Positions 1-32,270 of a stretch of 32,270 bases of DNA are shown one piece after another (the stretch's first letter is position 1; every line of letters begins with the position of its first letter). The stretch comes from Lactiplantibacillus daoliensis. Its GTDB lineage: Bacteria; Bacillota; Bacilli; Lactobacillales; Lactobacillaceae. A program made the translations under genes and the position numbers. The notes beneath the pieces were generated by a model, which saw nothing but the letters and a program-made list of their open reading frames with translations, searched no databases and was not told the origin of the DNA. The stretch covers positions 1-32,270 of the forward strand of contig NZ_BJDH01000009.1 of assembly GCF_005405005.1 (NCBI RefSeq), written 5' to 3'.

Positions 1-765
1 GAGTTATCACCTGAGGTTGAGCCCGAGTTATTGCCTGAGTTGTTACCAGACGTTGAACCTGAGTTATTGCCTGAGGTTGAACCTGAGTTGTTGCCAGACG
101 TTGAACCTGAGTTATCACCTGAGGTTGAGCCCGAGTTGTTGCCAGACGTTGAACCTGAGTTATCACCTGAGGTTGAGCCCGAGTTATTGCCAGACGTTGA
201 ACCTGAGTTATCACCTGAGGTTGAGCCCGAGTTATTGCCTGAGTTGTTACCAGACGTTGAACCTGAGTTATTGCCTGAGGTCGAACCTGAGTTGTCGCCT
301 GAGGTTGAACCTGAGTTGTTGCCTGACGTTGAACCTGAGTTATTGCCTGAGGTTGAACCGGAATTATTGCCTGACGTTGAACCTGAGTTGTTACCTGAGG
401 TTGAACCCGAGTTATTGCCAGACGTTGAACCTGAGTTGTCACCTGAGGTTGAACCTGAGTTGTCACCTGAGGTTGAACCTGAGTTATTGCCTGAGTTATT
501 GCCTGAGTTGTTGCCAGACGTCGAACCTGAGTTGTCACCTGAGGTTGAACCTGAGTTGTTGCCAGACGTTGAACCTGAGTTGTCGCCTGAGGTTGAACCT
601 GAGTTATTGCCAGAAGTTGAGCCCGAGTTATTACCAGACGTTGAACCTGAGTTGTCGCCTGAGGTCGAACCCGAGTTGTTGCCAGACGTTGAACCTGAGT
701 TATTACCAGACGTCGAACCTGAGTTATTGCCTGAGTTGCTACCAGACGTTGAACCACTACCAGCA
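1..765 (-). repeat. 24-bp tandem repeat coding SGSTSG[ND]N stalk
   Basis: About 30 imperfect 24-bp units lie in the 3' part of the surface protein gene. Each encodes eight residues of the form SGSTSGNN or SGSTSGDN, with a few shortened SGNN units (for example near 230-250, 480-515 and 725-745). Alternate units carry Asp or Asn before the last Asn. The composition is like the Ser-Asp or Ser-rich stalks that lift adhesins through the cell wall, and the many Ser and Thr are potential O-glycosylation sites. The array continues beyond the left edge. Such arrays change length by slippage, so the unit number probably varies between strains. Confidence 0.93.
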
Positions 766-3700
766 GCGTCGGCTGGTGTCATAACTGTAATTGAATCACC
801 AGTACTGCTACCTTTAGAAGGTGTTAATGTCAAAGCTGACTTAGCACCAACTGAAGCTGGAATTGTAATTGAGTAGTTACCATCAGTACCAATCGTACCA
901 GTACCGACCGTGGCACCTGAAGCGTCGGTAACCTTAACAGTTGATCCGGCAGTTCCTTGGCCAGTTACGGTATAACCATCAGTTGAGTTACCTTTAACAA
1001 TGGCGTTAGTTGATAATTCAACCCCACCAATATTTTCAAAGGCAGTTTCAATATCCAATTCAGAAGCAGTTTGAGCAGCGCGACCATCGTTGTAGCCATC
1101 ACCATCAGTATCGATCATTAATGGATTAGTGCCACGAGTCTTTTCTTCGCCATCAGTTAAACCATCACCATCAGTATCAGCCTTCAATGGATTAGTGTGA
1201 TCAAGGATTTCTTGACCATCACTCACACCATCTTCATCGGTATCAGCTTTAAGTGGGTTAGTCCCATATTGAAGTTCTTGGAAGTCGTTTAAACCGTCAC
1301 CATCAGTATCAGGATTGTTAGGGTCAGTACCCATTTGCAATTCAACTGCATCTGGAATCCCGTCACCATCAGTATCGACGCCTTCACTAAACTTAGGATC
1401 GCCGCCTAATGGATCAGTATCCTTCCCATCAACAATCCCATCACCGTCAGTATCAACCATCAATGGGTTAGTTCCGGCCTTGATTTCGGCACCGTCACTC
1501 ATACCATCACCATCGGTATCAGCTAACATTGGATTGGTATGGTATTTAGTAACTTCATCATAATCACTAAGACCATCGCCATCACTATCTTTGTCAGCCT
1601 TCAAAGCATTTTCATTGCCGGCTAAGATATCATCTGGCATACCAGCTTTAGTACCATATTGCTTTTCTTGAAGGTCGGTTAAACCGTCCTGATCAGTATC
1701 AGCACTATGTTCGTTAGTATGGTCAATGTACATTTCGTTAAAGTCTGAAACACCATCTTGATCAGTATCAGTGGCAATGGCATCTGGACTCGTTGCATTC
1801 AATGGATCGCTATCGTTGTACTTAGTTGCACTTAAGTTTTGAAGTACTAAACGAGCAGCAACACCTGACGCACTTAATTTTTGTTCAGTCGTTAAGGCAT
1901 CATATTGTTTTTGCAAGTTAGAAGTGTTCACACGTTGATAAACAATTGACGTTTGAACAGGTGTCTTAGGACTAACACCATAGAAAGTTGGTGTTGAACT
2001 AACAACTAATTGTGCAAAGTCTCCAACACCCAAGGTTGCAAGTGTTTGGTTACCAGTGCTTGTTTGTGATGAGAAATCTGGATCAGTGTAGCTAACTGGT
2101 AAGACAACCTTTTGAACCCCACTAATAGATAAGTCAGCAACTTGACCTAAAGCTTGACCAACAGTATCAGCAATAAACTGTGTAACGGTCGTGAATGCAC
2201 CTTGAACTTTGTTGTTTAAGGTATCTGTTAAGTCTTGTAACAATCCACCAACAACTGGTAATTTACCAAGGGCAGTCCCACCACCATTGACACTGGTGTT
2301 AGACATCGCAATCAATGATGCAATCATGTCGTATAAATCGACAATCCAAGTGTTGACCCATGATTGTAAGTAGTTGGTTAATGATTCAGTTAACGTTGAA
2401 TCATTGAGAACTTTATAAGTTCCATCAGCTTGTTTAGTGACATTAGCTAATTTAGTAATGGCAAGTGAACTACCACCTAATGAAGCTAAAGCAGCTTGGT
2501 CATCTTTAACTTTTTGAACTGAAGATTCCAAACCAGCATAATAAGCGGATTGTTTCAATGAAGGTACAATTGCGACAACTTGTGCAATCGTATCTGGAAC
2601 TAAAGCAACCACCCCAAAGGCACTTAAGATACCAGTGATCCCAGAAGTAAAGATCTTGAATAAGTTTTCAATTGGCCCACCAGAGAAAGTTGTTTCGATG
2701 ACAGCGGTATTAGATAGCTTGTCACCGGCCTTAACCCCTGCTTGACCAAATAAGTTGTTTGACATTGAAGTAGCATCGGTAATCTGGAATGTTTCACCAG
2801 TATTATCGTTCTTCACAATGGCACCAGCACGGTTAGCACTTTGAACAGTCCAAGTCCCAACCTTGACTGAATTACTGATCCGGTTATCAAAACCGAATGT
2901 AGCACCGTTAGTTGTTGAACCTAACAATTTGACAGACAATCCAGGGTTTTCAATAGCGGCAATAATATCAGTGTAACGAGTCTTTAAATTATTGTCGTCA
3001 GAACTGATGGCCCCTTGATCACTCATGAAATCAGTACCAACAGAAGCTACCTTATTGGCACCTGACACATAAGTCTTACCACCATATAAAACATCATCAT
3101 CGTAACTATCGTTATTATCGGCACTATTATCAATAGTTGGATTTACGGCAGTCCCAGATTCATCATAAATTTTACCGGAGTTCTTTTGATTCAAGTTAGC
3201 TGCATTAGCTTGCTTGATCATTTTAGCAACAGCATCGGTTTGACCCAATTGAGCCGTAGCCGTGTTATCAACCGTATAACCAGACTTACCGAAGACTTGG
3301 CCTTCTAGTAAACCGGTTTTACCGATTGAACTCGTGTCGGTCGTATTATTGGTTAAAGTTAATAATTGCGCAGTCGAATTAACGCCATCTTTAGTAACCA
3401 CGATTGAAACTTGGTCGCCAGAGTTGACATTATTTAAAGTTGCAACATAAGTCCCATTAGAAGCAGTGTTGGCAGAAACAATGGTTGCACCAGCAGCACT
3501 CTTAAAGGTAACACGTGAACCTGCAGTTGCTTGACCAGTGACAGTAAATGTCCCGTCAGCATTGTAAGTTTGCGTTGGTGTAGACGTTAAGCCGACCCCA
3601 GTCCCACCATTAGAACCGGTAGTAGTTGGATCAGTCGAACTTGTCATAACCGTGGCATCTTCAACAGTTGGCATTGCTAAAACAGCACTACGTAATAAGC

Positions 3701-4664
3701 TAGCTGTATTAGAAACCCCAAGTGCAGATTGCATCTTTTGAGAAGCAAGGTCTGATAAGAAAGTCTGACCTGTTGCAACATCATTAGCAGTATTCGTTGC
3801 AGCTGGTTGAGCTGCATTCCCGTTACTTGCTGAATTTTCCTGAGTCGTTGCAGAATTGACTAAGTTGTTTTGAACAGATGATGTACTAGTTGATTGGCTA
3901 TCAGTGGCTGCCCCAGCAACCACGTTATTGTCAGTCGAAACACTCTTGGCAGCACTTGTGTCAGTTGCGACGGTGCTATCAGCCTTAGTGCTGGTACTAG
4001 TTGCATCACTTGCCGCACTAGCTTTAGTACTTGCAGCACTCGTTGCTGATTTAGCAGCAGTGCTTGTTGCGGCTTGGTTTGGAATAGATACGGTTACACT
4101 CGAACTGGTTTGACCATTACGAGTGGCGGTTAACGTGACCGTTTGACCGGCTTTTACACTAACCGTGTATGTACCAGTCCCACTAGCAGTGACAGTCGAT
4201 TGGCTGGCACCATTAACGCTCACATTGATCGTTGCACCGGCAGTAGCTGTCCCGGTTAAAGTTGCAGTATCACCATTTACAGTGACAGTTGGTTGTGCAA
4301 TCGTTGGTGCACTTTCAACTGTTTTTTGGCTAGCCGAATTAGTAGTAGCACTTTGACTAGTTGCGGTTGCACTTTGTACATTGGCACTAGCAACTTGTGC
4401 ACTAGCCTTTTGAGCAGTAGCGTCTGTCGTAGCTGCAGCTGCGGCAACCCCACTGCTACTTTCGGTAACGGCAGTTGCTTTCGTTGTTGCGTCAGTTGTA
4501 TCGGCATTTGCGTTTAAAACCTGATTGTTTAAAATCGGTAATGTCACGAAGAATGTCGTAATCAGCCCAGCGTATACCCACTGTCGACCTGATTTATACA
4601 TCTTGTATCGCTGTTTAGTGTCCGTATCGATGCGTTCAAATGAATGGATTCCCCTGATTTGCAT
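1..4664 (-). CDS. Giant KxYKxGKxW-signal cell-surface protein, 3' end outside window
   Basis: The minus-strand frame stays open from an ATG at 4662-4664 to the left edge, giving about 1554 residues without a stop. The N-terminus holds the KxYKxGKxW signal motif (RYKMYKSGRQW, about residues 19-29), then a hydrophobic segment and a likely cleavage near ANA-D. Next come an Ala/Ser/Thr-rich stretch and an Ig-like segment (about residues 120-195). A second Ig-like segment follows (coding bases about 3330-3600), then a long unrecognised region (about 1830-3300). Ten DxDxDGxxD motifs (about 1090-1790) look like thrombospondin type 3 calcium loops. One more Ig-like segment precedes a Ser-Gly-Thr-Asn repeat stalk. 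By analogy with Sdr-type proteins, a wall anchor such as LPxTG should follow outside the window, but I cannot see it. A role in adhesion is inferred. The gene is preceded by a weak GGGGG ribosome site 12 nt upstream. Confidence 0.9.
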   Translation of the reverse strand, partial: MQIRGIHSFERIDTDTKQRYKMYKSGRQWVYAGLITTFFVTLPILNNQVLNANADTTDATTKATAVTESSSGVAAAAATTDATAQKASAQVASANVQSATATSQSATTNSASQKTVESAPTIAQPTVTVNGDTATLTGTATAGATINVSVNGASQSTVTASGTGTYTVSVKAGQTVTLTATRNGQTSSSVTVSIPNQAATSTAAKSATSAASTKASAASDATSTSTKADSTVATDTSAAKSVSTDNNVVAGAATDSQSTSTSSVQNNLVNSATTQENSASNGNAAQPAATNTANDVATGQTFLSDLASQKMQSALGVSNTASLLRSAVLAMPTVEDATVMTSSTDPTTTGSNGGTGVGLTSTPTQTYNADGTFTVTGQATAGSRVTFKSAAGATIVSANTASNGTYVATLNNVNSGDQVSIVVTKDGVNSTAQLLTLTNNTTDTSSIGKTGLLEGQVFGKSGYTVDNTATAQLGQTDAVAKMIKQANAANLNQKNSGKIYDESGTAVNPTIDNSADNNDSYDDDVLYGGKTYVSGANKVASVGTDFMSDQGAISSDDNNLKTRYTDIIAAIENPGLSVKLLGSTTNGATFGFDNRISNSVKVGTWTVQSANRAGAIVKNDNTGETFQITDATSMSNNLFGQAGVKAGDKLSNTAVIETTFSGGPIENLFKIFTSGITGILSAFGVVALVPDTIAQVVAIVPSLKQSAYYAGLESSVQKVKDDQAALASLGGSSLAITKLANVTKQADGTYKVLNDSTLTESLTNYLQSWVNTWIVDLYDMIASLIAMSNTSVNGGGTALGKLPVVGGLLQDLTDTLNNKVQGAFTTVTQFIADTVGQALGQVADLSISGVQKVVLPVSYTDPDFSSQTSTGNQTLATLGVGDFAQLVVSSTPTFYGVSPKTPVQTSIVYQRVNTSNLQKQYDALTTEQKLSASGVAARLVLQNLSATKYNDSDPLNATSPDAIATDTDQDGVSDFNEMYIDHTNEHSADTDQDGLTDLQEKQYGTKAGMPDDILAGNENALKADKDSDGDGLSDYDEVTKYHTNPMLADTDGDGMSDGAEIKAGTNPLMVDTDGDGIVDGKDTDPLGGDPKFSEGVDTDGDGIPDAVELQMGTDPNNPDTDGDGLNDFQELQYGTNPLKADTDEDGVSDGQEILDHTNPLKADTDGDGLTDGEEKTRGTNPLMIDTDGDGYNDGRAAQTASELDIETAFENIGGVELSTNAIVKGNSTDGYTVTGQGTAGSTVKVTDASGATVGTGTIGTDGNYSITIPASVGAKSALTLTPSKGSSTGDSITVMTPADAAGSGSTSGSNSGNNSGSTSGNNSGSTSGNNSGSTSGDNSGSTSGNNSGSTSGNNSGSTSGDNSGSTSGNNSGSTSGDNSGSTSGNNSGNNSGNNSGSTSGDNSGSTSGDNSGSTSGNNSGSTSGNNSGSTSGNNSGSTSGNNSGSTSGNNSGSTSGDNSGSTSGNNSGSTSGNNSGNNSGSTSGDNSGSTSGNNSGSTSGDNSGSTSGNNSGSTSGDNSGSTSGNNSGSTSGNNSGSTSGNNSGNNSGSTSGDN
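1090..1790 (-). repeat. Ten thrombospondin type 3-like Ca-binding motifs
   Basis: Reading the minus strand gives ten acidic loops: DTDQDGVSD, DTDQDGLTD, DSDGDGLSD, DTDGDGMSD, DTDGDGIVD, DTDGDGIPD, DTDGDGLND, DTDEDGVSD, DTDGDGLTD and DTDGDGYND. They are separated by short linkers, many ending in GTNPL or HTNPL. The DxDxDG pattern coordinates calcium in thrombospondin type 3 repeats and related bacterial surface proteins. The block probably stiffens the stem in the presence of calcium; that role is inferred. Confidence 0.85.
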
Positions 4665-4756
4665 TCTAAAACAAACCCCCTTAATTAATTACGTCAAAGC
4701 CAGAATTTTTAGCATACCCCATACTATTTTAACTAGGTCATTGCTTCAACGCATAT

Positions 4757-4785
4757 ACTATAACCAACTTTATAGTTAAATGCAA
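4757..4785 (-). promoter_or_regulatory. Promoter of the surface-protein gene with internal palindrome
   Basis: On the minus strand a -35 TTGCAT (4780-4785) and a -10 TATAGT (4757-4762) are separated by 17 bp. The expected start lies near 4750, giving a leader of about 85 nt. The sequence ACTATAA-6-TTATAGT (4757-4776, plus strand) is a perfect 7-bp inverted repeat that covers the -10 box and most of the spacer, so a dimeric regulator could bind here. Confidence 0.6.
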
Positions 4786-5377
4786 TTAATTAATTAGGTG
4801 TTACAATATAAACAATGTTAATACTTACCACCGGTAATTCGTGAAGATGGCGTAATCATTGCGTTTAAAAAGGTTGTTAAAAAAAGGCTATTTTTTTATA
4901 AATTAATAACTTAAACCAACACAAAATATTGTACGTTCTTTTTTAACGGCCTGATATGACGGCCTTTTGGAACTGTTAATCCGCGAATATTGATATTAAT
5001 TCAGCTGTAATAAGCGTTTTCAAAAAAAAGTATTGGTTCACGGTATAACGGATTTTAAGGGTCGAAAAATAAAATTACGGTCATTAATAATTTACGTGTA
5101 TTTATTAATTAACTATGATATGGTTATCAACGAATCATTCTATTTTAAAGGATTAACTAATGTTAATAACAGGAAAACGTGTGATGTTCTACTTTTCATT
5201 TCTAAGAAATCAAGATTAATTCCTATTATAATCACGCTAGCCGAATCATCAGCTTAGAGGGAAAGTTGCTGATTGTCCTTTTGATGTCAATGAAGACTGT
5301 TGGTCAATATTCACAGTCAAAACTAATATTTGTGCATGGTCATAATGGCCGTTGAACTATTTTTGGAGGGGTCTCTA
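4786..5377. other. AT-rich intergenic region between divergent genes
   Basis: No convincing gene lies here. A 74-codon frame at 5033-5257 lacks a ribosome site and family resemblance. The stretch is AT-rich, has runs such as 4915-4950 around a short GGCC/GGCC dyad, and ends with a possible plus-strand promoter for the coiled-coil gene (TTGGTC at 5300-5305, 18 bp, TAATAT at 5324-5329). That promoter is a weak match. Confidence 0.4.
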
Positions 5378-7303
5378 TTGAAATTTTTTAAATCAAGAGA
5401 AAAGGAAGTCACTAATAGTACGAATGCGTTGAAAACACGGGTTGCACCGTCACAAACCCAACCGACTTCAACGTCCAAAACTACATATCCAACCGCTGAG
5501 CCGACTAAAAAGGTGATTTCGAAACAACCAACTACAGAAGAAGTTACTGTCAAACGGAGTTATGATCTCGACACCTTAATTAAAAGAATTACCAGCATCA
5601 GCTCTGATTACAATCAAGTTCGGACTCAGTTACAAAATCAACTTTTTACTGAATTAGATGAACAGCAACAAACCAAGCTGAGCGTTCAAAAAACCATCGC
5701 GAAAACTAACCAACAGATTGAAGCTACGACTAAAAATGTTGACGAGTTAAAAGCACTGGATAGCGCTGATTTAGAATCTCAGTTAGCCGAAAAACAAAAA
5801 GAGATTGCCAACCTTACCCGTTCGCAACCACTTTTTGATAAAAACTTAACTGCATTAGCCGATAAGTTAAAAGTGATTGCCAAACAACAATCAAGCTTAC
5901 AAGCCAAACAAGATAAACTGACACACAATCGTGAAGAAATCGTCACTAAGCTCCACGCTGAACAGGATCCACTTAAAATTCTATCCTTAGCCGAAGCTTA
6001 TCGCGAACGTTTAGAGACAATTGAAAAACAAACCAAACAGTTAGCAGAACAACAATCACAAGCTGACGCTGAAGCCGCGAAGCTCAACATTCAGGTTCAA
6101 CAGACCAATGAAGAACTCACACAACTGAACGACTCACTCAAGGTTGCCAACAATGAACAAAAAGCAATTGAGAAGAAATTATCAACAAAGCAAACGCAAC
6201 AAAAGCAGCAGCTCAGTCACGGCGAACAACAATTGCAAACACTGACACAAACAAAAGAACGTGCCACGGCCCAATTAACACATTTGACTAAACAAATTGA
6301 ACATAATAAACGTCAATTAGCTAACTGGTTTGGGACCACTCATCAAGTTTTACCATTACCCATGGATGATCAGCATCAATATGCCGTCGCATTAGACGCC
6401 TTTTTGCCAGATCATCCGGTTGCCTTAGTCCAAACAGTCCAACGGCTGCTTGACCTAGGTGCTAGCCAGGTTGGACTCTATTCAGAGCTATTTGATATTA
6501 ACCTTCCTGCCGAAATTGATCTTTGGGCAAGCGAAAATGGGCTTGATCGTAGCAAGTTAGAGCTTATTAATCCACTCTATCAAATTCAGAATCAGGGCAA
6601 TCTATCTGGTGAACCCGTTAAGTTACCGCAAAATATTGCTCATAAAGATTGGGACCCGAAACTGCAGGTGTCAAATGTGGTGTTAACTGACAACAGTGGC
6701 AGCCTACAAGTTAAATATCGGCCTGAAAATCCAGAATTAATTGGTGAAATCAGTTATATCACTGGAAACCATGTTACTAAGCGTAGCTTTTTCAATAGTC
6801 ACGGTTTATTATCTGCCAATGCGTTGTTCGCAGCCGATGGTTCCTTGGAACAGGAACAGTACTATCGTAAAGATGGCTTAGTTGGATTGACAGTTGATTA
6901 TCAAGCTGGACAACAGGCAGGTGTAGCGTTGTTTGATGGCGCTGGTATTCAAACCAATACCTTTATCAATACTGAGACCATGATCACTTGGTGGATGCAA
7001 AATCATTTCCGGCCAAGCTGTGCCTTAGTTGGTCACATTGACAGTGAGGCTTACAACCACTTTGTCCAACACAACCAGCTTGCGGCCGTACCTTATGTCG
7101 CTGAAAGTTCTCTGAACAGTGAACAACTCAATTACTACTTGCAACAGCAAAATCAGCATCGGTTCATCGTGGCCGATTATCAGACGGCTCAGTCACTGAT
7201 TCAACACACGAACAATAATCTTGAACTGGGCTATTTAAACTCTGTTTATCTACCTTCACAAATTACTGGTCCCAACTTGAAGACTGGTTTTCTTGAAGAT
7301 TAA
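5378..7303 (+). CDS. Coiled-coil protein with C-terminal glycosyltransferase-like domain
   Basis: The start is TTG at 5378, chosen because GGAGGGG lies 6 nt upstream; the earlier ATG in frame has no such site. The product has 641 residues and no signal peptide or membrane segment, so it should be cytoplasmic. Residues about 1-60 are Lys/Thr/Pro-rich. Residues about 70-330 are a long Gln/Lys/Glu-rich coiled coil. The last 300 residues are globular. They contain a patch of the type FFNSHGLLSANALFAADGS followed by EQYYRKDG, which resembles the beta-meander domain preceding the catalytic part of GtfA/GtfB/TagE-type glycosyltransferases. No full GT-B donor-binding motif is seen, so it may be an accessory subunit rather than an enzyme. 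Its divergent position beside a Ser-rich surface protein suggests, but does not prove, a role in its modification. Family assignment is uncertain. Confidence 0.75.
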   Translation: MKFFKSREKEVTNSTNALKTRVAPSQTQPTSTSKTTYPTAEPTKKVISKQPTTEEVTVKRSYDLDTLIKRITSISSDYNQVRTQLQNQLFTELDEQQQTKLSVQKTIAKTNQQIEATTKNVDELKALDSADLESQLAEKQKEIANLTRSQPLFDKNLTALADKLKVIAKQQSSLQAKQDKLTHNREEIVTKLHAEQDPLKILSLAEAYRERLETIEKQTKQLAEQQSQADAEAAKLNIQVQQTNEELTQLNDSLKVANNEQKAIEKKLSTKQTQQKQQLSHGEQQLQTLTQTKERATAQLTHLTKQIEHNKRQLANWFGTTHQVLPLPMDDQHQYAVALDAFLPDHPVALVQTVQRLLDLGASQVGLYSELFDINLPAEIDLWASENGLDRSKLELINPLYQIQNQGNLSGEPVKLPQNIAHKDWDPKLQVSNVVLTDNSGSLQVKYRPENPELIGEISYITGNHVTKRSFFNSHGLLSANALFAADGSLEQEQYYRKDGLVGLTVDYQAGQQAGVALFDGAGIQTNTFINTETMITWWMQNHFRPSCALVGHIDSEAYNHFVQHNQLAAVPYVAESSLNSEQLNYYLQQQNQHRFIVADYQTAQSLIQHTNNNLELGYLNSVYLPSQITGPNLKTGFLED

Positions 7304-7320
7304 ACTTATGACTAAAATGC

Positions 7321-7364
7321 GACCTTAATTTAAGGCCGTACTTTTTTAGTACGATCATAAGGTC
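7321..7364. terminator. Nested inverted repeat after coiled-coil gene
   Basis: GACCTTA (7321-7327) pairs with TAAGGTC (7358-7364), and inside it CGTACT (7337-7342) pairs with AGTACG (7348-7353) across a T-rich loop. The position, 18 nt after the stop codon at 7303, suggests transcript-end processing. No downstream T-run follows, so it is not a classical intrinsic terminator. Confidence 0.4.
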
Positions 7365-7380
7365 ACTGCTTCATAATTAA

Positions 7381-7432
7381 AACAAGGCCCATGGAGAATC
7401 CGAGGATTTCCCATGGGTCTTGTTAGTACTAA
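7381..7432 (+). terminator. Long hairpin between convergent genes
   Basis: AACAAGGCCCATGG (7381-7394) pairs with CCATGGGTCTTGTT (7411-7424 region) through 14 positions. One of these is G.U in plus-strand RNA but A.C in minus-strand RNA, so the fold favours plus transcripts. The inner part GAATCC/GGATTTC extends it. No T-run follows on the plus side. Confidence 0.45.
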
Positions 7433-7453
7433 GATTAATAGCCTAACACAAAA

Positions 7454-7495
7454 AGCCGGCTGTCTATTGATTATTAAAATCAATGACAACCGGCT
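7454..7495 (-). terminator. Second terminator for fba
   Basis: AGCCGG/CCGGCT, then TGTC/GACA and ATTGATT/AATCAAT form a stem of about 17 pairs with a 5-nt loop. One pair is G.U only in minus-strand RNA, and a five-T run follows on that strand. Together these point to leftward transcripts leaving fba. Confidence 0.7.
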
Positions 7496-7520
7496 CATTT
7501 ATTTAAGTTAAATTTCATAA

Positions 7521-7546
7521 GAAAAGCCGACCGAAGTCAGCTTTTC
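7521..7546 (-). terminator. Intrinsic terminator of fba with UUCG loop
   Basis: An 11-bp stem closes on a UUCG tetraloop with a C-G closing pair, in minus-strand sense; one pair is G.U on that strand only. It lies 16 nt after the fba stop and ends in TTTTC. It is followed about 25 nt later by a further hairpin. Confidence 0.85.
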
Positions 7547-7562
7547 CGAATCAAAAATCTGA

Positions 7563-8426
7563 TTATTTAACAGCTGGAGTATCGAACCAGCCAATACGTG
7601 ATGTAATAACATCAACGATGGCTTTCTTACCAGGTGCCAATAACTTACGAGGGTCGTAGCCCTTACCGATTTGGTCTGCGCCAGATTCGATGTAAGCACG
7701 GGTAGCGTTAGCGAAAGCAACTTGGTTTTCGGTGTTAACGTTAACCTTGCTGATACCCATCTTAACAGCCTTAACGATTTGTTCCTTAGGAATACCAGAA
7801 CCACCGTGCAATACCAATGGCATCTTAACAGCGTCTGAGATTTCTTGTAAACGATCGAAGTGTAAGCCAGTCCAGTTTTCTGGGTACTTACCATGGATGT
7901 TACCAATCCCAGCAGCTAAGATATCAATACCAGTAGCAGCTAAAGTCTTAGCTTCTTCAACAGAAGCTAATTCACCTTCACCGATGATACCGTCTTCTTC
8001 ACCGCCAATTGAACCGACTTCGGCTTCAACAGAGATGCCTTTGGCATGAGCTAATTTGACGATTTCCTTAGTCTTTTCTAAGTTTTCGGCAAATGGTAAG
8101 TCATGACCATCAAACATAACTGATGAGAAACCAACTTCGATACATTCTTTAGCAGCTTCGTAGTTACCATGGTCCAAATACATTACAACTGGAACAGTAA
8201 TGTTCATGCTTTCCATAGTATCAGCAACTAAGTCCATAACGAGCTTGTAACCGCCCATGTACTTAGCAGCGCCCATTGAAACTTGAAGAATAACTGGGGT
8301 GTTTGTTTCTTGAGCACCCTTTAAGATGCAACGAGTCCATTCAAGGTTGTTAGTGTTAAACGCACCAATAGCGTAATGGTTCTTGTATGCGTCTTGTGTC
8401 ATATCAACAGCATTTACAAATGACAT
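7563..8426 (-). CDS. fba: Fructose-bisphosphate aldolase, class II
   Basis: The 287-residue product matches a class II, zinc-dependent aldolase, which splits fructose 1,6-bisphosphate into glyceraldehyde 3-phosphate and dihydroxyacetone phosphate in glycolysis, in the cytoplasm. Visible motifs are YLDHG with the catalytic Asp85 and metal ligand His86, EAEVG at 134-138, GNIHGKYP with His178, and LHGGSG with His207. Length is normal for the Gram-positive type. The start is supported by AGGAGGG about 8 nt upstream. Homofermentative and facultatively heterofermentative lactobacilli use this enzyme, which fits a plantarum-like host. Two terminators follow. It is divergent from acetaldehyde dehydrogenase across a 438-nt regulatory spacer. 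Confidence 0.97.
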   Translation of the reverse strand: MSFVNAVDMTQDAYKNHYAIGAFNTNNLEWTRCILKGAQETNTPVILQVSMGAAKYMGGYKLVMDLVADTMESMNITVPVVMYLDHGNYEAAKECIEVGFSSVMFDGHDLPFAENLEKTKEIVKLAHAKGISVEAEVGSIGGEEDGIIGEGELASVEEAKTLAATGIDILAAGIGNIHGKYPENWTGLHFDRLQEISDAVKMPLVLHGGSGIPKEQIVKAVKMGISKVNVNTENQVAFANATRAYIESGADQIGKGYDPRKLLAPGKKAIVDVITSRIGWFDTPAVK

Positions 8427-8477
8427 AAAAATAACCCTCCTAGGTTAATTAAGAGATACGATTTTTGAATCACATTC

Positions 8478-8507
8478 ATTTTAGCATACTTTACCCTAGA
8501 GTGATAA
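8478..8507 (-). promoter_or_regulatory. fba promoter (extended -10)
   Basis: Minus strand: TTATCA (8502-8507), 18 bp, then TAAAAT (8478-8483) preceded by TGC, an extended -10. The start would fall near 8471, leaving a leader of about 45 nt that contains the AGGAGGG site. Confidence 0.55.
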
Positions 8508-8694
8508 CCGATTTGCGATATTTCTTACCCAAGAGGATCCGCCAAATACCGGGGCTTACCAAGCAGTTCAAATTGTAGGCCTTTCCACTTTTATTATTTT
8601 ATTTATGCGCGGTTCAATTACACGTAGAAACTAACACCAAATTTCATTTATTTTCGATTGTGAAAACAATAACTATTGATTACTATATCAGCAA

Positions 8695-8707
8695 TGAAAA
8701 CGTTTCA
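8695..8707. promoter_or_regulatory. Possible cre site in fba-acdH spacer
   Basis: TGAAAACGTTTCA is an almost perfect palindrome around a central CG and resembles a catabolite-responsive element bound by CcpA. It lies about 80 nt upstream of the acdH -35 and about 190 nt upstream of the fba -35. The outer positions do not match the consensus fully, so this is a candidate only. Confidence 0.45.
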
Positions 8708-8785
8708 CATAATTTCACATTATAGTCTACTTAATCCGGCATTCCCAAAAGGTTATTAAACTTACTTGCATTAAAAAAGTTATCA

Positions 8786-8813
8786 TTTACATTTGTGAAG
8801 AAGTGTTTATAAT
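8786..8813 (+). promoter_or_regulatory. acdH promoter
   Basis: TTTACA (8786-8791), 16 bp, TATAAT (8808-8813). Transcription should start near 8820, giving a leader of about 45 nt before the AGGAGG ribosome site at 8851-8856. Confidence 0.75.
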
Positions 8814-8818
8814 AAGAC

Positions 8819-8836
8819 TTGTGAAATAAACAACAA
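8819..8836 (+). promoter_or_regulatory. Rex-like operator at acdH start site
   Basis: TTGTGAAATAAACAACAA matches the 18-bp form of Rex sites (TTGTGAA-4-TTCACAA) fully in its left half and in the outer ACAA of its right half. A second TTGTGAA lies inside the promoter spacer at about 8793-8799. Rex senses NADH/NAD and represses NADH-consuming fermentation genes, and acetaldehyde dehydrogenase is one. Binding is inferred. Confidence 0.4.
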
Positions 8837-8864
8837 GTATCGTATCGCTTAGGAGGAACCACTC

Positions 8865-10235
8865 ATGTTGAAAGAAATTGATGCAAAAACTGATGTTAAA
8901 CAATCAATTGATCGCCTAGTGTTAAACGCCTCTCTGGCTGCCAGTCGCTTGGAAGTCATGGATCAAGACCAAATTGATGAAGCTGTTGCTGCGATGGCTC
9001 ATGCAGCCCATGCGGCACGCGGGATGTTAGCAGCCATGGCCGTTGACGAAACTGGCCGTGGGAACTACCGTGACAAAGTTGCCAAGAACGATTTTGCTGC
9101 TAAAAACGTCTACAACTTTATTAAAGATGATAAGACGGTCGGGATCATTAATGACGATCCGGTTAGCGGTATTATGAAAGTCGCCGAACCCGTTGGGATT
9201 ATTGCTGGCGTTACGCCGGTCACCAACCCAACTTCAACAGTTATCTTCAATGCGATGCTTGCTTTAAAGACGCGAAATCCGATTATCTTCGGTTTCCATC
9301 CCTTTGCACAAAAGTGTTGTGTAGAGACCGGCAAGATCATCCGTGATGCTGCCGAAGCCGCAGGCGCACCCAAAGATTGGATTCAATGGATCAAAGTGCC
9401 TAGCATGGCTGCGACAAATGCCCTGATGACTCAAAAAGGAGTTGCGACAATCATTGCAACCGGTGGTGCCGGCATGGTCAAGACCGCCTACTCGACCGGT
9501 AAACCAGCCCTAGGCGTTGGTCCTGGCAATGTCCCTTGTTTCATCGAAAAAACCGCCGATATCAAACAGGCTGTTAACGATGTCATCACATCCAAATCAT
9601 TTGATAACGGTATGATCTGTGCTTCCGAATCCAACTTAATCGTGGACGACAGCATCTATGATCAGGTTAAAGCTGAATTAAGTCATAACGGTGTTTACTT
9701 CGTTGGCGACGATCATTTCAAAGCGCTCGAAAGCACCGTCATGAATTTGGATAAACAAGCCGTTGATCCAAAAGTCGCTGGTCAAACGCCATGGCAAATC
9801 GCGCAATGGGCTGGCTTTGACGTCCCAGCCGACACCAAGGTACTTGCTGTTGAATTGCCAGACATTGGTGGCGACCAAGTACTTTCACGCGAAAAGTTAT
9901 CTCCCGTCCTCGCGGTGGTTCATGCCAAGAATACTAAGGCCGGCTTCAACTTAATGAAGCGGAGCCTATCACTCGGTGGCTTAGGTCACACGGCCGTCTT
10001 GCATACGACAGATGAAGCTGTTATGACTGACTTTGCTATCGAAATGACGGCTTGCCGGGCTTTAATCAATGTACCTTCTTCTCAAGGTGCAATTGGTTTC
10101 AAATATGACAACGTTGCGCCATCATTAACCTTGGGTTGTGGCACTTGGGGTCATAACTCGATTTCCCATAACTTGGAAGACTGGGACTTATTAAATATTA
10201 AGACCGTCGCCAAGCGTTTAAACAAAATTCGTTAA
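8865..10235 (+). CDS. acdH: Stand-alone acetaldehyde dehydrogenase (acetylating)
   Basis: The 456-residue product corresponds to the aldehyde dehydrogenase half of AdhE and converts acetyl-CoA and NADH to acetaldehyde, CoA and NAD, or the reverse. It has VGIIAGVTPVTNPTST near 110-125, FGFHPFAQK at 142-150, a glycine-rich ATGGAGMV near 198-205, and the catalytic cysteine in NGMICASES (Cys252). The iron-dependent alcohol dehydrogenase half of AdhE is absent. The frame ends at a normal stop followed by a strong terminator, so this is a single-domain enzyme rather than a visible break. An alcohol dehydrogenase elsewhere would be needed to make ethanol. The start has AGGAGGA 8 nt upstream. It is probably controlled by redox and carbon source. 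Confidence 0.93.
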   Translation: MLKEIDAKTDVKQSIDRLVLNASLAASRLEVMDQDQIDEAVAAMAHAAHAARGMLAAMAVDETGRGNYRDKVAKNDFAAKNVYNFIKDDKTVGIINDDPVSGIMKVAEPVGIIAGVTPVTNPTSTVIFNAMLALKTRNPIIFGFHPFAQKCCVETGKIIRDAAEAAGAPKDWIQWIKVPSMAATNALMTQKGVATIIATGGAGMVKTAYSTGKPALGVGPGNVPCFIEKTADIKQAVNDVITSKSFDNGMICASESNLIVDDSIYDQVKAELSHNGVYFVGDDHFKALESTVMNLDKQAVDPKVAGQTPWQIAQWAGFDVPADTKVLAVELPDIGGDQVLSREKLSPVLAVVHAKNTKAGFNLMKRSLSLGGLGHTAVLHTTDEAVMTDFAIEMTACRALINVPSSQGAIGFKYDNVAPSLTLGCGTWGHNSISHNLEDWDLLNIKTVAKRLNKIR

Positions 10236-10273
10236 ACCTTCAATTTTTAAAAGATGTAATCGTTTTGCCGCCC

Positions 10274-10323
10274 AAAAGTGCCGCTACTCAGCAAGTCTAT
10301 TTGCGAGTAACGGCACTTTTTCG
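10274..10323 (+). terminator. Intrinsic terminator of acdH
   Basis: AAAAGTGCCG pairs with CGGCACTTTT, with inner ACTC/GAGT and GCAA/TTGC stems, and a T-run follows. It stands about 38 nt after the stop. Confidence 0.85.
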
Positions 10324-10336
10324 TTATTTAAATAAA

Positions 10337-10860
10337 GGTTGAAAGACTCAAAAGCATTACAAATGGAGCAGTATCAGTAACCATTACGTCTAAAGTAGAC
10401 TCATCTAAATGTAACGCTCCATCAGTCAAAATCGGTGTGCTGTGGCGAACGGCGCCAGCCAAGGTACGGTCTGACGCCTCAATTCCAAGCCGATAAAACA
10501 CGTCTCGGAATTGCCCCGCGAGATTAGTCAGCCAAGCACGCCGACTAATCTCGCCGACACTGCACACTGATTTTGACTGACTCCGCTAAGCGTAAATAAC
10601 TACTGACTTAGCTGGAGGTTGTTGCTGATAGCATCGGACGTGCAGGTGGCGTTTGACCGGCGCTTTTTGCCGATCTTACACCACGGACGGTACGGGAAAT
10701 TTGCGGTTTTGGCAAAGTTCCCGTACGAGGCTCAAGACGTTTTTAAGGCTTGAGCCAGTCCCTCGTCCGCATGTTATCAGCAACAACCGGAAGCGGCAGT
10801 AATCGACTAGTTTTCATTGTCTGATTATTGGGCCAAATCAGCAATTTTTAACTTTCACCC
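10337..10860 (-). repeat. Structured intergenic element, copy 1 (inverted orientation)
   Basis: About 525 bp, and the reverse complement matches copies 2 and 3. Ends are GGTTGAAAG (10337-10345) and CTTTCACCC (10852-10860), an imperfect inverted repeat. Inside are two modules. Module A (10618-10787) is bounded by near-complementary arms of 23-24 nt beginning GTTGTTGCTGATA. Module B (10422-10580) is bounded by TCAGTCAAAATCGGTGTGC and its complement with one change. Several shorter hairpins lie within each. GTTATTTAA occurs just outside both ends (10323-10331 and 10865-10873), a possible target-site duplication. The right end abuts the stop of the ABC permease gene, so the element may also end that transcript. 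No open frame here is credible. Confidence 0.88.
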
Positions 10861-10869
10861 TTCAGTTAT

Positions 10870-11895
10870 TTAAGCTAATTTCTTAATTTTAAAAGCATCA
10901 AACGCATGGTCTGGACGATAAAGGATCAAACGACCAACACTCCACGTCAGATAACCAATGACAATTGCTAAAACTAAGCTGACACCAAATGGCATTTCAC
11001 CGGCATAGTTATTAACGACGATGGCATATACCGTTCGGCCAAATGAGGAAAAGCCAACCGCAACCGCCAAATAAACAACGGTTAACCACAAGAAGACCGT
11101 TCGGAAACGTGGAAATAGCATAAAGTTACCCGCATTTTCCAGTGACAAATGCTTGAAGGCCCAGTGATCCATTAGCCATAAAAATCCAATGATCACGAGA
11201 CTTATGCCAGTAAACAAGCTGAGTCCTGACCAGGTCGATTGATCAAGGTCAGCCAAATAACTGGTTTTATAGGGATTCACCCCAATGGCATAACTAAAGA
11301 GGTTAAATGCCCCTTCCAAGGCAAAAATCAGGCTTGGAATCGAGATAATGGTAAACAAGGCGCTTGCCACTGCTTGTCCGAGCCACAAACCAATCGTTGC
11401 TACAATGGCATATAACGCTAACAAGAACATTAATTGGCTGAAGGTATACCGTAATTCTGGCCCCCAGCTTAAATTAAAGCTGGCAGCACGACGAATCATT
11501 AAACGCAGCGTTCCTAAGAACACGAGATGCATCGCAACAAAACTGCTGACAACCGTACTACCAAAGATCACTAATTTCTGGTTAAATAATTGCTGGCGAG
11601 TCGCCCGTAAACTAAATAGATAATGATTAAAATTCGTGTAGTTATCCCACATAAACGTCACCCATCCGAGAATCAGCACAACGATAAAATTAACAAATAA
11701 CATTGTCGTGCCACCAACTGACGCCGTATAACCACCGCTAGTAAATGCCCGTGTCGTAGCTTTGATTGCCACGCCGTTCGCTGTCATGACTTCATTGGCC
11801 GCCTTAAACCCAGTAATTAACAAAACTGCGATGGCAGTGCCTAAAATTCCTCGATAGCGATGCCATAATAGGCATCTAACTTCATGATTACTCAT
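10870..11895 (-). CDS. ABC exporter membrane subunit
   Basis: The 341-residue product is strongly hydrophobic, with about seven to eight predicted membrane segments. The first is after residue 15 and the last is near 300-320. It lies 14 nt downstream of an ABC ATPase and ends next to repeat copy 1. The organisation regulator-ATPase-permease is typical of YtrA-controlled exporters responding to cell-envelope stress or antimicrobial peptides. The substrate cannot be read from the sequence. AGGGGG stands about 10 nt before the ATG. Specific family membership is not recognised beyond ABC-2-like architecture. Confidence 0.8.
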   Translation of the reverse strand: MSNHEVRCLLWHRYRGILGTAIAVLLITGFKAANEVMTANGVAIKATTRAFTSGGYTASVGGTTMLFVNFIVVLILGWVTFMWDNYTNFNHYLFSLRATRQQLFNQKLVIFGSTVVSSFVAMHLVFLGTLRLMIRRAASFNLSWGPELRYTFSQLMFLLALYAIVATIGLWLGQAVASALFTIISIPSLIFALEGAFNLFSYAIGVNPYKTSYLADLDQSTWSGLSLFTGISLVIIGFLWLMDHWAFKHLSLENAGNFMLFPRFRTVFLWLTVVYLAVAVGFSSFGRTVYAIVVNNYAGEMPFGVSLVLAIVIGYLTWSVGRLILYRPDHAFDAFKIKKLA

Positions 11896-11909
11896 TGTTT
11901 GATTTCCCC

Positions 11910-12803
11910 CTATGACAATAATTCATAATCACCAGCATCCGTCAAATTGGCCATAAATAGGTCAGTTAACGATAATGGTAGTGTCTCTTGAAAAGCTGGC
12001 TCAGTCGCCGCTAACGCCGTTTGTAACGTTGGTGTAAAGTCTTCAAAAACAACGACGATGACTCGACCAGAAACATTGACGATGTGTCCCTGTTCTCGCA
12101 ATAATGTGGGAATCTTCTTATCACGGTAAACGAGTTGCAACTTACGCGCTTGTGACCGCATCGTTTCTAATTGATAGTCGTGAATCAGGCGTCCGGCTTT
12201 CAACATCAACGCACGATCAATAATGCCTTCTAATTCACTCAAATTATGTGACGCAATCATAATCGCCCGTTTTTGCGAGGCTGCTTCATCAATTAGGATA
12301 CTTAGGACGTTCTTACGTACAATCACATCCAGCCCATCTAGCGGTTCATCAAGGAAGATATATGGCGCGTTAGTTGCTACGCTGAGAATAATGGTGAATA
12401 ATCCGAACATCCCTTTGGAGAAATGCCGTAATTTTTGATTAGCTGCTAAATGATATCTCGTTAATAGCTGCGTAAACTTTTCTTCATCAAAATCGGGATA
12501 AGCAGACAGATAGTACCAGGCGACCTGTTGTGCCGTCGCTCCCTTGAAAAAGTTTGCTTGTGGATCAACAAAACTTAAACGAGTACGCAAAGCAGGATTC
12601 GCCAGCAAGTCTTCGCCATCGACAGTAATCGTCCCCTGATCGGCTAAATACTGACCATTGATACTCCGAAATAGCGTTGTTTTCCCAACACCATTACGCC
12701 CGATCACGCCCACAATCTGTCCAGGCTGAATTTCAAAACTGATTTGGTCCAATGTTGCCTCATGGTTAATTTGCTTACATAAGCCACTAACTTTCAAACT
12801 CAT
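11910..12803 (-). CDS. ABC exporter ATP-binding subunit (YtrB-like)
   Basis: The product has 297 residues from the ATG at 12801-12803, chosen because GGAGGGG lies 8 nt upstream and the ATG overlaps the regulator's stop in ATGA. A longer frame to 12833 has no ribosome site. Walker A is GRNGVGKT (35-42), Walker B is in YIFLDEPLDGLD, and the switch His lies in IASHNLSELE. The signature is HFSKGM rather than LSGGQ, a variant common in this exporter class. It powers the adjacent permease. The C-terminal 80 residues follow the ATPase core and may regulate it. Confidence 0.9.
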   Translation of the reverse strand: MSLKVSGLCKQINHEATLDQISFEIQPGQIVGVIGRNGVGKTTLFRSINGQYLADQGTITVDGEDLLANPALRTRLSFVDPQANFFKGATAQQVAWYYLSAYPDFDEEKFTQLLTRYHLAANQKLRHFSKGMFGLFTIILSVATNAPYIFLDEPLDGLDVIVRKNVLSILIDEAASQKRAIMIASHNLSELEGIIDRALMLKAGRLIHDYQLETMRSQARKLQLVYRDKKIPTLLREQGHIVNVSGRVIVVVFEDFTPTLQTALAATEPAFQETLPLSLTDLFMANLTDAGDYELLS

Positions 12804-13162
12804 AATGACTGCCCCTCCATTTTCGTTAACCAAGTGATTAAGTCGGCGATGGTTATCCCCGCCTGACTCGCTTCAGCCACCAATTGTTGTAATTTCAACT
12901 GAAGGTCTGCCTGCGCTACGGTTGCGTCCATGGCATTCACATAGGTGCCTTTACCCGGAACCGTCCGAATCACTTGTTGCGTTTCTAGCTGCTTATAGGC
13001 CTTACTGACTGTATTAGGATTGAGTAGGTGCTGCTTGGCCATCTCACGTACCGATGGTAATTGATCATCAGCTTGTAAGATACCCTGCACAATCTCACGT
13101 TTCAGGCCTGCCACTAGTTGCGCGTAGTACGGTTGTCCACTATCATGGTTAATCACAACCAT
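12800..13162 (-). CDS. GntR-family regulator, YtrA subfamily
   Basis: The 120-residue product has an N-terminal winged helix (about residues 10-75) with LPSVREMAKQHLLNPNTVSK, the usual GntR recognition region, and GKGTYV in the wing. Only about 45 residues follow, the short helical dimerisation tail that defines the YtrA subfamily. It is the first gene of the operon and is translationally coupled to the ATPase by ATGA. GGAGG stands 8 nt before its ATG. YtrA regulators repress their own exporter operons and are relieved by envelope-acting drugs; that is family knowledge, and the inducer here is unknown. Confidence 0.92.
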   Translation of the reverse strand: MVVINHDSGQPYYAQLVAGLKREIVQGILQADDQLPSVREMAKQHLLNPNTVSKAYKQLETQQVIRTVPGKGTYVNAMDATVAQADLQLKLQQLVAEASQAGITIADLITWLTKMEGQSL

Positions 13163-13177
13163 GCCGTCACCTCCGTA

Positions 13178-13221
13178 ACTGTATTATACTGTACTAAGTG
13201 TATTGTACGGTGTCATACAGT
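13178..13221 (-). promoter_or_regulatory. Promoter and possible operator of GntR-ABC operon
   Basis: A minus-strand -10 TATAAT (13183-13188) lies about 25 nt upstream of the GntR start. No good -35 is seen. Around it ACTGTAT (13178-13184) and ATACAGT (13215-13221) form an inverted repeat, with GTAC/GTAT motifs repeated between them. This pattern suits autoregulation by the dimeric GntR protein. Confidence 0.45.
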
Positions 13222-13262
13222 CAGGGGCAAGTGCTGAGTTGTTAATTTTTGGTAAATTAAAA

Positions 13263-13283
13263 GACCATCCTGATTAGATGGCC
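13263..13283 (-). terminator. Terminator of the antitoxin-like gene
   Basis: In minus-strand sense GGCCATC pairs with GATGGTC across a 7-nt loop, followed by TTTTAATTT. One pair is G.U on this strand only. Confidence 0.65.
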
Positions 13284-13298
13284 TACATTTGACCCCAA

Positions 13299-13535
13299 CT
13301 ACCAAACGTTCTCCTTACCGATTATTGTGCCATTATCCTTGATCAGCATGCCACGCAATGCAGTCTTAAGATCATATCCTGAATCCGCCGAAAATCCCCT
13401 TGGACTGACTGGTACAAAAGAAATTATCCCGCTCTCATCCCTCACCGGTTGATATTCTGCGTTAACCGGAAATTTAAACGCTGCTGGAATTGCAATCATT
13501 AGGTCATTCCCATACTTTTTTGTCTTAACTATCAC
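13299..13535 (-). CDS. Orphan MazE/PemI-like antitoxin
   Basis: The 78-residue product starts with KTKKYGNDLMIAIPAAF, the swapped-hairpin AbrB/MazE DNA-binding pattern (K..K.GN...IAIP). It continues with a SFVPV strand and a flexible C-terminal tail as in toxin-neutralising antitoxins. The start is GTG at 13535, with no clear ribosome site. No MazF/PemK-like toxin gene is present on either side: the neighbours are an acetyltransferase 40 nt upstream and the GntR operon downstream. It may be a relic, an antitoxin acting on a distant toxin, or a plain regulator. Confidence 0.65.
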   Translation of the reverse strand: MIVKTKKYGNDLMIAIPAAFKFPVNAEYQPVRDESGIISFVPVSPRGFSADSGYDLKTALRGMLIKDNGTIIGKENVW

Positions 13536-13575
13536 TAGTCACATTTGGATTGGATAGACACCTATATTTATTTTA

Positions 13576-14103
13576 CTAAACCAAGACTCGAGTCATGGTC
13601 GTCACCGCCAAGCGGCCGTTTTCCGCCAACGGTAAGAACAACTGATCACCGTCATCAAAACCTAACTTTTTCCAGAAAGCCTCGGCAGCCGTATCCGCTG
13701 AAACACGCGTCAATTGTAAGCAGTGAATATCGCTCTTGAGTGCAGCCTTCATTAAGCCAGTTGCAATCACACTCCCAACTGACCGACGCTGATAGTCGTT
13801 ACCAACCATCAACAAGCCAATAAACAAGAAATCTCTTTCCGGATATTGATTCAAAATATCTAACACTGCCACTAGATGATTGGCCAGATAAAAACCAAAA
13901 ACCTGTTTTTGGGCTGCTTCAATTTCATCAGGATGAGCCGTTAAATCATCGTGGATTTCAGCTAATGTTAAGTCATTTGGCGAAAATTGGCGATGGTACT
14001 CAGGGTTACTTTGTTCCAACGCCAATAATTCGGCTTGATCGGCGTCAGTCAAAAAACGAATCTTAAAATTGGGTAATTCTGCTTGTAACGTTGCTAATTT
14101 CAT
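13576..14103 (-). CDS. GNAT acetyltransferase (second of pair)
   Basis: The product has 175 residues from the ATG at 14101-14103, which has TTGGAGT about 8 nt upstream. The in-frame upstream extension overlaps the previous gene and is rejected. It has a GNAT fold pattern: an N-terminal beta-alpha region, LFIGLLMVGNDYQRRSVGS in the acetyl-CoA-binding A motif (Q/RxxGxG-like), and AEAFWKKLGF in motif B. The substrate is unknown. It begins 5 nt after the stop of another acetyltransferase gene, so the two form one transcript. Confidence 0.85.
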   Translation of the reverse strand: MKLATLQAELPNFKIRFLTDADQAELLALEQSNPEYHRQFSPNDLTLAEIHDDLTAHPDEIEAAQKQVFGFYLANHLVAVLDILNQYPERDFLFIGLLMVGNDYQRRSVGSVIATGLMKAALKSDIHCLQLTRVSADTAAEAFWKKLGFDDGDQLFLPLAENGRLAVTTMTRVLV

Positions 14104-14108
14104 ATTTT

Positions 14109-14594
14109 TTACTCCAATGTTTTTTCTAAGTTGTACCAAGTTTCGCCAGCATGACTAGATGCCGCCACACCTTGGTTTTGGTAGCCATTACTTTCATAAA
14201 ATGGGATTAAACGTTCTAAACAAGTTAATGAAACACTTTTTCGTTGGGCTTTACGCGCTACTTGCTCCAATGCCGTCAACAATTGACTCCCAATCTTTTG
14301 ATGCCGCGCCAATGGTGAAACCGCCAGCGTGAACACGAGTTGATGTCCGCCGTGGTCTAGATTGGTCGGCGTCTTGGTAAACATCTCATCCTCAATGAAA
14401 CGTGCCGGCACGGCTGGGCCAACGATGAATCCTAGGACAACTGCTGCTTCGCGGGCAACTAAAAACGTCTCCGGTAACCTTTCAATCCGATCACGATACA
14501 CCGCTTCACTTCCAGCTTCGGCTGCTGAGAAGCCCGCTTTTTCAATCGCCATCAATTGTGGTAAATCTGTCATCTTTACTGGTGTTATTTTCAT
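14109..14594 (-). CDS. GNAT acetyltransferase (first of pair)
   Basis: The 161-residue product has FTLAVSPLARHQKIGSQLL, the GNAT A motif with RHQKIG as the pyrophosphate-binding loop, and LIPFYESNGY as motif B. The arrangement, including the acidic EKAGF start region and the long loop before the A motif, resembles small AANAT-like acetyltransferases, which modify amines; the true substrate is not known. AAAGGAG stands 8 nt before the ATG. The gene leads a two-gene operon. Confidence 0.88.
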   Translation of the reverse strand: MKITPVKMTDLPQLMAIEKAGFSAAEAGSEAVYRDRIERLPETFLVAREAAVVLGFIVGPAVPARFIEDEMFTKTPTNLDHGGHQLVFTLAVSPLARHQKIGSQLLTALEQVARKAQRKSVSLTCLERLIPFYESNGYQNQGVAASSHAGETWYNLEKTLE

Positions 14595-14621
14595 CTGATT
14601 ACTCCTTTTGCAAGTACATCC

Positions 14622-14630
14622 AGTATAGCA
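14622..14630 (-). promoter_or_regulatory. Extended -10 promoter of GNAT pair
   Basis: In minus-strand sense TGC-TATACT at 14622-14630 is an extended -10. A clear -35 is missing. It lies 28 nt upstream of the start codon. Confidence 0.5.
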
Positions 14631-14717
14631 AAATCAAGGCCATTCGGCGGATTTTTCCATTCAGGAAACTTTTAACGTCGTAAAAAAGTAAATGACGTGT
14701 CGTATCACCTACTGACA

Positions 14718-14726
14718 TGCTATACT
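14718..14726 (+). promoter_or_regulatory. Extended -10 promoter of ASCH gene
   Basis: TGC-TATACT, the same motif as the divergent GNAT promoter, lies 64 nt upstream of the ASCH start. The -35 is weak. Confidence 0.5.
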
Positions 14727-14789
14727 AAGGTTGTGAATTCGGTTACATCAATGTGAATTCAATATTCTTATTGAAATTAGGTGACTATC

Positions 14790-15257
14790 ATGCCAGCACA
14801 ATCAGCAGAACAATTATGGAAAGACTTCAATGAAACTACAGATACTAACGGTGCTTCTTATCAAACACGTTGGTTTGGAGATCAGAACAAGCCCGCCGAA
14901 GTTCAAGCATTAACCGATGCCATTTTATCAGGAACCAAAACGGCAACAACCACACCACTTGATTCATACACCGCGGAACAAGTTGCTATCCCACAAGTTG
15001 GTGACTACAACGTCCTCTTAAACGGTGACATGAAACCTGTTGCGATTCTTAAAACAGTCGTCTCAGAATTAGTGCCATTTTATCGAATTTCCGGTGAACA
15101 CGCCTATCACGAAGGTGACGGCGATGGCACAATCGGTGATTGGCGGAAACGTAAGACTGAAGAATTTACACCAGCCCTGGAAGAACATGGTGCTTCCTTA
15201 ACACCAGATACCCCAATGGTTAGTGAAGTCTTCGAAATCGTCTTCCGTGCAGATTAA
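14790..15257 (+). CDS. ASCH-domain protein
   Basis: The product has 155 residues from the ATG at 14790, chosen over an in-frame GTG at 14781 because AGGTG at 14779-14783 fits as its ribosome site. It has the ASCH pattern: WFGDQN, a GTKTATT loop with Lys and Thr, IPQVGDYNVLLN, AILKT strand, and GDGDGTIGDWRKR near residue 115. ASCH domains share the PUA fold and bind RNA or hydrolyse modified nucleosides such as N4-acetylcytidine; which applies here is not evident. It has its own promoter and terminator. Repeat copy 2 begins right after that terminator. Confidence 0.85.
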   Translation: MPAQSAEQLWKDFNETTDTNGASYQTRWFGDQNKPAEVQALTDAILSGTKTATTTPLDSYTAEQVAIPQVGDYNVLLNGDMKPVAILKTVVSELVPFYRISGEHAYHEGDGDGTIGDWRKRKTEEFTPALEEHGASLTPDTPMVSEVFEIVFRAD

Positions 15258-15272
15258 CTCAATACTAATCAC

Positions 15273-15306
15273 GGCCTGAGACCGGTGTGTCTTAGGTCTT
15301 TTTTTG
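15273..15306 (+). terminator. Terminator of ASCH gene
   Basis: CCTGAGAC pairs with GTCTTAGG (one G.U) and is followed by a seven-T run. Confidence 0.8.
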
Positions 15307-15322
15307 ACTTGATCAACTAAGA

Positions 15323-15694
15323 GGTTGAAAGTTAAAAATTGCCGGTCTGCGCCACCACGTCAATAATCAGACGGTGAAAACTAGTCGATTGCTGCTTCCG
15401 GTTGTTAGTAGTTATTCTTTGGATAAATTCGTTATTTATGCTTAGCGGAGTCAGTCAAAATCGGTGTGCAGTGTCTGCGAGATTAGTCGGCGTTCTTGGC
15501 TGACTAATCTCGCAGGGCAATTCAAAGACGTGTTTTATCGGCTTTGAATTGAGGCGGCAGACCGCACTTTGGCTGGCACCGTCCCCCACAGCACACCGAT
15601 TTTGACTGACGGAGCGCTGAGTGTTGCAAGTCTACTTTAGATGTGACGGTTTTTGGTACTGGGACATGTGTGATGTTTTTGAGTTTTTCAACCT
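15323..15694 (+). repeat. Structured intergenic element, copy 2 (short form)
   Basis: About 372 bp, from GGTTGAAAG (15323-15331) to TTTCAACC (15687-15693 region). Module A is missing: GTTGTT at 15401-15406 joins directly to AGTAGTTATT, which in copy 1 follows the module. Module B is intact with perfect 19-bp arms at 15451-15469 and 15591-15609. Inside it TGCGAGATTAGTC pairs perfectly with GACTAATCTCGCA, and CAATTCAAAG (15518-15527) with CTTTGAATTG (15542-15551). It is the best-folded copy. It lies between the ASCH terminator and the promoter of the pot regulator. Confidence 0.9.
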
Positions 15695-15819
15695 TGACTT
15701 AGTCAGCTTTAAACCCTAACTGCATTCAGTTTGAACTGACAAAGTAACTAAAACTAAACGTCATAGAACCGAAACTCAACTTTCATCAAAATGTAACTTT
15801 TCTTCAACGAAACTTTCGC

Positions 15820-15825
15820 TATAAT
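15820..15825 (+). promoter_or_regulatory. -10 box of the XRE-potABCD operon
   Basis: TATAAT at 15820-15825 lies about 58 nt upstream of the regulator's start. No good -35 lies 16-18 bp before it, which suggests an activator or a weak promoter. Confidence 0.45.
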
Positions 15826-15882
15826 AATTAAAGCTTAAACTAAACTTGTTGTTTACTATTACAAAACAAAGCGGTGATTGTC

Positions 15883-16425
15883 ATGGATATCGGTCAACGC
15901 ATCCGCAACCTGCGTATGCAAAAACAACTGACCCAAGAAGAACTCGGTGAACGCACAGATTTAAGCAAAGGCTATATTTCTCAGCTTGAACATAATCAGT
16001 CCTCACCCTCGATGGAAACTTTCTTTGCCATCTTAGAAGTACTAGGCGAAACTCCGGCTGCCTTTTTCACGCCAGAGAAGCCTACCGACAAGATTGTTTA
16101 TCATCCCAATGAACAAATCGTATTTGACGATGAAGCCCTAGGTTATCAGCTAAAATGGTTAATACCGGCATCGAATGAAAACGAACTCGAGCCAGTTAAG
16201 ATTACTTTAGCTCCCAATGGTCGCTTCAAACCTTTCGAGCCTTCGCCAGCGGAGACGTTAATTATCGTCCAAGCTGGCACGCTCAATTTACACCTAGGAT
16301 CACAAGACTATCGTGCTACTGATGGCGATAGCTTGTATTTCCACGCAACGCAGGCGCACCAACTCACGAATATCGGACTCGAACCATGTACGTTCACCCT
16401 CGTGACCACCGCGTCCTACTTGTAA
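15883..16425 (+). CDS. XRE-cupin regulator of the polyamine operon
   Basis: The product has 180 residues from the ATG at 15883, preceded by GGTGA; an in-frame GTG at 15874 would place the start on that site. It has an N-terminal helix-turn-helix (about residues 4-60, with LTQEELGERTDLSKGYISQL) and a C-terminal cupin barrel (about 105-178). This is the PuuR-like layout, in which the cupin senses a small metabolite, often a polyamine. It is 20 nt upstream of potA on the same strand, so it very likely controls the transporter. Whether it activates or represses is not shown. Confidence 0.92.
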   Translation: MDIGQRIRNLRMQKQLTQEELGERTDLSKGYISQLEHNQSSPSMETFFAILEVLGETPAAFFTPEKPTDKIVYHPNEQIVFDDEALGYQLKWLIPASNENELEPVKITLAPNGRFKPFEPSPAETLIIVQAGTLNLHLGSQDYRATDGDSLYFHATQAHQLTNIGLEPCTFTLVTTASYL

Positions 16426-16445
16426 CTTAAAAGGAGGCTTTCAAA

Positions 16446-17543
16446 TTGGCGGTTAATACACAACCAATCATTCACCTAACCAATGTCTGCAAAAGTTATG
16501 GTGACCAGCAGATTCTTAAAGATATTAATTTAGAACTCGAAGCAGGAAAATTCTACACGTTACTGGGGCCTTCTGGCTGTGGTAAAACGACCATTCTACG
16601 GACGATTGCTGGCTTTACCGATGCTACATCCGGGCAAGTTTATTTTGATGGTCAAGTCATCAACAACCTACCAGCAAACCAGCGGCAAGTTAACACCGTT
16701 TTTCAAGATTACGCCTTATTTCCTCATTTAAATGTGGCTGAAAATGTCGGCTTTGGCTTAAAACTACATAAAATTGCTAAGGCAGAAATCGATAAACGGG
16801 TTCAAGAAGCCCTATCACTCGTTCAACTAGGTGACTTTGGCAACCGTGAAATCGGTGAGATTTCTGGTGGTCAACAACAACGTGTCGCGATTGCCCGCGC
16901 GTTAGTTATGCAGCCCAAGGTTTTGTTACTCGACGAACCTTTATCAGCACTAGACGCCAAGTTGCGTAAAGACATGCAGTATGAACTGCGTGACTTGCAA
17001 CAACGATTAGGAATCACCTTCTTGTTTGTGACCCATGACCAAGAAGAAGCCCTCGCGATGAGTGACGAAATCTTTGTGATGAATAATGGTCAAATCCTAC
17101 AAGGTGGCACGCCCGTCGATATTTACGATGAACCTATCAACCATTTTGTCGCTAACTTTATCGGTGAAAGTAATATCATTCCCGGTAAAATGTTGAAAGA
17201 CTATACAGTCGAATTTGTCGGCAAACAATTTGAATGTGCTGACGCTGGGATGCGCCCAGATGAAGCTGTCGAAATCGTGTTACGCCCAGAAGATTTGGAC
17301 ATTGTGCCAGCCGCCCAAGGAAAACTAGTGGTTACTGTTGATTCACAGCTTTTCCGGGGCAATTATTTCGAAATCGTGGCTTATGACAATGACCACAACG
17401 AGTGGCTCGTCCATTCAACCAATCCAGCTGATGAAGGCACACCGATTGGCTTGACCTTTGATCCGCAAGACATCCACGTCATGCGGTTGCACGAAACCGA
17501 AGCCGCCTTCGATGCGCGCCTCGAACAATACGAAGACGATTAG
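16446..17543 (+). CDS. potA: Spermidine/putrescine ABC importer ATPase
   Basis: The 365-residue product starts at TTG (16446), supported by AAGGAGG 8 nt upstream; no ATG lies near. Walker A is GPSGCGKT (41-48), Q-loop Gln87, signature ISGGQQQR (139-146), Walker [12 protein letters not shown] (160-170) and switch His197. The C-terminal third (about 235-365) is the TOBE/OB regulatory region typical of PotA and MalK-like ATPases. It drives polyamine uptake through PotBC. It stands 12 nt before potB in one operon. Confidence 0.96.
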
Positions 17544-17555
17544 GGGGGAATCGCT

Positions 17556-18392
17556 ATGCAACGAAAACAACGCTTGAGCCGCAACACGGCTTACTTTGTC
17601 CCCTATACGCTTTGGATTCTACTGTTCGTCATCGCGCCGGTACTGCTATTAATTTACCAGTCATTTTTTAATATCGATGGCCAGTTTACCTTCGCTAATT
17701 ATCAAACTTACTTCTCATCGAGCACCTACTTGATGATGACGGTCAATTCCGTCTGGTATGCGTTTCTAATTACATTGGCGACCCTTTTGATTAGTTATCC
17801 AACGGCGTATCTTTTAAATGAGACCAAGCATCCGCAACTTTGGCTTTTGCTAATCATTATGCCAACTTGGATCAACTTGCTGTTGAAAGCCTATGCATTT
17901 ATCGGAATCTTTAGTCAAGCCGGCATCGCCAATCAATTTTTAAGCTTTATTGGGATTGGGCCAAAGCAATTGCTATTTACTAATTTCAGTTTTATCTTCG
18001 TCGCGGCCTATATTCAAATCCCATTCATGGTCTTGCCAATCTACAATTCCATCAGCGAGCTGAAACCGTCTTACGTCAACGCGAGTCGCGATTTAGGCGC
18101 GACTAATTGGCAAACGTTCAGTCGGGTAATTTTTCCACTAACGTTACCTGGCGTTAAGGCTGGGATTCAGGCCGTCTTCATTCCTTCGTTATCACTCTTC
18201 ATGTTGACCCGTCTAATCGGCGGTAACAAAGTGATCACGTTAGGGACGGCCATTGAAGAACACTTCTTGACCACGATGAATTGGGGCATGGGCTCCACGA
18301 TTGGGGTCGTCCTAATTGTCGCGATGGTCATTATCATGTGGCTCACTGGTGGTAGTGGCAAACGCCACGCACGAAAGGGGCTGACAAAATGA
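17556..18392 (+). CDS. potB: Spermidine/putrescine ABC importer permease B
   Basis: The 278-residue product has six membrane segments and the conserved cytoplasmic EAA-like loop ASRDLGATNWQTFSRVIFPL near 176-195, which docks on PotA. An uncleaved N-terminal segment starts at about residue 15. GGGGGG precedes the ATG by 6 nt. Its end overlaps potC by 4 nt (ATGA), so the two permease subunits are translationally coupled. Confidence 0.96.
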   Translation: MQRKQRLSRNTAYFVPYTLWILLFVIAPVLLLIYQSFFNIDGQFTFANYQTYFSSSTYLMMTVNSVWYAFLITLATLLISYPTAYLLNETKHPQLWLLLIIMPTWINLLLKAYAFIGIFSQAGIANQFLSFIGIGPKQLLFTNFSFIFVAAYIQIPFMVLPIYNSISELKPSYVNASRDLGATNWQTFSRVIFPLTLPGVKAGIQAVFIPSLSLFMLTRLIGGNKVITLGTAIEEHFLTTMNWGMGSTIGVVLIVAMVIIMWLTGGSGKRHARKGLTK

Positions 18393-19201
18393 CGCAACGA
18401 CGATTTAAATGGCGCAACCTGTACCTTTGGTTAGTATTTATCGTGTTATACGCGCCCATCATTTTCTTAGTGGTCTACTCTTTCAGTAAGGGTGACACCA
18501 TGACTAATTTTCATGGCTTTACTTGGTCACACTATCAAGACTTGTTTGCGGATACCCGTTTAATTGCCATCTTTTTAGACACTTTATTAATTGCTTTACT
18601 TTCGTCACTATTAGCAACAGCCGTTGGGACGCTGGGGGCACTCGGAATTAATAATACGACTCGCCCAGTCACCAAAAACACCCTGTTAGCACTGAACAAT
18701 ATCTTGATGGTGTCACCAGACGTCATTATCGGTGCGAGCTTCTTGATCTTCTTCACCGCCTTAAAGATTCCTTTGGGATTCGGTTCCGTTTTACTGAGCC
18801 ACATTGCTTTTTCGATTCCAATCGTGGTCTTGATGGTTTTACCGAAGATTCAGGAAATGAGTACCAGTTTGCTCGATGCCGCTGCCGATTTAGGCGCGAA
18901 TAACTGGCAACTTTTGAGCCAAGTCATCGTGCCCTACATCATGCCCGGAATTTTCTCGGGCTTCTTCATGGCACTGACGTACTCACTGGATGATTTCGCT
19001 GTCACCTTTTTCGTCACTGGTAATGGTTTTACGACCTTATCCGTTGAAATCTATTCGCGAGCTCGGCAAGGCATCAATTTGGAAATTAACGCCTTATCTG
19101 GCCTAATGTTCTTAATGGCGATGGTATTGGTCATCGGCTACTACTTTATTAATCAATATAGTAGTCGGCATCGCTCCAACGTTAGGGGGCGGCGGAAATG
19201 A
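18389..19201 (+). CDS. potC: Spermidine/putrescine ABC importer permease C
   Basis: The 270-residue product has six membrane segments and the EAA-like loop AAADLGANNWQLLSQVIVPY (about 168-187). It pairs with PotB as the membrane channel. Its end overlaps potD in another ATGA, so all subunits are made from one coupled message. The Ser/Arg-rich tail (SRHRSNVRGRRK) is cytoplasmic. Confidence 0.96.
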   Translation: MTQRRFKWRNLYLWLVFIVLYAPIIFLVVYSFSKGDTMTNFHGFTWSHYQDLFADTRLIAIFLDTLLIALLSSLLATAVGTLGALGINNTTRPVTKNTLLALNNILMVSPDVIIGASFLIFFTALKIPLGFGSVLLSHIAFSIPIVVLMVLPKIQEMSTSLLDAAADLGANNWQLLSQVIVPYIMPGIFSGFFMALTYSLDDFAVTFFVTGNGFTTLSVEIYSRARQGINLEINALSGLMFLMAMVLVIGYYFINQYSSRHRSNVRGRRK

Positions 19202-20268
19202 AGAAACTCTTTAGTGTGATCATTGCTCTCTTCGCAGTTTGCGGTCTGTTGGCATTTGGTGCACATCATCTGCAATCTAGTACGGGTAGTACCGGTTCAA
19301 AAGTGCTCAATTTATACACTTGGGGAGACTACATTGACCCAAATCTCCTGAAAAAATTCCAAAAGGAGACGGGTTATCACGTTAATGTTGAAACCTTCGA
19401 CAGTAACGAAGCGATGTTCACCAAAATCAAACAAGGTGGGACCAGCTATGATCTGACCGTGCCAAGTGACTACATGATTGAAAAGATGAAAGAAGCTAAG
19501 TTATTGTTACCATTGGATAAATCCAAGTTAACTGGTATGCAAAATTACGATTCCCGTTTCATGAACCTGGCTTTTGACCGTGACAATAAATACTCCGTGC
19601 CCTATTTCTGGGGAACGTTGGGCATCATTTATAATGATAAATATGTCAAACCAGGAAGTATTCAACACTGGAATGACCTCTGGGAACAAAAGTACCAGAA
19701 TAAGATCATGTTGATTGACAGCGCGCGTGATGTGATGGGATTTTCGCTCGCTTCGATGGGGAAATCAATGAACACCACCGATCCAGCAACCCTGTTAGCG
19801 GCCGAGAATAAGCTTAATCGGCTGGCACCTAACGTTAAAGCGGTCGTCGCTGACGAAATCAAGATGTATATGATTCAAAACGAAGCGGCCGTGGCGGTTG
19901 ATTGGTCCGGTGAAGCTTCCGAAATGCTCGATGGCAACTCACACTTGCATTACGTGGTGCCATCAGAAGGCAGTAATCTCTGGTTTGATAATTTAGTCAT
20001 TCCTAAGACCGCCAAACATTTCAAAGCCATCTACGCATTCTTGAATTTCATGAGTGAGCCTAAAAACGCGGCCCAAAATGCCGAATATATCGGCTACGCG
20101 ACACCAAATAAAAAGGCGAAAGCATTGTTACCTAAAGCCATTCGCAATGATCGGCAGTTCTATCCTGATAATCAGACGATCAAACATTTACAAATCTATC
20201 AGAACTTATCACCAGAAAAAGTCGGTCTTTATAATGACCGTTATTTGGAATTTAAGATGCATCATTAG
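19198..20268 (+). CDS. potD: Spermidine/putrescine-binding protein
   Basis: The 356-residue product is an extracellular type I solute-binding protein. LNLYTWGDYIDP near residue 37 and YDLTVPSDYMIEKM near 84 are PotD/PotF signature regions, and WSGEASEML near 234 lies in the ligand cleft. The N-terminus is one hydrophobic segment. The only early cysteine (Cys16 in FAVCGLLAF) is not in a usual lipobox, so the protein may be held by an uncleaved N-terminal anchor instead of lipid. It is last in the operon and followed by a strong terminator. Confidence 0.95.
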   Translation: MKKLFSVIIALFAVCGLLAFGAHHLQSSTGSTGSKVLNLYTWGDYIDPNLLKKFQKETGYHVNVETFDSNEAMFTKIKQGGTSYDLTVPSDYMIEKMKEAKLLLPLDKSKLTGMQNYDSRFMNLAFDRDNKYSVPYFWGTLGIIYNDKYVKPGSIQHWNDLWEQKYQNKIMLIDSARDVMGFSLASMGKSMNTTDPATLLAAENKLNRLAPNVKAVVADEIKMYMIQNEAAVAVDWSGEASEMLDGNSHLHYVVPSEGSNLWFDNLVIPKTAKHFKAIYAFLNFMSEPKNAAQNAEYIGYATPNKKAKALLPKAIRNDRQFYPDNQTIKHLQIYQNLSPEKVGLYNDRYLEFKMHH

Positions 20269-20274
20269 TCCGAC

Positions 20275-20312
20275 AAAAAGTGGCCGAGAAATTGATTCTC
20301 GACCACTTTTTT
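20275..20312 (+). terminator. Terminator of the potABCD operon
   Basis: AAAAGTGG and CGAGAA pair with TTCTCG and CCACTTTT, with one internal mismatch, followed by TTTTTT. Repeat copy 3 starts immediately after it. Confidence 0.88.
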
Positions 20313-20849
20313 GACTCAACAGCTAAAATTGTTGGCCTGCGCTATCACGTTAATAACCAGAAAATACAAATAGTCGATCACTGTCACTTCCGGTTGTTAC
20401 TGATAACATGCGGACGAGGGAACGGTTCAAGCCTTAGGGACGTCTTGAACCTCGTCCGGAGACTTTGCCAAAACCGCAAATTCCCCGGACCGTCCGTGGT
20501 GTAAGACCGGCAAAAACACGCCGGTCAAACGTCACCTACACGTCCGATGCTATCAGCAACAACCTCCAGCCAATCAGTGGTTCCAGGGGATAAATCCATT
20601 ATTATGTTTAGCGGAGGCAGTCGAAATCGGTGGGCGGTGTCGGCAAGATTAGTCGGCGTTGTTGGCTGACTAATCCTGCGGGGCACTTCAAAGACGTGGT
20701 TTTCCGGCTTTAAAGTTAGGCGTCAGACCGTACCTTGGCTGGCGCCGTCCCCCACAGCACACCGGTTTTGACTGACGGAGCGTTAAATTTAGGTGAATCC
20801 TACTTTAGACGTAAAGGTCACTGGTGCTACATCTCGATGCTTTCAACCT
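20313..20849 (+). repeat. Structured intergenic element, copy 3 (long form)
   Basis: About 537 bp, same orientation as copy 2. The left end is diverged (about 20313), and the right end is CTTTCAACC at 20840-20848. Module A lies at 20393-20563 and module B at 20618-20774. Compared with copy 1, the hairpin at 20424-20451 has GGTTCAAG/CTTGAACC where copy 1 has GGCTCAAG/CTTGAGCC, a two-sided change that keeps the pair. Further paired changes occur in the 15-position stem at about 20455-20490 and in ACTTCAAAG/CTTTAAAGT (20685-20716). It is more degenerate than copy 2. It lies between potD and the CPBP gene. Confidence 0.9.
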
Positions 20850-20964
20850 TTAACTCACTGATCCGTTGAAAGACACAGTATTGACCGTTACACCCGACAA
20901 TTCATGGTTCAATCCAAGCTTCACATGGTAAACTAAACGTAAGCATCACTTTGGAGGGTTTAAA

Positions 20965-21735
20965 ATGAAATCTTTTCGGCGCGGCTTAGGATTAGCAATT
21001 GTCTTATTTATTTGGGTCATCATCTTATTTTTTGTAGCAGCCTGGTTGGTACATCTCAAGTTAGTACCAGTCAAATGGGCTGGCATTTTGCAAGACGCGG
21101 TCGTCTTGTTGGGTGTTTTAGGCTTTAATCGTTTATTCGCCCACGTCCCCATTCAATGGTGGTCAGGCAAACGATTCGGGAGTCAGCTCCGTACCACTTT
21201 TCCGGCATTACTTTTAGTTGGGCTACTCGTCTCCGTTAACCTAGGAAAGTTACTCAAACTACCTTTTAGCGGTCTCGTGCTCCTGTATGCCGCTTACGTC
21301 TTATTAATTGGGATTACCGAAGAAGTCGTTTTTCGCGGTGTTCTTTTGCCCATCGTTGCCCGGTCATTTCACGGTAAACCACTTGTCAGTATTCTGATTA
21401 GTAGTGCTTTTTTCGGTGGCTTGCATCTCATCAACAGTTCTCATATTTCGTTGACCTATGTGCTACCACAGATTCTGTTTGCGATGTTAATGGGGACACT
21501 ATTTGCTGGAATTTACGTGCGGACGCATAACTTGATACTACCAATCGTCCTGCATAGCCTGACAGACCTCTCTGTCATCGTCCAATTGGTGCAACATCCG
21601 ACTAGTTCCAGCAATTTAGATATGCCGGCGCAAACGTCACTGATGGTCGCCGGATTCTACGGTGTTTTGCTAATCCTAGCAATTATCTGGGTTGCCCGAC
21701 AAACCAAAAACGAAACCATTAAAACTGAAATTTAA
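20965..21735 (+). CDS. CPBP-family intramembrane metalloprotease
   Basis: The 256-residue membrane protein has about seven to eight segments and the CPBP (CAAX protease and bacteriocin-processing) motifs: EEVVFR at 119-124, FGGLH with His154, and HSLTD with His197 and Asp201. These residues form the metal centre of the family. In lactobacilli such proteins often give immunity to bacteriocins or process signals, but no bacteriocin gene is seen nearby, so the substrate is open. GGAGGG stands 6 nt before the ATG. The gene appears monocistronic. Confidence 0.9.
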   Translation: MKSFRRGLGLAIVLFIWVIILFFVAAWLVHLKLVPVKWAGILQDAVVLLGVLGFNRLFAHVPIQWWSGKRFGSQLRTTFPALLLVGLLVSVNLGKLLKLPFSGLVLLYAAYVLLIGITEEVVFRGVLLPIVARSFHGKPLVSILISSAFFGGLHLINSSHISLTYVLPQILFAMLMGTLFAGIYVRTHNLILPIVLHSLTDLSVIVQLVQHPTSSSNLDMPAQTSLMVAGFYGVLLILAIIWVARQTKNETIKTEI

Positions 21736-21815
21736 ACCAAAATCATGAACGAACTAATTAGTGTTAGCATAGAACAGCCAACCAAAGCGAAAAATGTCAC
21801 TTAATCATATTCTAA

Positions 21816-21860
21816 AAATGCCCTGCGATTACTTAAACCATAAGTAATTGCAGGGCATTT
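21816..21860 (-). terminator. Bidirectional-looking terminator between convergent genes
   Basis: AAATGCCCTGC and ATTACTTA pair with TAAGTAAT and GCAGGGCATTT, about 19 pairs with one mismatch and a 5-nt loop. In minus-strand sense a five-T run follows. It serves the ndh-linked gene and can also stop the CPBP transcript. Confidence 0.85.
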
Positions 21861-21863
21861 CAG

Positions 21864-22133
21864 TTATAACGATGTGATAATCACAAACTTAAGCACTGAC
21901 ACAACAATCAATGCCAGGGTTAGTACTAAACTCCAACGACTTAGTGGCTGATGGTCACGGGTATCTTCAAATATCAGAAACTGACCATTTAAAATCAGCA
22001 GCGACACAAAGGCTAAACTCGCAAGTAACCAGAGCTGACTAAAAAGTAAGCTCACAATCAGTAACACCACATTTAGCGTCACAAAACCGATTTTCAACCG
22101 TGTCACCGGATAACGAATCTCAGAACTTTTCAT
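21864..22133 (-). CDS. Small membrane protein downstream of ndh
   Basis: The 89-residue product has a short basic N-terminus and about three hydrophobic segments (residues about 15-33, 34-53 and 66-88). I do not recognise a family. GGGAGG stands 6 nt before the ATG. It lies 37 nt after ndh on the same strand and before a strong terminator, so it is probably cotranscribed with ndh. Its function is unknown. Confidence 0.75.
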   Translation of the reverse strand: MKSSEIRYPVTRLKIGFVTLNVVLLIVSLLFSQLWLLASLAFVSLLILNGQFLIFEDTRDHQPLSRWSLVLTLALIVVSVLKFVIITSL

Positions 22134-22170
22134 TTTAAAGCCTCCCCAAAAGCCTCAAAACTGGTACAAC

Positions 22171-23373
22171 TTAATGATATAAATCAAAACGTCCCTTGCT
22201 AAACATCGTGCTTAAATGCGCGCTTTCCACTAGCGACCGATCCGTAATCACCTTTTTCAATACAGACGCTGGGTAACCATGGACCGGCTTATTACTACTG
22301 AAAATTTCACCAATCCCATCACGGTCACTTAATGACGCCACCGTCCCACTAGAATGATAAACAAAGGACTCCGTCAGCTGTTCATGCCGCAGTGCGCTGA
22401 TGTTTTTAGCCGCTTGCTCGCCACAAGCCAGGGCAATTTGGGCAGTCGTTGGATAAGGTCGCTTGCTGGCAGGATCCATCACGGCAGCCACATCTCCAAT
22501 AATAAAGACTTCTGGATGATCTTTTAAGGACAAGTCTGGTTCAACCACGACCCGGTTTCGGCGCTGATCAAAGCCCGAATCCGCAATAACTTGTGAACCA
22601 CTGACCCCGACCGTCCAAATAATTGTATTCGCTGCAAACTCATGAGTTTGATCATCACCATCTTTGTAAACGACAGCCCCTGGTTTAATTTCAGCAATAA
22701 TCGACCCAAGCATCATCTCTACTTGATGTTTTGCCATAAAATTCAAGGCATAGTCACGCAAATCTTGTGTAAACATTGGCAGAATTGATGGCATCCGTTC
22801 TAAACAGACTAATTTAATCGCCGGGGTACCATATTTTGCTTGGAGTTTTGGTAACGATTGGGTTAATTCACCTAAAAGTTCGATCCCAGTAAAGCCCGCG
22901 CCACAGACCGCAATCTTTAAATCATTATGGTCTTTGGTTTCAGCGTAACCTTTAATGGTTTCCTCGATATGCGCATAGACCGCCTGCGAACTCGCCAAGT
23001 CATCCATCGCCAGTGCATTAGTATCCGCACCAGGGACGCCAAAGGTTTCCGATTGAAACCCAAGCGCCAAGACTAAATAGTCGTAATTTAAGTCGGCGTG
23101 GTCAGCCAAGTTGATCACTTTTTGATCAACGTCGACATGTGTGACCGCCGCTTGCACGAACTGCACGTCTTTACCGATCACCGTGCGAATATCATAAGTA
23201 ATTCGCTCGGGGTCAATTGTCCCGGCCGCTACTTCATGCAAGTTCGTTTTCTCAGTATGTTGCGCTGTTTTATCAACCAAAATTAACTCGTCGCCACTTG
23301 GTAACGATTTCTGTAAAAATTTAATGGCTCGCATTCCTGCATAGCCACCACCCAATACTACTGTTGTTGCCAT
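22171..23373 (-). CDS. ndh: Type II NADH dehydrogenase (NDH-2)
   Basis: The 400-residue flavoprotein has an N-terminal FAD-binding GGGYAG (8-13), a second GAGFTG (158-163) for NADH, and VFIIGDVAAV near 289-298, the FAD-binding end motif. NDH-2 oxidises NADH and passes electrons to a quinone at the membrane face without pumping protons. Lactobacilli of this group respire only with added heme and menaquinone, so it may feed that chain or balance NADH by other acceptors. The C-terminus has the amphipathic LSTMFSKGRFDLYH. AAAGGGG stands about 11 nt before the ATG. Confidence 0.94.
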   Translation of the reverse strand: MATTVVLGGGYAGMRAIKFLQKSLPSGDELILVDKTAQHTEKTNLHEVAAGTIDPERITYDIRTVIGKDVQFVQAAVTHVDVDQKVINLADHADLNYDYLVLALGFQSETFGVPGADTNALAMDDLASSQAVYAHIEETIKGYAETKDHNDLKIAVCGAGFTGIELLGELTQSLPKLQAKYGTPAIKLVCLERMPSILPMFTQDLRDYALNFMAKHQVEMMLGSIIAEIKPGAVVYKDGDDQTHEFAANTIIWTVGVSGSQVIADSGFDQRRNRVVVEPDLSLKDHPEVFIIGDVAAVMDPASKRPYPTTAQIALACGEQAAKNISALRHEQLTESFVYHSSGTVASLSDRDGIGEIFSSNKPVHGYPASVLKKVITDRSLVESAHLSTMFSKGRFDLYH

Positions 23374-23475
23374 ATTAGTTAATCCCCTTTGTTAAACCTA
23401 AGTCTAATTAAAAATCGAAGCTATCACCCATTTTATCAAATCAGTTCGTCTCATACTAGCCTGAACTGTACAATA

Positions 23476-23493
23476 GATAACTTCTCAGTTATC
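23476..23493. promoter_or_regulatory. 18-bp palindrome upstream of ndh
   Basis: GATAACT-TCTC-AGTTATC is a perfect 7-bp inverted repeat with a 4-nt spacer. It lies about 100 nt upstream of ndh. A possible extended -10 (TGA-TAAAAT, minus strand, about 23432-23440) lies between it and the gene, so a dimeric regulator is plausible. Confidence 0.45.
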
Positions 23494-23593
23494 ACCATGG
23501 TACACTGCCAGCCTGAAAAAATCAGCTATTGTGGTATGTTAATTCCGTCAATTGGCTTTCTAAATTAAAATGACCGCATTACTAAATAAAAAA

Positions 23594-23609
23594 ACACCCT
23601 CACAGGTGT
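23594..23609 (-). terminator. Terminator of ackA
   Basis: In minus-strand sense ACACC pairs with GGTGT around a 6-nt loop and a seven-T run follows. The stem is short, but the T-run is long. Confidence 0.75.
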
Positions 23610-23621
23610 CTTTTTGAAAGT

Positions 23622-24836
23622 TTAGTTATTAATTGGCGCCCGCCGCGTCAAGCGTTGCACGTCACGCACAATCATTAATTCTTCGTTCGTTGGCACAACC
23701 ATGACCGTTACCGGTTCATTCGGTTGGCTGATGACTTGTTCAACGCCATGGCAGTTATTCTTTTCTTCATCAATCGTGATGCCAAAGTAACTTAATTGAT
23801 TGAGAATTCGTGACCGCATGGCGACGGAATTTTCACCAACACCCGCGGTAAAGACTAAGGCGTCCAGCCCGTTCATTTCAGCAATGTAACTTCCGACATA
23901 TTTCACAACTCGGTTTGCAAAAATCTGTAGTGCCAATTCTGCACGGTGGTTGTGATCCTCGTTGGCCGCTTTGTCTAAGTCCCGCATATCGGGTGATACG
24001 CCAGAGATACCTAACAACCCAGACTTATTGTTCAAAATATCAATAAAGTCTTGGACATCTGAAATTCCCAAGTGACGCATCAAGAATGGAATCATCGACG
24101 CATCCATGTCCCCGGAGCGCGTACTCATGGTAATCCCCGCTAATGGTGTGAAGCCCATTGACGTATCAATGGCTTTCCCGTGATCAAAGGCGGTAATTGA
24201 CGCACCCGAGCCTAAATGCAACGTAATTAGCTTTAAGTCAGCCAATGGTTTGCCTAATAGTTCAGCCGTACGTTGGGCCACATAACGATGACTGGTCCCA
24301 TGAGCGCCGTATTTACGGGCGCCAAATTGCTTGTAGTAGTCGTAAGGAATACTGTAAAGATAGTTTACTTCAGGCATTTTCGCATACAGTGACGTATCGA
24401 AAACGGCAACCTGAATTGCTTTTGGTAATAATTGCTGGAACACTTCAATATAATAAGCTTGCGTTGGGTTATGTAACGGCGCATATTCAGATAAGTCTTT
24501 AATTTGCTTCAGCGTCGTTGGGGTAATAACCACTGAATCTTGAAAGTCTTCCCCACCAGCCACGATTCGATGACCGATGCCAGTAATTTCAGTCAAATGA
24601 GCGACGATACCGTCACTCTTCAACCGGGTCAGAACCATCGCGGCCGCTTCTTGCGCGTTAATTTCGTCATGAGTTTCTGAATACTTCTCGCCATTGGCCT
24701 TCTTTAAAACAAACACAGAGTTTGATAAGCCTAAACGGTCAACCATCCCTGAGGCGATCACCGTTTCTTCTGGTAAACTGAATAGCTTCCATTTTAAAGT
24801 TGAGCTACCAGCGTTAATTGCTAATACTTTTGACAT
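23622..24836 (-). CDS. ackA: Acetate kinase
   Basis: The 404-residue product starts at MSKVLAINAGSSTLKWKLF, beginning at 24836; GGAGG lies 11 nt upstream. The in-frame MEEMNI extension lies on or before that site. Family motifs are GHRIVAGGE with Arg90, AVFDTS with Asp147 and HGTSH with His179, plus VFTAGVGENS near residue 330. It makes ATP from acetyl phosphate and ADP, ending the phosphoketolase and pyruvate overflow routes. Plantarum-type genomes carry several ack genes, so this is one paralogue. It is preceded by a cre-overlapped promoter. Confidence 0.96.
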   Translation of the reverse strand: MSKVLAINAGSSTLKWKLFSLPEETVIASGMVDRLGLSNSVFVLKKANGEKYSETHDEINAQEAAAMVLTRLKSDGIVAHLTEITGIGHRIVAGGEDFQDSVVITPTTLKQIKDLSEYAPLHNPTQAYYIEVFQQLLPKAIQVAVFDTSLYAKMPEVNYLYSIPYDYYKQFGARKYGAHGTSHRYVAQRTAELLGKPLADLKLITLHLGSGASITAFDHGKAIDTSMGFTPLAGITMSTRSGDMDASMIPFLMRHLGISDVQDFIDILNNKSGLLGISGVSPDMRDLDKAANEDHNHRAELALQIFANRVVKYVGSYIAEMNGLDALVFTAGVGENSVAMRSRILNQLSYFGITIDEEKNNCHGVEQVISQPNEPVTVMVVPTNEELMIVRDVQRLTRRAPINN

Positions 24837-24878
24837 TATGTTCATTTCCTCCATCCATCATCAAGTGTGCATACTCTC

Positions 24879-24907
24879 AGTGTAACTAATATTGAATGCG
24901 CTTTCAA
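24879..24907 (-). promoter_or_regulatory. ackA promoter overlapping a cre site
   Basis: Minus strand: TTGAAA (24902-24907), 17 bp, TACACT (24879-24884). The -35 lies inside the cre below. Confidence 0.65.
24893..24906. promoter_or_regulatory. cre site for CcpA at ackA
   Basis: TGAATGCGCTTTCA is palindromic at 13 of 14 positions and differs from the cre consensus TGWNANCGNTNWCA at one. It covers most of the ackA -35, which fits repression on glucose more than activation. Confidence 0.65.
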
Positions 24908-25045
24908 GACTGCTGTGAAAAAGACCGCAAATTGTGTGAAAATCAACTTAATTTAGATCACTTTCAACGAAACATTAAGGCATATCATGCGTTTAATTGT
25001 CCCTGATTAAGCTATAATTAAAATAATGAAAGCGAGGTGCTCATC

Positions 25046-25405
25046 ATGAAAAAATCATTTACTTGGACGCTTAGTAATTTATTTGCCACATTATTACTCG
25101 TCTTAGGGGTTGGCTTACTATTGGTAGCCCTCCTGATGAGTTTTGGCACCCGCATCGGTATTGAAGGCGCCGTTACCGCACTAGTATTGCTGTTGGTTGG
25201 CCTAATCTTTATGCATCCGGTGCCCCTCAAAGTTTTAGCACCCATGATTGGCATCATTAGCTTGAGTGCTGGTTATGCCACCTACTTTAGCTCACAGCAT
25301 TCTTGGTTAGCCAGTATTTTGGCTATTCTCATTACTGCTGGCATCGTCAGTTACGGTTTTAGCTTACGACGCACGTTGAAACGGCGACACAGTCAATGGT
25401 ACTAA
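25046..25405 (+). CDS. Small membrane protein
   Basis: The 119-residue product starts at ATG 25046; GAGGTG (25034-25039) gives a 6-nt spacing, and the in-frame GTG inside that site is rejected. It has about four hydrophobic segments and a basic RRTLKRRHSQWY tail on the inside. No family is recognised. It has its own terminator and is divergent from ackA. Confidence 0.75.
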   Translation: MKKSFTWTLSNLFATLLLVLGVGLLLVALLMSFGTRIGIEGAVTALVLLLVGLIFMHPVPLKVLAPMIGIISLSAGYATYFSSQHSWLASILAILITAGIVSYGFSLRRTLKRRHSQWY

Positions 25406-25415
25406 CACTCACTTG

Positions 25416-25446
25416 AAGTCATTCGTGAATGCGAATGACTTTTTTA
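25416..25446 (+). terminator. Terminator after small membrane protein gene
   Basis: AGTCATTCG pairs with CGAATGACT around a 6-nt loop, followed by a six-T run. Confidence 0.85.
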
Positions 25447-25499
25447 CTGTGATCAATCTTGGGATAATTACGCCAAAATGAGTTAATTCAGACTTTCGG

Positions 25500-25528
25500 C
25501 AGACAAAGCCGAACGTCTGTTTTATAAT
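25500..25528 (+). promoter_or_regulatory. Promoter of nuclease-helicase operon
   Basis: CAGACA (25500-25505), 17 bp, TATAAT (25523-25528). An inverted repeat, CAGACTTTCGGC (25489-25500) with GCCGAACGTCTG (25508-25519), one mismatch, covers the -35. Confidence 0.6.
25510..25523 (+). promoter_or_regulatory. Possible LexA/DinR box
   Basis: CGAACGTCTGTTTT matches 12 of 14 positions of the Gram-positive LexA box CGAACRNRYGTTYC, including CGAAC and GTT. It lies in the spacer directly before the -10, where LexA would block RNA polymerase. Not proven. Confidence 0.5.
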
Positions 25529-25560
25529 AAAACCTAATTATGTTCAGAAAGGAATTTGGT

Positions 25561-27939
25561 ATGCCAACTAAAATCGGAATCCGACAGCTCGTTGAATTCG
25601 TCCTGCGCAAGGGCGATCTCAACGAAGTCAAAAACAGTCAAAATACGGCTTTAGCGGGCACCAAAATCCATCGTCAGCTCCAAAGTACCCGCTCGGAAGC
25701 ATATCAGAGCGAGGTCTACTTAAAAACCACGGTCACGATGAACGGGACTGACTATCTCATTTCTGGTCGAGCAGATGGCGTTCAAACAACCACTGATGGC
25801 ATTCTCATTGAAGAAATCAAAACCTCGGATCAAGCTTTCGATGACCTCACTGATAATACCCGCGACCTTTATTGGGGACAAGTTCAAGTGTACGGCTATT
25901 TAATCTTGCAAGATCATCCAGAGCTTGATGAGGTCACGCTACAACTGACTTACTTCCAAGTAATTAATAAAAAAATCACCAAAACGCAACGCGTGCTCTC
26001 ACGCCCTGAACTTGAGACCTTCTTCAAGAACTTAATTACCGAGTATGAGTACTGGCTAACGCTACGTGCTGATCTGAGACAACAGCGAAATGCTTCAATC
26101 GCGGACTTACCATTTCCATTTCCGAGTTATCGGACCGGACAACATGAACTAGCCGCCGCTGTTTATAAGACGATTCATTTTCAAAAACGCCTCTTCGTTG
26201 AAGCCCCAACCGGGACCGGTAAAACAATCTCGACTTTATTTCCAGCAATCAAAGCCATGGGTGAAGATGAAATTGAACGTATTTTTTATTTAACTGCCAA
26301 ACAGAGTACACGACATGTCGCCGAAGAAGCCCTCACCCTGATGAGTCACGATGGCTTACAGTTAAAAAGTATTACTTTGACAGCCAAGGACCAGATTCGT
26401 TTTCCTGAAGAACAGGACGTGCCACCTGAAGAAAATCCATTCATGGTTGGCTACTACGATCGATTAAAACCCGGACTGAAAGACATTCTAACTCATGAAA
26501 CTCAGTTGACGCGACCGATCATTGAAAAGTACGCTCGTGAACATACGCTTGATCCATTCGAGTTCTCACTAGATATCTCGCTCTTTTGTGATGTCATTAT
26601 TTGCGACTACAATTATTTATTCGACCCGCTCGTTTATTTACAACGCTTCTTTAGTGAAGAAGACTTGGATAACTTTTTTCTAGTCGACGAAGTTCATAAT
26701 TTAGTCAGCCGTGCCCGATCGATGTATTCCGCTGAGATTAGTGACGCGCCAATTGCGCATTTGTTAAAACTGGCGAAGCCGGATAAATCACAACCTAGCG
26801 ACGACCTACAACGGGAACTCAGGAAAGTTCGCCGTAGTTTTGGTCGTATCAGTCAAGCTTTAATTGACGATGATGTAACCGAACAGCTCTCAATTGATCC
26901 GCCTGACAAATTAAGTCGCACTTTGCGCAACTTTAACGATTTCATCAGTGATTGGTTACAAAAACAACAACCGTCCGAACTACTTGATGCTGTCCGCGAC
27001 TACTTTTTTGACTGTCTGACTTTCGTCAAGATCAGTGACATGTATGATGGTAGCTATCAAACGCGGACCGTACAGGAAGGTCACCACGTTACCGTCAAAG
27101 AACTCTGTCTCGATCCCAGTGACTTTTTAAACCGTTCCTTAAAGCTTGGCGCCGGCGCAGTGCTTTTTTCAGCCACACTGTCACCAATGGGGTATTACCA
27201 ACGCGTTTTAGGCGGTGAAGCCAACAGCTTGGCCTATCAGTTGCCGTCACCATTTCCGCCAAAACATCAGGCGATTTTAGTCACGCAATACATCCAAACG
27301 ACTTATCACGAGCGGCCACATAGTGAGGCGGCCATTGTCGCCAGTCTCAAAACGTTAGTGACTGCTAAAACCGGCAATTATTTATTTTTCTTTCCATCAT
27401 ATGGCTATTTGACCCAGATTAAGGCCGCCTTTGAACTCGCAAATCCGGACATCCAGACCACAACGCAGGTTAACGCCATGACTGGTAGCGAACGCCAAGC
27501 CTTCTTAGACCAGTTTCAAGCCAATCCCGAAAAGACCTTGGTCGGCTTTTGTGTCTTAGGTGGGATCTTTTCAGAAGGAATCGACTTACGTGGTGACCGC
27601 TTAATCGGCGTCGCCATCGTGAGCGTGGGCTTGCCTGGAATTAATCCTGAAACCAACTTGATTCGTGATTATTACGATCATGATAATGGTCAAGGTTTTG
27701 CCTATGCTTATCAACTGCCTGGCATGAATAACGTTTTACAAGCCGCTGGACGTTTAATTCGCAGTAGTCATGATACTGGGATTATTTTATTACTGGATCA
27801 GCGCTTCGCTAGTCAGCGTTACACTGACTTATTTCCACCACACTGGCGGTATTTCCAATCAATTTACTCGGTACCACAATTACAAGCAACAATTGCCAAT
27901 TTCTGGCAACAAATGGAGGCAACAGACCATGAAGACTAA
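25561..27939 (+). CDS. PD-(D/E)XK nuclease fused to XPD/DinG-like helicase
   Basis: The product has 792 residues from ATG 25561, which has AAAGGAA 9 nt upstream; an ATG at 25540 has none. Residues 1-165 form a RecB/Cas4-type nuclease: GTKIH (His37), GRADG (Asp72), EEIKT (Glu85-Lys87), Q..VYGYL (Gln107). Residues about 190-792 are a superfamily 2 helicase: APTGTGKT (215-222), DEVH (376-379) and QAAGRLIR near 735. XPD/DinG relatives have four cysteines for a [4Fe-4S] cluster between the Walker A and DEVH motifs. Here the segment reads KDQIRFPEEQD, VPPEENPF and TLDPFEF, with no cysteine at those places. It probably unwinds and cuts damaged or foreign DNA. Its stop overlaps the next gene by 11 nt. 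Confidence 0.9.
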   Translation: MPTKIGIRQLVEFVLRKGDLNEVKNSQNTALAGTKIHRQLQSTRSEAYQSEVYLKTTVTMNGTDYLISGRADGVQTTTDGILIEEIKTSDQAFDDLTDNTRDLYWGQVQVYGYLILQDHPELDEVTLQLTYFQVINKKITKTQRVLSRPELETFFKNLITEYEYWLTLRADLRQQRNASIADLPFPFPSYRTGQHELAAAVYKTIHFQKRLFVEAPTGTGKTISTLFPAIKAMGEDEIERIFYLTAKQSTRHVAEEALTLMSHDGLQLKSITLTAKDQIRFPEEQDVPPEENPFMVGYYDRLKPGLKDILTHETQLTRPIIEKYAREHTLDPFEFSLDISLFCDVIICDYNYLFDPLVYLQRFFSEEDLDNFFLVDEVHNLVSRARSMYSAEISDAPIAHLLKLAKPDKSQPSDDLQRELRKVRRSFGRISQALIDDDVTEQLSIDPPDKLSRTLRNFNDFISDWLQKQQPSELLDAVRDYFFDCLTFVKISDMYDGSYQTRTVQEGHHVTVKELCLDPSDFLNRSLKLGAGAVLFSATLSPMGYYQRVLGGEANSLAYQLPSPFPPKHQAILVTQYIQTTYHERPHSEAAIVASLKTLVTAKTGNYLFFFPSYGYLTQIKAAFELANPDIQTTTQVNAMTGSERQAFLDQFQANPEKTLVGFCVLGGIFSEGIDLRGDRLIGVAIVSVGLPGINPETNLIRDYYDHDNGQGFAYAYQLPGMNNVLQAAGRLIRSSHDTGIILLLDQRFASQRYTDLFPPHWRYFQSIYSVPQLQATIANFWQQMEATDHED

Positions 27940-28645
27940 ACTCACACGACAACTTGAAAGCACTCTTTACCAATATTGTTTGGAACAAGGGGCGTACGTC
28001 GTCGAAGAAGTTTCGATGCCAGCGGACAAAGGTATCGTGGACACCTTGAGTTACCAACAATTGCCGGATGGTTCACTGGAGTGGCGTTGTTACGAGTTAA
28101 AAGTAACAAAATCAGACTTTCATTCTAAAGCTAAACTTTCCTTCATTGGAAACTATAATTATTTCGTTTTACCACAGGCTTTATATGAAGAAGTTGCCGA
28201 TGAAATTCCCAGCCATATCGGGGTCTTAATTTATCGAGCCTTTGACCAACGCGCACTCGACTTAGCCAATCAACCGTTGCGTGCCCCAGGATTCTTGACC
28301 GTCGCCAAGAAGGCCCAACACCAAGACTTACAAGTTGAAGAAGGCCCTCTCATCAGCCACTTTATTGCTTCCCTTTTCCGTGAAGTCGACAAAGCCAAAC
28401 GCGTTAAAAAGGGACTACAGCTGTATTCAGAAGATCAATTATATAAAGAGTTACGAAAACGCGCACGCGGTGGCTACAACGTTTACGATCCGGATAAAAA
28501 TTTATACGACCGCTTTCTTGCCGACGGTCAAAACGATGCGATTACCGCACTCCAAGAAGAGTTAGACGCGCGTAATGCCGCCTATCAGGCCTTGCAATTA
28601 AAATACCAAGCATTGACACAACCAGATCTGAGGGAACAGCTATGA
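27929..28645 (+). CDS. MmcB/sce7726-like PD-(D/E)XK protein
   Basis: The product has 238 residues from ATG 27929, with GGAGG 9 nt upstream, inside the end of the helicase gene; the longer upstream frame is a shadow. It has a restriction-endonuclease-like core: MPADKGIVDTLSY with the active-site Asp near 39, then CYELKVTKSDF with Glu-x-Lys near residue 55, then KLSFIGNYNYFVLP. This resembles MmcB-like DNA repair proteins and, in context, the sce7726 partner of sce7725. The C-terminal half is basic and coiled (about 195-230). It overlaps the next gene by 4 nt, so it is coupled to it. Confidence 0.78.
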   Translation: MKTKLTRQLESTLYQYCLEQGAYVVEEVSMPADKGIVDTLSYQQLPDGSLEWRCYELKVTKSDFHSKAKLSFIGNYNYFVLPQALYEEVADEIPSHIGVLIYRAFDQRALDLANQPLRAPGFLTVAKKAQHQDLQVEEGPLISHFIASLFREVDKAKRVKKGLQLYSEDQLYKELRKRARGGYNVYDPDKNLYDRFLADGQNDAITALQEELDARNAAYQALQLKYQALTQPDLREQL

Positions 28646-29556
28646 CTTATTACCCTTATTTCCGTGGCCGCATGTACGATTTATTAGCCTTAAAGGCTTT
28701 AGCTGAGCAAGAACAATTAGGGTCAAAAATCATTCCAATTATTGAACCAGTTCGTGATTCAAAAGAATTGCAACAAACAGTCCAAACCCTGATTGACAAG
28801 CAACAACCTTTTAGTGTGATTGCGAATCCCCAAGTCAGTGTCTATGGCTTAAATAACACTAAGTTGTACCCATTACCACCAACTGATAATTTGCCCTTTT
28901 ACCACCCGAGCGCAATATTAGCAGCCGACTTTAGCTCGGCGTTTCTAAGCAGTCCTAATCAAACCAGCCTGTTAATTGCTGACAACGTTCCGTTGCTTAA
29001 AGCTTACCGACACACACGACTCCTGCAGCATGTTGGTGGGATTTTGGTTCCTAACGATGCCCGACTCCAACAACTAGCCGGTGACCGAGCTATTTTACTA
29101 ACAGATCCACTGACTTTTCGCTCCCACGTCGTCGATTATGCTGAACTAACTGATGAGTTTTTCACAGCAGCGAATTGGGCCACACCACCTTTTGGCACCC
29201 AAGGCTACGGCGATTATTCGATGGTCGGCAGTATTTATTTTGACAAAGGCATGCCCTCACGCGCCATTGCGCTACACGTGATTTATGCCACGACCACTGG
29301 ACAACTGCGCATTCATCACTTTGTTTCCGATAGTAACGAAAGTATGCGTGGACAAAAGCAAAAGTTTTTCGAAGCCCTCCACAAATTAACCACTTGGGCG
29401 CCAACTCATCTGCGTGGTTTGAATCGCACACCGGCCTTGTTAGAATTACTCGCTTATGAAACTGGCGATAAATTTCCAGGACTTGGTACCGTCAAAAAGC
29501 TGTCATTGATGCATCACTTACAACTCATACACCGACTACTGACCTTGAACGACTAG
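28642..29556 (+). CDS. sce7725 / Beta-protein-like protein
   Basis: The 304-residue product begins YYPYFRGRMYDLLALKAL, followed by KIIPIIEPV near 29-37, the N-terminal pattern of sce7725 and Beta_protein (PF14350) families as I recall them. The C-terminus has TFRSHVVDYAEL and GYGDYSMVGS, then QLRIHHF. No catalytic motif is evident, and no function is established. Its start overlaps the PD-(D/E)XK gene in ATGA. Pairing of such a protein with a small nuclease-like protein is what the family is known for. Confidence 0.75.
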   Translation: MTYYPYFRGRMYDLLALKALAEQEQLGSKIIPIIEPVRDSKELQQTVQTLIDKQQPFSVIANPQVSVYGLNNTKLYPLPPTDNLPFYHPSAILAADFSSAFLSSPNQTSLLIADNVPLLKAYRHTRLLQHVGGILVPNDARLQQLAGDRAILLTDPLTFRSHVVDYAELTDEFFTAANWATPPFGTQGYGDYSMVGSIYFDKGMPSRAIALHVIYATTTGQLRIHHFVSDSNESMRGQKQKFFEALHKLTTWAPTHLRGLNRTPALLELLAYETGDKFPGLGTVKKLSLMHHLQLIHRLLTLND

Positions 29557-29592
29557 TGCTATACTTAAAGCCATTACAGGAGGCGACTGATT

Positions 29593-29967
29593 ATGCCCAA
29601 AAAAGAATCTGCCTGGAAAACCATGATTCACTATTATAGAGATGAACATCAAGCTATTCATGCGCCCATGGTCTACGGCGACCTCTGGGTACAAACTAAG
29701 TCGCGACAACGCTTTATCTTCGGTTTAACTGCCGAAACACAAGCTGCACTCGGGGCCATCACCAAAATCGACTATCCAGCAGTTAAGGCCCATTTTAATG
29801 CTGGTGAAACGCTACTGACGATTACTGGCTCGAAGGTCACCAAATCATTAACGACACCATTCAACATTACTGTTCAGCAGATCAATTCAGACTTCACTGA
29901 CCAACCAGGCCGAATGACTGACAATGCCGCCAAAGATAACTGGCTCATCAAAGTGAAAGCTGACTAG
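29593..29967 (+). CDS. GcvH-like lipoyl-domain protein
   Basis: The 124-residue product is close in length and pattern to glycine cleavage H protein: FGLTAETQAALGAITKIDYP, then FNAGETLLTITGSK, then TTPFNITVQQIN and a final DNWLIKVKAD. Aligned from the conserved Pro, Lys81 falls on the lipoylated lysine of E. coli GcvH (ESVKAA), although the neighbouring Glu is not kept. No P, T or L proteins are nearby, so it may act in lipoate relay or scavenging rather than glycine cleavage. AGGAGG stands 8 nt upstream. It is 36 nt after the previous gene and probably the last gene of the operon. Confidence 0.8.
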   Translation: MPKKESAWKTMIHYYRDEHQAIHAPMVYGDLWVQTKSRQRFIFGLTAETQAALGAITKIDYPAVKAHFNAGETLLTITGSKVTKSLTTPFNITVQQINSDFTDQPGRMTDNAAKDNWLIKVKAD

Positions 29968-30015
29968 TTGATCTTTTATTAATTACTAAAAGTAAGCTAA
30001 GTTTATTTATTAGAA

Positions 30016-30036
30016 CCTGATTTCAGGGCCTTTTTT
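30016..30036 (+). terminator. Terminator after GcvH-like gene
   Basis: CCTGA/TCAGG in a short hairpin, GCC, then six T. Weak stem, good T-run. Confidence 0.6.
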
Positions 30037-30076
30037 CAATCGGCCTAGGTGTTCCACTTAAATTCTGTCATCACAA

Positions 30077-30130
30077 CTAACCTCGTGTTCCGGAAAACTA
30101 ATGCCGGTAACTCGGGGTTAGTTTTATTTT
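30077..30130 (+). terminator. Second terminator after GcvH-like gene
   Basis: CTAACCTCG pairs with CGGGGTTAG (one G.U), with inner CCGG/CCGG, followed by TTTTATTTT. Confidence 0.7.
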
Positions 30131-30221
30131 GATGAACATTAAAGCACGCTATAATTGCCCGCATAACGTAATTGGTAACGTTTTCTACCGCAAAAACGTT
30201 TCTGTTTATTTATTTGAAAAT

Positions 30222-30256
30222 ATTACAAAAGATTACAAAAATCCGCTTATATTACA
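30222..30256 (+). promoter_or_regulatory. Triple ATTACA box upstream of LysM gene 1
   Basis: ATTACA occurs at 30222, 30232 and 30251 (10 and 19 bp apart). The third starts 59 bp before the -10 TATACT (30310-30315). The motif is the complement of TGTAAT, as in WalR (YycF) sites of cell-wall hydrolase genes, but the usual period is 11, not 10. Confidence 0.55.
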
Positions 30257-30392
30257 AACTAACGATCATTTCGTAAAACAACTGCTATTCGTTTGTTACA
30301 ATCAACGGCTATACTATTGCTTAGTTAAGGTGCTTGGAAATGAACTTTGGGACCAAGCGATTCGGACTAAAAATAGGGAGTGTACATTACTT

Positions 30393-30962
30393 ATGAAAAT
30401 GAAGAACGTTTTATTATCTACTGCTGCAGCCGCTTCTAGTCTTTTTGCTATCGGTGCTACTGCTCATGCCGCTACGGTGACTGTTAAAGCTGGGGACACA
30501 GTTTCAGCGATTGCTAAACAAAACAACACCACGGTTTCAGCCATCGAAAAGGCTAACCAATTAAACAATGTTAACTTGATCTTTGTTGGTCAACAACTTG
30601 AAGTTAATGGGACGGCTAACTCAGCCACGACCACAACTCAAACCAACACTACTCAATCAAGCCAAACCACGCAAAGCGCACCAGTTGCACAAACGCAATC
30701 ACAAGCTTCAACGTCTACTTCTAACTATAGTAACAATGGTTCAGATAGTGACGCCAAAGCTTGGATCGCCAACAAAGAATCTGGTGGCTCATACAGCGCA
30801 ACCAATGGTCAATACATTGGTAAGTATCAATTAAGTGCTTCATACCTTGGCGGCGACTACTCAGCTGCTAACCAAGAACGAGTTGCTGACAGCTACGTTG
30901 CTTCACGTTACGGTTCATGGTCAAATGCTAAAGCACATTGGTTAGCAAATAACTGGTACTAA
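30393..30962 (+). CDS. Secreted LysM protein with transglycosylase-like C-terminus (1)
   Basis: The 189-residue product from ATG 30393 has a signal peptide ending near AHA-A (residue 27), a LysM domain (about 28-72, VKAGDTVSAIAKQNNTTVS), a Thr/Gln/Ser-rich linker, and a C-terminal module with WIANKESGGSYSATNGQYIG. This module resembles transglycosylase/Apf-type domains, with Glu as the candidate catalytic residue. The protein should bind peptidoglycan and cut or remodel it. The longer frame from 30129 contains promoter sequence and is rejected. GGGAG stands 12 nt before the ATG. It is paralogous to the next gene. Confidence 0.9.
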   Translation: MKMKNVLLSTAAAASSLFAIGATAHAATVTVKAGDTVSAIAKQNNTTVSAIEKANQLNNVNLIFVGQQLEVNGTANSATTTTQTNTTQSSQTTQSAPVAQTQSQASTSTSNYSNNGSDSDAKAWIANKESGGSYSATNGQYIGKYQLSASYLGGDYSAANQERVADSYVASRYGSWSNAKAHWLANNWY

Positions 30963-30983
30963 ACTTTAAATACGACTTATTTC

Positions 30984-31016
30984 AAGCAACTTGCAAAATC
31001 GCAAGTTGCTTTTTTA
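30984..31016 (+). terminator. Terminator of LysM gene 1
   Basis: AAGCAACTTGC pairs with GCAAGTTGCTT, then a T-run. Confidence 0.9.
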
Positions 31017-31217
31017 TTACCTAATTATTAAAAATGACGGACTATAACTTAAAGTTAATGTGTTTAACGACTTTTTGTTTACCTGTTCAACCATTATTTT
31101 AGATCAAAATATCATTATTTTGATTAACTTTTAACCACTTACTTTCGATGCCTAGCTGTAGTCATTCACTCAAATTCACGGCTTTATCACGTTTTACCCT
31201 AAAAATAGTCACCAAAT

Positions 31218-31252
31218 ATTACAAATCATTACAAAAATCGCCTTATATTACA
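31218..31252 (+). promoter_or_regulatory. Triple ATTACA box upstream of LysM gene 2
   Basis: ATTACA at 31218, 31228 and 31247 (10 and 19 bp apart), with the third again exactly 59 bp before the -10 TATACT (31306-31311). The arrangement is identical to LysM gene 1 although most surrounding bases differ. Confidence 0.55.
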
Positions 31253-31419
31253 ATATTGGGGTAAAACCGTAACCTCCTGTTTATTGTGTTGCAACACTGG
31301 CTCGGTATACTAGTCATTGTCAATTAGTTACGGCGACATTAGTTGCTGCTAACTTAAGAATCGTAAAAATTTAATGTAATTAAACTGAACACCCAATTAT
31401 AGGAGAGTGCATACACAAT

Positions 31420-32154
31420 ATGAAAATCAAAAATCTTGTCTTATCATCTGCTGCAGCCTTAGCTTTATTCGCTGCTACTACAACTGCTGCTGACGCTGCT
31501 ACCGTTACTGTTAAAGCTGGCGACACCGTTGCTGAAATTGCTAACACTTATAACACATCTGTTAACGCGATTCGCGATGCGAACAACTTATCAAACGTTA
31601 ACTTGATTTTCGTTGGTGACCAACTTGAAATTGGTGGTAACACTGCTGTTGCTTCAACACCAGTTGTTAGTGCCCCAGTTGCAACCACAACTCAAGCAAC
31701 AACGACTACGACGACTAACGTTGCTCCTAAGACAACGACTCCTGCTGCTACGACACAATCAGCTAACACTAGCTCAGTTTCCGCTGCACCTAAAGCAACA
31801 GTTACCAGCTCAAGCAACAATAATGCTGCCGCTGCTAGCTCATCATACGTTGCACCAAAACAAACTCAAACAACTACTGTTGCTGCTAAACCAGCTACAA
31901 CTACTGTAACTTACACTAGCAATAACAGCTCAAGCGAAAATGATGCTAAAGCTTGGATTGCCGGCCGCGAATCTGGTGGTTCATACACTGTTACCAACGG
32001 TCAATACATTGGTAAATATCAATTAAGTTCTTCATACCTTAACGGTGATTACTCAGCCGCTAACCAAGAACGTGTTGCTGACAACTACGTTACTTCTCGT
32101 TATGGTTCATGGTCTGCAGCTAAAGCACATTCACAAGCTACTGGCTGGTACTAA
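31420..32154 (+). CDS. Secreted LysM protein with transglycosylase-like C-terminus (2)
   Basis: The 244-residue product has a signal peptide (cleavage near ADA-A, residue 27), a LysM domain (about 28-72), a longer Thr/Ala/Ser-rich linker than its paralogue (about 75-170), and the same C-terminal module with WIAGRESGGSYTVTNGQYIG. The linker is where the two paralogues differ most, while LysM and the end module are closely alike, so a tandem duplication is likely. AGGAG stands 14 nt before the ATG, a long spacing also seen in the paralogue. It is probably exported and wall-associated. Confidence 0.9.
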   Translation: MKIKNLVLSSAAALALFAATTTAADAATVTVKAGDTVAEIANTYNTSVNAIRDANNLSNVNLIFVGDQLEIGGNTAVASTPVVSAPVATTTQATTTTTTNVAPKTTTPAATTQSANTSSVSAAPKATVTSSSNNNAAAASSSYVAPKQTQTTTVAAKPATTTVTYTSNNSSSENDAKAWIAGRESGGSYTVTNGQYIGKYQLSSSYLNGDYSAANQERVADNYVTSRYGSWSAAKAHSQATGWY

Positions 32155-32173
32155 AATAAATAGTTATCCCTTG

Positions 32174-32200
32174 AAAGCATCGCTTAGGCGGTGCTTTTTT
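32174..32200 (+). terminator. Terminator of LysM gene 2
   Basis: AAGCATCGC pairs with GCGGTGCTT (one G.U) around a TTAG loop, followed by six T. The remaining 70 bases to the window edge show nothing recognisable. Confidence 0.85.
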
Positions 32201-32270
32201 CTACGTCTTGTCAATAGGAATGTTGTTGAATAAACGATTCATGATAAAAATATAGGGCATTGGTTCGGTG

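Follow-up and report, generated by a model that had tools for sequence, protein, structure and literature searches.

The window analysed here is the whole stretch of 32,270 nucleotides from Lactiplantibacillus daoliensis, in which copies of an intergenic element share a fold whose hairpin arms change together. The question that this locus raises is what kind of element this is and whether its fold is selected as a working molecule. The preliminary description reported three copies, one of them inverted, and all three were recovered where it had placed them, copy 1 on the minus strand and copies 2 and 3 on the plus strand, from the sequence and by profile match (Table 1). The count of three is right for the window, but the number in the genome is really nearer to a hundred. 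The hairpin arms that were quoted are present. The arms CAATTCAAAG/CTTTGAATTG, the change from GGCTCAAG/CTTGAGCC to GGTTCAAG/CTTGAACC and the change from GTACGGG/CCCGTAC to GTCCGG/CCGGAC had been read correctly, whereas the pairing of CAATTCCGAG/CTTGGAATTG includes one G-T wobble and that of ACTTCAAAG/CTTTAAAGT one C-A mismatch. The preliminary description did not include the single arm of copy 2, the inverted homology of the arms, the identity of the ends as terminal inverted repeats (TIRs) and the direct repeat around copy 1; what it missed is a transposon-borne (MITE) element of two inverted modules.

Table 1. Coordinates of the three copies and their parts in the window.
Feature	Position	Strand	Basis
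Copy 1, full element	10332..10865	-	Sequence, TIR scan, profile match columns 2-559, 602 bits
Copy 1 TIRs	ATAAAGGTTGAAAG 10332-10345; CTTTCACCCTTCAG 10852-10865		Sequence, TIR scan
Copy 1 target-site duplication, left: perfect 8-bp direct repeat TTATTTAA	10324..10331	.	Read from sequence
Copy 1 target-site duplication, right: 8-bp TTATTTAA	10866..10873	.	Read from sequence
Copy 1 arm B module	10410..10588	own strand -	-99 kcal/mol; CM match 10419-10583 (-)
Copy 1 arm A module, homologous to arm B but inverted	10616..10789	own strand +	-96 kcal/mol
Copy 2, short element, TIRs eroded, arm A lost	about 15318..15698	+	Sequence, own-genome matches, TIR scan, profile
Copy 2 arm B module	15443..15621	+	-101 kcal/mol, z = -10.5; CM match 15448-15612 (+), E 2.3e-44
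Copy 3, full element with an eroded left TIR	about 20312..20853	+	Sequence, TIR scan, profile
Copy 3 right TIR CTTTCAACCTTTAA	20840-20853		TIR scan
Copy 3 arm A module	20391..20565	own strand -	-95.5 kcal/mol, z = -9.0; arm A model 191 bits (L111)
Copy 3 arm B module	20609..20787	+	-86 kcal/mol

Two modules of about 170 nt, set back to back, make up the element, a non-autonomous mobile repeat. A full element of about 555 bp consists of the TIRs (CTAAAGGTTGAAAG) and the two modules, arms A and B. On its own, outward-reading strand, each module has a conserved single-strand fold, a long basal stem that closes three hairpins. Neither the arm B module of copy 2 nor the arm A module of copy 3 was equalled in stability by any of 200 dinucleotide shuffles. 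The two arms are related, arm A being an inverted and diverged version of arm B. The arm A model matches arm B on the opposite strand in loci L001 and L111, and arm B of copy 3 was also matched by it in inverted orientation (41.7 bits, E 9e-10). Neighbouring modules are divergent in all 56 distinct pairs.

The genome-wide search with the module model detected 115 modules in the L. daoliensis genome, and copy 2 as the query gave 89 matching segments at E<=0.001. There are 119 candidate places in this genome, and 71 distinct elements were examined. The 39 nearly full copies exhibit pairwise identities of 0.81-0.87 (5th to 95th percentile). Many copies have lost an arm, with junctions that differ between copies. 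None of the 71 copies lies inside an ORF, and of 64 classified copies, 29 are placed between ORFs that converge; the right TTATTTAA repeat of copy 1 shares bases with the stop codon of an ORF at 10870-11895 (-). In tandem gene contexts, 14 elements have the same orientation as the genes and 14 the opposite one, and this even split counts against a gene-specific regulatory role. Concerted evolution was rejected as orthologues are 92-98% identical whereas paralogues within one genome are about 80% identical (two elements, three genomes).

Comparison shows that in Lactiplantibacillus the element is a MITE, which ends in TIRs of 14 bp and is flanked by direct target repeats. Within the genus, the TIR pattern CTAAAGGTTGAAAG/CTTTCAACCTTTAG with at most two mismatches gave 129 matches against 29 for the reversed control, and 16 TIR pairs were found in loci of genome G020. 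Of these 16 copies, 11 are flanked by direct repeats of 7 bp or more, compared with 1 of 240 mismatched-copy controls; the repeats are 7-11 bp long, most commonly 8 bp (5 copies). At the one site tested for an empty target, the flanks of the G020 element L184, once joined, align without a break to G010:C21:45710-46382 (query 3-660, 73% identity). A transposon in a sister species (L221) carries an intact transposase of 457 aa between matching TIRs (NCBIfam IS4, 460 bits). One of its ends is exactly that of the element and the left end differs by one base, and these common TIRs suggest that the element would be mobilised in trans. Transposases of the L221 type occur in four of the 21 congeneric genomes (E<=1e-40), intact in G020 and G008, with one stop inside in G019 and broken in G010. 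The L. daoliensis genome has no match to this transposase at the same threshold, so the mover there would have been lost or be a different one. By eye, conserved IS4-type ends were not seen in the two other genera that were aligned, and target repeats were not seen in other genera.

Other origins of the element were also considered. An autonomous element made from two g42 modules that lie 3.6-3.8 kb apart was rejected, as the modules at this spacing in L326, L327, and L328 belong to two full elements, syntenic, around ordinary genes. Insertion of a group II intron after terminators was dropped because the ends and target repeats are of the DDE transposon type. Mobilisation by RAYT/Y1 was rejected because the distribution of PF01797 does not follow the modules in the genomes tested. 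A phage or plasmid origin was not retained either: copy 3 and the g20 module have no blastn match in either collection, and the 19-base core has no exact match in viral contigs.

The data support the claim that the copies preserve base pairing more than sequence. The evidence for covariation above controls in the module fold is overwhelming, as judged against shuffles, slid controls, and tree simulations. Among 80 modules, 50 of the 55 pairs exhibit two-sided changes, with 1332 cells compared with 372 in shuffled and 175-211 in slid controls. The sequence-only alignment of 44 distinct sequences gave 41 of the 55 pairs and 277 cells, compared with 77 when shuffled and with a mean of 49 and a maximum of 74 in 200 tree simulations. 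An early tally of 35 compensatory changes on both sides of a pair, made among orthologues, was an alignment-register artefact in arm A modules and was discarded.

The fold is also specific to one strand. On the own strand, G-U outnumbers A-C by 131:44 in arm B (28 pairs vs 8, p=0.001) and by 180:65 in 80 modules that come from G008 and from other genera; the ratio of 62:47 in arm A is not significant. The own strand is more stable than its complement in 41/44, 45/47, 74/80, and 98/102 modules, where the last two sets overlap. The six matches outside the family exhibit no strand preference in stability (3/6).

The fold further appears to be selected in place at orthologous loci of other genera, as the sequences of a limited and partly selected set suggest. 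At 15 orthologous fixed loci, differences amount to 3.4% at paired sites, 5.3% at unpaired sites, 16.2% in the outer flank, and 15.9% on the spacer side, for loci drawn from lists of high-scoring modules and hence biased to conserved ones. The partner A modules, whose choice did not depend on score, have identities of 92.6-98.9% at nine of these 15 loci. On the own strand of the module, stem changes at the fixed loci keep the pair 28 times and break it to A-C 10 times (p=0.005). As these loci do not move, the slow paired sites and the bias to kept pairs suggest selection in place and not only for transposition. In the g42 and g16 genomes, module copies are alignable while spacers and flanks are not (by eye). 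As a counter-example, the arms of one G004/G016 orthologous pair are apparently no slower than the flanks (by eye). The wobble bias, the strand-specific stability, and the slow change at fixed loci support selection on a single-stranded fold, in line with the functional folded RNA or DNA suggested by the preliminary description.

The arm B model has a match in 18 of the 21 congeneric genomes, in 29 of the 201 genomes from Lactobacillaceae, where 8 of 40 genera have it, and in three genomes outside the family. The 3/21 congeneric and 172/201 family genomes without a match indicate that the element is dispensable at the level of the genome. A single Lactiplantibacillus genome has as many as 137 detected modules, and most of the other genomes with a match have at least 13, where at most 14 were counted. 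Each of the two g20 genomes with a match carries a single module, which lies in sense between purD and purE. None of the curated RNA families searched matches the elements, in agreement with the earlier remark that no named family has this make-up. The 4227 models of Rfam 15 were compared with the window, 13 loci of the own and other genera, and five loci outside the family, and none reached the gathering score for the element; the sole match at that level was a purine riboswitch elsewhere in locus L120. At a relaxed threshold, three loci gave only weak microRNA-model matches, which lie outside the elements. The repeat was not recognised in any description in the open-licence literature searched.

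We infer that the selected molecule is RNA, which is likelier than single-stranded DNA, and likewise the function of the fold. It seems somewhat probable to us that the element is a mobile repeat of two modules whose fold is selected as RNA and acts in cis on the tail of a transcript. Transcription that enters from either neighbouring gene would cross one module antisense and the other in sense, and the divergent arrangement would thus provide a sense module with the correct fold no matter from which side transcription comes. The module RNA may then act in cis on the tail of that transcript through stability, processing or a protein-binding site. The element does not seem to be a self-transcribed pair of small RNAs, a candidate that was rejected because no promoter enrichment is directed at the modules. 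No promoter of the element was found: the best scores upstream of the modules, 5.39 (s.e. 0.15), only slightly exceed those of shuffled sequence, 4.91 (s.e. 0.18), and the antisense strand has an equal score of 5.32.

The same fold could be selected as single-stranded DNA for mobilisation, in the manner of REPINs, with a transposase that recognises the two inverted folded modules and a strand bias that reflects G-T wobble in single-stranded DNA. Two inverted modules, a poorly conserved spacer, extragenic position, many copies, and folds specific to one strand correspond to the layout of REPINs (PMC3116915), and this explanation would also fit the uniform divergence of the module pairs and the missing promoter enrichment. 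We nevertheless regard it as rather unlikely. The modules look constrained at orthologous loci without movement, and the ends, target repeats, and partner transposon in Lactiplantibacillus are of the DDE IS4 type. Y1 transposases (PF01797) are absent from six of 13 module-bearing genomes (G020, G004, G016, G162, G226, and G216) and present in all three module-free congeneric genomes (G001, G002, and G011). An ordinary decaying MITE, in which the fold was a property of an active master copy, with functionless relics as its genomic copies and shared compensatory changes inherited from subfamilies, would account for the tight identity of the nearly full copies, the arm deletions with different junctions, and the three congeneric genomes that lack the element. 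It is disfavoured by the slow paired sites and the 28:10 bias at fixed loci; the g42 and g16 modules, alignable by eye amid spacers and flanks that are not, and the extension of the fold to eight genera of Lactobacillaceae also make it improbable.

The remaining alternatives leave the strand bias unexplained. Template switching between hairpin arms (quasipalindrome correction) keeps arms complementary by mutation, and the double changes in the arm helices are indeed mostly Watson-Crick. Such a process is expected to be strand-symmetric, whereas the excess of G-U over A-C is on one strand, opposite for arms A and B, and the slow unpaired sites of the modules (5.3% vs 16.2%) would not follow from it; it has hardly any chance of being the explanation. 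A role as a nucleoid or gyrase site has been proposed for REP/BIME elements, and the modules could likewise act as double-stranded or cruciform DNA between convergent genes. The copies between convergent ORFs, their absence from ORFs, and their even orientation to genes are consistent with this, but a cruciform exposes both strands and therefore does not explain the own-strand bias, which leaves it a small chance.

If the fold is selected as RNA, as we prefer, a wider reading may tentatively be drawn, although we would not call it probable: an unnamed Lactobacillales RNA class whose three-hairpin module is single and in sense in an operon in some genera, is amplified in Lactobacillaceae as divergent pairs that ride on transposons, and is selected at many loci for a general effect on transcripts that enter from either side. 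In this layout, transcription from either side meets one module in the correct orientation. The usual view of mobile intergenic repeats is that they are parasites or short palindromes, whereas a large and intricate fold occurs here across several genera. The hosts are food and gut bacteria, and the fold is apparently selected where the element no longer moves. Whether high-copy structured repeats of bacteria are tolerated passengers or working parts of transcripts becomes a testable question, as Lactiplantibacillus is culturable and engineerable and expression, structure, and removal can be measured.

Among known systems, REPINs are doublets of REP sequences that form hairpins and are associated with RAYT transposases, with inverted units, a less conserved spacer, and an extragenic location; two inverted structured units, extragenic position, about 100 copies in one genome, and compensatory changes are likenesses to the element (PMC3116915). 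Its units of about 170 nt with three hairpins differ from REP palindromes, which are given as 20-40 bp in PMC3733652. The element also differs from REPINs in the lack of a Y1 transposase association, in its DDE transposon ends in Lactiplantibacillus, and in its occurrence in Lactobacillaceae. The bcr1-bcr18 repeats of Bacillus cereus are intergenic, with bcr1-bcr3 MITE-like, structure conserved in bcr10 and bcr18, and 40-51% of the copies of the 18 families in transcripts (PMC3446304). The element likewise is intergenic, is MITE-like as some of these families are, and has a conserved structure as others do. The size of bcr1 is 147-167 bp (PMC2267715), and the element is set apart by two inverted modules in about 555 bp, eight genera, and an IS4-type partner with the same ends. 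It resembles IS4-family MITEs in TIRs common to an IS4-type element, direct target repeats, and no ORF noted. What sets it apart is an interior that, by eye, is unlike L221 except at the ends and that contains a selected fold, which occurs in other genera where no IS4-type ends were seen (by eye).

The basic unit of the repeat is one module of ~170 nt, and the element consists of two such modules (arms A and B) placed back to back with their 5' ends inward. The consensus of the copies in the genome carrying the window (own genome) has 560 columns and folds at -250.7 kcal/mol into a TIR stem, arm A (columns 84-257) and arm B (columns 303-481). The pairwise identity of 39 nearly full own copies is 0.81-0.87 (5th to 95th percentile), with 0.88 and 0.87 in the arms and 0.68-0.78 in the subterminal and middle parts. 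In short forms, arm A, arm B or both are missing, and the differing junctions are compatible with independent loss of the palindromic arms.

Arms A and B are homologous in inverted orientation, and the single-module unit follows from divergent module pairs and from a match between the arms. The arm B covariance model (R1) gave 80 matches on 48 loci from other genera and genome G008, where neighbours within 600 bp were arranged (-)(+) in 30/30 cases with spacers of 56-378 bp, and 20 modules were partnerless. An overlapping second set of 60 loci exhibited the same arrangement in 43/43 module pairs, with 21 partnerless modules; by distinct sequence, both sets pooled gave 56/56 divergent pairs. 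The arm A model (R2) matches arm B on the opposite strand at two own-genome loci (L001, 52.7 bits; L111, 41.7 bits). Two of the three module hairpins have in common the motif AGAC...GGCU and, in the stem, an unpaired A that is conserved (for example at about 15518-15551 and 15554-15580 of the window); these letters fall in columns that do not vary in the arm B alignment.

The preliminary description claimed three related intergenic copies in the window, and all three are present. Copy 1 has ATAAAGGTTGAAAG and CTTTCACCCTTCAG at its ends and is flanked by a perfect 8-bp direct repeat, TTATTTAA (10324-10331 and 10866-10873); the right-hand repeat shares bases with the stop codon of the ORF at 10870-11895. 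Near the three copies are sequences that, by eye, look like intrinsic terminators of neighbouring genes.

Elements in the window and modules between purD and purE outside Lactobacillaceae
Feature	Sequence	Position	Strand	Type	E
Copy 1	window	10332-10865	-	intergenic element	
Copy 2	window	about 15318-15698	+	intergenic element	
Copy 3	window	about 20312-20853	+	intergenic element	
purD-purE module	L400	1501-1642	-	single module	6e-11
purD-purE module	L402	1501-1636	+	single module	2e-7

Covariation, own-strand wobble and in-place constraint combined point to a selected single-stranded fold. The compensatory double changes in 74 aligned own-genome rows were 45 in arm A (21.5 expected) and 72 in arm B (28.9 expected); the TIR stem and neck exhibited no such excess in these rows (2 against 3.3 and 17 against 14.1 expected). 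Two-sided changes were identified by RNAalifold on sequence-only MAFFT alignments in 41/55 pairs of arm B (45 sequences) and 31/45 pairs of arm A (48 sequences). Arm B had 277 covarying cells, against 77 when shuffled, 26-33 when slid and a mean of 49 (maximum 74) in 200 tree-simulated alignments, a lenient null as the root is not paired at the start. The 80 model-aligned modules, an alignment itself fitted to structure, gave 1332 cells against 372 shuffled and 175-211 slid, and 50/55 pairs covary. Covariation above the shuffled, slid and tree-simulated controls bears out the earlier claim that pairing is kept over sequence in the copies.

G-U pairs are the mark of a fold read as a single strand. 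Arm B on the plus strand has 131 G-U and 44 A-C (28 pairs against 8; p=0.001, generous because related copies are not independent, as are all p-values of the strand tests). Arm A as written on the plus strand has 47 and 62; read on its own strand (the outward strand on which the module folds), the ratio becomes 62:47, which is not significant alone. The G-U:A-C ratio in other genera and G008 is 180:65. The own-genome single changes summed over the arm helices on the plus strand are 158 G-U to 93 A-C in arm B and 71 to 115 in arm A, so that the bias is opposite in direction for the two arms. Using no pair alignment, the own strand was more stable than its complement in 41/44 arm B and 45/47 arm A modules, assigned to strand by sequence homology, and in 74/80 and 98/102 modules of two overlapping sets from elsewhere, assigned by the covariance model. 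The six matches outside the family exhibited no strand preference (3/6).

The constraint in place was assessed at 15 loci with orthologous B modules from four genomes of genus group g42 and one g16 pair, with one comparison per locus, hand-chosen from a longer list. Paired sites differ at 56/1626 (3.4%) and unpaired sites at 50/940 (5.3%), against 130/803 (16.2%) in the outer flank and 136/858 (15.9%) on the spacer side; the loci were drawn from top-scoring lists, a bias that favours conserved modules. At nine of the 15 loci, the A modules, which were not picked in this way, show 92.6-98.9% identity. Single changes kept a standard pair in 28 cases against 10 A-C breaks (p=0.005), 12 others led to other mismatches, and the pair was kept in one of three double changes. 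Comparisons with shifted register, those with G207 (74% identity) and one g16 locus with identical module and flanks were excluded. All 48 overlapping comparisons that passed (31 were dropped) gave 67 pair-keeping changes to 20 A-C. In one Lactiplantibacillus pair (L114/L115), the arms look much like the flanks, which may mean that constraint is weak or has been lost in this pair. In three g42 genomes (L326, L327, L328), two elements occupy syntenic positions around the same genes, evidence that they persist for long at fixed loci.

The folded molecule is most likely RNA, reached through transcription from neighbouring genes; we infer both the RNA step and a function. A promoter scan gave no module-directed promoter signal, and several genomes lack the element.

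Copy 2 has 89 matching segments in the own genome at E<=0.001. The initial survey gave 119 candidate places there, 40 of them scored, and the TIR pattern with <=2 mismatches gave 129 matches against 29 with the reversed control. Among 137 places scored per genome, the arm B model identified 115 modules in the own genome, 111 in G020, at least 137 in G007 and 134 in G014. By predicted ORFs of >=80 aa rather than gene-caller output, 71 distinct own-genome elements or element parts lie between convergent (29), tandem (28) or divergent (7) ORFs, at a locus edge (4) or with a distant neighbour (3), and none lies inside an ORF. The tandem elements are oriented in the same direction in 14 cases and opposite in 14.

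Modules were identified with the arm B model in 18/21 congeneric genomes (none in G001, G002 and G011). Four congeneric genomes of 3.3-3.7 Mb (G019, G015, G005, G003) have 12-78 much weaker matches (best E 6e-8 to 1e-10), which may represent a subfamily that has diverged. In the family, which we take from the genus Lactiplantibacillus, modules are present in 29/201 genomes and 8/40 genera, and 172 genomes gave no match with the best 14 places per genome scored. The order has matches in 9/295 genomes at E<=1e-4 (best nine places per genome), three of them outside the family. Two of the genomes outside Lactobacillaceae belong to genus group g20 and have a single module each, in sense between purD and purE; the remaining g20 genomes searched had no match. 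In G333, also outside the family, R1 matches four times, at three loci (L401, L403, L404), with two matches in the same direction at L401. A purine riboswitch (L120, 60-158) lies about 1.3 kb from the G014 element in that locus.

In Lactiplantibacillus, the element moves as a MITE. The paired-TIR copies of G020, which are young-looking, have exact direct repeats of >=7 bp at 11/16 (7-11 bp; 8 bp in five), against 1/240 when flanks of different copies were paired. The joined flanks of one G020 copy match G010 as a single continuous stretch (73%), and elements occupy the same site in the own genome and G020 while G010 is continuous there. At L221 of G020, an intact 457-aa transposase (760-2133) lies between TIRs 1.57 kb apart, of which the left has one mismatch and the right is exact. 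The transposase matches the NCBIfam IS4 family at 460 bits (cut-off 250) and Pfam DDE_5 and DDE_Tnp_1. The L221 insertion point is directly after an apparent terminator. G020 and G008 have an intact transposase of this type, G019 one with a single internal stop and G010 a broken one; the own genome has no match to the L221 transposase at E<=1e-40. In the g42 and g16 alignments, where the sequence beyond the modules (flanks and spacers) could not be aligned, inspection by eye showed no IS4-type TIR. Many intergenic sites are occupied in several congeneric species, in some pairs with the element in opposite orientation, and the insertion sites therefore seem reused. Sites common to different species include L127/L190 and L020/L187, among others.
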